From: Onthophagus taurus
Taxonomy: Eukaryota; Arthropoda; Insecta; Coleoptera; Scarabaeidae
Assembly (NCBI RefSeq): GCF_036711975.1
Contig: NC_091972.1
Coordinates: forward strand, 7,755,001 to 7,819,000
Direction: 5' to 3'
Length of the DNA: 64,000 nt
Shown here in pieces: positions 1 through 64,000 of this stretch. A program made the translations under genes and the position numbers. The notes under the pieces are model-generated. The model was not told the DNA's origin and did no database searches. It saw nothing but the letters and a program-made list of their open reading frames with translations. How positions within the stretch are numbered: position 1 is the first letter of the stretch; each line of letters opens with the position of its first letter.

Positions 1-735
1 CGGTCTAGTGTTAGTTCTAGTTTTGCACTAGCACTATCATTAGAAATAACACAGGACCTAGAACTAGAATCATTCGGGTTTAGCCGTCTTGAGAGACGTG
101 CGGCTAAATCCGAATGTTTCTAGTTCTAGGTCTAGTGTTAGTTCTAGTTTTACATTAGCACAATCATTAGAAATAACATAAAACCTAAATGTAGGATCAT
201 TTGGGTTTAGCCATCATAAGAGACGCACGGCTAACCAGGAATGTTTCTAGATCTAGTATTAAATCTAGCTTCAATTGTTATTCAGCGTTAGATTGTGGTA
301 TATTTTTATTGAACGAAGAGTAGAACTAACACTAGACCTAGAATCAGAGCCATTCTGGTTTAGCTATGCGTTTCTTAAGACGGCTAAACCTAAATGTTTC
401 TAGTTCTAGGTCAAATGTTAATTCTAGTGACAGTGCTAAGTAGCGTTAGTTAGCTAGCATTAAATATCACTGTGTTGCATATTTTTATTGAATTATAACT
501 ACAACTAACATAAGACCTAGAACTAGAAAGTTTCGGGTTTAGCCGTGTGTCTTCAGAATGTTTCTAGTTCTAGGTCTAGTGTTAGTTCTAATTTTACACT
601 AGCACTATCACTAGAACTAACACAATACCTAGAACTAGAATCGTTAGGATTTGGCCGTCTTGAAAGATGTGCGGCTAAATCCGAATCTTTCTAGATCTAG
701 GTCTAGTGTTAGTTCTAGTGATAGTGCTAGTTTTA
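1..735. repeat. Tandem hairpin satellite, about five units
   Basis: The unit is an inverted repeat. One arm reads through ACTAGAACTAACACTAGACC to a centre of the type GGTTTAGCCGTCTTGAGAG, and the other arm returns through GGTCTAGTGTTAGTTCTAG. Hairpin centres lie near 80, 205, 365, 540 and 655. They are separated by AT-rich spacers that often contain ATATTTTTATTGAA. Copies differ by substitutions and small deletions. The array begins before the window, so its full length is unknown. The same family recurs at 32.6 kb and 51.2 kb. I do not recognise a named family and no coding capacity is seen. Confidence 0.8.
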
Positions 736-3700
736 GTTTAATATATTAAATTAAATTTTAATAAACTAAATTGTGTACAATTATATTTCTAGTGCATTTA
801 AAAATACCAACAATTTATACTTGATTGATTGAACCGATAGAATTGGATTAATAATTAGTAATACCAGATTTTAATTTGCTAATTCGTAGAATTCATTTAA
901 TTTTATTGTTGTAAATGACAATGTAAAAGCCGGTCCTGTGAAAAGGCGTGGGGGGTCGTTCGTACAAGTTTTTCGAGAGAGGCCGCACAACTTTTGGGGC
1001 CTCCTGTGGGTCTCTCATCCGCTCAGAGCAAACTCCACCCCCCTGTTTTTAACAAGTAGGACGGCCATTTTCACTTGCATAAGTTATTCGCGAACCACAC
1101 CCAAAACGTTCGCGAAAATACAGCGGCCGGGTGCCGGTATAAATAAATAAATAAATACTACACAGTTAGTTCCCCCAAACCCCTCCACAACTCAGCTTCA
1201 CCGCCACCACGAAGCTTTCGAGAAGCGGCCTGGGGGTAATTTCGTTTCCTAAAAACTATTTTAACTTTTCGGGACAAATTGTCGGGTAATTCAATTCCGA
1301 CCGTTTGCAACGTGAAGCCCACCCATCCCTTCTACATGAAAGGAATTTAATATTTTCTTGTACCAGGATTATATTACGTTTTTGTATGTTACCTAATACA
1401 ACCAGTAAATTACAACCCTAAAAAAAGATCGATTTCAAAAATCAATTACAAAAAATCAACTTGTTCGTTGGTTAATTCTTCAAGTTAATTAATGGTAGTA
1501 CTTTTCGATTAAAAAAACCGCCGTTAAAGTTACCACCAATTTTTAATGAATACTAAACACGTCCCGTTTACCCCAACATATTAATTTTATGCAAATCGCA
1601 CCCCCGCAATGTAAAGTTTATAAATCAGATTATCGACGTTGTTCTCCAACACAACAAAAAAATAATTCATAAATATGAATGACCCGAATGACCTGAATGG
1701 TCGGGTTAATTTTTTTTTAATATTAATTTATCAAGGCATTTCCATTATAATCGCATTTAAACCGTCAACCTCATTATCCCATAATGTGATGTGCTATTTA
1801 AAAAATTAAAGTAGTCAAATTTATTTATTAGAATAGAAAATAATAAACTATATTTATGTGTTTAAATTTATTAGTCTCATCATAAAATTCTTTCCATTGC
1901 AGGAATTTTCATTTCACTTCAAGTTTCATCGACCACCAAGCAAGATAAATATTAATTTTCATTGTGTATTGATTATTTTTAATAAAAATTTCTATTTTAA
2001 TATCATTGTTGTATTTTTATTTCACCATCCAAATTTATTCATAAAAATTTTCTTAAAATAATATACCTAAATATTGAAAGGTAAGTAGAAGGTAAAATCT
2101 CAGCTTAGATCACAACCCTTCGAATTTTGTCGCCCTATTTACATAATGAAAGGTTCCTGTAAAATAATCCTTATATATTCAACCCTTAAAGATAGTGCGA
2201 GTGTAGTATTCCTACCTAATAAGAGATGGCGCTTTATTATGGCGGATTTAAAAAATTTAAAAGATAACTTTTTTGTCTCGTATACACAAAGTATTTCAAG
2301 AAAAAATATTGTTATTATAAAGCAAAACCGAATTAATTTGAACTTTACATTTTCATAAGTCATTCAAGTATGGTGTAACATAAAGATAATCAAGTAACTC
2401 AGATCCTTGTTAAACTAAAATACAAAATTATTATGTACATGTTACAGCAAAAGTTTTAATTCAGTAAATGTTACACTACTTAATTTATACATCTGTTCTT
2501 TCGTTAAACAAAACAGATGATATTTGACTCTTCATGGTGTTTAGGAGTAAAATTAAAATAAACGTTTCCTCCTGTACGGAAAATGTCACACAAAATTAAG
2601 TAATACATAAATTTTTGTTATTGGTCGTTTAACGGTGGTCTTACACATTTTATGATAACTACACGCTATAACTATCTTGACCTAGATGGAGCAGTAAAAT
2701 TTGTTTCCACCGGCATAATCACTAATCCATTAATCTTAACTTCCTGTTCTTGTCCATTTCATTTTAAGTATATTTGGAGATGGTGTGCGTGCTTAGCAGC
2801 TATGAAACTGCAAAAGTACTTTCAAAATTCGTTTCTATTGTTGACTCTTGACAATTTGAGATGTTGTACATCTGAGTCTGATACAGCCATCAACGGTTGT
2901 CTAATCAAAAAATGACCGGTTGTAAATAAACTTGGGTTGTTATGGTTTTTGATGAGAGGAGTTCTAACACATTAGGCTTCATATTCTTCGGTGCTGTATT
3001 ATTAGTTATTACACATTGTCCACAATTTTTTTATATTATGTTCATATGACACCTTAGTTACCAGCTAAGGATCGTCAAGAATCTTCCTTATTATCTGTCC
3101 TCGAGGTACACAACCCTCGAATATTACATTAGTAACTATGTTAACTCGATGGAGTCGTTTCTGATGGTAGATCATAAAATGTCATTCATGTTCAATCAAG
3201 ATTACTTAAAAAACAGGATAACGGTAGTAGTAAATAAATTAGTGGCATCATGCGCTGCGTGTGAGACCAGTTTTTGGAAATGGTCATGAACGGACATCAG
3301 GTTTACACAAAGGGGATAAATAATGTACTTCTAGTTAGAATCTTGATTGTTTTCTAGAGAACAATATTATTAGCGATGATGCCCATCAGTAAGACTACGT
3401 TTATTCTCTATTTCGTGAATACTGTATGAATGGAAACTTCTAACGGATTATTTACCTCTTCGTGTATATTTGCTTAATCCTTAGTGGACAGGCTGCAATT
3501 AGGAAAAACTCATTGATTCTTCAATTGGTGAGCACAGTTCATGTTTTAATTCTAATTCTAGAAACATTAAATCACAATCATGGGTTCTAAAACGAACTTG
3601 GATTTACTTAATTTGCTTGCACAGATGAGTTCTGGAATGTTACAAGCACAGATTCAAATTTCATCAGCGTGAGTTGTTTTAGAACCTCAAATTCTGTACA

Positions 3701-6700
3701 ATCTCTAACTCTCTAAGGAATGGTTTGATTGATGTCAACAGCTATAACAACAGATCAAGTCAACAGATATAAGTCTGAGTTCTGGAATCATTCAACCAGA
3801 GGTGTTTCCGCTTTGTTGTGCTGATTTCTTAATACCTACATGAGTAACTACGATAACTAAATTTATAATTCCAGCATTCTACGATAGCTACAATCAATGA
3901 CCACTCTGATGTTTGAGTTGCTCAGTTGTCAGAAAAAAATTCCATATCTTTGAATATTATATTTTTTTGGTCCAGAGGGCTAATTAAGGTTTATTTGGTA
4001 TTTTCTTTGTGGTTGGCCCAACGTCGTAGTAAATTCAAAAGTTGTACATGCAAAACTGTGTAAGATACAAACATAGTTTTGATAATCGAACCAAATATCT
4101 TTTACATTAGCTACAAGAAGATGTAATAAGCTTGAAATAGGAATCACTAATTCAGTAGTTCCTGGAACGTGGATAAAAGAGACTCACTTCATTTGCGAAA
4201 AATATTCCGCTTTTAGTTTGTTTACATTTTTTTTTGGTTGCATTCTACCTTCCTCATTGAACTTTCCAAATCATTTATATTTCCATGTACAATCTTTACC
4301 AACTATTATGTACTTACTATTTTCATAAATAATATGAAGAAATATATCATAAATATCATATAATCATTGACCTTTTATTTGAACCTAAGTTGAACAAAGC
4401 TACAATTATTACTAAATTTACCATAAGTATTATTCCAAAAAAATGATTTTTATGTTCAAAAATCTTAAAAATTGTCCATAAAAGTTATACAAGTTGATCT
4501 TTAATTTTGTCGAATTTATTCGACTTGAAACTATTTAGTAGTAACGTTACAATTGTTTAAGAAGTGAAATTTAATAATAAAGTGGTATTAAATTAATTCC
4601 TTCATTTTACTTTTGTATAAAATCTGGTTTAATAAAAAATTTGCTGGTGTAATTGTTTCATGAGGCATTACGGAAAATGTGCTCATTTACATAAACGTGA
4701 ATATTGAATTTATCATATCGAACGTCGATTTTGAAACAAATAAACATTAATTCGAACCTGATGTCGAAATCTCGACACCATATGTAGGTATAAACGATAC
4801 GGCGATTATAAAGTCAAAATGTTACTTTCGGTTAATGTTTAGGTAACTCTGCGTAGGTATATATGCGAGATATTAAAAGTGAAACAGAAATTTGGAAATT
4901 GAATCCGGTTATATTGGGAGAGTGCGATCAAATTTCTAACTAAATTAAGCGACCAATTAGCTCACACGATCTATTAACGTGTTAACTCTATTAGCATACT
5001 ATTAACGGTATAACACTTACATCAATCGATGATGACATAATGCATATCGGCAGTACGTGTCTTGAGGCTATAAATGACACATCAATTTGATAATAAAATC
5101 ACAAATGATAATCAAAACTAAAATTATATTATATAAAAATTTGAGCCACAACAAAATAATTTTCGGTAATTTATTAAAACCACGAATTAAGATTATGCTT
5201 TTAAGATTTAAGAACAATTTAGATCTTTATATCTTGTGTATAAAGTATTAGGTATTTTAGAGACAATTTTTGTATCTTTATTAAAGGTTGCGTTCTTTCT
5301 TGTAACTATGAGTTATGAGATGAATAAGAGAAGGAGGCAAGGATGGATCCTTGAGGTTCAGGGTGAGAGCTCGGTCGGTATTGATCGGACCCGTCTTGTG
5401 CCCTTACCCCTTACGCCCCGGGGCTGCTTAATTCCGCACCCCTTCGCCTCATTACACTCTTAGGTCGAGGCGCGCGATTTCCGCCCTTACCGTATCTGAT
5501 AATGTCTGCCGTGCCGTCCGGGCCGCTATTTATGGGTCATCATCATCGCAGGCGGCGGCTAGCTGGCCGACACTTACACCCCCTTACCCTTCCAGTTTGC
5601 TTATGGCTGCTGCTTATGGCCCTTTTCACCCCTTTCAACCCCCCCGCCGACACCCGACCGAAACCCATGTGTGTTTATCTCTAAATACGTGCTACTGCTT
5701 CGTCGTCTGGACGTACAGAAGTTTTGGTTATAAAATTATATGGGTTTTTGCGGAATGTGTGCACGATAATGATGAATTTGAGGGAATAAAAACACAACAA
5801 GATTTCGCATCGTTTATTTTAATCTTTGAATTCTATTATTGTTACGGGTATTGAGAAATTAAGGAAAGTTTTTTTTTAAGTTGTAGTAAAAGTGGTTGTT
5901 ATAATCGTCGGGGCGCCTCGACGCCCGGCGTCGGCAACGACCATTAGACGGGGGAGACCATGCGAAAATGGTTTCACAAAGTATGTAATCAGCTTAGGCG
6001 GTCCAGCCTGTTCCTGAGGACGCGTTCATGCAAGAAGAGGCGACAGAGTGGAAACTCCTGAACGATCACAGGAATATTTCCTGCGCCGGCATCGGTCCTT
6101 CCACATCCAAGAAGAGGCTATGTCCCTCTACAAAGGCAACGAAGTCAACTTTGCTGGTCCACTGTCTTCGATTTTCGAAAGTAACTGACCTGCAAAATTT
6201 ATTACCTGTAACAAAGAACACAACATCAAGAAAAAGTTATATTAAAAATTAGGTATAAAGGTGACTAGAAAAGAGAACATCACGTCTGGTATGTACATCG
6301 GTCATCAACGTCAAATTCAAGCGAACTGTATCGGATCACATCTCATCGCGCGCGATGATCGCATTTGTCAAGTCAAATCTAACTACGTACTTAATTGAGA
6401 ATCAAGGTAAATGTATTCGCCGCGTCGAGAGGGGCGCCCGTATAGAAATTTCCTAACTGTCAAAAGCAGAGTCTAGCCCAGCATTAATAATTACCGTCTA
6501 TTGGAACGTGTAACTAAATATTGATTTAGTTGGTAGCTCGGCGAGGTTGCCTGCTCGCCCCCAAGTATCCGAAAGGGGCACTTCTTCTTCGAGAAGAGCG
6601 AAAACCCAGCCCAACCCGACCGAAAGCTCTCTCCCCGTGCGTGCTATCACCAAAGCTTTTGGAAGCTTCGCCATAAACTCGGGCAATTCAATTATGGTAG

Positions 6701-8164
6701 TCGACGTGCCGCCGCGATAAATTCCGAAACGCGCACTTTAAGTAATTAAACGGAGCCCTCGAGTTCTTAACGTTATCTGTACCACTCGGATTCTTCGAAT
6801 TCCAGGCGAGATTTCTGTAATTTCAAAATTAATGACGTTTACATTTTATAACCAAAACTGAATTCACCATCGAAATAACTCAATTTAAAACAAATACAAG
6901 AAACAATTAATTAAGTAAAAGAACTTTTTTAAATTATAAAAAGTTATTGAATTATAATCAAAATTGTGCAACGATGTTATAAATTTTATCGTGATAAATT
7001 TCCGGGGTAAAGGTTTAAATCTAGACAATTAGTACGTTTCAGGAGGAATAAAATTACCGCGTCCGGGCGATGAAGTAAATAATTAACAATTTAATCGTAT
7101 TTAAAGGTGGCGACGGGCTGGCGCAGCGTGCGCCAGCCAAGTAAATACAAATTACTTTAATGAATGTTTGATAATGCCGGTGAGCAACGGTTCTAGAACG
7201 GGTTACAACAGGTTCGCTCTCATTCGGTTACTTCTCCTCTAACAACTTGTTCGATTGTAAATTAAAAAATTTCTTTAAATTTCGATAAACAATAAATGAA
7301 ATTTGATTGAAACAATTATTCTTATTAAGGTTTCAAAATGCTGTAGGCGAAATACAGTAACAGACTGGTAGACAATACTAAGAACAAACTCCAATTATCT
7401 AATCCCGTCTCTAGTTTCCCGTTGATTGGAAACACTAATAACGAAACGTGCTCGGAGGGAGTCCCCACAGCGGAACATGGTCAACTAATATCGATCACTG
7501 CGGAAAGTAGTTTCCAACTAAACTTTAAATAGCCAATACTCGGGTCTACGTCAAAATAATTTACGAGCAAGTCTAAATTTTTGCCCGCCACCCCTTCCCA
7601 AGTGTTACACTTAACCCCCTGGGCATCCCCCCTTTGGCCCGGAATGACTAATGACCACCCTGTTTTGTGTCTTTGCCGGGGCGCAAACTCCCTCACCACC
7701 GCACGCCGACCGTTAAGTTTAAATAGGAAACGTCTTTTTACCATCATCTCAGAACATTTTCTTGCATCGATCGACCCTTCCACGACGATACCGATTGGAC
7801 GGTGGGCGTGACTTTAACCCTCATCCCCACCAGTTTCAACCCCTTTCAAAACCCCTTCTTCTCAACCGTACGATAACGTAAGTAAAGCAGTTAAAATTTC
7901 ATTCATTTCCCTTCTACTTTAACCCTTAACTTTTTTTACTCTTTAATTGTATGGCGTAGTTCAGATGTAGAAAAATAGTTCAGAAATTGTTATCCATGGT
8001 TATGGTTTATGACAAAAATTAAGTCCAGGTATCTAAATTATATTGGATTGAGTAGAGTATGTTATTTTTGTTATGAGTAAGATATTACAAGGAGATTCCG
8101 ATGATAGTGTATTTAAGAATTTGCTTTATTTTGAAAGATATGTTGTATACTCTTCCACGCAATG
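736..8164. other. Gene-free AT-rich stretch with GC-richer islands
   Basis: No gene could be supported. Short open frames here have no recognisable domain or splice context. GC-richer islands stand out at about 940-1260, 5335-5660, 5900-6130, 6420-6800, 7050-7200 and 7560-7830. They are possible regulatory elements, but nothing in the sequence proves a function. Confidence 0.5.
7116..7138. other. Perfect GC-rich palindrome
   Basis: GGCTGGCGCA is followed after a 3-nt loop (GCG) by its exact reverse complement. It is a 10-bp perfect stem inside a GC-richer island in AT-rich DNA. Confidence 0.7.
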
Positions 8165-8166
8165 TA

Positions 8167-9583
8167 CAGGGTGGGCAAATTTTCGTGTTATTATAGGCTG
8201 TTTCAGAAACTATAAGAGATATGAAAAAAGTAGGTGCCATGTGCCGGTCTCTTTTTTCGAGACTGCAAACACCAAACCTCCATCTTCTTTTGTTTTTAAG
8301 TTATAGCCAATATATTGTATTTCGTTTATTTTTCAAATTAGAGAAATGAGGTTGATACGTTCTTAAGACACTTTTTTAAGTAGAATATACTGCCGTTGAA
8401 AAATTTTAAACATACTTGATAATTTTTTAGATACAACACAAAATTGTATTTTTTTAAATACTTGATTATGATGTTACTAAAAAAAGTATATTTTTAGCTT
8501 TCCAATAATCTAATGCGCTAATCCAAGCGCTAATGTTCAAAATTTTGATTATAGTAGGCGAGTCCGGACAGTAAATACTACCTACGAGCAGTTGCTATAT
8601 GGTTTTGCACGAATAGGACAGAATTTTGTACCAACGAATAAAAACTTAGAATAGTTAATTTAAATTTCTCAGCATCTTATCCCTGACTTCAATAAAAAAT
8701 GGTTTGTTTATTAAAAATACAAGAAATGTATTAGTTAATGAATAATTAAATATGAACAACAATTTCACGAACTAAATAGTTACAGACTGTCATCTTCTTT
8801 TACTACACTTACTGGTTGTAAGGTTAGAACAGTATCAATGAATGAAATCTTCAGTAGTATATTCCCAGTTTTCCCCAAACATAAGATTTAGAAGTTTTTT
8901 GATATCAGCAATCTTTTCTTTTGAATTTGGGTGAGATAGAGGAAAATTAGGGATCATAAACTAGGAGCGGACTTTCCATTGAAACACCGTTTCAATGGAG
9001 ATATAAAGATTTATGTATCATCTTCAAAGCGGACTCCAATGTATTTAACATATTTAATTTTATCGTTTTATTCTTAAGCGGGAAACTCGTTTCAAAAAAT
9101 TCTTAAATGAATTGATCAACAAACTCACCTTGCTATAGTAACTAAGTGGCATTTAGCGTTTTCCTCGCCTACTATAATTAAAAATTTGAATTTTAATATT
9201 TTAGAATTGAAAAATAACGCTTATTTTCTGCAAATACACCATGCATTGGAAAGCTAAAGATATGCTCTTTTCAATAACATCATAATCAACTACAGTTTGT
9301 ATTTAAAAAAATACAACTTTATGTTATATCTCAAAAATTATCAGCTATGTTTAAAATTAACCCCATTTCTCTAATTTCAAAAATAAACGAAATATGAACA
9401 TTTTTTGAAATCGCTAAACTTTGACTTTTTGGCTACAACCTAAAAACGAAAGAAGATAGAGGTTTGGTCTTCGCGGGATTGGATTAGTCTCGGAAAAAGA
9501 GACCGGGATATGGCATCTACTTTTTTCGTATCTCTTATAGTTTCTGAGATAGCCTATAATAACACCCAAATTTGCCCACTCTG
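8167..9583. mobile_element. Fold-back element A, TA-flanked, 1417 bp
   Basis: The termini CAGGGTGGGCAAATTT and, read from the other side, CAGAGTGGGCAAATTT form the ends of long inverted arms. Each arm is about 420 bp (roughly 8167-8585 and 9150-9583) with many substitutions and indels. A TA dinucleotide sits outside each end (8165-8166, 9584-9585), as expected for Tc1/mariner-type integration. The central 0.55 kb holds no recognised transposase. It contains a small hairpin at about 8978-9000 (CCATTGAAACACCG and its mate). The ends resemble those of elements B, C and D farther right. Confidence 0.7.
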
Positions 9584-9585
9584 TA

Positions 9586-12500
9586 TGTCAAACTTAAAAA
9601 ATTACTTGAAATATTAAAAAAGTGACATTTATGCTGTTAATAAAGTGCTGTTTTATTTAATGCCATTTTGGGTTTTTTTACCAATACTTACCTACCTCTC
9701 TATAAAACGCGTGTGCTCATGAGATTTGTTTTGGAAATGGTTAGAAAATTTTTATTCAGCGTGAGTACACTAATTACAATAATTAGTTTCTGACAGGTAT
9801 GTATGGAATAAGAAGAAAAATGATCGTGTTGATGAGCACAATGATCTAACAAGCTACTATGGTTTGGCTATCCAACATACTCCAAGTCTGTGGAAGATAT
9901 GAACAAAGAAATTTGGAAAGTGTATTAAATGATGTAAAGACGCATCCGTTGGCACACTTACCAGTTTTCACAGTCAAGTCCAATGCTTAATTTACAAGTT
10001 TTAGTGAAATTAAAGCGTATTTGACAAATTTTATCATAAAGAGCAGAATCATAAGATAATTCTTGTATCATTTTGATACATTTAATACCAATTTTGAAGG
10101 TTTTAGATGTGATAGGAGTAAAAATTAGTCAACAAGCAAAAATAAAACGTAAAACGGCAAAAAGATGCGTCGAACAATGTAACAATGTAAAAGTTATAAA
10201 AACTTATATAATATTTCGGTAGTTCGTTTCTATAACAATAAAATCGTGGGTATTGTATTTATCCTCTATACAATTTTAACATTCTGAAATGTCTCGAACC
10301 CCGCTTTTTTATCCGCTTTCCTGTCATAGAATTTATTTAATTGATACATTTAATCCCAATAGAGATGGTTAAATAGGTGTTTTTTCTTCTTTGATATTCA
10401 CAGTAGAGTTGGTGTTATAGTAGTCACTACATTTTGTGATAGTGGCGGAAAAATCTTCTTTTTTGAAACTAAGGCACTCGTAGCGTATGTAGTCCATCGG
10501 ATTTGTGCAGAGTTTCGAATTACTCTGGGCAGCACTCGCTGGTCACTATCTTCCAGTTTTGTGGGTTTGTTGACTGGGGAAATATTCTGACAATCATCTT
10601 CCATTAATGAGTAACATAGGCCATTGTCGATTTTGGGTTCTTGCATACCAATAAAACAAATGTTTTTCATTACACGATATAAAACGAAATCAAGCGTGAT
10701 GGATATTGGTAGATAGTGTGTATTTATACTATTGAAGAAAGTTGATGTTTTGAGACAGTTATTAGTTTTGCAGATTATGTTCCGACCCAAGGCAAACTGG
10801 TTTCATATTATCAAGTTCTCTGGTCACAAATCCCCATAGAAAGTCACAAAATATTCACACGGGACACATTCGTATCCGAGCTTTAACAACTAAGGAAAAA
10901 TGTTTTGACATGCCATCACCCAACCCAACCCAACCTAACCTAACCCAACTATTATCTCCATGTTAAAAAAGTGGATTCTGCTTGAAACATGAAATCTTGA
11001 AACAACATGGAATATGAAATAAATCCATAAAAGAATAAGTGAACCAGACTGAGAATTAAATATAACGCAAGAGAAAACATAGAGAAAACAGATATAGAAC
11101 TAAGTTAAGAAAATTAACAAGTTCAAGTTCAAACAATTAATTTGGATTAAATATTTATAATTTTATAATAACCGTTATAACAATGTGGATCACTTTTCGC
11201 AAATTTGTGTTGTGAGTGAAATAAATCAAACTTTTACCATACATATTAGCTAAAAGTTTAAATATAATAATTAAGAAGATAATTGATTTTACGAAAAGTA
11301 CTAAAGTAATAAAAAAATATTAATAAGTAGTAAATTTATTACAATTCTAACAGGTAGAACAACACTGAATTTACGTTTTACAACCCTCAAGTATCTGGTA
11401 GTAACACACACAAGGCTAAAATTCTTTGTTCATGTAACTAAGATGAAAGTAAAAAGCCCAGGAAATCAAGAAAGGTCATTAGAAGTCACAATATATCAAT
11501 GAAAATTCCAAACAGATCTATATAATTTTTTATAATCTTTATATTTAGTTATTTAAATTTATATTTATAAATTATAAGTAGAAAGACGTTCGTTCTTATT
11601 TTTTGCAGTTTTATTTTTGTTTAAAATCATTGGGACGAATCACAAGTATTAAAAGTGATTTCTCTAATACTTTGATTAAAAAGCTTATATTTTATTTAAT
11701 AATCTGTAGAGATTCCATAAAGATTTTCCAAGAATCGGATTCACCACGACTTTTTAAGTTCTGGCGAAGTGAAGTTTTTTTCAAGCATTGAAAAGTTTCA
11801 TTTATTGATAATCCGTGTCAATTCAAAAGTTTCTTTAGAAATTCTGTTTAGAATCGATTTCGATTTGAAATGAAATAGCAATCCATAAGGATGACAGTTG
11901 CACATCTTTCCAGTTCAATCATTACGGACGTCGTCCCGTTCCACGACAATGACCATGCAGAACCCCATCTCCACCCACTTCCTCTCTTCTACCATCGAGT
12001 CCCCGGCTCCGCCACCATTTCATCCCCCTCCAGACTGGACTTTCCGAATTGTCGAAGTGTTTGCGGTATCGGACTGAATTGCGCGTTTGATGTAGTTAGC
12101 GGACTTAATAGAAACGTAATGATCGACCGGGTTCGAGGACGGTGAGAAAACCTGCTGGTACTACTAATTTTTTAATTCGGTTTTAACCGCGTCTCAAAAC
12201 CAATTTTCCACCCTCATCGACTAGTTTATCTTTTTTTATAAATCGTTTCAGAACCACTCACTTGAGTAAGTGGCTCAAAACGGGTTGGTAGATAAAGTTT
12301 TCCGACCTAAATAAATAACGTTAAATAGGTGATACTAAAACGATTGTAATAAATTAAGTAGATTTTTTGGAAAAACAAATTTTTATAATGATTCTTTTTT
12401 GTGTAAGTTTATTGTTCGTCTCTTTAAAGCGGATGGATCCGAGATAATTCCAAGCCGCGGAATTTGCAATAAAAGCAATCAAAACCACGGGCGTCCGATG

Positions 12501-15500
12501 CGGGGTGGAAAAACAAACGGACGGAAAAGGAAAAAAAGAACTTGTTCGGGGCCGACATAACTGATCTACCACCACGCGAGTTGAAAAATGAAAGTAGCCG
12601 AAGGTCGGACAATCGATATATGAACGCGACCAATTCGCACCCTCTCTATATTTCCGGTCGTTAACACACCACATTTCAACTTCATGCACTTAAATCACAA
12701 ATAAAAACTTAATTAAATCAAAAAATTATGTTATTAAATTGTACTTAAATTATTTTTTATAAATGAGATAAAAATAATGATAATTACATATCAATTTATG
12801 TCATTAATTTTTAACGACTTTTCTAATTGGATTATTTTTTTTTGTGTAATCTGGAACAAAGCATAACATTTTATGATCTCATTGTACTGCAGCGACCTTT
12901 AAATATTTTATGAGAGAAGTGCATCATTAGGTTTCGGTGTTGGTGCAGAGGCGTCGGCGTCGCGATGCTACTGTTGGGGAAAGCTTTGGTCGGTGGGAAC
13001 CCCGTGATACATTTAAATAGTAAATAAACTAATAAATGTAATACAGTGCGAGTAGAGTTCTCGTAGTAGTCGCGGTGGTCGCTGTAGTGTTGAGGTCAAC
13101 TAGTTCGCGGCCGCGTCGTATTTCAAGCGATTTTCACAACGTCTCGGAACACGTTCCCTAATTATTCATGGTCGGCGTTAAACGCCCTCCCCCACCCATC
13201 CCTTTCACACGAAACCTGGAAATTTAATGGTCCAACCCGGCACACTTTCAAATTGTTTTCTTTCATATAAGAGGATTTTAACCTCAACCCACATTTTAAC
13301 TAATTAACGTGTGTAGATTTTGATTTTATTAAAAAAGCTTTTTAGGGTTAAATTGAAAGGGTTATAAGTAATTAATATTAGCGCCATAGATAACGTGTCC
13401 AAGACATAATCTAATCGACCCCATTTAGTATCTTTTCCACTACGACCCATCGGTTTCTCAGGGGTCCCTTTAATGTGCTCGGATTCCTTTGAACTACTAG
13501 TAGAGCTGTTAAAAGCATTGGACCTTAGCTTAGTAACGCAGAATTTACCAACTTTAATTAACGGCGCCTCTTAACGATTTAAATTTGATTTAATCAAAAA
13601 GAATGTTAAAGAAATTAAAATTAATTGTAAACTTTTTTTACTGAAATTGCAATGAAATTTTCTTGTGCAGCACCTGAAACAATAGCAACGTCGGAGTAAA
13701 AACGAGTTTCGAGACTTCTCTGTTGTTATTCTAATTCGTTGCAGCGGTAAAATTTCGAAATAAGCGAAACGCGGAATTTTCCTCCCCATGCAATCATGAG
13801 CTTTTACGTTTATTAAAGAAACACAGACCGCCACGTTCTCTCAACGGCGGTGGCGGAGGTTCGGGGTAATTTCCTTTCCTGCGGGGCTGCAGGCTATTAA
13901 CGTCCTTGGAATAACGTCGTTTGGGGAAAGAGGAAGGAGTTTGCTACGAGATTTCTGCGCTTGCGTAACCACCCCGAGAAATTCTTCGCGAAAATTCTTA
14001 ACTTTGGAGTATTGACTCAAGAGTGCTTTTAAACTTTGGAGATTAGATATCTTTTTATGTAAAATGTAATGAAATCATTTTGAATTTTAGGTGAGATATA
14101 TTTGTTATTTGATTTAGTTGGTAATTTGTTAAATACGGTTTTGAATAAGTAGAGGAATGAGTATACAAGATGGCGTCCGGGCGCGGTCCCTTGCGATATC
14201 GGCTTACTGCTGGCAATAAGATTTGCCCGTACAGCACCGGTCATTAATATACATGAGCTTAGAGGATGCCGTCGAGTTTAGGAGGCCGTGTTCAGATTAT
14301 GGTCCCGGTTCACCTACACCCCCTACCCTTCTCCAACCCGGTTTTCCTTCCTTCCTTCGGAAACCCCCGAAACTACCCACACCCAACATTCTCTTCACTC
14401 CTCTTCCTCTTCTTGCTCCTCCTCCACGTCTACCACTTCCACCCCTTTCCTTCCCTTCAACCAACGTTCTACCGACGCCGACGCCGCCGACGGCGTCGTC
14501 GTTTGTATATTAATGCGCCCCTGCGGTGGCCAAAACTTTCGCAATCCCGTAAATTTCTTATAGTGAGTCATGACCAACCGGAAGAAGTTAACAAAACGTT
14601 TTCTTTTTTGCATTTGAAAAATAAATTAATCCTAAGACAATCTTTATGCAATCATTGGTTATGCGGTTTAAACTATTGGGCGATCCGGATCGCATATATA
14701 TACATACATATATATATGCAAGCTTCATAGACAGGTCGGAGTAATCCATTTCTCTGGAGAACAATGCTTTATTACACAATAACCCTCCTGTGAAATTAAG
14801 CCTTTTATGTTCCGATATATTCATTACTCATCTGTGGCGCTACACCTTGGCCGTATCTTCCGTTCCGAAACTAATAGAGGGATGATTTACTTCCCGCAGC
14901 AACAGCCGCCGCCCCTTCGATGCTCAACACCGCGCCATGCCACCGTGTGCTTTCGTATTAAATTCGGAAACTGCGCTTAAACCCGACGAAAATAAACCAA
15001 TTACCACTTCTAATCTTCTTAGCACCAACGCACGTTCAAACGGAATATCAGATAATATTAGCTGAAATCTCACTCGACATCGTCACATTTTAGTCTCTCT
15101 AATCTCAAAACGATATTAATATAACGTTAGACATCACCGAAAATGTCGAGGTGTTACGAGGTGAAATTCAAAATGAAACTGATTTTAAGTACGAGAATAA
15201 AACTGAATTCGGTTTTATTTCTAGTTTTCAAACGAAACCCGTTTAATGGATGTAGAGGCGAGTTTGTATACGTTTATTAGCTTTGTTTGATATGCAAATT
15301 GCCTTAACTGTTCCTGGTCATCTCAACGACGACGTTCTTTCCCACTGGACCAGGATTCTGTTCCTCTCACGAGGTCGTTCCGGATCAAAGGTCAGCCGAT
15401 GGTCAGTGCGACGTCGTCGTCTCTCGTTACTTTATACAGATAGGTCTCACGACGACGATGGGGTGAAAGTCTCCGAACGCACCTTGGTACGAAAGGGTGA

Positions 15501-18500
15501 ATAATTAATTTTACGAAGGGGATCGAAAAACAAGTTTAAAAAGTTTTCTTTGTACGTGTAAGAAAATTTTATTACCTAAAAAGTTATTAAAACCGAAACG
15601 ATAATTTATTAAAGTCACATTTCACGACAACAAATAGTCAGACGTAACTGGAACTCAAACTTTCCCGACGACACGACCACATTAGGGTTCTCCATTTGTT
15701 TTGTTTTCCCTCGGTTTCTCTCTGTTCTCTCTCGCGTGTTATGAAGAATATTTGCGAAGTACCCAAATGCGACTTGGTCCCTTTTCTGACCTCACTGCCC
15801 TCACGCGTTCCTGATGCCGCTTCCTCCACATCCTTCTAATCAACTGTCACGTATGACGGCCATATGAACCCAAACCACCAAAACGACGGTGTGCAGTTAT
15901 TAATGAAGGTTAGAAACTCCTTTAATTAATTTCAGACAATTACTAAGCCCCAAATATTAATCAATAACCAACATAACACATTTCTCACGTTTCCAAAAAT
16001 GTTAATTTAAAAAAGAAATAAGCTTACACATTAAAATTAAATCAAAGTCAATTATATAACAGTAGAAACCTCGTTATGGATGGCGTTAGATGACATTGTC
16101 AGAGATAGCTATTTAACAAATTGCGCCTAATTGCGAAAATTAAATTGCACCAGATTTGCGAGCGACACCGTCAAGCGTCGCAACGGTCGATTTATACTGT
16201 GAGATGGAGTTGGAGGCGACGTTTAAAAACACTTAATGAGAGATGAAGCACTTGGAAAATGAAAACGGAAAACTTTTAGACGTCGGTTTCGTTCGCTTTA
16301 CGTTCGTTGGTTAATATCCAGCACGTTGATAAGCGGCATTCAACCGGTACGTAACTTTTAATTCAATCATCGCGACGCCAACGACGCCTATGAAACCGAA
16401 CAAACTGATGAAACCGATGAAACTGTGGCCGCTGAGTTCACGAACGAAGCTGACGTCAACAAAAAGTTTTTGTTAGTAAATGTTATCTTTAAAATGTTCG
16501 AATAAAAAGATGAAATCAAATCAATTTAGGTAATCAATAAGATATAGTTGCTTGGTGACCAAGAATGTAATTATGATATGAAACGTCTAATATGGTAATT
16601 TATGCTCTAGAGAATTCTCTATTACAATATCAAAGGTATTTCATCTACGACTGTACCTACAAGGCTCGGTTAAATTGTAGTCAGAAACCTTAATATATTC
16701 CAAAGTCTATGTTCAATTATTTAGGAATTTGATAACAAATATGTGTCCGAACTGCGATAGTTCACCTGTAATAATATTAATCAAAAACTATAAAAATGTA
16801 ATTATTTTAATTGTCATCACACAGAAATTAGAAAATTCATTTAATTATTCAAGCAATTAAACCAACATAAAATAGTGACCGACGTGTAACAACGTTTACC
16901 TCCCAATGGAACTGATTCAAGAGGGTTGAAACCAAACTAAACCAAAAGGAAAAGAGAAACGACGAACACTCAGGACCAAGCCGGAGGTTTTGGTAGTAGT
17001 AGGAGAAATTCATCCATTCGGTCGGAACTTCGCCAAAGTTCTTGTATTGTGCGGCGGGCAACGGGGGGTTTTAGAAGGGTCGGGTGGGAGTTTAAGGGAG
17101 GGTGCGGTGATGGTGGTGTGGGGTTGGGGTCACCCGTTAGGTTGGGATAAGTGTGCTATGGCCGCTGACATGGGTAAGGGCGGCTCCTGATCTGTATTGA
17201 TCCCAGTCCCAGGATGTAAGATGCATCCCTTACATCCCCCAGTCTGTACGACCGCCCAAAACGTTACCCTTGCAGGAGTAGAGAAATTCGAAATCCACAT
17301 AGAATTACATTTCATCAAACCCACCGAGAGATAAACGTAGATATTCAACGTTTACGAAAGAAATTCAGTTATAAGATGTTGTAATTTCATTAAGCGAGAA
17401 GTCCTTTGTTTGAGAGGGGAGATGACTAGGAGTTTCATTGTTCTTTGCTAAATTAATTTAGGGTTGAAGCGGGGGGTGTTTTAATTGAAATGGAAATTGG
17501 GGAAAATTGTAATTTTGATTGTAAATTTAACATTTTTTAATAATTTTTTTATTTAATTCAATGATATGGAATTAATAAATAATAATGTTAGTCGATAGAG
17601 CCATAAAAATGTAACTGTTAAGTAAGAAACCAAGAAATGATTGACAAGAAAAACTTATGTATAGCTCATTTGAACTAATTAAAACAGTATTACGTATGTT
17701 TTGAAGATCTTAGAAAATGGTCAACAAAGGAGAAAGAAGCGTTTTGCTGTTCCAATGATATGGAAAGAACCGAGTAATCACAGTAAAAATGGTTACTATT
17801 GTGGCGTAATATATTGATTATATTGAAAAATAAGAAAGTACATGAAGACCATAATACAGTCCTTCTACCCCTCAAGTAAACGTTTTGGTAAATGTTATCC
17901 TGATATACTGATGCAGATATTTAGAATAGAAAAGCTGCAAAGCTAGAAAATCTTTGTCGCCTAGAAAGAGGAACTTTCTATGCAAAAACCTGACGAGGTT
18001 TTATGAAGGCTTTAGCCAAAAATGGACATGTATATCTTCTATATCCTCTTCAGATCCCAGGTCCATTTTAATTGACACTTTGTTTTTATACCATTATAAT
18101 GTTAAATTATTGTTCTATGCTTTGGGAAATATATTTTTTTTTAAATTTCAAAAAATTTATTTAAGCTACTTGACCTCTGTGAAACCGTTGGTAAAAATTT
18201 CAAAACATTCTGTCGAAGGGTTTTTTGTGGGATCTGAAGAGGATATTCCAATTTTGAATCCTAAATGCTAATAACTGAGAGAAAGACTGAATATGATACC
18301 CATTCCAGCAGAAATAAAAATTTCTATTGAATTTTAAAAGTTTTGTCATTTCTGCTAATATACTTTCAACATCATCTTGCTAACTTTTCGTTTTAAATCA
18401 TATTCCAACTAATTGGTTTATTAAAAATGTCAAATATAGTCATAACGGTATAATTGCTATGAAATGTGATAAACTTGATAGAGGATGACGCAGGTTATGC

Positions 18501-19680
18501 TGTATAAGTACATAATAGGAATGTGTCGAAAATTTGCAGTTACAGTCCTCCTACTTCTCCATACATAACATTTCGCTCAAAATATAATTACAAACTTCCA
18601 TAATAACCATCTATAGGTTGAGGAAAACTTTGTAGCAGTATTTGACTATCGTTTTCGATATTCATTAACTATCATAATATCGGAACTTTTGTTACTTGTG
18701 ATACCGGTATGTATATCTCCAAAGACATGTATAGAAAACAAAACCTCTTAAAGACATATTTAGTGATCACGCAGCAAAATGAATGTATGGTTGAAATGAA
18801 AAGTAGCAATTTATAAAAATTAATTTAACCACAAATTGCAGATATTATAAATTGTTACAATAATGTAAACACTTTTGCTAACTTTTATCGGCAAAATCAA
18901 CGCAAGTTTAAAATAAAAGCAGTTCACAGGAAGTTTTTAAATTATAAGTACTGAGGTGCAGTATCTACTCACTTTTCTTTTTACTTCTCCGTCTACTTAA
19001 TTTTTACTTTTTATTTTCAAAAATTATAAATATTTACTTGGTGTTGCTAAGTAAGAACAAACTTGAAAAGTCATCACATAAAAAGGGGGCGTATACCACG
19101 GCAAAACGCAATGCATGCTTACACTAAATAAAACGTTAATACAATTTGCAGAAGTTTTCGCCTATTTTTTAGAGATGAGATTATCAATTACGCAGATCAG
19201 TGAACTAACGCAAGGGTTGCATAAAGAACGGTGCCTTATGAAAGAGCTGGATGTTGACGAGTTTCTACAATTTGTTGACTTATTGGTATTGGCAGAAGGC
19301 CAAAAAAGACGTTCCCAAGCTATAGGTTATGATGATGCTAAACCACGAAGAAAAAAGATTTAGACAAACCACAAAATGCATAGATGGCACACCGAAAAAC
19401 AAACACTATATATCATTGACTTTGAGATTCCAAGAAGAGTTCTTCAATCGGCAAATAGAAGTGAAGGTGAACTTATACGTATTGACCCTGATCTTGAATC
19501 TCTACGAGGACGGAGATCCAATGACCATAACCTTAACGTTAAAAAAACATTCAAAGTCAAGATTATACCACGTAATCAATCGAAAATTATAAGTTAAAAT
19601 CTAAAACATTAATTGCGGTAAATAACATTGAAATCCCTTAGACAGCTAAGATCAAAATTCAGTTACTCTTGACGGCGCGT
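9586..19680. other. Gene-free stretch
   Basis: No gene was supported. Open frames at 10398-10790 (minus), 17954-18271 (plus) and 19115-19597 (plus, two frames) have no domain I recognise. GC-richer islands occur at about 11880-12150, 12430-12660, 12890-13200, 13730-13990, 14150-14560, 14840-15010, 15280-15500, 15640-15860, 16140-16460 and 16980-17240. The segment 14370-14460 is pyrimidine-rich low-complexity sequence. Confidence 0.5.
10919..10949. repeat. Short telomere-like 5-mer array
   Basis: Six consecutive pentamers of the CCAAC/CTAAC type. Two match the insect telomeric repeat (TTAGG read on the other strand) and four carry a substitution. It may be an interstitial telomere-like tract or a simple repeat. 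Confidence 0.45.
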
Positions 19681-20430
19681 TTAAAAATACTTTTTTTTAC
19701 ATTGGCGATGAAGTCCTTGTGCAAAACAAGTTAAGTGTGCCACTTTTGGATAAAATGTTTGTACGGTCTGAGCTGTTTTTACCATATAGGGAGCAGCATC
19801 TGATACAAAGAGTAAAATCATGTCTCTGTTGAAAGTCTCACCCAAAACCTTCATAGAATCATCGAAAAGCCTTGCAATAACAATATAATTCGCTTTATCA
19901 AGCACGAAACAAAAATTGTTGTTTAGCGATCAACTCATCATGATCCAAAATACCAATAATGACATTTACCACATACTTTCCTGTTGCATTTGCTGTTTCG
20001 TCTATTGAAATCCATAAAAAGCGACCGTTGATGCATTTCTGTATATGGTCTATAGTATTTTTGTATAGTTTCTTATAACATATTTTGTGCGAATGGTATT
20101 TTCCCATGATACTTTGTACTCTGTGTATGATTCTAAGAACGATATTAATTTTTTGTTGCGCATTTTATATAGAGCAAATTGAACATCTTTTGATTTGTAT
20201 GTGGAACATTCAGCGAAAAAAGCCTGAGTAATTTTCTTCTCATTATTTCTTTTCTCCAGTTCTATGTATTTTAAACTTACTAGACGCTGTTTTACCGACA
20301 ATATTTTCTCGACTGACACAGATTAGTTGCACACTGTGCGAAAAAGTACCTCACCATCAATCTTGAATACCGGATATTCACGCACCTATTGAGATAATTT
20401 TCTCGACATGGACGATTTCACTTTCGGTAT
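19681..20430 (-). pseudogene. hAT-like transposase remnant (CGGBP1-like N-terminus)
   Basis: Read on the minus strand, three frames line up end to end with one domesticable hAT family of insects. The order is a short N-terminal zinc-finger-type start (the initiator reads ATA) with IDGEVLFRTVCN, an in-frame TAA, SVEKILSVKQRLVS and a coiled-coil-like EKRNNEKKITQAFF. After a frame change come FLWISIDETANATGKYV and then LLFVSDAAPYMVKTAQ with HLTCFAQGLHR. The SIDET and SDAAPYM blocks are the RNase H-fold landmarks of this family. The C-terminal third is missing. The stop, frameshifts and truncation mark a dead copy. The identity comes from remembered family motifs, not a search. Confidence 0.75.
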
Positions 20431-23078
20431 AATTCTACAATAATTTCAAATCTTCTAATCACTTAAAATCTAAATATATAGTACTTACATACGCGAGGAA
20501 TACAAGAACACCCAAGAATGTTTTACAGCAAATATATCACCCGGTAGAAGGGGGATCCACCGACCGATGACCGAATAGGGAATTACCATTGTTACCATAG
20601 TTTTCTTTACAGAACTTTAACTTTAATATTATAATTCGCCAATATGCAATATATGTTCGTATAGATAAAACAACCAAAAATATGCTCTAACAAATACGGC
20701 TCAAAATTTATAGTTTTGTCTGCAACAAATTTCTGTCTAGTCCATTTTTCTCTCGGACGTATGAAAAAAAATATATTTTTGGTTGCCCTATTCATTATCG
20801 TAAGTTATGACTGATAGAAAAGTTACACTACCAGATTTGAGTAACTTTGTGTATGAAGTCTTGGTTGACTATGCCAGAAACGAGTATTACAACAGATATA
20901 AAACATACGTTAAAAATGATATGAGCAATAAAATAGATACAAAATTAAATTAATCAGTTTAATTCATCAAAAATATTAAGATAACACCCTCTTTAAATCC
21001 AACCTCTCGTCGTAAAACCTAACGTCTACTTCTAAAACGAGCAAATTAACTACATCTCATCTCATCCAAACCCAACGTTTGGTAATGACACGCGATAAAA
21101 CTCGATAAACGCCAGTATCAATTCCTGTCGATCTCCCCCCAATGTGAAGAGATAGGTAAAACCGTCGTTTTCATTGCGAAGAAACGGGGGGATCTCCCTT
21201 CATAGACGTAGTCATTAGGAAGAGGAGGAGGCGAAGGTAACAAACCTGGATTAGAGACCTTGTCGTTATCTGCGAACCGGCGCAGTCCTGCCACTATAAA
21301 CTTTATTGAGTTAGATTAGCCATAGTTTACACACGTAACCCTTATCTCGGGGCAACCCCGTTTGCTTAAATTACGCGTCGCGCGACGCCGAGACGTGTCT
21401 CTTTGTTTTACGTTCGGTGCCTGGGCAAACCTTCGTGTTTTGCCATCCGAAAACGTTGGGAATAGTTAGTACGAGTAAGAAACGTATTCCGGAGGTATTA
21501 TGTACGGTAATGATGTAGTGTCTAAAGAAATTCGTGGACACACAAGCGTTCTCTAATATGTTTCTTATTGTCGGATTTTGTATAATGAGATTCAACTCTA
21601 GCAAAAAACTAAGTTTGTTTCAAAAAATATTAGAAATAAATCAGAGTTTTACGATGTAGTATCAATTTCAAACGAAATTATACAAATCACTGGTTTTCAT
21701 TAATGGTTTTAATTGAATAACGAACAAATATGAACGGGTATCAAGTCGATTTTGTAAATGGAACAATCTCATTTGTAATAATAAACATTATTTTTATAAT
21801 CACATCAAAACATAGACTTTATCAAAACATTTAGTGTAATAACGTAGTAATTTGAAATAATTTAAATTATTTAAGACATTTTTTTTGAAATACGAAAAAT
21901 TTTCTTTCTAAAATATAAAAGGAAGCGTTATTATTACATCTAATAACAATGACAAAGTGGAGTAAGCCCTCAACGGAATTACTGTTGTCTTGAAATAAAT
22001 GAAATCAGGAAATGAATTCCCTCGAATAAACGCACGTTCGCGCCCAGTGTCCGACCGAGGCGTTTCCTTCTCTTTCAACTGGTTATTTATCTTCCACTTT
22101 CCGGTCTCTAACTTCCGTCCTTACTTTATTTTCACTTATTGTGTCGCACTCAGTGCTAAATTAGCAAATCAAAGCTAAATAACAATGAAACTCTAACATT
22201 ATTATTACATTTTTTTACCCCTTCTTAAAGTTATAAGCTTGAACAAATTTTGTACTGTTTAAAGAGTTATTTGAGTACAACTTATTAAATAATCCCAAGT
22301 TGGTTGTCGTTACGGTTTCACGATTTCCCGTTAAGAATATCGAGTTTCTCTGGTTCAGATTAAAATCGTCCGAGAATATTTGCTTAGGACCAACATTAGC
22401 ATCTGCACGATCGTGGACGTAGACGTTCCCTGTTTGTTCTGAATTTTCTCTAACGTTTACATATTAGATCTTCCCTGTTGTTTGAGGAAGGTAATTAGCA
22501 CAGGTGAGAGGTTCTAAATCAACACGTCTTGAGAATATTAAGAACTTAACATAAACCCCATACTATTTCGTTTATTCGAAAATTTTGAACAAAGAGAATC
22601 TGTATTCTCAATATTCCCGTTACATTATTCTATTTCAGCTATAACCACCCCCTTTCCACAAGAGAATATTAGTTTCTATACAAGGTTGAAGCCGACCCGA
22701 CCGTCGTATTGATTTCCCATTGACTATTATTAGCAACCCCCGTCTAAGACCCCCGAGAGTCTCCATGCACTTATATCTCGACTGTACCGCCTCCTCTACC
22801 ACTCTCTACCAGGAGAGTCTGCTGTATTGATCAGGTTCTAAGATGGCGGTAAGAGGGACGTCTTCGGTTCCACCCCCACAAATTCCAACCCCTTCATGTT
22901 TCTCCTCATAACACCCACCTCCCTGCGATAATTAAATATATGCAAATGCAGCACGGGGACGACGACGATTTCAGGCCGACCATGTATATGGAGCAGAAGC
23001 CCCTTCGGTCATAAAATTCGTAACCGATGTATGGTGTCAGAGGGAGAAGGAAAACGTCGTCGTCGTTGCCCCAAAATC
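20431..23078. other. Gene-free stretch
   Basis: No gene was supported. GC-richer islands lie at about 21000-21460, 22030-22130 and 22680-23120. The remainder is AT-rich and unremarkable. Confidence 0.5.
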
Positions 23079-23276
23079 AAATCAACGCACCCCCTCGCGG
23101 CACCATCGAAAATTAGGTTTAACAAAACGAAAATGGAGATAAAGCTAAGAACCTCAATTTACGTTAGTTTTAACGGCGTTCTTAAAAGGCCCGGAAGCCT
23201 TTGTGGGGTTTGTTAAAACCGGGAGGATGGAAAACGGAGAAAATGAAATTGAAAATTTAATGTCAAAGAAGATTAG
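23079..23276. repeat. Segment duplicated at 23709-23820
   Basis: The stretch from the CAACGCACCCCC region through AAAACGAAAATGGAGATAAA reappears at 23714-23776. The nearby block AGAAAATGAAATTGAAAAT (about 23236-23276) reappears directly behind it at about 23780-23820. The second copy has therefore lost the roughly 100 bp between them. The two copies flank minisatellite island 1. Confidence 0.7.
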
Positions 23277-23339
23277 ATTTTTTTATTGGATATTATCAAC
23301 AAAAATCAAGTTGAAAAATTAATGCCTTTTGCCACAACT

Positions 23340-23700
23340 TAGGATAAGCTTTAGGATAAAAAATAGAAGCCTCATGGCAAAACAACTCATGCTGATAACA
23401 AGTTGATGGACCCTTTATTGCAAAATTGTCTCAGAATATGACAGTTAATGCTGCCAAGAAGTTTAATTTAGAGCTCATGCTCCCAAATGTTGACATTGAA
23501 GAATATATGTTCCTAGACACAATAGCTCATACTTTGAATTCAAATTCAATAGACTGTAGAATGTAAAATAGATGTTGACTCATACAGCCAACAAGTTAGC
23601 AGATCATAGAATTAAGAATTGATGACTCTTCGACAGCTCATGCTACCAACAAGTTTATAGACTTCAGAGTGCAAGATAGATGTTGAGATACAACTGAAAA
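23340..23700. repeat. Degenerate 57-bp minisatellite, island 1
   Basis: Repeated variants of CAGCTCATGCTGCCAACAAG followed by TAGAATGCAAAATAGATG-like sequence. The copies of GCCAACAAGTT at 23587 and ACCAACAAGTT at 23644 are 57 bp apart; neighbouring copies vary from about 53 to 58. Units are strongly diverged. Confidence 0.65.
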
Positions 23701-23820
23701 TATCAATAATAAAATCAACGCATCCCGTCGCGGCAGCATCGAAAATTATGTTTAACAAAACGAAAATGGAGATAAAAGGGAGAAAATGAAATTGAAGATT
23801 TAATGTTAAAGAAGATTACC

Positions 23821-24955
23821 TTAAAAATGAAAATCACTAACACCTACAATGTTGATTGAATTAAATTTGTAACGCAACTAAAAATATTTTGAACGAATAC
23901 GCCTTTATCCCTTCTCCTTATTTTAAAATTAAGATTAAATCCGTTGGAAATTTCCGTTGCGATCTCTGAGAGCTGCTGACCAATATTAGCATATCTTGTC
24001 CCATTAAACTTCTTCGTCTACTCTGGTCATCTAAATCCGATCCCCGAGAACAGGTTAAAGGCCTGTCTGGTCATGTCCAGTCCGGTGACAGGTTACCCCC
24101 TTGGTCCAGGGGTTGTGAAGCTGCACTCCAGTGGGAATCCCACTGACCAGTCAACCTGTGACTGTTAAACCCGATTTATCCTCATAAAATTCTTCAACGT
24201 ATTTCCAAAGAGATGTTCGTATAAAATTATTTTTTTATTTAATCGTTTTCCCCTAATATTTTTACTTAAATTTGCATTCAAAACCCGTTTAAAATCGAGA
24301 AATCAACAAAAGATATTTTCTTTTCACATATTTCATATCGAGTTACAATTACAACTAACAACATTCGATATAATAACCAAAGTTCGTTATCCGCGTGCGA
24401 ATAAGGGTTGAATTCAACGGCAATCATCGCGTTCCGACGATCCGAAATCGGGCATTGTCCGAGAGGGAACGGAACGGCACGCTAAAAATGACGGTCATTA
24501 TATGATAGCGCGCTATTAGATGCCGCCGTCGAGAACCCGGTTCCCGGTCCGTGTCTCTATCATTACCAACTGGAAACCTCAACTATGTCGTTACTTAACA
24601 AGAGTAAAGCTGAAAATGGCCGTGAGATGCAGCAGACCGTTATGTCCTTTATCTGCGTAATCTACATACACAGACACACACATACATGACCTTTGCACAC
24701 ACAGGATATTACTGGATGTAGGAACACCCCACGAAAACCCAACTCACAAAGAAGGTTTGCGGAAAATTATTTTTGGGAAAAGGGAAGACACGAAGGGTGT
24801 GAACAGCGTTATTGTTAAATAGTTTAGCAATCTATTTTCTATCCTCTTATCAACTGGATATCAACTGGAAGTATCTGGAACTTCTCTATTAATATATTAA
24901 CTTCTTTGCAATATCACTGGATTTGTATTCTGCGTCCTATAAATTGTAACATCAA
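23821..24955. other. Gene-free stretch with a GC-richer island
   Basis: No gene was supported. An island at about 23950-24180 contains the short palindrome CAGTGGGAATCCCACTG (about 24130-24146). A second island lies at about 24390-24570. Confidence 0.5.
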
Positions 24956-25600
24956 TTGTGTGTCGAGATTTCTACTCCACATCATAGAATCTGCCTTAGA
25001 AGTGCAAAATAGCCTCTTCGTACTATAAATTATGCACAACAGCTAACTGAATAGAACCCAACCTAACAAATTGGTGAGATATGAGGTGCAGAATACAACC
25101 TTCACTCAATGTAGTACCACCAATTGATGTCCTTTGATGTAACAGCTCAAACTTATGTTGATATAGACTTGCAAAATTAAAAAAAAAACACATGCAAAAA
25201 CTCTTGCTTTCAGCAAGTTAGAACACCGAAAAATGGCATACTTTATGTGCAGAATAGTAGCTTAAGATATAAAAACTCATGTTGCTAACAAGTTGGCAGA
25301 CTCTAAAATGCCTTCAATAAGTTGTAAAAACCACAGTATACAAAATTTCTGACTCTTAATATGACATTTTACGCTGTCAATAAGCAAACTGTCTTTAGGA
25401 TAAAGAATAGAAGTCTCATGATACAAGTACTCATGCTACCAGCTTTTAGTAGACCGTCGAATGCAAAATTGATGTCTTCAGATGTAATTCCTTATGCAAC
25501 CAAGAAATTGGATGAATTTAGAATAAAGGATAGATATAGTCTACGATATAGTGTCATGCATAGCCGCAGGTTTTTGAAAATACATAAATACAATTAGTCG
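24956..25600. repeat. Degenerate minisatellite, island 2
   Basis: Further diverged units of the same family as at 23.3 kb are recognisable by repeated CTCATGCTACCA, AACAAGTTGGCAGACT and GAATGCAAAAT variants. The open frame at 25361-25597 is a by-product of these repeats. Confidence 0.55.
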
Positions 25601-26059
25601 ATTATCTCGAAAACAAAACCCGAACGGAAGAAAAATGGTTTCATTTCCACTTAAAATTGGTTACATCGGGTTTTAGTTTACCCTTCTATTTTTAAACGAT
25701 CCTGGAAGAGAAAATAAAGTTCATACCACCGAATGAGGTGAGTATATTTTTCGGACAGTTTCAATTGATTACATTGTCCAAATAACAAAAGATAATAAAT
25801 GAAACATAAATGTTTACAGAGAAAAATAAATAATAATAATAATGTTGTTACCTTAACAAAATTGTGAACAAAACAATATAACAAATTTAATATTTTATTA
25901 AATTAGAAGAAAAGACACTTGTACATAATACAAGACACTTGCAAGACTTTATTCTAATATTAATTAAGTTATTCAGTAAGTTTTACTTATGACGAGCTGT
26001 GAGAAGAAATATATTCTTTAAATCCTTTAACATTTAACAAACTAACTGAAAATCCTCTA

Positions 26060-26760
26060 GTAACCGTTGGCGTTACCAATATTACATTGTTGCCAACAAA
26101 ATTTTTTCAAAACAATTTTATGGCTACTTCCATCAAAATAAAACCATTAATAACTGAAAAATTCGTATGGGTACTCTGTACAAAAACTTATGCTGCCAAC
26201 CAGTTCCTAGACCCTACAACGCAGAAACAACGCAACCTTACCGGAAGCATAGGCTGTGGTATTAACAAACATCAAGTTGAAAAATGAATAAATGCAAAAT
26301 TAATGCGTTTTGCCACGACAGCTCATGCTGCCATTAAGTTAGCAAGCTATAAGATAGAAAATAGAAGCCTCATGGTAAAAAAACTCATGCTACTAACAAC
26401 TTGACACTTTATTGCAAAATTGTCTCAGGATATGTCAATTGATACTGACTAAAGTTGACAATAATTATAATGAAGAATATATGTTCCTAGATACAACAGC
26501 TCATACTTTGAAGTCGTTGACAGATCGAAGTCAGAATTGATAACTTGACACGACAACTCATTCTATCAAGTCAATAGACTGTAGAAAACAAAATAGATGT
26601 TGACTCATACTGTCAACAAATTAGCTGATCATAAAATTCAGAATTGATGACTCTTCACACGACAGCTCATACTGCCAACAAGTTTATAAACTTAGTGCAA
26701 AATTGCTAGAAAATTGGCAGACACAAAGACCACAAAGTTGTATAACTCTATAGTGTTGCA
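26060..26760. repeat. Degenerate minisatellite, island 3
   Basis: The same family as islands 1 and 2. It includes a longer block shared with 23360-23470: AGCCTCATGG, then CTCATGCT, then TTTATTGCAAAATTGTCTCA. The copy is diverged and interrupted. Confidence 0.6.
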
Positions 26761-27112
26761 TATATAAATCTCGATTACACAATTTGTCTTTAATGATTAT
26801 TGGAAACAAAATCCAATAGACAAAAAAAAATTATTAAGTAAATAAATGTCTAAACTAAAAATATGTAAGTTGTAAAATTTATAACAATATTAAGTTTTGT
26901 TGAAGAGTTTGTTAAGCACAAATCACGAATTTCGCGTACGTGGCGTACGAGTAATAGGTAGGTATCTAGTCAGTTGGGCGATAATTACCAATTAATATTC
27001 CAACCAAACAAACAAACCTATAAAACGGGAAGCATCGGCTTCAACGTACAGGGAGGCATGCAGTTCGCCGTGTTGCACGAAGTGGAAAGCGGATTCAGCA
27101 CGGAATTTATGA

Positions 27113-27306
27113 ATTGAAAACAATGAGTACTCTCGACAATGCCTGATACTATTAGACGTGCTGAACACAGATTATCCTTCCGCGAAATCTCCGACATCGC
27201 CGTTGTCGTCAAACGGAGATTCAACAACCCTCTCAATTTCCATCATACGTGAGGAGTCCTCAATTGAGGACGACACATACAAGATTATGGTGTTGGGGGG
27301 TATTGG
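27113..27306 (+). CDS. Probable exon of an RGK-type Ras-like GTPase (partial)
   Basis: The frame is open from 27113 and reads a Ser/Thr-rich stretch, then an acidic segment, then REESSIEDDTYKIMVLGGIG. In RGK GTPases (Rad, Gem, Rem) the G domain opens with the pattern YKVxLLGxxGVGK after a Ser-rich N-terminal extension, and this fits. The exon would end at 27306 (…ATTGG) with a strong donor GTATGT at 27307 in phase 2, splitting the P-loop after GGIG. The 5' boundary is uncertain: a possible acceptor ends at 27170 (CACAG). The next exon, which should begin with VGK[ST], was not found by eye, so the gene may run far downstream. It could also be an isolated fragment or a chance match. Confidence 0.4.
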
Positions 27307-27309
27307 GTA

Positions 27310-28985
27310 TGTATGCTGGAAACTGGAAGTGGTTTGGAACACATAATCTGCAGGTTCATGTTAAGATTAAATCCTATAACGATCGGTTTCCACACCTAGA
27401 CATATATAACGGGGGATTTCCAGCAATGATAGTATTTAATCGAAAATTGATCTTAAGTTTTGAAAGAAATTATAAAAAAAAAATAAAATCAATGATATGA
27501 AAAAAGTATTTGCGCCCTCTAAATGTCGGTAGCTTAAATAAGGGTAAGTTTAAAAGCTTTCCGAAAGTGCTTTTCGGTTTTTTCGCTGCGGTAGCGCCAG
27601 TTGCCGACGACCGAAAGCTCCAGGGTCGAACGGGGGGTTTCGCAAAAAGGGAAGAGAGCGAGCGGGGAGATCGTTCCAAGGGTCGACGGGGTGGTTCCGG
27701 GAACGCTCCTCCCCTAACATGGCTTCCTTTGATATAATCGCAAGGGATCCTTCTAGAGCTTGTGCAGACAAGCCCAACTCACACTGCCTACTTTCTCAAC
27801 TTTCTATTCCTTCCCTCTTCACCACCGCTACTAGGAGCTACTTACACAGCCCTATAAATCCAACAAGGAGGGAGTTTTGACGTTAATAATAAAACATTGT
27901 AATCAAAAAAGTTATAATTTTTTTGAAAGATTGGAATGTATTAGTTGAGTTGAGATAGTATTGCTATGATGAACATGTTTTGTTTGGTGGAGGTGTAATA
28001 AGCAGTGGACGTTAATCGTTTGTAGAAATTGTTTGTTAGTGACGTTTTGGTTCAAATACATGTAAAGAGAGTATCTTTGTTTTTATTTTTCGGGGTTGAG
28101 TTCTCGGAATGTGTTGGAGCGTGACTGGGTAGCACCGCAATATTTGGTCGAGCGAACATCTAAGGTCCTCACCGGCATTATATAATGTATCCAGATAAGC
28201 AAACAAGTAGAGCTCGGCGCGATACACGTTAATAACGGAGCAGTAGGTTATGTTTGCTCCCAGTAATATCCCGGCGCTTTGTGAATATTAAACTTATCCC
28301 AACCGGTATTACACAACTGCAGCAGCAACAGCAGCACGCGGTTCGGCTTCCAGCTTCCAAAGTCTTTCTTTTTCTATTTTGATGATGTGATGGTTCAAGA
28401 GTAGGGGTTGAAGCGAAAGAGAGAGCATCCACGGCGAGCACGTCACCGTCTGTGGTTGTTATTGTTGTTGTTCATTGTTGGAATGGGTGTAGGTAGTAGT
28501 TGTTATTATTATTAGCGGCGATCGCGTTGTGTGGACGCGCTAATCAACGCTGTCCGCGAAAATTCCATTTACATAATGTGAACGCGTGACGAGTTCTTTT
28601 TCGAATACCAGTGACGCAACAACGCATTCGCTACAACCCCGTCTATTACGAATTCACTAAACAATTTTCATATTTGAAACAGTCAGACGGTGCGTACCTT
28701 GTTCCCAGAATTTCTTTTTTTCCTCGCAAAAACATGAAATCACTCTGTGAAAAAAAACATTCAAAAATGAATTAAATGGACGAACGACCTGATTTAAATT
28801 CATACGAGTTCTACCTTATAAGCGGATGACGCGAATTGCACTAAAAAAGTATTTATCATACCACACATTATAAAACGCAATAATTAACATCATGTATTAT
28901 TTAATACAGCCGCATCAGATTACTACCTTAACTTTTTAAAATTTATCAACTTATTCACAAAGACTGTAACATAAACATTTTTTTT
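27310..28985. other. Gene-free stretch with GC-richer islands
   Basis: Islands at about 27540-27850 and 28040-28640 are the GC-richest part of this area. The second includes a short CAG-type trinucleotide run at 28317-28337 and a TTG/TTA trinucleotide run at 28455-28515. No exon could be supported. Confidence 0.45.
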
Positions 28986-28989
28986 AAGA

Positions 28990-31205
28990 AGTAAAAGCAG
29001 ACGTTTCCAAGAAAAGTTTTGTTTTTTATTGAAATATCTATTTTAAATTAACGAATAGATTGCAGTATTTCAGGCATACAATTTTATGTGGCGTAGAAGT
29101 TAGAAGGGTTGAAATCCTTCCACGTATTTTGCATTAAAAATACTTGTAGTTGTAACCCGTTAATTGCAAGCATTTCTGAGAAAAATTTCATTTTGTGTTA
29201 AAAAGACACAACCTTATTGCAATTTTATCATCTTCTAATATGTAATTTAATTAAATCAACTTAATGCAAGTGCTAGATATTTGGCATAAAATTTTCTCGG
29301 GAATCCAAATGACCACAATTATTGATAACTTCTTACCATATTAATATTTAATCTGACTATGAATTTTAAATCCTCGAAGAATGTGGCATAAAAAAGTTCT
29401 TCTACTATAAATTCGTAAAATCAATTGTTTCCAAGAAAAGATTTATTTTGTATTGAAAAACAAATTTTAATACATTTTTTAACAACGTTCTATTTTTTCT
29501 GTTTTAAATTAACGAATACATTCAATAACCATATTTTTTGGCGTACAATTTTATGGAGAACTCAAATCATTCTCCATGGGATACAAAAATTTAATAAATT
29601 CATAACTTCTTTCCCATAAGATAAATCTTACATCTGACTACAAATTTGAAATCTTCCACGTATTTTGCATTAAATACTTATAGTTGTAACCGATTAATTG
29701 TTAGCATTTCTGAGAAAAATTTCATTTTGTGTTGAAAAACAAACTTATTGCAATTTTATCAATTTCTAATATCATCCAATTTAATATAATTGCAGATATC
29801 TGGCATTAAATTTTCCGGGGAATCCAAATTTTTACTCAGAAATTAGAAGGGTTAATTTAAAAGATGCATTCATAACACAAGAATTCAATTTGTTGTTGTG
29901 CTTTTACTCACAACTTCTGCCTTAACATATTAATATTTAATCTGACTATTAATTTGAAATCTTCGAAGAATGTGGCATAAAAAAGTTCTTCTACTATAAA
30001 TTCGTAAAAGCAGTCGTTTCCAAGAAAAGATTTATTTTGTATTAAAAAACACACATTTTAATAAATTTTTTAGCAACGTCCCATTTTTTTTATTTTAAAT
30101 TAACGAATACATTTAATAGCAATATTTCTGGCGTACAATTTTATGGAGAATTCAAATCATCAATCAGAAATTAGATAGAGTCAGTGGCGTAGAAGTTAGA
30201 AGGGTTGAATCAAAAAATCGATTGATGGGATATATTTAATTTAATAATTTCATAACTTCTTTCCCATAAGATAAATCTTTGATCTGACTACAAATTTGAA
30301 ATCTTCCACGTATTTTGCATTAAATACTTGTAGTTGTAACCCGTTAATTGTAACCATTTCTGAGAAAAATTTCATTTTGTGTTGAAAAACAACCTTATTG
30401 TAATTTTATCAATTTCTAATATCATCCAATTTAATTTATTTGGCATAAAATTTTCCGGGGAATCCAAATTTTTACTCAGAATTTAGACACAATCAGTGAC
30501 GCAGAAATTAGGAGGGTGAAATTAAAAGATGCATTCATAACACGAGAATTCAATTTGTTGTTGTGTTTTTACTCATAACTTCTGCCTTAACATATTAATA
30601 TTTAATCTGACCATTAATTTGAAATCCTCGAAGAATATGTCATAAAAAAGTTCTTCTAGTAAAAATTCATAAACGCAATCGTTTCCAACAAAAGATTTAT
30701 TTTTTTATTGAAAAACACACATTTTAATACTTTTTTTAACAACGTCCCATATTTTCTATTTTAAATTACCTAATACATTCAATAGCAATATTTCTGGCGT
30801 ACAATTTTATGGAGAATTGAAATCATCAATCAGAAATTAGATAGAGTCAGTGGCGTAGAAGTTAGAAGGGTTGAATCAAAAAATCGATTGATGGGATACA
30901 AAAATTTAATAAATTCATAACTTCTTTCCCATAAGATAAATCTTTGATCTGACTACATATTTAAAATCTTCTACGTATTTTGCATTAAAAATACTAGTTG
31001 TAACCAGTTTCATTTTGTATTAAAAAACACAACCTTATTGCAATTTTATCATCTTCTAATATCAAGTCTAATTTAATTAAGTCAGTTTAATATAATTGTA
31101 GATTTTTGGCATAAAATTTTCTGGGGAATCCAAATTTTTACTCAGAATTTAGACATAATCAGTGGCCAAATCTTAGAAGGGTTGATTAAAAATCAATAAT
31201 TTTAT
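28990..31205. repeat. Tandem array of a roughly 0.6-kb AT-rich repeat
   Basis: Long blocks recur in order. GAAGAATGTGGCATAAAAAA occurs at 29377, 29965 and, with changes, 30630, so the spacings are about 588 and 665 bp. AATTAACGAATACATT-like, GGCGTACAATTTTATGGAGA-like and CTTCCACGTATTTTGCATTA-like blocks recur in the same order between them. A partial first copy starts near 28990 and the last decays near 31200. No protein is encoded. Length differences come from internal indels. Confidence 0.8.
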
Positions 31206-32580
31206 ACAGCAAAAATGTTTTAATCTTCATATTTTTGCCATTCTCAAGAAAAAGTTATTTTTGTGTTAAATTAAAATTAATAAATTTTCAAAACATCTAT
31301 TTGAAACTTTAGAATTCATGAAAATAATATCTTTTATTGTTTGAGAAAATAACGGTCAAATTAACGGTGTTAACCGGTTCTTGCGACCGGACACCGCGGC
31401 AAATCCGGCAGATGTGCACGGAAGCTGGGCCGGTGAGCTTTTTTAATCCGAATCTGGACCAGTCTAACCGCACCGGACTGACCACTGTCCACTGCTGCGT
31501 ACCGCTATACAATGTCAAACGTGCCCAAACACGTAGCACCTAAAAAGCTATAATAAGGGGCTAAAAACCAGTTTTCTCAACCCTCCACATCAATACACAA
31601 ATATACACATCTTTAGAACTCATCTCGACGAGAGCTTTTTTTAAATCCCGTTCCATCCCTCAGTTTATATTTAAAGTTGTTAAGGTGATGATCGTTGTGA
31701 TATAAGAAAATAATTGTAAGTTATAGAAAATAGTTAAAAATTCATTATTACTTGGAATATGGTAGTGATTTGACCTAGATGGAGAATAACTTGTAGACGA
31801 TTAAATATTAAACGTATATGTATATGAAAATTTTAGCAACCCTCCGTGAATATTATAGAAGGCAACCCCCTTCTAAGCTTACATAAAATCAATACTACTC
31901 TCGGAGTGCAAGAAGAACATCTTGCGTCGTTCGTTTGAGGCAGTTATTGCATGCAGACGAATAGGCCACCGGGGAGATTTTGACCACCAACAAATATTAG
32001 AACTGGAAACTCGATTAAATTCTAACATGCACGCTTTATAGCGTTATGGTGTTCAGCTCAAATTAACGGAAGTACACAGACGTTGTTGTTAAACTCCTTT
32101 GATAAAGGAAGTTTCGAATAAGTTACAATGAAACAATAATTAGATGAGGATAAAAAATAAGAATAATTCATTTATTTGTAAGCGGGTTTAGAAAAAATTT
32201 AAAATATTTTATATGTTTAGATAAAAAAACAAAAAAAAAAGATAATTATTGTGGAATTTTGATAAATAAAATTATAACTAAGTAAAACATTTGAACGATT
32301 TATGAAAGATATTTTTAGGAATGAGGAGTTAATATTTGAATAATTAAATATTGGGAATTTATGGACTTTACACGCCATCTTTTGGTTTCAGTAGTTCACT
32401 ATTCCGAAATCGTTACAGGAATTGCTGTATATTCAGAGATCTGCAAGTATTGATTTTGTTAGTTCGGAAGAATTTAAATTCGTTTCAACCTCAAAATGAA
32501 TAATTTCTTTTAATTTTTATCATTTTATATCAAAATTTGCATTATAGCTTAACGTTTAGGAGCTTTCACAGTCGGTGTTA
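31206..32580. other. Gene-free stretch
   Basis: A GC-richer block at about 31360-31520 is open on both strands but shows no recognisable protein. The remainder is AT-rich and featureless. Confidence 0.45.
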
Positions 32581-32584
32581 ATTA

Positions 32585-32950
32585 ACTAAAATTAGAACTA
32601 ATACTAACACTATCACTACAACTAACACTAGACCTAGAACTAGAAACATTCAGGTTTAGCCGTACGTCTCTTAAGACGGCTAAACTTAAAAGTTTCTAGT
32701 TCTAGGTCTAGTGTTAGTTCTAGTTTTAGTTTAATAAAAATATGGAACAATCTAGCGCTGCATAACAATTAAAACTAGAACTAACACTAGACCTAGAACT
32801 AGAAAGTTTCGGGTTTAGCCGTATGTCTCTTAAGACGACTATACCCGAAAGTTTCTAGTTCTAGCTCTAGTGTTAGTTCTAGTTTTAGTTCAATAAAGAT
32901 ATACAACAATCTAACGCGCAATAATAACTAAAACCAGAACTAACATATTT
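32585..32950. repeat. Hairpin satellite, two full units and a stub
   Basis: The same family as 1-735. Hairpin centres (GTTTAGCCGTACG / GTTTAGCCGTATG) are at 32654 and 32813, giving a period of 159 bp. Each hairpin has arms of about 50 bp and a spacer of about 50 bp containing AATAAAAATATGGAACA-like sequence. A third unit is cut short at about 32945. Confidence 0.85.
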
Positions 32951-34440
32951 CAACTTCAAATTCTAATCACAATATTTATACTGAAATTATAAATTCTCAA
33001 TAATTATGAAATTATGAAACATTTGCAATTCAACATTCCAAAAACGATTCCGAAAGAAGTTTTATTTTATCCTGGAATGTATTACAATATTCATCTCATT
33101 AAAATACATAATTTCGTCTCACTAACGTTATGTAAAAATTATTCAAATACTAACCCATAAAATTTTTTCATTCCCTTAAACTCATAGTAAACAACTCAAC
33201 AAATCACGGAATTTGGCGTGCGGAAATAAAAACTTCCATTCATAAAAAAAAAGTAAAGAAAGAAAGAAAAGATATTATTATCTCGGCACGAAATGGGGAG
33301 AATATTGAGAACTGGTTTCGTTTCCCGAAAGTTCTAGATGATATAGGTTTCAAAGACCCCGTCCTGTATCGTATATCATCTAGAAAATGACGTATTCGCA
33401 TTATCCTGCCGAAACGACCGGCCGTAAATCATACGTTTTCTTATTTCGCTATTAATTCGACGATGTAGTAGATCCTGCCAAATTGAACTCGAACGATCGA
33501 AGACGGGAACTTTACGTATAACGTCGAAAATTAAGATAATTAATCAAAATCTAACTTTATCGATGAAGTTATTTTCAAAAATATAATATATAAAAGTGTT
33601 GAGATATTGATTTAATTGATTTCTTATTGAAAATGTGTTTTAATTTATGATCGAGTTGGAGGATTTCTCAAAGTGGTCCTTTAGACGCAAGAATTTCCAT
33701 TTAGCTAAGAGACTCTCATAAATCCCGGCCTCTTAAATCATGCCGAGAAGACGTTTATTTTGAACCAAAACCGTTATATTAACGGGGTAGTACAATATCT
33801 GCCGATTCGAAGACCTAAGATGGAACCGACCCTTGTAATAATCACCCTCTACAACGATGAAGAGGGAGCAACTCTCTCTCAAACCACCCCTGCAACTCCC
33901 CTTTTAAGCAGAGATAAGATGCGACTCCGAGATCTAATACCCTGCACTATTTTAGATGGAGTGTTCATATCGATCGCTTCAAAAAACAACATGGCAGTAG
34001 AAAAATATATCCAACAAAAAGTAAAATTAAGTTTTATATAAGTACAAAAGACGCTCTTATAATTGTTAACGAAGGACATAAATTAAGGAATACTTATACG
34101 GCCATCGGGGTCCATTAAGCCAATTAGTAGTCGCTCGTATACAGACGACAAAACTTCGACTAAAGTCTTAGGCGGTTCCAAGAACCTGGCCAAGTAGAAG
34201 AGAGGACCCTAACCTTGTTACAATGTATCTGTACAGGGCACTAATTGAGTTTCGGACCCTCTGGTGTCGTCAGAAAGGCGGAAATGCCGAGGAAAGCTTT
34301 ACTCGATCTTCCCTTCATTGCACACGTCAGCAACACGTTCGTCTTGCTTTGACGAGTTTGTGTTATTTTATGCTGACCAAATCGAAATCATCTGTATCTA
34401 TTGAGAATACATTCAATTATAAACTTTTATTTAAATATGT
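32951..34440. other. Gene-free stretch with GC-richer islands
   Basis: No gene was supported. Islands lie at about 33280-33510 (holding the hairpin at 33332-33385) and 33690-34350. Open frames at 33760-34041 and 34223-34447 show no domain. Confidence 0.45.
33332..33385. other. Hairpin with perfect 14-bp arms
   Basis: TTCTAGATGATATA (33332-33345) and its exact reverse complement (33372-33385) flank a 26-nt loop inside a GC-richer island. It could fold as a small RNA hairpin on either strand. The stem is shorter than a typical miRNA precursor unless part of the loop also pairs. Confidence 0.55.
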
Positions 34441-34449
34441 GTGCTGAAA

Positions 34450-35500
34450 CATTGTAATTGAGCCTGTACACACTCATTATTAAAAATCTTCCCCAAAGTT
34501 TTTCACTGTTTTGGTTGTGCGATTTTAGCATTCATGATAAATATATTAAAAATTGCCATCTCTATTAGATGTGAAGTTTTTTCTGTATCCTTTGCACAGT
34601 TTTTCATAACAGAGAAGCACACTAGGTTTAATACACTCAACCACACTTTTTCCGTTTTCCTGTATTAAAAATCAACATTTGAATGTTTTATGCTAAGCAT
34701 GTTTTTATCCTTCTGTTTTAGCTCTAATAAAACGGTGGGAAAATAAAGTTTTTACTTCCTATTATTTTAACTTCTAGAAAACTAGTACTTTTGAAATACT
34801 TTTCTATTCTAATAATTGTGGGAATACCAATTGTCCATTAATAATATGGACATATGTAGACTATTGTTATTCAAGTATAGTCTGTTAAGTATTAGTAGCG
34901 CTACTTCCATAACGACACATTTAGTATGTGACTTCCCAGTATTTGGGCCAATATAGATATTGATACAAAGAGAATAATCTGATAACTAAAGTTTATAAAA
35001 CTTTATGCCAAATCGCGCTCTTTTAGATGGATTCGATTTAATCCATAATTCAATCATCCTTTAATCCAAAGATTAATTCTAGAGTTAAATATAGCTGTTC
35101 ATGTAGTCTACTATATTTCTGATTTTTTTAATTTTGTCCTCCTCTTTCATGTTTTCATAGCTTGAAAATATAGAATTTTGAAATATCAAAGAACCTATCT
35201 CGTAACCTAGTGCTTGCAAAAACTATATTATAGTATTTATGATATCCCTTTTAGAGCAGTACGTGTAGCATTTTGATTTTTTAGCTGCAACATAACAAGC
35301 TGTATAAAATAATACACGGTTTTATTTCATTTAAAACTCCAATAAACCACCTATGATTCCTTACTCTTTGTCTATTATTTGTCTGGCATATCCATTTGTT
35401 TCCTCTAGTATAATATACCAAAAATTTTCAATAAAAACTTATTCTAGCACTTTCAAACATGCAGGATTATGATTTAGTAGTACTCTAGTACTCTAGTATT
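34450..35500 (-). mobile_element. piggyBac-like transposase remnant
   Basis: On the minus strand, pieces in successive frames follow the order of piggyBac (PGBD-type) transposases. A block ending EEDKIKKIRNIVDYMNSYI comes first, then SLD*RM (family form: LDESM), then NPSKRARFGIKFYKLC, IYIGPNTGKSHTKCVVME, SILLMDNWYS (family form: DNWYTS) and, nearer 34.5 kb, EKTSHLIEMAIFNIFIMNAK. Stops and frame changes are frequent, so it is long dead. Its outer limits are approximate. The call rests on the combination of the SKRARFGIKFY and DNWYS landmarks. Confidence 0.6.
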
Positions 35501-36137
35501 CTAGGTATTTTATGAAATTGTAGATTTTATTTCACTGTCGCAACTATCATTGTCTAATTTATTTTAGTTTTCATCATTTTCATTCTCAATCTCATTATTA
35601 CTGTAAAACTATAACTGTATAACACTTACTACTATAAAATTCTTTGTAACTTACATTATAGCTGTAAAAAAGATTTACTTCTGACATTTTAAATTAGAAT
35701 AACCCAAGCTTACTGCAGTCACTGAAAAACTATCGCGACAAAATTTTTTCATTACGGATGACGAGTCACCCTCTTAAACTGCAACTTCACCCAAAAATGA
35801 ACATGACGAATCTTAGTTATCAAATGTATCCAAAGGGTTAACTCTTTTTTCAATTGTTACTTCTTTCTGTAACATACTAATGTTTATTTTCATATATTTT
35901 CTTCAATGCCAAGCAAAACATGGACTTACATAAGAAGATCATAAACTTACACTTAATGTAAAAAGTATCATTTCACGCAAATTTGTAGTTATTAAACTTT
36001 ATAGTACAGTTAATACGGCAAAGGTAGTGTCCGATATGAATAATTTTAATGCACACAAATTCGGACAGGTATCCACAACGTTGCGTTCAATCTACGTGGC
36101 TTTGTATTTATATCAAGGATTGTAGAATCTAAGAGGA
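35501..36137. other. Gene-free AT-rich stretch
   Basis: Nothing is recognisable apart from a short CTAGTACT simple repeat near 35480-35505. It may contain further eroded piggyBac sequence. Confidence 0.4.
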
Positions 36138-36165
36138 GTGCTACAAGCCATGAACAAGTGGTATA

Positions 36166-36208
36166 CTTTTATTGAACTAAAACTAGAACTAACACTAGAC
36201 GTAGAACG
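36166..36208. repeat. Stub of the hairpin satellite
   Basis: The segment TTTTATTGAACTAAAACTAG and the following AACTAACACTAGACGTAGAA match one spacer and half-arm of the satellite seen at 32.6 kb. The other half of the hairpin is absent. Confidence 0.65.
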
Positions 36209-36439
36209 ACCTAAACGTGTGTACATGATCTTACATCCTAAGACATATCAAACCCGGATGAAAATAAAACCCGGTGATTGTCACAAAACCACTGAGTACA
36301 TGAATAAAGAACTGAGGTTGTCTTCGAAAATATCGATCGAACCCAAACATCGCGAACATAAAGGCTGTGTAATTGACGAACAACTATTTTAAAGAGTAAA
36401 ACAGAATCCATCTCGATTCAAACGGACGGGAAATGTAAC

Positions 36440-36530
36440 CACGGCCGTTTTTGAAAACATCGGCCGACTTTTTCAACTTTCACCTGCTTATGATGCTTCA
36501 GGTCGGCCGACATCTTCGAAGATGGCCGTG
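36440..36530. repeat. GC-rich inverted repeat, 29-bp arms
   Basis: CACGGCCGTTTTTGAAAACA at 36440, continuing to CGGCCGAC at 36468, pairs with 36502-36530 with about four mismatches. The loop is 33 nt. Each arm is itself nearly palindromic around TTCGAA. Confidence 0.65.
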
Positions 36531-36569
36531 ATCAGATGTGTACTAATGTACAGGATATATTGAGAAAAG

Positions 36570-36765
36570 TTGATACCTTACTCATTATTCTTTCCGGGGA
36601 TGATTGCCATTTCAAAAGAAAACTAAACTTACCTAACATTGTTTTACAGTATAATTGCCGTTTCAAAAGAAAAGTGACCTTATTCAACATTCTTTCTCGG
36701 CATGATTCATGTTTCAAAACAGAACTAACCTTACCCAATGGACTTTTCCGGAATGATTGACAGTT
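36570..36765. repeat. 51-bp minisatellite, about 3.5 units
   Basis: The block TTTCAAAAGAAAA / TTTCAAAACAGAA occurs at 36610, 36661 and 36712, exactly 51 bp apart, with CATTCTTTCTCGGCATGATT-like sequence between. The period is a multiple of three, so open frames persist on both strands. On the minus strand they read 17-residue units such as MLNKVTFLLKRQLYCKT. I see no evidence of a real gene. Confidence 0.75.
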
Positions 36766-36896
36766 ATAAACAAAACTACTTATTTAGGCTTCTACAGCAC
36801 TATCTGGTCTTTTGCAAGCACAATCAAGTCTTGGTGGTACTGCTGTAACTAGTCTTTTGTAAGGCCCTCGGTGAAACAGAAAGGTTTAAGGTATGG

Positions 36897-37290
36897 TTAG
36901 GTATGTTTTGCTGCTTGATCGCCTATATCTCCTACTTTATGCATTGTATAAAAGCCACATATGCGTATTCTATGCAGTATGTTGTCATGCATGAAAATAT
37001 AATCTTGATTAAAGCCTATTTTTTCAGTACTAGCCCGTAATTCAATGTTTAACATATTAATATAGAATTTATGGTCAACACCATTGGCATTCACACAGCC
37101 CCATACAAGTTAGGATCTTCCTCCGTGCTTAACACTGCGACAAATAGCTTTATTTTCAAGCTCAGTACTGTTTTCCTGCATACCAAGCAGTCCAAGCACT
37201 TTCCATCTGACAAGAACATACTAAATTTACTCTCGTCAGCAAAACATATTCGTTCTTCCGTAAAACATTTCATACGATACTTGATGGTAT
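36897..37290 (-). pseudogene. Tc1-like transposase remnant
   Basis: Two minus-strand frames align in order with Tc1-type DDE transposases. RICFADESKFSMFLSDG holds the first catalytic Asp (family form: FSDESKF.IFGSDG). It is followed by YGAVNANGVDHKFYINMLN and LRASTEKIGFNQDYIFMHDN, the latter around the second Asp (family form: QQDNDPKH). The usual [14 protein letters not shown] block is not present. A stop or frame break separates the two halves near 37091. Confidence 0.7.
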
Positions 37291-37329
37291 TAGTAATGCC
37301 AAAGCCGTTTCATTCTCTATTGTAACTAG

Positions 37330-40300
37330 AAGCTTTCAGGTTAAACCGTGCGTTTTTTGAAAAAGTGTTTGACGTTTCGGATGCCGTGTTGCAACCTTCT
37401 TCAGAAACAAGTTCGAAATGATGAAATTGGTTAGAGTAAATCAAACAGCTTAATAAATAATAATATATAATATTAACAAAAACAAAATAAAAGTTGTAGG
37501 TCAAATTCTATTGATTATGAGAATCTTAAGATTGTAACTAAAACGCAATAAACGTAATACAACAATACAAAGTACAACAACTATACAAAATTATTAGCCA
37601 TATTTCAATACTTTGAACTTACAGTATTAACCGGTTTTTTAAAAACATTTCCAGCATCCCTTTAACAGGACCATATGTTCTTTCTCCCCTTTCAAACTAA
37701 AAACTAGATCTCCAGGTGCTACAATTTCTTTAGAATACTTTATAGTTTCATAAAATTGTAACAAAACAATAAAAATTATAAACATACATTTTAAATAATT
37801 AATCATAAAGAAAAAGAACTTTTGGTTTATTAACTAAGATCAAACTGCATAGAAATGTCCTATTTTCAAGAAGATACTATGAATACGAAAATTCTAGGAA
37901 ACGATTTTGGCAAAGCTCAATATAAAAGTTTCATAAACTTCCAGAAACATTGAGACGTTGCCATAATCGTTTATTCATGCAGTCGACATTCTATTGGAAG
38001 TCGGAAGGGGTTTGTTCTCCTAAGGGATGTAACTTCTTTTTCAACCATTCTTTATGGTGGGTAATATTTCCGAAACATAAACCCCTTTCTTTGGCTTTAT
38101 TTCACAACGTAGAAAGAGGGTCGTAAAAAGTAATAATACAAAAAAGAAGAGGGTGATAAATATTTAAATCAAATCCTCTTTCTCAGTTAAGTTTTATCAA
38201 AATAAACTTCGTTATTTCAAACCAATTACTTTCGAAAGTGTTTACAGGTCGATTAAACCTAATTTTCCAGTTTCCAGTGCGCTAAAATGATGTCGTCCGA
38301 TGAAACTAGACGAGGAAGTAACACGTCGGATTCGCTTTAAATTTGTATCCGAATTCATAGAGTCTCGAGTCTGGATGCAGTCGGTGAAATCGAGCAATAA
38401 AACTTCGGTCGAAACTACGGTTCTCAGGATACCCAGAGAAAGACCTTAGCCCGGTGATTATGAGTCGGAGTTAATCCGAGTTGAAATCTCTAGCAAACCG
38501 ATTCAAACAGTCATGTCGGGAGAACGGCCATGAATAAATTAGTGGACACGGGTTCCCCGGGAGTCTTGTAGATTACCGCCTCCTTGGGGAACACTTCCAC
38601 GACGAGCGCGTCTTACCCCCTTTACTAAAGCTTGTGCCACCAGAACCATAATTGCCTTGCGGATCTCCCCTTAAAACGACAGTAAAACTAACTGCTTCTC
38701 TCTGAAATTTCTACCATCCCCTTACACACAAAGACACCACCAAATGCTTATCTTCACGGCAACATCTTCAAACCCACAATTGTCGTTCTCTGTTATTATT
38801 ATCTCTAAACTAGATTCGTCCAGAATGAAGATAAACTCACCCTCGTTTAATTTATGTCTTCATTAAAATATTAATTTTTACGATTTCTTTTCTAATTTTA
38901 ATTAATTTTGATTTTATTAATTTTTAAGGGAGATAAGTTTGAAGGGGGTTCGTTTATTAATACCGTTTGAAACTATGGAAATATGTATTAGTTTGGAAAT
39001 TCTGTTCGCGGTGGGCAGGGGAAAGTTCGACGTCTACTCGGAGAATTCAGATCTTATGTTAATTATTGCTTGTGGCCGTCTCAATATTCATAACGCTCCG
39101 TGGGTTTACCGGGCGAAGGAAGGAGTTGGCCGGGGGAAGAGGGTGGTTCAAATAATTATGGATAGTTTCAAGTTTGCCCCCTCTTAAGGGAAGTCGAAGG
39201 GTCGCGCCCGTGGGGCGTTTATATTTTTACCAACCCCTCTCTGCGTCTCGCATATTCCTCATCGTTGCGTTTCGGGTTGGGAAACATCTAAGGGGTAGGA
39301 TTCGATGTAAAAGGGGGTGAACTTTCTCGACATCTTAGATGAGTAGAAAAATTATTTTCAAAACTCATTTATTTAGAATCAATTTTAAGTTGCTTTATAA
39401 TGTATAAGTAATCATTAAAAAAGTACAATAATAAGTTATAATTTCTTAACATATATAATTTTTTTGATTGTAGATCCTTCAAGAGAAGATATGAAACGGA
39501 AACCATCCCTTGTGGTTTCTAAATTTCACAACCCTTCATCTTCTCTCTAACCAAGCCGACCCCGCTAAATACTAATCTTGGAAATTGCCTTTTGGTCGTC
39601 GTGAATTTGTCTTCATTATAACGATATGATTTATTAAAGTCTCAACAAGAAGATGTTTGTTTTACTGTTATCTCCTCATGTTCCTCTTTCCTTAATAATA
39701 TTTATTATTAATATATTTTTTAATAGAAATCATTAGGTTAAAGTTTATATTGATAAATAAAGTTTATTAAGCCTATAAAGCAGAGGGATAGTTTCCTATA
39801 CTACTAGAAGCTGTACCCCGACGGACCGTGAGTAAATTTTGTACAGTCTTACCTATTTCGGGAAGTTTCGCAACTCCGTAAGCTTGTATAAGCCCGCGTT
39901 TGGTCACTAATTTGTGCATAAGTAAGGGGAATATTTAAGTACTTTGCCTTGAAAGACCCCCGAGGAATTTTAAGCCAAACCCCCTCGATAGATATTACCC
40001 TTAAATTAATTTAACCACTCAAAAAGTTTTCAACAAATTATTTTAAAAAAATAATAATTAATCAAGAACCAATAAATTAATTAGCATCCTAAACGCGTAT
40101 AGTTAAGCCAAATCGACAGAAACAAGCTAACAATATTGGACAGACAACAAGTTTCTGTTGTTAAACCAAACAATACCACGCTACCAAAAGCTAAATATTA
40201 ACGTTGGTATCTCGAAGGTAAATTACTTGTATGTGTAGTAAACGTGAAAGACCCCTTTCTGTTCTGTGGGGATGCTTTGAAGTCGCCGCAGTGAAGACGT

Positions 40301-40975
40301 TAACGGAACATCTCTAAGAACACGTTGGGGTACATGTAAGGAAAATGAGCGGGCAGTGTACAATTGAATTTTAGCCCTCCACAGCAAGGCAGTCGAGGTC
40401 TAACGTTCTCCTCGTTAATTAAAATTAATCTACAACCGGTACGTGATGGTCTTGTGTGTGTATAAACTAAATGGGTAAAGGTAAGACTTCAGAGAGATTC
40501 TCTTAGAAACGTTTTAAAATATTTGAAACAAACTTTAATGAAAAAAATTAATAACATAACCTTTATTATTCATTTAAATTAATTTCCGCAATATCTCTTA
40601 TAATCGTCGAAATCTTTCAACCCAATAAATTTATTCTTCAACGTCCATCGAGGGTTGATTACGTAATCGCAGTAACATGATAAAGCAATATGCTTCTGTG
40701 GTTGTAAAATTTTTCTTTCCATTAATAACGTATCTTAAAGATTCGTTATCTTCCATTTCAGTTCTAAAATGTACGTGAAGGCTCGTTTTATGTATAGAGC
40801 CTTATAAGTCAAAATGATTCCCTGACATAATGGCAATAATAATGAAGTATTTTCAATTAGCAACACTGTAAACTTTTTCATTAAACATGCTTTCTAATCA
40901 TTCTTTCTTATTGATCGTTGAACAAATAGAAAGATGATTAACACTTATACCTTTTGTTGTTTCGTTCCGATGATT
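37330..40975. other. Gene-free stretch
   Basis: No gene was supported. GC-richer islands lie at about 38250-38780, 38990-39310, 39790-39980 and 40230-40470. A degenerate ribozyme-like motif lies at 37371-37398 on the minus strand (described under findings). Confidence 0.45.
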
Positions 40976-40979
40976 TCGT

Positions 40980-41645
40980 CTATTAGTCCTTTTAAATGAT
41001 GTGCCTTGGTTGTAGAAAGTGCAACAACTGACGGCTTTCCAGTATCGACCCAATTTGTGTAATCTGCATCACAATTCGCGTTGGGTTCTAGATGTTTAAA
41101 CTCGTGTTTAATCGGTGTTTAATTTCAAAGTTTTTGTACGTCTTTAAGTACTTAAGAATATATTGAATATTATCTCGTTACTATTAGTGTTATTTACATC
41201 TCGACTCGCATAATTTAGCGCGAATATATTAACTACCTACAATTTCTTGAAATTAGAAATTTTCATGAACTGTCTTAATATTAATGATCCATCGTTGTTC
41301 TTAAACATACACTGTTCAGATTTTAACAGCCCTAAACCCATTTCTTGTAGTGTTTTCATGAACTTCGTCTTGCATTTAATAGGCGCTTATCTTAAACCAT
41401 TTAAGGCTTTTTTTAATTTACATATCTTTCCTTCTTTATTATCACATCTTTACGGAATTGCATATATACGTCTTCTTTAAAGATATAAGAATGTCGTTTT
41501 TATGTCGAATTTTGCCGCTGCTATTGCAAACAAAGTTTTTGTAGCACTTGAACTTATTACCAGACTAAATATTTCATTTAAATCAGTGCAATTTTGTTCA
41601 AATCCTGTCACAACTAGGCTCGCTTCAAATAATCCATCTTCCTTT
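40980..41645 (-). mobile_element. copia-like retrotransposon fragment (RT and RNase H pieces)
   Basis: On the minus strand, from 41640 downwards, frames read ASLVVTGFEQNCTDLNEIFS, AIAAAKFDIKTTFLYL, RCDNKEGKICKLKKALNGL and KSEQCMFKNNDGSLIL. These are the order and landmarks of the copia-class reverse transcriptase. Lower down, at about 41100-40985, come NCDADYTNWVDTGKP and VVALSTTKAHHLKGLIDEII. These match the DADYA…VALSTTEAE part of the copia RNase H. The active-site YVDD block and the sequence between are deleted. Stops are present, and no LTRs were found. Confidence 0.75.
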
Positions 41646-42176
41646 ACTTTAAAAATAGATTGGTTTCTCTAAGTAATATGGAACACCATATTACCACAAA
41701 TACCACAAAAAGAAAACGATATAAAGCAAAAGGATATAAAACAAGAAGATATAAAAGAAATGTCAGATATCAGAAATGGTTTATTATCCGTTGCTTCCAT
41801 TTTTTCCTTATAATGGTCAAAAGTAAGAAAGAAAAGGTAAAGAAAAGGAAATATGCATGTATGGACGACTGAAAGGAAAAAGACCAGAAGGATGACCGCC
41901 CAAGAGATAGGCACAGAGGTTCTCTTCGGAGTATAGTCCAAACAAGACTTGACAAACAGGGATGCATAATAGTCGAAAGTAGAAGAAGAAGCTTTCGATT
42001 ACCTGGTTTTTATTTCCACCCGATTACCACTGTGAATTGGCACTCGCCGTTTTAAAATTTTCTGAACGTTTGACGTGAAAAATGACCCAAATAAGAAGTT
42101 GTATTCAGTAAAATGCTCGGAATGGCGATGGATCAATTATTATGAATTATCCAGGTTCAATTTTATACATAAATAC
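41646..42176. other. Gene-free stretch with simple repeats
   Basis: A purine-rich GATATAAAA-type repeat (41695-41770) produces open frames on both strands. No domain is seen. Confidence 0.5.
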
Positions 42177-43046
42177 TACATGGGGGGTGTCAAATGTCTG
42201 GAATTAGCCAATAACTTCGTCATAATATATGTGGTTTTAAAGAAAAATGTTTCAAATAAAAAATTCTTTATTAATCGTGACGCATTTTTTATATTTGCTT
42301 GTTTACATTGTTTTTTATTTCGTTGCTATGGCGACCAACATTGTTACTTTAAATAGGATATCTACATATCTACATATGTGTGGGTGTTCAAATTTCGATG
42401 GGTTTGCCGGGTATCTCAGTTATTATGAAAGATAGAAAGTTGCGATTTTCGCGAACCTGAGCTACTTTTTTGTGAGACTTACAATGACGCAAACCAAATT
42501 TTCATAGCCCTCTTCGTTTTTGATATACAGCGAGTGTTTCAAAATTTACGATTTTCAGATTCAGACACCCCGTGTATCTCCGCTATCCGGAAACTTAGTA
42601 AAAAATAAAAGCGGCTTCTAATAGATTTTTTCACGTAGAATCCAATGGTGCACGTAGAATTTTTGTACTCATCACAGTTTTTGAGTTATAAATACAACTT
42701 AGGTTTTTTTTAAATGGAATCACCTATATTTAATTTTTTTATTGAACTAGAATTTTTTTAAGCTCTTCAATGATATAGGTATAATACTCTATACTTACCT
42801 TTATAACTAACCACGAAATTAAAAAAAAACATTATTTTATAAGTAGGCTATGATAAATTAAGTGATCGCGTTGCTAGGATACCGGAATAAACAGAACATT
42901 TTGAAAATACTATTTTTACTGCTATATTACTTTTAGTTAGTTATTGACTTATTAAAAAAATGTATCTGTTAATTTTGAATGAAGGAAACTTTTGCACTAA
43001 TCGCTATTTGACAATTAAGAATTTTATCCATGTTGCAAGTTGGGAA

Positions 43047-43437
43047 TATATTAAAAAATATACTAAAAAGATATACTAAAAAAAACTTCTTTAACTTGCT
43101 TTTATTTAAATATATATCGAGACTAGTTTCGAGGTTACACCCTCATCTTCAGTCGAAACTAGCAAAAACGAAAAACATATTAAAATATTAAAATAAAACA
43201 GTTTAAAAAAAAGAGATCATGTTTTTCGTTTGAATTTTTCGCTTATCATGTATAAATTCCTTTGAAAATTTTTAACTGTAAGTTTTTTAAACTGATTTAT
43301 TTTAATGTGTTTTTCGTTTTTTCGTTTTTGCTAGTTTCGACTGAAGATGAGGGTGTAACCTCGATACTAGTCTCGATATATATTTAAATAAAAGCAAGTT
43401 TTTTCTAGTATATCTTTTTAGTATATTTTTTAATATA
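43047..43437. mobile_element. Inserted palindromic element of about 390 bp
   Basis: The outer arms are TATTAAAAAATATAC with AAAAGATATACTA and their reverse complements at the right end. The inner arms share TATATATCGAGACTAGT, TTCGAGGTTACACCCTCATC and GTCGAAACTAGCAAAAACG. Arms are about 150 bp and nearly identical, with a roughly 70-nt centre. It lies inside element C, between its left arm and the transposase remnant. Confidence 0.75.
43117..43156 (-). ncRNA. Hammerhead-ribozyme-like motif
   Basis: Read on the minus strand, the order is TCGA (stem I strand), CTGAAGA (core CUGANGA), then GAGG/CCTC around the loop GTGTAA (stem II). GAAA follows, then C-TA-G (minimal stem III), TC (cleavage-site UH) and TCGA (second stem I strand). 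All conserved core blocks of a type I hammerhead are present in the right order. One unpaired U lies between CUGAAGA and stem II, which departs from the canonical form. The inverted copy in the right arm (about 43340-43380, plus strand) reads GATA instead of GAAA. Activity is inferred only. Confidence 0.4.
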
Positions 43438-43440
43438 ATC

Positions 43441-43672
43441 GCTATTTGGCCATCTTGCAAGAAGCTTTATCAGATATTTTGGATGATATCTATTATTTGG
43501 TTAAATAATATTTATTTTCAACAGGACAGAGCTCCCGCTCATAATGCGCGGTTAGTGAGCCAAATTTCCTGGTAGGTGGCTTATGCACGCATGGTCCAAC
43601 GCGATGGCCAGTAAGATCACCCAATTTATCTATTTTGAACTACGAATTGAAGGAAATTGAAATGGAAAATCG
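43441..43672 (+). pseudogene. mariner-like transposase remnant inside element C
   Basis: From about 43520 one frame reads FQQDRAPAHNARLVSQ, matching the second catalytic block (QQDGAPPH) of insect mariner/IS630-type transposases. After a frame change comes THGPTRWPVRSPNLSILNYE, matching the third block (WPARSPDLTPLDF) but with Asn where the third catalytic acid of the SPDL motif normally begins. The N-terminus is missing and stops are present. Confidence 0.65.
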
Positions 43673-44596
43673 CTGTAAATGATGCTTTTTCACATTTACA
43701 GCAACAGCCCATAACTATTCTAAATGCAATTAAAAGCACTGAACTTTAGAACAATGTGTGTATTAAAATGGTAGCAACTTTGAACTATTGTTACAACTTG
43801 AAGCAATATTTGCATCATTATTAGTTTTTAATTATTTTTCGTTTTTTGTAAACAAAAATTAACAGATACATTTTTTTAATAAGTCAATAACTAAATAAAA
43901 GTAATATAGCAGTAAAAATAGTATTTTCAAAATTTTCTGTTTATTCCGGTATCCTAGCAACGCGATCACTTAATTTATCATAGCCTACTTATAAAATAAG
44001 CTTGAAAAATTCTAGTTCAACAAAAAAATAAAATATAGGTGGTTGTAAATTGTTTTTCACTTACTTAAAAGAACGAAAGAATGTTTCACTAATCACAATA
44101 AAGAGTTTATTAACAAGGGTTTACATGAATTTGAATGAAAAAGAACACCACACACATTCAACCACTCGGTTGCGAATGAAAATTTTCTACTAACTACTAA
44201 ACAAAAATATTAGGAAAATTTTTTAAATATTATGTTATATAGCAACGCAAAAAGAAACACATTTGATTTTTAGAATTAAATGATTAAATACTTTTAAACA
44301 GTGGTTCCATTTAAAAAAACCTAAGTTATGTTTATCACTCAAAAAAAATCTATTCGAACCCGTTTTCACTTTTTTACTAAGTTTCCGGATAGCCGAGATA
44401 CACGGGGTGTCTGAAAATCGTAAATTTTGAAACACATATATCGTATATCAAAAATGAAGAGGGCTATGAAAATTTGGTTTGCGCCAATGTAAGTTTCAAA
44501 AAAAAGTAGCTCAGGTTCGCGAAAACCCCAACTTTCTGTCTTTCATAATAACTGAGATACCCTGCAAACCCATCGAAATTTGGACACCCTGTACAT

Positions 44597-45175
44597 CTGC
44601 ACGATGACCATATCAAATCATATGGTAGTATAAGAAAAAATGCGTTCTCAGAAAATATTAAATCTGCAAATTACAATCAAGGTAGGCGCCGAAATAACGC
44701 TGTTGACAGCTTTAAATGTCAAAAAGTTGACAGTTCAAACAAATATTGCAATTAAGAATCCAAACATTAATGATGAATGAGTACGGTGGTAGAAAACGTA
44801 CTCAAAGTGAAGTTTGTACACTGCTCAGTAATATTTACCCGGATACATATATTACACAATCCGGAGTATCCAAAATATTAAAAAAAAAATTTAACACCGG
44901 AAGTGTTAAAAACCTACCAAAAAGTGGATGGCCGTAGACGAAACTACATAAAATGTGTGTCATCGTACCCATGCATTATTATTCATAAATTAATTATTCA
45001 TAAGTGTTGAAACTGTCATTTTTTTGACATTCAAAGTTGTCAACGGCGTTATTTCGGCACCTATATTGATTGTAATTGGTGATTTAATATTTTCAGAAAA
45101 CGCATTTTTTCTCGATTTTTTTTCTTATGCAACCATATGATTTGATACTTTCATCGCATAGAGGGATTTATCCTC
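44597..45175. mobile_element. Inverted-repeat segment E carrying a transposase HTH
   Basis: Arms at about 44597-44740 and 45000-45175 are inverted copies. They share TATCAAATCATATGGT, GAAAATATTAAATC, AATTACAATCAA, GCCGAAATAACGC and GTTGACA. Between them lies a single reading frame for a DNA-binding domain. E sits between element C and the right arm of D. It may be internal DNA of D rather than a separate insertion. Confidence 0.6.
44770..44937 (+). pseudogene. Transposase N-terminal HTH fragment
   Basis: The 55-codon frame from ATG 44770 reads SEVCTLLSNIYPDTYITQSG followed by VSKILKKKFNTGSVKNLPKS and a TAG. It matches the paired-like HTH of mariner-type transposases, where …QSTVSRIVKKFRETGSV is followed by a Lys/Arg-Pro-rich linker. 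The catalytic domain is absent, so it is only a fragment. Confidence 0.6.
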
Positions 45176-45208
45176 TATCAAAGTTTGCAACAGAAATATA
45201 TGCATCCC

Positions 45209-45577
45209 CAAGGTCCGTCGAGTAAACATACTACATAAGGTTATCCAACTCCCTATGAACGCTGTTGTTATGAACGCATCCCCTCCGCAAAGGCCCATAG
45301 ACAAAGGCCTTGTTGTGACGTCATTGGAAGAATTGGCATTTCTGTTTTCATTTATATACGTAAACCAACAGAAACTCTTTATTTCTTGAGTTTAATAACA
45401 CTTGTTTAATTTTTAAACAATTATTAACATAAATATTATTATTATATTATATTAAATTTATATTATATCATATTATGTTATATTTTTCCTCCAATGACGT
45501 CACGTTTCCCACCTCACCGCGCCAACGTCAAGTTGTTCAAGTTGGATAACCTTATAACCAATACTCGACGGACCTTG
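45209..45577. mobile_element. MITE with CAAGGT ends and 9-bp target duplication (copy 1)
   Basis: The TIRs read CAAGGTCCGTCGAGTA and, further in, AAGGTTATCCAACT at both ends, about 37 bp overall. The flanks are ATGCATCCC (45200-45208) and ATACATCCC (45578-45586), a 9-bp target duplication with one later substitution. The inside is AT-rich and contains two TGACGTCA-type sites. The 9-bp duplication suggests a Mutator-like source. It lies in the right arm of element D. Confidence 0.8.
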
Positions 45578-45741
45578 ATACATCCCATTTAAAATAACAA
45601 TGTTGGTTGCCATAGCAACGAAACAAAAAAAAATGTAAACAAACTTGTATTTGAAATATTTTTCTTTAAAACCAAATGATGAAGTTATTGGCTATATTCC
45701 AGACTTTTGACACACCTGTGTAATAAGCATAAAAATATAGT

Positions 45742-47521
45742 TATAGTAAACACCACGAGAGCTGGCAGTAAATCATCATTTTCTGCTCTTACAAATGCCA
45801 TACGTAGTTCACAAACCGCTAGAGAGTAATGTGTGTTGGAAAGAGATAGCATTAGTTTAATATGTCTGCTGTACAGGATGGTTCAAATTCGATGTCCGAA
45901 TAGGCTAACTCGGAAACTATAAGAGTTAGAAAAAAAGTAGCTTACATGTCATGATCTCGTTTTTCGAGAAACTGCTAATGCCGAAAACCTCATAGCGCTA
46001 TTGTCTTTTGTTTTTCCGCTAGAGGCTAAAATTGAAAATATCGTAAAACCAGCAAGCGCAATTATCTTGGTTATTATTATAGCTGGAGTATTATAACTAA
46101 GACATTATATGGACACTTTTTTACAGAGAATTTGATGACGTAGTCAAAAAAATTTTTTCGGTTTTAGATTTTGAGATATTATCACAATGTTCGTTTTTTT
46201 AAATGGAAACAACCACTGATTATTCGCTTATTAAATTCGTTATTTTTTTCTGATTACAAAAATATAGGGTTTGACAGGTCTATTTCTTATTGTTTTAGAA
46301 TAAAGCTAAAAATTAACTTTTCTTTTAGTGTCTTCCAAAAAATTAAATTTACAGTTTCCTGTAAATTACGGTATTATAATTAAAAATTAAAAAAACATAT
46401 CTCTGATATTTGAAACAAATATATTTGTTAAACTATTTAATTTATATATGTAATTATACAAAAGTTGGAATAGATTGCATTATTTCACATTTTTTATTAA
46501 TATTTAATATTATTCTTAAATGACTTAATAAATTATTGATAGATGGCGCCATATGTTCTTTTTTTAATTCAAATAAACATAGCAACATTTGTTTGTATTC
46601 AAAAATTTTCTGAAGTGTCACTTTAAAAATCCTGTTTTTTAAGATGGATTACGAAAAGTTTAACATGTTAGAATGTTACATATTAGAAAATAAAGTAAAT
46701 TTTATATAAATTTTTACAGGAAACTGTAAATTTAATTTCGTCGACGACACTAGATGGAAATTTTATAAAAAAAAGTTTATTTTTAGTATTATTCCAAAAC
46801 AATAAGAAATAGACCTTTCGAACCCTATATTTTTGTAATTAGAAAAAAATAAAGAATTTAATAAGCGAATAATCAGTGGTTGTTTCCATTTAAAAAAATG
46901 AAAATTGTCATGATATCTCAAAATCTAAAACCGAAAAAATTTTTTTGTCTACATCATCAAATTCTCTGTAAAAAAGTGTCCATATAATGTCTTAGTTATA
47001 ATACTCCACCTAGAATAATAACGAAGATAATTGCACTTGCTGGTTTTACGATATTTTCAATTTTGGCCTCTAGGGGAAAAACAAAAGACGATAGCGCTAT
47101 GAGGTTTTCGGCATTAGCAGTTTCTCAAAAAACGAGATCATGACATGGAAGCTACTTTTTTTCTAACTCTTATAGTTTCCGAGTTAGCCTATTCGGACAT
47201 CGAATTTGAACCACCTGTACAATTCTAATGGCCACGTCGAAAAAGTACGTCTGTTCTTCTAAGGGATGTCACTTTATAATTATAACCTCAAATCAAAACG
47301 TCTTGTGAGCGTTGTCATGAATCTGTTAGTGTTTTCACAAGCCGAAAATGTTTTCTTTGAAAGGAAAATCATTAAATAATATCTTTGACATATAACCTCC
47401 ATTACTAACATAACCTACATTTAAATGTATGTGGTGAAATAATCTAAGTCGTACGTCCATATCTTGATTCATACCATTTTTAAGCGATCTGTCACTGCCA
47501 GCTCTCGTGGTTTCTGCTATA
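45742..47521. mobile_element. MITE family F, copy F1, split by element B
   Basis: The ends are TATAGTAAACACCACGAGAG and, inverted, TATAGCAGAAACCACGAGAG, both continuing as CTGGCAGT (TIR about 28 bp). Without element B the copy is about 434 bp. The body matches copy F2 at 55.66 kb nearly base for base. No protein is encoded. TA at the ends is compatible with a Tc1/mariner-type target. Confidence 0.85.
45874..47217. mobile_element. Fold-back element B, 1344 bp, inserted in F1
   Basis: The ends CAGGATGGTTCAAATTCGAT and, inverted, CAGGTGGTTCAAATTCGATG begin arms of about 490 bp (45874-46370 and 46720-47217). The arms share AACTCGGAAACTATAAGAG, CATGATCTCGTTTTTCGAGA, GCATTAGCAGTTTCTC and GCACTTGCTGGTTTTACGAT blocks. 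TA flanks both ends (45872-45873, 47218-47219). Copy F2 shows the uninterrupted site CTGCTGTACAATTC, confirming a TA insertion. The central 0.35 kb carries no recognised gene. Confidence 0.85.
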
Positions 47522-47618
47522 AATTATAGATTAGTTCTGTCAGAATACGCTTTGTTAAAGTTAACCTCAAAAATTTCTTAAGAGTATCGTTTTTAAAACA
47601 AATAACATCGCCTCAGTA

Positions 47619-47690
47619 GCCGTGATCGTCTAGTGGTTAGGACCCTACGTTGTGGCCGTAGTAACCCAGGTTCGAATCCTGGTCACGGCA
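47619..47690 (+). tRNA. tRNA-His (anticodon GTG)
   Basis: A 72-nt cloverleaf. The acceptor arm is GCCGTGA paired with TCACGGC, and the discriminator is A as in eukaryotic tRNA-His (G-1 is added after transcription). The anticodon stem CTACG/CGTAG holds loop TTGTGGC, giving anticodon GTG. The T arm contains the B box GGTTCGAATCC and the A box lies in TAGTGGTTAGG. There is no intron and CCA is not encoded. All stems pair and a Pol III terminator follows, so the gene looks functional. It lies about 100 bp from MITE F1 and about 1 kb from the 3' end of DLST. Confidence 0.97.
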
Positions 47691-47717
47691 ATGTGAAAAC
47701 ATTGTCACGGTGAGGAA

Positions 47718-47725
47718 TTTTTTTT
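47718..47725 (+). terminator. Pol III terminator of tRNA-His
   Basis: A run of eight T residues starts 28 nt after the tRNA 3' end. It is the first T run able to stop RNA polymerase III. Confidence 0.8.
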
Positions 47726-48654
47726 ATGGTTAAAATATTGTCACTGAATCTTTTTATCCTTTCTTTATAGATCAATTTTATCTTAAATTTACTACTCGCT
47801 ATGTTGGCAAAATGGAGAGCATAATAAATACATTCTAAAAGGTGAAGGTTAATAGGACGGAAATCCCCAATAAATGTTACATAAAATCAGCTTTCTCAAA
47901 AAACGCATTGTTGACTGGTTAGGAAATTATAATTTTATTTGCAAATTGTATAAATGACTGCTTTTAATATTTTTCACTACATATCTATTCATGTGGATTT
48001 TGTAACAAACTAAAGGATTTTTAATAATCAAGGATGTTCTATTATTGTCTTCATTATCAACAAAATTCTTTTGAAACTTGTTTAGAGATTTATTCTATAA
48101 CGTTTTCGTTAAACAAATAAGCTTCAATAAATGAATGCAGTAAAATCAATAACAGTAGGAATTATATGGTGGAAAACAAAAATCAACATTTTGCAAAATA
48201 AAACTCTAATAACATTGTCATTTATGTATTATTATAACCAACAATACAATGAACGCTGACAATTTTGCCAACAAAAATGTACACGGGGGGTTTTCCCTCA
48301 AATAAATATTAGATATTACATTACACATAGGGCAAAAAAATTGGTTAAAAATTACAATTAAAATTTTTTGGTGATATAGATGAATTAATTTTGAAAATAA
48401 ATGTAAATAGAATCTAAATTAAAGAAATAAAACTGGGATTTCACTAAATCGTGCACGGTTTCCTTTATTTTTTATTTATCTTTACGTTTCCTTGCTATTA
48501 TGTGTTACAAATTATTTAAAAATCAACGAGGACCCTGTAATAAAATAATAAAAATCCTCGTTTATTTCTAAATTAATTATTACGACTCGTCCGAGTACAA
48601 TAGGTATATTAAAAAAAAACATCCCAAGAATGCTTTTTTTTCTTTTTTAAGGAT
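47726..48654. other. AT-rich intergenic DNA and DLST 3' UTR
   Basis: No gene was seen. On the minus strand directly after the DLST stop, AATAAA within GAAATAAACGAGG (about 48558) is a plausible polyadenylation signal. The rest is AT-rich. Confidence 0.5.
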
Positions 48655-51600
48655 TTACAAACCGGTTAAGATGACGCGAGGGTCTTCAACTGCCGCTTTA
48701 ATCTTTCTAAGGAACATAACAGCCTCACGACCATCTATTAACCTATGATCATAACTCAAAGCGATATACATCATTGGTCTAACCACTACTTGACCTTTCA
48801 CAGCTATTGGACGATCGAATACACCATGCATTCCCAAAATAGCTGATTGAGGCATATTTATAATCGGAGTACTTATTAAAGAACCAAAAACACCGCCGTT
48901 ACTAATCGTAAAAGTACCACCATCCATATCTTCAATTGCTAAAGTACCCTTTTTAGCTTTTTCACCAAGATTAGCAATTTCTTTTTCAATATCAGCATAG
49001 GACATTTTTTCGACATTTCTTAAAACAGGCACGACAAGACCTTTAGGCGTCGCAACAGCAACAGAAATATCAATGTAATCGCGATAAAGAACTTCATTCC
49101 CATCAATAACCGCATTTAAAACCGGTTGATCTTGAAGAGCGTAAGCGGCCGCTTTACAAAACACAGACATAAAACCTAATTTAACGCCGTGCCTTTTAAC
49201 GAAAGCATCTTGATTTGTTTTACGATATTCCATGATGTAACTCATATCGATTTCGTTGAATGTTGTTAACATGGCAGTGGTATTTTGGGCATCTTTTAAT
49301 CTTTGGGCTATCTTCAATCTCATTCTGTTCATCTTTACTCTTTGCTCACTACGTGTTCCAGAAATTAAAGATGTTGGATCTTGAGGTGGAAGCTAAAAGA
49401 ATTAATTTTTAGAATTTTCAATAATTGCTTATAATTGTAATTAAATTTAATATAATGATCATCTAATAATAATAATTGTTTACCTTCACTGTGGCAGCTT
49501 CCAGTGTTTGTGCATGTCGAATTGCAGCAACAGGAATTGAACTAACTGGAGCTGCAGGTCGTGGTGGAGCTGCAGCTGCTCTTGGAGGAGGAGGTGGTGG
49601 TTTACTAGCAGCTGCGGATGGTGGTGGTGGAGGTGGTGGTGGAGGTGCAGTAGGTGGTGGGGCAGCTTTTGGTGATGGAGGTGCTACAGGAGCAGCTTTA
49701 GCAGCCGGAGCAGCACCACCAGCGGGAGCTGCACCAACTTTAATCTTAAAAAGTTTATCTCCAGGTTTTACAGTTGTTCCATCAGGGATCATAATCTCTT
49801 CAAGAACTCCATGAGAGGGGGCGGGAACCGGGATGGCGGTTTTATCGGTTTCGATTTCGCAAACAACATCATCTTCTCGGATTGGATCACCGACTTTTTT
49901 CATATACCTTAGGAAATTAATTTTAAATAAAAATAAGTCATATGATTTAAAGTTATAATTTTATGGAAAAATTCAAGAATCGATGTGAAATGACCAAGAA
50001 AACACGTTCAATATAAAAAAATGTGCGGAAAAGTGTAGAACATACCAAAAATAACATTAAAGTTTCGATGTGACGTCATGTTTTGTGACGTCACAAGCAA
50101 AATTAACCAAATTGTTTATTTTATAGCCACGCACAAAATCAATCTGATAAACTTAACAGTAAAGTTATTTTCACTAAACTAGGTATATTTTCGGATGAAA
50201 TACTCTTGTTTTTCTTAAGGTTTTGATGCATAACGACCTGTTCTACAGTGACCCACATAAGTGATCAGACACTTATGTATTATACATGAAATAAATATTT
50301 ATCTTCACAATTGATTTATTATCGCTTCTTTAGTGTATTTAGTATATTCTTAGAGACATTTCCTTGAATAATTTAGTAAAATTTTCAACAACATGATTGA
50401 GAAGTCTATTGATTATTGGAACAAGGTCATTTTTGTAGATGAAAGTAAGCTCAATATATTTGGAAGTGATGAACGGATAATGGTTAGGCGGAAATGTAAT
50501 GGAGAGATGAAAAAAGAAAATCTAGCGCCAACCGTAAAACATGGTGGTGGTGGAGTCATGGTTTGGGGGTGTATGTCGGCGGCTGGGGTGGGTGATTTGG
50601 TTACAATAGAAGTCATAATGGGCCAATATGGCTATTTGAACATTTTAAAGAACCATTTAAAATCGTCCGCAAATAAAATGGGCCTTCTAAACAACTTCCA
50701 ATTTTATCAAGATAACGATCCGAAACATAAGGTCCATAATGTAAGGCTATGGTTACTTTACAACTGCCCAAAAGTAATCGAAACACCTCCACAATCACCT
50801 GATCTAAACCCAATCGAACATCTTTGGGAAGAATTAAATCGCTGAATAAGGACGCGAACCATATCCTCCAAATCAGAGCTCATTAAAACGTTGAAAGAAG
50901 AATGGGCAAATATATTCTCCACAATTACCAAAAATTTGGTTAACTCGATTCCAAAAAGGTTGACAGCTGTTTTATCGGCCAAGGGAAATCCCACAAAATG
51001 TTAAAATTCGATTAAATAAACTATTATTATAATTATTATTATAAATAAAACCTTTTCGCTGTTTTATTATTAATAAGTATGTTTTCTACATATTTTCTAT
51101 AATATCTATCATACTCTATTTGTCGTTTTTGTTGATTTATTTAATATCTGTTTATTTTTGTGCTATAGCTTAGTGTCCGATCATTTATGTGAGTCACTGT
51201 AGATAGACTGTGTGTCAATAGACTCTGTGTTAATACTAGAACTAACACTAGACCTAAAACTAGAAACATTCGGATTTAGACGCACGTCTCTCAAGACGGC
51301 TAAACCCGAATGAGTCTAGTTCTAGGTCTTGTATTAGTTCTAATGTTAGTTCTAGTTTTAAGCAATAAAAATATGCAACAGTGATATCTTATGCTAACTA
51401 GCGCTACCTACCACTGTCACTAGAACTAACATTAGACCTAGAACGAAAAACATTCAGGTTTAGCCGTCTTAAGCGACGCACAGCTAAACCCGAATGTTTC
51501 TGGTTCTAGATCTAGTGTTAGTTCTACTTTTCGTTCAATAAAAATATACCACAACCTAATGCTAAATAACATTTAAAACTAGAACAAACACCAGACCTAG

Positions 51601-53128
51601 AACTAGAAACATTCGGCTTTGGCCGCACGTCTCTCAAGACGGCTAAACCCCAATGATTCTAGTTCTAGTGTAATATTAGAACAAGTTATTTTCACTAAAC
51701 TAGGTGAGATTACAACGTATATTTTCGGATGAAATACCCTTGATTTTCTAAGGATTTCGATGCATAACAACCTGTCATTAGATAGACTATGTGTCAATAG
51801 ACTCTATTTACCATTTACCTACTCGCGTGGATCTTAATATTAACCTAACAAACCTACCCTCTGCTCCATGCCCAACCCGACATTTGGGAAATTCGCACTA
51901 GTTTAAATGTTAATTAACCTAACTCAAGGTCAAATTTCTACACAACATTCTAAAATAGATCATTAAATTAGGTGTATCCAAATATAACGCATTGTTTTAA
52001 CAAACCCAACCCGGAATTTACAACCCACCCTCTGCTCCATGCCCAACCTGACACTTGGAAAATTCACACTAGTTTAAATATTAATTAAGATAACTCAGAG
52101 TCGAATTTCTACACAAAATTCTGAAATAAATCAGTAAATTAGGTGGATTTGAATGTAATGTGTAAAGAGGAGGGCATCAGGTATAGATTTTAGGTTATCT
52201 TTAGTTCATAGATGGTAAACGACGACATTTTAGTCGTTGTGCGTCGAAAATCTAGAGAAACAACCGTATTTCACCCGAAAATATGCGTTTTAACCAAATG
52301 TGCAGCGAAAATATATGCTTAAATACATGACGTCACAAATAGTGAGGTCACGTCGAAACTTTAAAGTGATTTTTCGGTAAGTTTTACACTTTTCCGCAAT
52401 TTTTTTTATTTATAATGACTTACTTGAGTGATTTTCAGTCGATTAAAAAAAAATTGTCGATTTTTAAGCCACATGATGATTCTTGAATTATACTTAATTT
52501 TATTTATTGAATTAAATTTGATAAAAGTGTTATTAGAAAGTAATGACCTTGATAAAGATAAGTAGGTCAAAATAATTCAAAAGGAATTTGGAATAATACT
52601 CACTTAACATCACCTTCAGCTACGGATTCTGGAAAACCAGGGCAAGCAACAATTTTAACTTCATCCCTTAAAATAGAACTAGTTCTAAAGAATTTAACAC
52701 CTTGGTCATAAATATTCCGATGTTGTCTATAACACCAAAAATAAGAATAATAAAAAATCACCGTATCATAGTAAGCAAATATTTATTTTACACCAACCTC
52801 GTAATTAACTTAGAACTATTTTTCGATATTCTTACTGCATGCTGAATAGATCTTGTCCCAATCTAAAAACAAATAATCAATTTAAAAGTGGCTTATTTTA
52901 AAATAAGAATTTATTCTTATTTCTTTCATCAAATTGCACGTGTTACATAATACAATAAAATTAATGGTAGATACTGCACATAATCGTGCCTATTTTAAAC
53001 TCTAAAAAACGCGCGTTACGTTAACTGGTTACATTTACCTGTAAGGTTTTGGTGTTGATAGATTCGTTCAATGCCCTAATTACCGATCGGGACATATTTC
53101 TGGAAGCCATGGTTAGCATTCCAGCCAT
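48655..53128 (-). CDS. DLST: DLST: dihydrolipoyl succinyltransferase, E2 of 2-oxoglutarate dehydrogenase
   Basis: E2 core of the mitochondrial 2-oxoglutarate dehydrogenase complex; it moves the succinyl group from lipoyl-lysine to CoA in the TCA cycle. Five coding exons join to 479 aa: 53128-53039, 52862-52798, 52726-52604, 49907-49484 and 49392-48655. All junctions are GT-AG with matching phases (0, 2, 2, 0). The N-terminus ([20 protein letters not shown]) is a basic, Ser-rich mitochondrial presequence. The lipoyl domain has DKT at Lys115, within CEIETDKT. A Pro/Ala linker with poly-Pro runs follows. There is no peripheral-subunit-binding domain, as usual for eukaryotic DLST. The catalytic domain starts near MNRMR (255) and holds DHRLIDG with His450 and Asp454. 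Length fits the family. Intron 3 (2696 bp) is filled by transposons. The gene is divergent from UQCC2. Confidence 0.96.
50246..51199 (+). mobile_element. Tc1-like element, internally deleted, 954 bp
   Basis: TIRs CAGTGACCCACATAAGTG and, inverted, CAGTGACTCACATAAATG continue as ATCAGACACT / ATCGGACACT, about 28 bp. TA flanks both sides (50244-50245 and 51200-51201). The length is well short of a full Tc1 (about 1.6 kb) because the region encoding the DNA-binding half is missing. It lies antisense to DLST within intron 3. A repeat copy at about 51687-51800 preserves the unoccupied target. Confidence 0.9.
50393..51004 (+). pseudogene. Tc1 transposase, C-terminal part with a nonsense codon
   Basis: The frame reads [16 protein letters not shown] (first catalytic Asp), [24 protein letters not shown] (second Asp) and [19 protein letters not shown] (third acid). 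A TGA at 50843-50845 follows, and the same frame then continues for 52 more codons to TAA at 51002-51004. The TGA sits where family members usually have Arg, so a single CGA-to-TGA change is likely. The N-terminal HTH domain is missing. The three catalytic acids are intact, so it died recently compared with the other remnants. Confidence 0.85.
51228..51670. repeat. Hairpin satellite in DLST intron 3, three units
   Basis: The same family as 1-735 and 32.6 kb. Hairpin centres are at 51274, 51458 and 51616, with spacings of about 184 and 158 bp. The first spacing is longer because of an extra arm segment (GTTAGTTCTAATGTTAGTTC-like). The array is bounded on both sides by direct copies of the same flank, and it lies inside the larger fold-back element. 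Confidence 0.85.
51853..52168. repeat. 171-bp tandem duplication
   Basis: CTACCCTCTGCTCCATGCCC at 51854 and the matching block starting at 52024 begin two adjacent units. Both continue with CACTAGTTTAAAT, AATTTCTACACAA and AAATTAGGTG. The second unit is slightly truncated. They lie between the hairpin array and the right arm of the fold-back element. Confidence 0.75.
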
Positions 53129-54018
53129 AATTTTACTATTTAGGAACTCGAACGGTCCCCGTACTCTTGTCAAAATGATCGAGACTTACCAACCATACCC
53201 TAGTGTCAGAAGCATTTGACACTTTTCCAGTGATTTTTCATAATCAGCGCCACACAGCGATAAGAAATTGTACTCATCACTTATCATTAATAAACTTTTT
53301 TTAAATCTGGTTTAATTTTATCGTATTTTAACGTAAACTAATTGCGCAAAACTATTTCGATATCCACACGGAATTTTACGCAATTACTTATCTAGGTTTA
53401 AAGTTGAATGTTTCGATTATCCACTTCAACTTATCAATACCACACCCATTTTTTTTAACAATTATATTTATCCATTATTATTTAAAATTAACTTATCAAA
53501 TATTTATAATAATACAACAATAAATTATTTTAGCGTTAAAGTAATCAAATTTAGCTTAAATTTAATCAAACGAACCTTTACACGGTTCAAAGTTTTTTCT
53601 AACGTTTTGTTTAGACAAACTTGATTGGTTTTTTTAACAATTAAAATTATTTATAATTATGTAAAATCGTTAAAATTCATCTATAAACTTAAAATAAATA
53701 CATGCAAATATTTGGAATGAATCAATCGAACATTTCATTCATTGACTTTTATTACTATTTCTACAAATTACCACCAGCATTCTAATATAAGCGCTGCTGT
53801 CCAAATATAAATTTGAATACAGTTTATTTTTCACGTTTTTTAATTTCTTCTTTTTAAATCAATTATTAATATTTTGTAAAAAAACTATAGATTCAACTCT
53901 ATAAGTTATTAAATGTTTTACAATTTATAAACGAGCTGTATAACACATTTCACGAAATAAGTGAGGTTATGTACATTCTAATTGAACTGTCAGTCTAAAA
54001 ACTTAATTTTAATGTATA
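53129..54018. promoter_or_regulatory. Divergent promoter region between DLST and UQCC2
   Basis: The 890 bp between the two start codons must hold both promoters. No TATA box is obvious at either start. On the UQCC2 side, ATTGAACTGTCAGTCTAAAA (about 53981) is partly repeated as GTTGAACTGTCAGTTTGAAA at about 62423. A 9-codon upstream open frame (ATG at 54012) overlaps the UQCC2 start codon in another frame. Confidence 0.55.
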
Positions 54019-54434
54019 ATGGCTGGATCTGGAGCTTATAAAAGAATATTAACCGTTTTGGAACGTTTACCAGTAGATCCAAGCAAAAGTGGAAGGTATT
54101 TGCAAATTTTTTAATATTTAAGTACGCATTGTTATATAACATAACCTTACTTAGAGATTTGGGTCCTTATTTAAAGGAATACGTAAAGAAACAATACAAA
54201 GAAGGTAAATTTCAAGAGCACGTCCAATATTGGGATAGACAATACATAGCGTTAGAAAAGATAGTTGATAACGAAAATTTAAAAAAATATAAACGAGTTT
54301 TGAATTCGTCGGCGACAGGATTAACTGCAGAACAGTGTAATATAGCTTTATCAAATGAGTTTTTGGAGTTGTTGATTGAAGAGGATAAATCGTTTATAAA
54401 TAAGGTGTTTAGTAAAGATAAGAAGAATGAATAA
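54019..54434 (+). CDS. UQCC2: UQCC2: cytochrome bc1 complex assembly factor 2
   Basis: Mitochondrial matrix factor that stabilises newly made cytochrome b during assembly of respiratory complex III. Exons 54019-54095 and 54155-54434 join across a 59-nt GT-AG intron (codon AG|A) to give 118 aa. Conserved blocks are YKRILTVLERLPVDPSKSGR and DLGPYLKEYVKKQY near the N-terminus, and SATGLTAEQCNIALSNEFLE plus IEEDKSFINKVF near the C-terminus. They follow the human protein in order (YRRFL…WPVDETKRGRDLGAYLRQ; SGLSLEEYKLILS). The first ATG of the in-frame exon was chosen; a short out-of-frame ATG lies 7 nt upstream. The stop codon overlaps the METTL15 start. A broken partial copy lies at 62941-63198. 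Confidence 0.93.
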
Positions 54435-55479
54435 GATTAGAATTTTAAGAAAATGTAGTAGTTTTGTTTTAAATGTAGAAAATGTTCCACATAAGCCGGT
54501 TATGGCAGAAGCTGTGTTAAAATATTTAAAACCAACAGATGATCAAGTTATATTAGATATGACTTTTGGGGCAGGTGGACACAGTAAAAGAATTTTGGAA
54601 ACTTCAAAAAACATAAAATTATTAACTTTAGATAGAGATCCAGTTGCTTATGATTACATGAAAAAGCTACAAGAAGAATATCCAAATAGAATTGTTCCAC
54701 TCCTAGGAAAATTTTCTGATCTTCCACACCTTTTAAGTGAGCAAAAAATATTTCAAAACTCAATTGATGGTATTTTATGTGATTTTGGGTGTTCTTCCAT
54801 GCAATTTGATGAATCAGATAGAGGTTTTTCGTTATCAAAAGATGGCCCATTAGATATGCGGATGGATAAAGATAGGTGTCCAGATACTTTAACAGCCGCC
54901 GAAGTCCTTGAAAGAGCTACAGAAGAAGACTTAGCAAAGATAATTAAAGTTTATGGTGAAGAAAAATACGCAAAAAGAATTGCTCGAGCTATTGTGGAGG
55001 CTCGATATTTATTTAGAAAATTACAAACCACCGGAGAACTAGCTGATTTAGTTGATTCAGTTTGCGAAGATGACAACAGAGTTGATAAATTACAAAGATA
55101 TTCTCATTCGGCCACAAAAACTTTTCAAGCACTTCGGATTTTTGTTAATAATGAATTAAATGAAATTAATTACGGTTTAGTTTTAGCGGGGAAGTATTTA
55201 AAATTTGGAGGGAGAATTGTTACGATCACTTTTCATTCATTAGAAGATACAATTGTTAAACGACATTTATTAGGAAATGTTCTAAATAACACTGCTAATC
55301 CTTTACCTTTAAAATATAGCAGTCACAATATGAGTTTACCTAAAGAAAATATGGATCAACTTATGGAACCAAATTGGATTTGTTTAAATAAACATGTAGT
55401 TACACCTACTGAAGAGGAAATTGATGAAAATCCTAGGAGTCGATCCGCTAAATTAAGAGCTGCTGTTAAAGTCAAATAA
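54427..55479 (+). CDS. METTL15: METTL15: 12S rRNA m4C methyltransferase (RsmH/MraW family)
   Basis: S-adenosylmethionine-dependent N4-cytidine methyltransferase of the mitochondrial small-subunit rRNA. The gene is a single 350-codon exon. Family landmarks in order: HKPVM (22-26), GAGGH in the SAM loop (48-52), LDRDP (68-72), DFGCSSMQ (119-126), RGFSLSKDGPLDMRM, YGEEKYAKRIARAI, TKTFQALRIFVNNELNEI, FGGRIVTITFHSLED and RSRSAKLRAA at the C-terminus. The first 17 residues are basic and lack acids, which fits mitochondrial import. ATG 54427 overlaps the last 8 nt of UQCC2 in another frame, and no independent promoter gap exists. Translation probably depends on a shared transcript. Length matches the family. 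Confidence 0.94.
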   Translation: MNKIRILRKCSSFVLNVENVPHKPVMAEAVLKYLKPTDDQVILDMTFGAGGHSKRILETSKNIKLLTLDRDPVAYDYMKKLQEEYPNRIVPLLGKFSDLPHLLSEQKIFQNSIDGILCDFGCSSMQFDESDRGFSLSKDGPLDMRMDKDRCPDTLTAAEVLERATEEDLAKIIKVYGEEKYAKRIARAIVEARYLFRKLQTTGELADLVDSVCEDDNRVDKLQRYSHSATKTFQALRIFVNNELNEINYGLVLAGKYLKFGGRIVTITFHSLEDTIVKRHLLGNVLNNTANPLPLKYSSHNMSLPKENMDQLMEPNWICLNKHVVTPTEEEIDENPRSRSAKLRAAVKVK

Positions 55480-55663
55480 TTTGCTTTTTATATTTTTTTA
55501 TAAACCTTTTTAACAATGAAAAAGAAAGTGGTTATTTAGATTTAACAAAATGTATTTTTATTATTAACCTAAAACATTGTATGATATCATCAACTTATAC
55601 TGCTTGTAACTTATACAAGGTGTCTTGTACTTTATGGAACAAACCTAACCTTAACCTGTTCTA

Positions 55664-56438
55664 TATAGTAGACGCCACGAGAGCTGGCAGTAAATCATCA
55701 TTTTCCGCTCTTACAAATGCCATACGTAGTTCACAAACCGCTAGAGAGTAATGTGTGTTGGAAAGAGATAGCATTAGTTTAATATGTCTGCTGTACAATT
55801 CAAATGGCCACGTCGAAAAAGTACGTCTGTTCTTCTAAGGGATGTCACTCTATAATTATAACCTCAAATCGAAACGTCTTGTGAGCGTTGTCATGAATCT
55901 GTTAGTGTTTTCACAAGCCGAAAATGTTTTCTTTGAAAGGAAAATCCAAGGACAGTGGAATTTAACAGGACTGCTACATCCATTATATTTCTGTAGTCCA
56001 CTACGGGTTGGTTGCCCGCACTCTACGTCACACTATTTGCCACGCCTGGTAACTGTCTGTGTTTTAGAGGTTATATGATAGACATTAATACGTCTAAAAA
56101 CATAAAACTTCAAAAATAATATGAATACGTCTAGGATACAACCTCTAAAAATACACAGCAAAAGTATAGACCATAACAACAGCTGGGCGTGGAAAATGGT
56201 GTGACGTAGTTTGCGGGCAGGTTGTCACAACAATGAATGTAGCAGTCCTGTTAGATTCTACTGTCCTTGGGAAAATCATTAAATAATATCTTTGACAATG
56301 TTTGACATATAACCTCCATTACTAACATAACCTACATTTAAATGTATGTGGTGAAATAATCTAAGTCGTACGTCCATATCTTGATTCATACCATTTTTAA
56401 GCGACCTGTCACTGCCAGCTCTCGTGGTTTCTACTATA
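55664..56438. mobile_element. MITE family F, copy F2, split by a hAT-type MITE
   Basis: The ends are TATAGTAGACGCCACGAGAG and, inverted, TATAGTAGAAACCACGAGAG, both continuing CTGGCAGT. The body is collinear with copy F1 and is about 444 bp without its insertion. F2 has no element B at the GCTGTACAATTC site, and F1 has no insertion at GAAAGGAAAATCATT. Each copy therefore supplies the other's empty site. Confidence 0.88.
55947..56269. mobile_element. 323-bp hAT-type MITE inserted in F2
   Basis: The TIR of about 38 bp starts CAAGGACAGTGGAATTTAAC at the left and CAAGGACAGTAGAATCTAAC at the right, both followed by AGGACTGCTACAT. A perfect 8-bp target duplication GGAAAATC flanks it (55939-55946 and 56270-56277). 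The single GGAAAATC in copy F1 is the empty site. An 8-bp duplication with CA…TG ends fits the hAT superfamily. It is non-coding. Confidence 0.9.
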
Positions 56439-56495
56439 CGTAACATTAATAGTTTGCGAAATAATTAGGGTTTAACCTAGTGTGTCATGGAAAAC

Positions 56496-56767
56496 CAAGG
56501 TCTATAGAACATAAGGTTACCCAATACCGATTCTCCTCCTCTGAGAGGCAAGGTGGGTCAGTGACGTAGCTGGTTCTATGAACAACACAACACGATGCGA
56601 GGTTTAAATATTTTATATAGACTGTACCCAAGACTGTACTACAGTATAAGCACGTATAGGCTATCTTTTATTCTGACTGTATCGAACCAGTGACGTCAAT
56701 TTGCGGGGTAATAATCGATACTACAGAGGCATAGGGAATGAGGTAACCTTATGTTCTATAAACCTTG
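56496..56767. mobile_element. MITE with CAAGGT ends and 9-bp target duplication (copy 2)
   Basis: The TIRs CAAGGTCTATAGAACATAAG and, inverted, CAAGGTTTATAGAACATAAG continue as GTTACC. A perfect 9-bp target duplication ATGGAAAAC flanks it (56487-56495, 56768-56776). The ends resemble the MITE at 45209, and both carry GTGACGTCA inside. The 272-bp length and lack of coding sequence indicate a non-autonomous, probably Mutator-like element. Confidence 0.88.
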
Positions 56768-56807
56768 ATGGAAAACAAATGTTTAATGAGATATTGACAA
56801 ACGTCTA

Positions 56808-57060
56808 AGATCCATTACTACCATCTTTTAGTTAAATTTCTCTTATAGATAAACCCATCTACTAGCCAATCAGAGCGCGTAAAATAGCCGTAACCGGGGT
56901 AATAATCCCTTAGATAGCTTAACCAGAAGATGGTAGTAACAAGCTTAAGGCTCGTTAAGGGATTATTACCCCGGTTACGGCTATTTTACGCGCTCTGATT
57001 GGCTACTAGATGGGTTTATCTATAAGAGAAATTTAACTAAAAGATGGTAGTAATGGACCT
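56808..57060. repeat. Near-perfect hairpin with 105-bp arms
   Basis: The arms 56808-56912 and 56956-57060 are inverted copies differing at about two positions (for example CTAGTAGATG against CTACTAGATG). The 43-nt loop repeats the AGATGGTAGTAAC motif of the outer ends. The arms contain AACCGGGGTAATAATCCCTT and GCCAATCAGAGCGCGTAAAA. The element is non-coding. Such low divergence suggests recent insertion or ongoing arm conversion. Confidence 0.85.
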
Positions 57061-57090
57061 AAGTCTGATTTACGTTATGTTAATAGACAA

Positions 57091-57220
57091 CCTAAGCCTT
57101 GACGTCACAGAGATAAACTAAGTGACATTTTAAATGACATTTTTATGGCGATTTATTTTAGCTACGAAATTGTTTGGAGTCGGTGTAAGCTTCGCCCACC
57201 TCTGTGACGTCAGACTTAGG
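57091..57220. mobile_element. Small MITE of about 130 bp
   Basis: The inverted ends CCTAAGCCTTGACGTCACAG and CCTAAGTCTGACGTCACAGA both hold a TGACGTCA palindrome. The centre is AT-rich. No clear target duplication was found. Confidence 0.55.
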
Positions 57221-57223
57221 CAG

Positions 57224-58350
57224 AAGAAATCCTTAATTTATTTTTTATGCACGGACATTCTGCAAGTTCTTAGTAGAACTTAGTAGTTCTTAGTAGAACT
57301 TGCAGAATGTTTAATGAAAGCTATCCACATTTACCGCCCATGACAAAAGATAAAGTTAGAAGAATAGAAGCAAATTTTTTGCATTTTGGAGGAATTAATC
57401 ACGTGTTAAACCGACCAAAAAATGTAGTGTAGTAGATAATGAAGCAAAAGAGGTGAATACCTTGGCATATTTCGAGGTCAATCCCAACGCCTCAATTCGA
57501 GCTGCCAAAGAAGATCTGGGAATTATTAGGTGTTCAGTGCAGGGAGTCTTGAAGAAACATCAGTTCCACAACTACAAGTTATCGTTAGTTCAAGACATTC
57601 ATCCTCAAGATCTCGACGACCGAGTCAACTTGTGTGAGATGCTATACCTTCGCTGTCAAAAGGATGAAAACTTTTTGAAAAAATTATATCGACGAACGAA
57701 TCTAAGTTTTCGCGCGAAGGTATCTTTAACAATCATATATGGGCTTCCATCAACCCACATGCAATACGAGAAAAAAACTATTAGGTTAGGTTTAGTTTCA
57801 ACGTTTTTTTTGCCTTATGATGGATGGCAGGTTCGCTTAGGTCATTTATGACGGTATTGTAATGACAAAGCGGTACCTGAATTTATTACGTACTGTGGTA
57901 GAAGATTTTCTTGACAACCTGTCTTTGAACTTGAAAAGAAGCTATTATACTGGATGGAGCTCCAGCCCATTGCACCCAGGAACTCTCCTCAATCTTCGAA
58001 GACAGGTGGATAAGGCGGTTACTGTGGAACTGGCGGGCAGATTTCCATATTTGACGACTGTGGACTTCTACCTTTGGGGACGTATAAAACATCAGGTCTA
58101 CCAGACAGCGGTAAACACGACGGAGGAATTGCAAGCACGCGTGCGAGCAGCATTCAACAGTCTCTCTCCTCAAGAAGTACGAAAAGCAATACTTGAGGGT
58201 GTTTTTTCACGTATAACGCACTGCCTGAATGCGAACGGCCACCAATTCGAACATTTATTGTAACTTGTTGTTGAAATGTTGATATTTCGCAAGTTCCACT
58301 ACGAACTTTGTCGCGCTTTCCACATATAAAAAATAAATTAAGAATTTCTT
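57224..58350 (+). mobile_element. mariner-like element, degenerate, about 1.13 kb
   Basis: The 25-bp TIRs AAGAAATCCTTAATTTATTT and, inverted, AAGAAATTCTTAATTTATTT continue as TTTTAT and differ at one base. Just inside the left end lies a palindrome, ACATTCTGCAAGTTCT at 57257 and its reverse complement ending at 57312. The interior encodes a broken transposase. The target duplication is not clear. Confidence 0.75.
57453..58263 (+). pseudogene. mariner-like transposase, frameshifted
   Basis: The first frame reads LAYFEVNPNASIRAAKEDLG and GVLKKHQFHNYKLSLVQDIH, then DDRVNLCEMLYLRCQKDENF. This is the HTH and linker of the insect mariner family whose members read …NPHASTRQ…VLKKHKFHPYKLQLVQEL…. After decayed sequence, a second frame reads GRFPYLTTVDFYLWGRIKHQ (the SPDLTPLDFYLWG block, with the catalytic Asp of SPD replaced by Tyr). 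It continues with QARVRAAFNSLSPQEVRKAI and ends at TAA 58263. The middle with the first and second catalytic acids is scrambled. Confidence 0.75.
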
Positions 58351-59147
58351 GATTTGTGTAAATATTTTTTTCGTTATTGTTATTGATTTTAACTCTTTTT
58401 AGTACTAATATTAAGGCATCTAACAGATAATTATTAGCTCACATGCATCAGGTGACGTAAACAAGTGAGATTTTGACAAGAACTCATTGACCACGCTTAT
58501 TTTCGATGGCACACTAGGTTAATATTGATAACATGTATGCATTTTTCAAAAAACCCTTATATCTCCCAAACTAGTAATGTTAGCTATAGGACATATGGGG
58601 GACATATAAAGATGTAAAATGAAACGACTAAGTAATAAAATATGGGGGTTACCAAACGATCTACACAGCCGTTCTCGGCACCAAAACATACTCCATCATG
58701 TTGGTTAAGTATATTCTGAATCCTAAGTTGATATCCCAAAAATCGAGAAATTTTGAGTAAATGTCTGCTATATAGAACAGATTTGCTTAGAAAAAATCGA
58801 ATAACTCGAGAAAGTTGGAATCAAATTGCAAAAAGTAAAGTTATTCATAAACCATGAAAATAGACAAATCCAAATATATAAAAATATACAGATGTTTCAT
58901 TAAAAAAAATAAGTAGGTGGCGACTTCCGGTATAACAGGAAGTGCTAGAAATCTGAAAATATTTTAGTCAAACAGAACGTTATTGATTATACTTAAATCT
59001 GAATTCTCAAATTTTTATTTTGGCCAGAACCCCATAGACGTCTAATGGACAGTCTCATTGAGATACCTTGTGTAGTGAAAACACAATAAGAATCAAGTTT
59101 TATGTTTTTATTTCTTATAAAATTATGTCAACATTTTTCTATAATCT
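58351..59147. other. Intergenic DNA and 3' UTR
   Basis: No gene was seen. The block around 58507-58528, read on the minus strand, matches 56476-56500 and may be the right end of an older element enclosing this TE cluster. AATAAA at about 59110 on the minus strand is a plausible polyadenylation signal for the ligase gene. Confidence 0.45.
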
Positions 59148-61399
59148 TTAAAAAAGTCCTTCAATTTCTCCAGTTTCTGTATTTAAATCAATATCGAAAA
59201 TGGAAGGTCTAGTTGGTAATCCTGGCATTCTTGTAATCTAAAAGAAAAGTATTAATTTATTTAAAAAATTAAATTAAATTAAAAAGAACCTCTCCGCAAA
59301 TTGGAATAATAAATCCAGCACCAACAGAAATTGAAATATCATTAATTTTTAAAGTAAAATCAGTTGGTGCGCCTTTAATTGTTGGATCACCAGTTAATGA
59401 TAGAGGCGTCTTTGCCATACAAATTGGAAGTTTATCAAAACCCTATAAAAAAATAAACATAGAAAGATGTCTTAATGTATTTACTTTATAAATCAATTTT
59501 TACTTGTTCAGTGTATTTCTTAATAGATTGCATAACTTTTTCAGAATACTCGACATTTCCAGCTCCATACATTTCTTTAGCTATAGCGAAAATTTTTTCA
59601 TCAATTCCCATATTAACATCATACAAAAATTTAAATGAATTTTGAGTTTCACAAGCTTTTATAACGGCATCTGCTAAACCAACAGCTCCAGCTCCTCCTT
59701 CAGCCCAATGATTACAAACAACAGCATCAAAAGCTCCATTTTTAACAGCAGCCTCTTTAACTAATTCAAGTTCGCTATTGGTATCAGTAGCATGTTTATT
59801 TATCGCTACAATTACAGGAACACCATGTTTATTTCCATTATTAATATGTTTAATTAAATTTTGTAATCCATTCTTTAAGAGAGGAATATTTTCTTGAGTA
59901 TACTCCGGTTTTAATGGAGCTCCTGGAGTCACTGCAGGTCCACCTCCGTGCATTTTTAAAGCACGAATAGTTGCGACTAAAACAACTGAGTTTGGGATTA
60001 AACCAGAAGCTCTGCATTTGATGTTAAAAAACTTTTCCATTCCGATATCGGAACCAAGTCCAGCTTCTGTGACAACGTAACCTTTTTCACCAACTAATTT
60101 CAAAGCGATTTGATCCGCGATTATTGAAGAACAACCATGGGCTATATCCGCAAACGGTCCGGCATGAACTAAAACCGGCGTTCCTTCTAAAGTTTGCATT
60201 AATGTTGGATCAATAGCATCTTTCATTAAAACACTTAAAGCTCCGGTCATTGCTAAATCATCAGCAGTAACTGGCTTATTATTTTTATCAAAAGCAACAA
60301 CCATTTTACTAAGACGTGTATAAAAGTCAGTTAAATCTTTTGATAACGCTAAAATGGCCATTATTTCACTAGCTCCTGTAATCATAAAACTAGATTCCCG
60401 AGTAAGATTCTTTTCAGTTGGCGATTGTCCAATTGTAATTTTTCTTAAAAAACGATCGTTTATGTCAATAACGCGATTCCAAACGATGTTATTTGTATCG
60501 ATGTTTAAACGGGCGAATTTCACTTTTTCTTCATCTGTTAAATCATTTGGATCGGTTTTTTTAATACCCAACCTTTCAAGTCTTCTCAATTGAATATTAC
60601 TAAATTTGCGAACCCCTTTTATTGTCGGAACAAGCCTATTATATAAATCTTGATCTTTTTGTGTTGCTTCATGGAAGATTCTAGCATCCATTTGAGCAGC
60701 CAATAAATTATGAGCTGTTGCAACGGCGTGAGTATCTCCTGTTAGATGAAGATTGAAATCTTCCATTGGAATTACTTGGGAATAGCCACCACCAGTAGCA
60801 CCACCTAAATTTGTTTTCAAATTTAATTATTTCTATATAATTTAATAAGTTAGGCAACCAATCAAACTCACCTTTAATGCCAAATGTAGACCCTTGACAC
60901 GGTTGTCTTAAACAAACAATAGAATTTTTATTTTTATGCGCCCCTAAAGCTTGAACCAACCCAATAGATGTAGTACTTTTTCCTTCACCAAGTGGTGTTG
61001 GAGTAATTCCAGCACAAACAATGTATTTTCCATCTTTTTGCGTTTCCAATCGTTTTAAAACGGATGCAAAAGAAATTTTTGCTTTTTTATTGCCGTAAAG
61101 TGAATATTCATTGGGATATAAACCAAGTTCTTCAGCCAACTGATTAATGTTTTTTGGTTCTTGTTTGACAGCTATTTTAATAACTCTTGGAACAGGTCTT
61201 TTTAAATGTAACGAACTCTCACGAAACTTGAAAGAAGGTTTTATAAGTCTTGTTGTGGCTTTTGGAGCATTTGAGACTGTGTTTTTCATTAATATTGGTA
61301 CTACAGCCTCAGGAAGTGGTGTTATCTGTGAAGCTACTTGTTGAGCTTCTGTATATGTTTTGTCGCGAACAAGATGTTGCTCTGATTTCTTAGTTGTAT
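59148..61399 (-). CDS. Formate-tetrahydrofolate ligase domain gene (C1-THF synthase type), N-terminus unresolved
   Basis: Makes 10-formyl-THF from formate, ATP and THF in one-carbon metabolism. The coding exons are 61399-60872, 60804-59504, 59442-59290 and 59237-59148. Their junctions are GT-AG with matching phases (1, 0, 0). Landmarks: [14 protein letters not shown] (ATP loop), [50 protein letters not shown] and the C-terminal [14 protein letters not shown]. Upstream, in the first visible exon, VASQITPLP…ILMKNTV matches the tail of the dehydrogenase/cyclohydrolase domain, but its PGGVGPMT signature is gone. That exon enters in phase 1 without an ATG before 61289. Translation may come from the THAP exon (61800-62052) or start at Met 61289. 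The basic stretch after that Met looks like a mitochondrial presequence. Related to MTHFD1, MTHFD1L and fly pug. Confidence 0.9.
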
Positions 61400-61799
61400 C
61401 TAAAAAGTTATTTCAAAAAATAATTTAAAAACAATATTATGAACTAATTGAAAATTATTTAAATATTATTTTATTACCATTTTAACACTAAAGGAACACA
61501 AAAATTTCTTCCAGAAAGTCTTTTTTTGTATATTATCAACTCTTTGGAGCAGATAATCATGGAATATAAGGTATTCTAACAAAAATAGATTAATTATTGA
61601 TTTACAAGTTGTATCAGTGGAGTGGAAACTTAAAAAGTGAGGGACAAAGTGACAGGAAACCAAGAACAAAATAAACAGGTAGAGATATATTGTTCTTTGG
61701 TGGAAAATTCCTTTTTATAGTTGTTTTAACAAACAATTCTTATACATAATACATATAATATGCAAAAAATGGATAGAAAAAAATCTATTTTATGCTTAC

Positions 61800-62052
61800 T
61801 TGGTAAATTTAATGTAGGTATTACTCCCTTCAATAATTTACTATTGCGTCCAACATGTTCTTTAGCAAAATGTTTTCCACAAATACGAAAATTTCTATAA
61901 ATTCTCATATCATCATATTCCCACAATTCTTCCCGTCCACTTTGTTCAATCCACCTTTGAAATATTTGTGGATATAGTTTTGGGTTTGGAAATCGGTGAA
62001 ATGTTCCATACCGTTCTCTGCATTCACCCATAGCACAATTCCTACCAGCCAT
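61800..62052 (-). CDS. THAP zinc-finger exon (N-terminal)
   Basis: DNA-binding domain of 84 codons with the C2CH pattern: Cys6, Cys11, Cys58 and His61 (CGKH). It also has the family's FPNP, the conserved Trp at 34 and a closing GVIPTLNLP (family form: AVPTLF-P). The exon has a good start context (AAAATGG) directly behind an acceptor at 62056-62057. A 79-nt intron (62056-62134, donor GTAAGT) separates it from a 5' UTR exon that starts near 62250. It ends at 61800 with donor GTAAGC in phase 1, compatible with the ligase exon beginning at 61399. It could instead belong to a separate THAP gene, or end by intron read-through after 23 extra codons. The domain is certain; the joining is inference. 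Confidence 0.8.
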
Positions 62053-62135
62053 TTTCTATTGAAAGAGATACACATGTTTAAGTCATTTTTAAGTACATTT
62101 ATAAAAAAGAAAACTCCTAATTAAATGTACTTACC

Positions 62136-62300
62136 ACAAATAAAACTTCGTAAAATAAAGTCTTTAATAAAACAGATGGCAACAAATTCCTTAAAACACC
62201 GAAAACTCATCAAATAAATCGTTCTAAAACATCAAGTTACACCAACAACGTAGAGAAACCAAATCATAACGAAATTCGATTCAAAACATGACAAAACATC
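62136..62300 (-). other. Probable 5' UTR exon of the THAP transcript
   Basis: Its 3' limit is a strong donor, TTTGTG followed by GTAAGTACATT (exon end 62135). It splices to 62055, three bases before the ATG. The 5' limit is not defined by sequence. Confidence 0.5.
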
Positions 62301-62940
62301 GGGCTGTCATTGTCATTAAAACAAAATTTTCTTAAATCACCGCTAAAGTAGGTAACGATTATAACTAACATTCGCGCCATCTAACACCATAGCTTTATAC
62401 TAATTAAGTGCCAAGGATATGTTGAACTGTCAGTTTGAAAACGAGCATCTTTAACCTATACAAATAGATAACTATCTTCTAAAGGTATTAAAACACATTA
62501 ACATAAGAATTTAATTAGTAAAATAGGAAAACCATGTCCTAAATAGACTTTAGGTAGCCAAAATTTCAGTGGGAAGTCGAAAATGTGCTTAAATGGAATA
62601 CAGAATACATCTAAAATTTCACCTTGATTATGTTTGGAGATTGAGGAAAGAGCCATAAAGTTCATACTTTAAATAATTTGTTTATATTTCAAGTAGATAA
62701 AGGTTCATCTTTCTGTATGAAAAGAATGATAAGAAAATGATTAATTAAAAATAATATTGGTTCTGAATCACTGTGAGGAATTTATAAAAATGTTAATAGA
62801 CCATTAAAGGGAATTCAACAATAATTGATTTATAGATTAACTGACGGAAGACTCAGATTCTTTCAGTAACTACGACTTCTAAGGAAAACATTTATTTGAA
62901 ATCCATTTAGATCATACTTATAAAAAGTCTAAAAATTCAG
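62301..62940. other. Intergenic AT-rich DNA
   Basis: No gene was seen. The segment near 62423 (GTTGAACTGTCAGTTTGAAA) resembles the UQCC2 upstream region. It may be a displaced part of the same duplication that made the downstream pseudogene. Confidence 0.4.
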
Positions 62941-63198
62941 TTTAAAAGAATATTAAATGTTTTGAAATGTTTGCCAGTAGATCCAAGCAAAAGTGGAAGG
63001 TATTTGCAAATTTTATAATATCTAAGTATGCATTGTTATAAAACTTGACTTTACTTAGACATTTGGGATCTTATTTAAAGGAATATGTAAAGAAACAATA
63101 CAAAGAAGGTAAATTTCAAGAGCAAGTCCAATATTGGGATAGACAATACATAACGTTAGAAAAGATAGTTGATAACAAAAATTTAAAGAAATATAAAC
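62941..63198 (+). pseudogene. Partial UQCC2 copy with retained intron
   Basis: Nearly collinear with 54038-54295: the last part of exon 1, the whole 59-nt intron with its GT and AG, and the first half of exon 2. The match is roughly 90% by eye. Changes include Asp to His in the DLG motif. The frame is still open as far as it goes, but the start codon and C-terminal half are missing. The retained intron shows a DNA-level duplication, not a retrocopy. The copy ends exactly where the non-LTR remnant begins. Confidence 0.9.
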
Positions 63199-63990
63199 TT
63201 CTTCTTCTCCTGATCCCTATGCCTGTTGGCGTCAGATAAATCTGTTCCTATTCCTCCTAATTCCTTTATATCTGCTAGAGTCTTCCCTCTCTTCTTCCCA
63301 ACTTCTGCCATTCTTTCCTCCCACTTCTTCCTATGTGTTCTTTTTCTTATCCTTATTCTTTGCTTCAAATACCTTTTTTACTGTTGTGTTATTTTTCATG
63401 CTAATTATGTGGGCGTGCCAGTTTAGTTGCTTTCTCTCTATTTTGCTGATTATCTCGTCTTGATCTACCCCTAGTCATATTTCCTCATTCCTTATTTTCT
63501 CCACTATTTTCAGTAAAAATTACATTTCCATTGCTGTAATCTTTCCTGCTTGTTTATCTTGGAGTGTCCATGATTCACTGGCATATGTTAATATTGGGAC
63601 TGCCACCGAATTGTACACTTTCAATTCTATCTTTGTATCTATCTCCTTCTTATATGTTGTGTGTTTTCTTTATTCTTACATTTATGTCTAAATCTATCCT
63701 TCAATCTTGTGATATTATGCTGCCCAAGTACGCATATGATGATACTTCTACCTTTTGTTCAATTTCTTCTGTCCATATTTCAACCAACTTCCTTGCCTTT
63801 TTATGGTTCGTTTTTATAGTAAATTATCTATTTTTACTGGTTCCACACTTTTATAACCTATTACTTACTGTTTGATATTTATTTGTTCTAGTTCTAGTCT
63901 AACTAGGCTATAGGCTTGTTTTATTCCCTTGCTCATTTCAAAAGTGTTTGATGTCTCTTCATTTGTACTATGCTCTTGATTTCCTGTACC
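63199..63990 (-). mobile_element. Non-LTR retrotransposon, decayed 3' part of the RT ORF
   Basis: On the minus strand, fragments in shifting frames follow the C-terminal half of insect non-LTR endonuclease-RT proteins. They read FEMSKGIKQAYSL (family form: KGVKQGCSLSP), then YNSVAVPILTYASESWTL-like sequence, DEIISKIERKQLNWHAHI and RKKWEERMAEVGKKRGKTLA. The element ends in a short GAAGAAGAAG tail at 63199, inside the duplicated UQCC2 exon. Stops and frameshifts are frequent. The 5' part would lie beyond the window. The clade (RTE-, Jockey- or CR1-like) is not determined. Confidence 0.75.
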
Positions 63991-64000
63991 GATTTTCAAT

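Follow-up and report, generated by a model that had tools for sequence, protein, structure and literature searches.

The locus analysed here lies on the minus strand near one end of a 64,000-nt stretch of the Onthophagus taurus genome (contig NC_091972.1, positions 7,755,001 to 7,819,000; hereafter the window), in which an exon encoding a THAP zinc finger is followed by the exons of a formate-tetrahydrofolate (THF) ligase (Table 1). The coordinates that an initial annotation had given for the THAP exon, its 5'UTR intron and the ligase exon at 61399 all hold when the minus strand is re-read from 57000 to 64000, and so does its count of 36 open codons ahead of the first Met of the 61399 exon. 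The THAP exon ends in phase 1 (A|GTAAGC), and the exon at 61399, whose acceptor is preceded by TTTTTAG, opens with a 2-nt partial codon. The two exons thus join in frame, as had been claimed, and the joined exons form an open reading frame of 774 codons plus stop across five coding exons. In this frame, the formate-THF ligase family PF01268 covers residues 158-774 (model positions 4-556 of 556, E 3e-243), and the THAP exon matches the whole model of PF05485 (1-87 of 87, E 1.3e-11, 45.6 bits against a cutoff of 23.9). The zinc ligands C6, C11, C58 and H61 are present, as read by CX4C...CX2H, which we take to be the motif of the domain. The predicted peptide spanning the THAP/ligase junction is GVIPTLNLPNTTK.

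Table 1 Features of the THAP-ligase locus (window coordinates).
Feature	Position	Strand	Basis or remark
Candidate one-sided 8-bp target site copy CAGTTCAA	62422..62429	-	putative
5' terminus of P-superfamily element (CATATCCTTGGCACTTA)	62405..62421	-	one of 37 genome matches of the terminus pattern
P-superfamily left-end remnant: promoter region, 5'UTR exon, UTR intron, THAP exon, donor, start of next intron	61741..62421	-	
5'UTR intron (GTAAGT...AATAG), inherited from the transposon	62056..62134	-	donor GTAAGTACATTT common to window and families A and B
THAP coding exon	61800..62052	-	84 codons + 1 nt, phase-1 donor A|GTAAGC
Hybrid intron	61400..61799	-	transposon-like to ~61741; C1-THF synthase intron from ~61641
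TATA-like GATAATATACAAAAAAAGAC, possible rival promoter	61518..61537	-	identical in parent intron; putative function
Linker (decayed dehydrogenase/cyclohydrolase end)	61200..61399	-	12-nt in-frame deletion
First Met of ligase exon, where a ligase-only protein could start	61287..61289	-	sequence reading
Ligase domain, first part, sharing its exon with the linker	60872..61199	-	exon joining and Pfam
Ligase domain, second of four exons	59504..60804	-	exon joining and Pfam
Ligase domain, third of four exons	59290..59442	-	exon joining and Pfam
Ligase domain, last coding exon with TAA	59148..59237	-	exon joining
AATAAA, possible poly(A) signal	59107..59112	-	sequence reading

Throughout the 290.8-Mb genome, PF01268 gave six exon matches in two genes, namely the copy in the window and a gene about 5.2 kb upstream, beyond the window end, which is referred to as the parent and for the reading of which 18 kb beyond the window end were fetched. 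The segment 59115-61641 is a copy of 64296-66948 (coordinates continued past the window end), with 93.6% identity over 2388 nt and 89% over 131 nt, introns included. The parent has five further upstream coding exons and reads through 937 codons without a stop; PF00763 (1-115 of 115) and PF02882 (2-159 of 160) are complete in its first 330 residues. Genome-wide, these two families match the parent, an MTHFD2-like gene on C5 and, in the case of PF02882, two further places below the cutoff, and the window copy is absent from the matches. Compared with a trifunctional C1-THF synthase, the window copy has the ligase and lacks the dehydrogenase/cyclohydrolase domain. The upstream coding exon that had been guessed from the open codons ahead of the Met therefore exists in the parent and is missing from the copy, whose cyclohydrolase exons were left behind because the copied segment starts inside the parent's phase-1 intron. 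As this is the intron ahead of the parental exon that matches 61399, the phase of the ligase acceptor is inherited, which bears on the earlier caution that phase agreement occurs one time in three by chance.

The stretch ahead of the Met still resembles the end of the lost domain. On its own it matches positions 112-156 of 160 of PF02882 with an E of 0.0011, at 18.7 bits against a cutoff of 27, and all 17 PDB rows at E ≤10 are chains of the FolD/MTHFD type (best E 0.03); these matches are weak because the tail has decayed. The tail stretch comprises 21 residues in the parent and 17 in the window copy, four codons having been lost in frame, and this 12-nt deletion is the only exon indel relative to the parent, with neither a stop nor a frameshift. 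From this we conclude that the window ligase is a 5'-truncated duplicate of the intact neighbouring C1-THF synthase and that the codons ahead of its Met are the decayed tail of the cyclohydrolase domain. A retrocopy and a collapsed haplotype were ruled out, given that one contig holds both copies, the introns are retained and the divergence reaches 17.5%; an orthologue of MTHFD1L was likewise ruled out, since the window copy is a local duplicate of its neighbour. Hidden upstream cyclohydrolase exons within the window were also considered and rejected, as a Pfam scan of the three minus-strand frames of 61400-64000 (stops written as X) found only THAP, and the exons in question lie beyond the window end.

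The divergence between the two copies is uneven: the intron piece differs at 11.3%, the linker at 17.5% and the first ligase part at 10.1%, followed by 4.5% and 2.0% for the two halves of the next exon and by 0.7% and 1.1% for the last two exons. Gene conversion at the 3' end is the simplest reading of this gradient, and dating the duplication is unsafe because the 3' exons are nearly identical to those of the parent and such conversion is likely.

The upstream half of the locus has a different source. The THAP exon protein gave 93 genome matches at E ≤0.1; seven further matches retrieved alongside that of the window, L091-L097, have blocks of 0.7-1.5 kb in common, 85.7-98.3% identical, and hence belong to a repeat family. 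Twenty places that were fetched fall into family A (1.9-2.0 kb; L098-L100 and L112-L116), family B (L101-L111; about 1.54 kb, with copies 96-100% alike) and the distant L117. A genome search with a 790-nt stretch yielded 53 matches including itself, with up to 83% identity over 411 query positions. Both families start with CATACCCCTGGCACTTA and end with TATG, and 8-bp target duplications flank nine of nine family B and two of two family A copies printed with both ends, whereas the window has one side only; no partner of CAGTTCAA was found beside any 3' terminus. The terminus pattern CATAYCCYTGGCACTTA, which was written so as to admit the form in the window, matches 37 times in the genome and its reversed control never. 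Compared with the family B element in L102, the left-end remnant is 76% identical over 62403-62304 and 78% identical over 62248-61741. We conclude that a DNA transposon of the P superfamily is the source of this half, its left end comprising the 5'UTR exon and intron and the THAP exon; the 5'UTR intron is the transposon's own, because the window holds the left end of the element with UTR exon, intron and THAP exon.

The remainder of the element was not recovered. Beside the remnant, no catalytic part of a P transposase was found by the Pfam scan of 61400-64000, by comparing whole elements with 1-82000 (continued coordinates) or by the search for right ends in 50000-72000, where those of families A and B are not recognisable. 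Beyond the left end, the whole-element comparison returned weak pieces of 61-69% identity at 1782-1897, 11112-11307, 16770-16848 and 64252-64381, which we take for chance in AT-rich DNA. The two halves of the locus meet within 61741-61641, where the transposon homology stops at the former position and the parent-intron homology begins at the latter; a genome search with this interval matched nothing else at E 0.001, but the same search also missed the adjacent family B match. A PDB search with the THAP exon gave a single row (RNA-binding protein 12, E 1.7). The genome as a whole has 122 matches to the P transposase helix-turn-helix family PF12017 at E ≤0.01, several of which lie in open frames exceeding 600 codons.

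The initial annotation had proposed that a DNA-binding domain was captured. At the DNA level this is borne out, with the left end of a P-superfamily element as the source and a truncated C1-THF synthase duplicate as the host piece. Its alternative, a promoter region shared by two genes, has lost ground, since Pfam finds only THAP in the three minus-strand frames of 61400-64000 and no transposase body was found next to the exon.

All 11 family B loci have a broken THAP frame and lack the start codon as well as cysteines 6 and 58, whereas the window exon retains start codon, cysteines and frame; because the family B copies are 96-100% alike and yet broken, they were probably moved by another transposase. 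The family A element L100, whose kinship rests on 50-57% identity, has a reading frame that lacks one zinc ligand and has no Pfam match at E 0.01. The THAP exon of L117 is 38% identical, and about 0.9 kb further on a long frame matches PF21787 (E 5e-33) and PF21788 (E 3e-11), as well as PF12017 at 20.9 bits, under the cutoff of 23; by our own reading, the two would join in phase 1. A phase-1 donor is found in four of the ten distinct family A copies that match the search pattern (L115 and L116 did not match), two of them at the exact position of the window (CCAG|GTATGT) and two 3 nt further. The donor phase of the transposon is thus not uniform, since the other six copies have lost one G at the donor, which shifts the phase, and family B has no intact donor at that place. 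We infer phase 1 to be the ancestral state of the transposon, because L117 agrees.

Several other features were recorded around the locus. A UQCC2-like gene, whose conceptual protein from two exons matches PF20180 (E 3.4e-15), lies at 54028-54434 on the plus strand, and a partial copy of it (256 nt, 92%, intron included) is located upstream of the THAP exon at 62943-63198 on the plus strand; a 13-nt match between the flank of the transposon end and the UQCC2 promoter was judged too short for use. Fragments of mariner-like transposases, named by reading their frames, are present at 57399-58263 and 50372-50845 (both plus strand), and an inverted repeat of 108 nt, 97% complementary and with arms 43 nt apart, occupies 56805-57063. 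Scattered repeats with CTAGTTCTAG-like units around a hairpin-like core were seen at 1-750, 32580-32945 and 51230-51700 of the window and at about 9400-9960 of L088.

Next to its origin, the evolution of the ligase half was assessed by comparison with the parent. The ligase part shows a dN of 0.022 and a dS of 0.121 (ratio 0.18), while the linker carries 30 non-silent and six silent differences, proportions that differ from those of the ligase (Fisher p 2e-5). Around the internal Met, dN/dS is 1.3 before and 2.3 just after it. For a neutral window branch to which half of the 46.5 silent changes are assigned, we reckon with about 81 non-silent changes, against 31.5 observed over the two branches combined (Poisson p 2e-10; p 5e-4 if 54 are expected). 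In simulations of neutral evolution, 690 codons stayed free of stops with a chance of 0.0006, or 0.03 if the parent took half the changes. For the stretch ahead of the Met alone the chance was 0.42, and its open frame was consequently rejected as proof of coding.

The ligase copy has changed at positions that are otherwise conserved. At the 27 amino-acid differences, the state of the parent is the commoner one in bacteria in 18 cases and that of the window in seven, with two ties (p 0.04), in a bacterial set that is unbalanced because it comprises the best 80 of 574 relatives, mostly Chloroflexota. In the same best 80 of 574, 263 ligase columns are at least 97.5% uniform, from which the window copy deviates in 35 and the parent in 27; nine of the 263 are changed privately in the window copy and one in the parent. 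Among those private to the window copy are F359L, which lies in the EAGFG motif, and P104S, ahead of TFGIKGG (numbering within the 623-residue ligase part). Catalysis by the window copy may be impaired, as these nine near-uniform columns are changed in the window copy only and just one in the parent only. Taken together, the ligase copy looks constrained but loosened. In viral contigs, the ligase has one relative at 44%, and no relatives of the THAP exon were found there.

For the THAP half, changes were assigned to the window and family B branches with family A as outgroup (15 of 19 A and B loci in the consensus; six sites ambiguous, gapped sites skipped). The window branch has 13 changes at 239 exon sites versus 35 at 331 flanking non-coding sites, and branch B has 24 at 239 versus 22 at 331; the contrast between the branches has a Fisher p of 0.02, or of 0.046 once the poorly aligned bases following the donor are left out. 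Of the 13 exon changes in the window, seven are silent (one-sided p 0.009), as are six of the 24 in branch B, and none of the 13 falls on codon position 2 (p 0.005) against 10 of 24 in branch B (p 0.007), while the direct contrast of non-silent to silent changes, 6:7 in the window versus 18:6 in B, is not significant (Fisher p 0.15). Some of the changes on the window branch may be older than the insertion, from a time as a living transposon, and for both the ligase ratio of 0.18 and the silent bias of the THAP exon (p 0.009), the time after the fusion is not separable from the time before it.

These patterns bear on how the layout is to be explained. As the main alternative, the ligase copy could be expressed alone from a promoter in the copied intron piece, starting at the Met at 61289, with the THAP exon as a bystander. 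This would fit the lack of constraint ahead of that Met and the TATA-like 20-mer at 61537-61518, which is the same in both copies, and by our own reading the parent intron holds an ATG-bearing mini-exon that would be spliced in phase 1 to the same ligase exon. However, the coding part of this mini-exon is deleted in the window copy, where it would read ATG|GTAATA in another phase, so that the explanation needs the internal Met; the residues right after this Met are as unconstrained as the preceding ones, and the THAP exon retains its frame and ligands. We therefore regard it as unlikely. In the parent itself, the mini-exon ATGTCTGAAAATACCGAAAATG|GTAATA, which fits the ligase exon in phase 1, and the TATA-like box lie at about 4670-4860 of L088 (minus strand), and a second promoter in this intron, yielding a ligase-only protein from the intact gene, is possible.

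It seems quite unlikely that the duplicate is dying, with an accidental fusion layout of which neither half now makes a selected product. The freely evolving linker, the nine near-uniform columns changed in the window copy only and the 18 to 7 excess of the parent's state (two ties, p 0.04) would all be in line with decay. A dN/dS of 0.18 in the ligase, 31.5 non-silent changes in place of about 81 expected under neutrality (p 2e-10, or 5e-4 for 54) and the lack of any stop or frameshift, with a 12-nt in-frame deletion as the sole exon indel, argue against it. We consider it highly improbable that the THAP exon ends elsewhere, either spliced to a lost transposase or read into the intron as a short THAP-only product, for which the frame would indeed continue 24 codons beyond the 84 of the exon to a stop, giving 108 residues from the Met; THAP is the sole Pfam match in the three minus-strand frames of 61400-64000, the right ends of A and B are not recognisable in 50000-72000, and the whole elements found only the left end and the weak pieces of 61-69% identity in 1-82000.

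The most likely reading is that a ligase-only paralogue is now headed by a DNA-binding exon and a promoter captured from a transposase gene. About 2.6 kb of the C1-THF synthase, from the interior of the phase-1 intron to just past the stop codon, was duplicated near the parent, and the truncated duplicate now sits immediately behind a P-superfamily left end. The joining of two introns created the layout of a working gene, consisting of transposon promoter region, THAP exon, hybrid intron and ligase exons. Transcription would start from the transposon promoter and splicing would connect 61800 to 61399, so that translation would give a 774-residue THAP-linker-ligase protein of about 85 kDa, which would presumably bind DNA and might have some ligase activity. 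That the two halves derive from a transposon left end and a truncated C1-THF synthase duplicate we hold to be close to certain, and that they yield one spliced chimeric product appears probable. A more doubtful proposal is that the product might be nuclear and act at host sites or at the ends of P elements as a THAP-guided formate-THF ligase or as a folate or ATP sensor derived from the ligase, supplying 10-formyl-THF on chromatin or repressing the P elements related to its own source; the sensor variant is entertained because ligase residues are altered. MTHFD1 reportedly interacts with BRD4, as Sdelci is said to have shown in 2019, and a role on chromatin is therefore not far-fetched.

Comparable combinations are known from other systems. 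CTBP-1 of C. elegans, which Nicholas is said to have described in 2008, is reportedly a CtBP with a THAP domain. THAP4 is described as combining THAP with nitrobindin (PMC6275384). Both resemble the protein predicted here in joining THAP to an enzyme-like host domain and differ in the partner domain. Among the open-access matches listed, no THAP-ligase protein was found, and 'THAP domain' and 'tetrahydrofolate synthase' co-occurred only as separate table rows. MTHFD1L is presented as a duplicate of MTHFD1 without dehydrogenase/cyclohydrolase activity that arose in vertebrates and kept a divergent N-terminal region (PMC11064299); the window copy is likewise a ligase-domain duplicate without dehydrogenase/cyclohydrolase function, but here the domain was cut off and THAP stands in its place. 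P-superfamily elements are characterised by an N-terminal THAP domain and 8-bp target duplications (PMC7776569, PMC1562414). The elements described here share the N-terminal THAP, the 8-bp duplications in sister copies and small non-autonomous relatives, whereas the window copy is a left end only, with transposase body and right end gone. Host-transposase fusion genes include SETMAR, CSB-PGBD3 and KRABINER (Cosby et al. 2021 as cited in PMC12062965), and their host domains are stated to tend towards gene regulation (PMC12062965). As in these genes, the DNA-binding part of a transposase is in frame with a host domain via splice sites, a transposon coding exon and a host exon forming one frame. 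In contrast to them, the order in the putative fusion is reversed, with the transposon supplying the 5' end (promoter region and first exons) in front and a metabolic enzyme as the host part behind.

The locus may thus represent gene birth through exon shuffling, with a DNA transposon and a truncated duplicate as the partners, and the source family, the source gene and the breakpoint interval are still visible. If expressed, it would extend the capture of transposase exons to a central metabolic enzyme, with a promoter from the transposon, and would make it possible to test whether folate chemistry can be directed to DNA.
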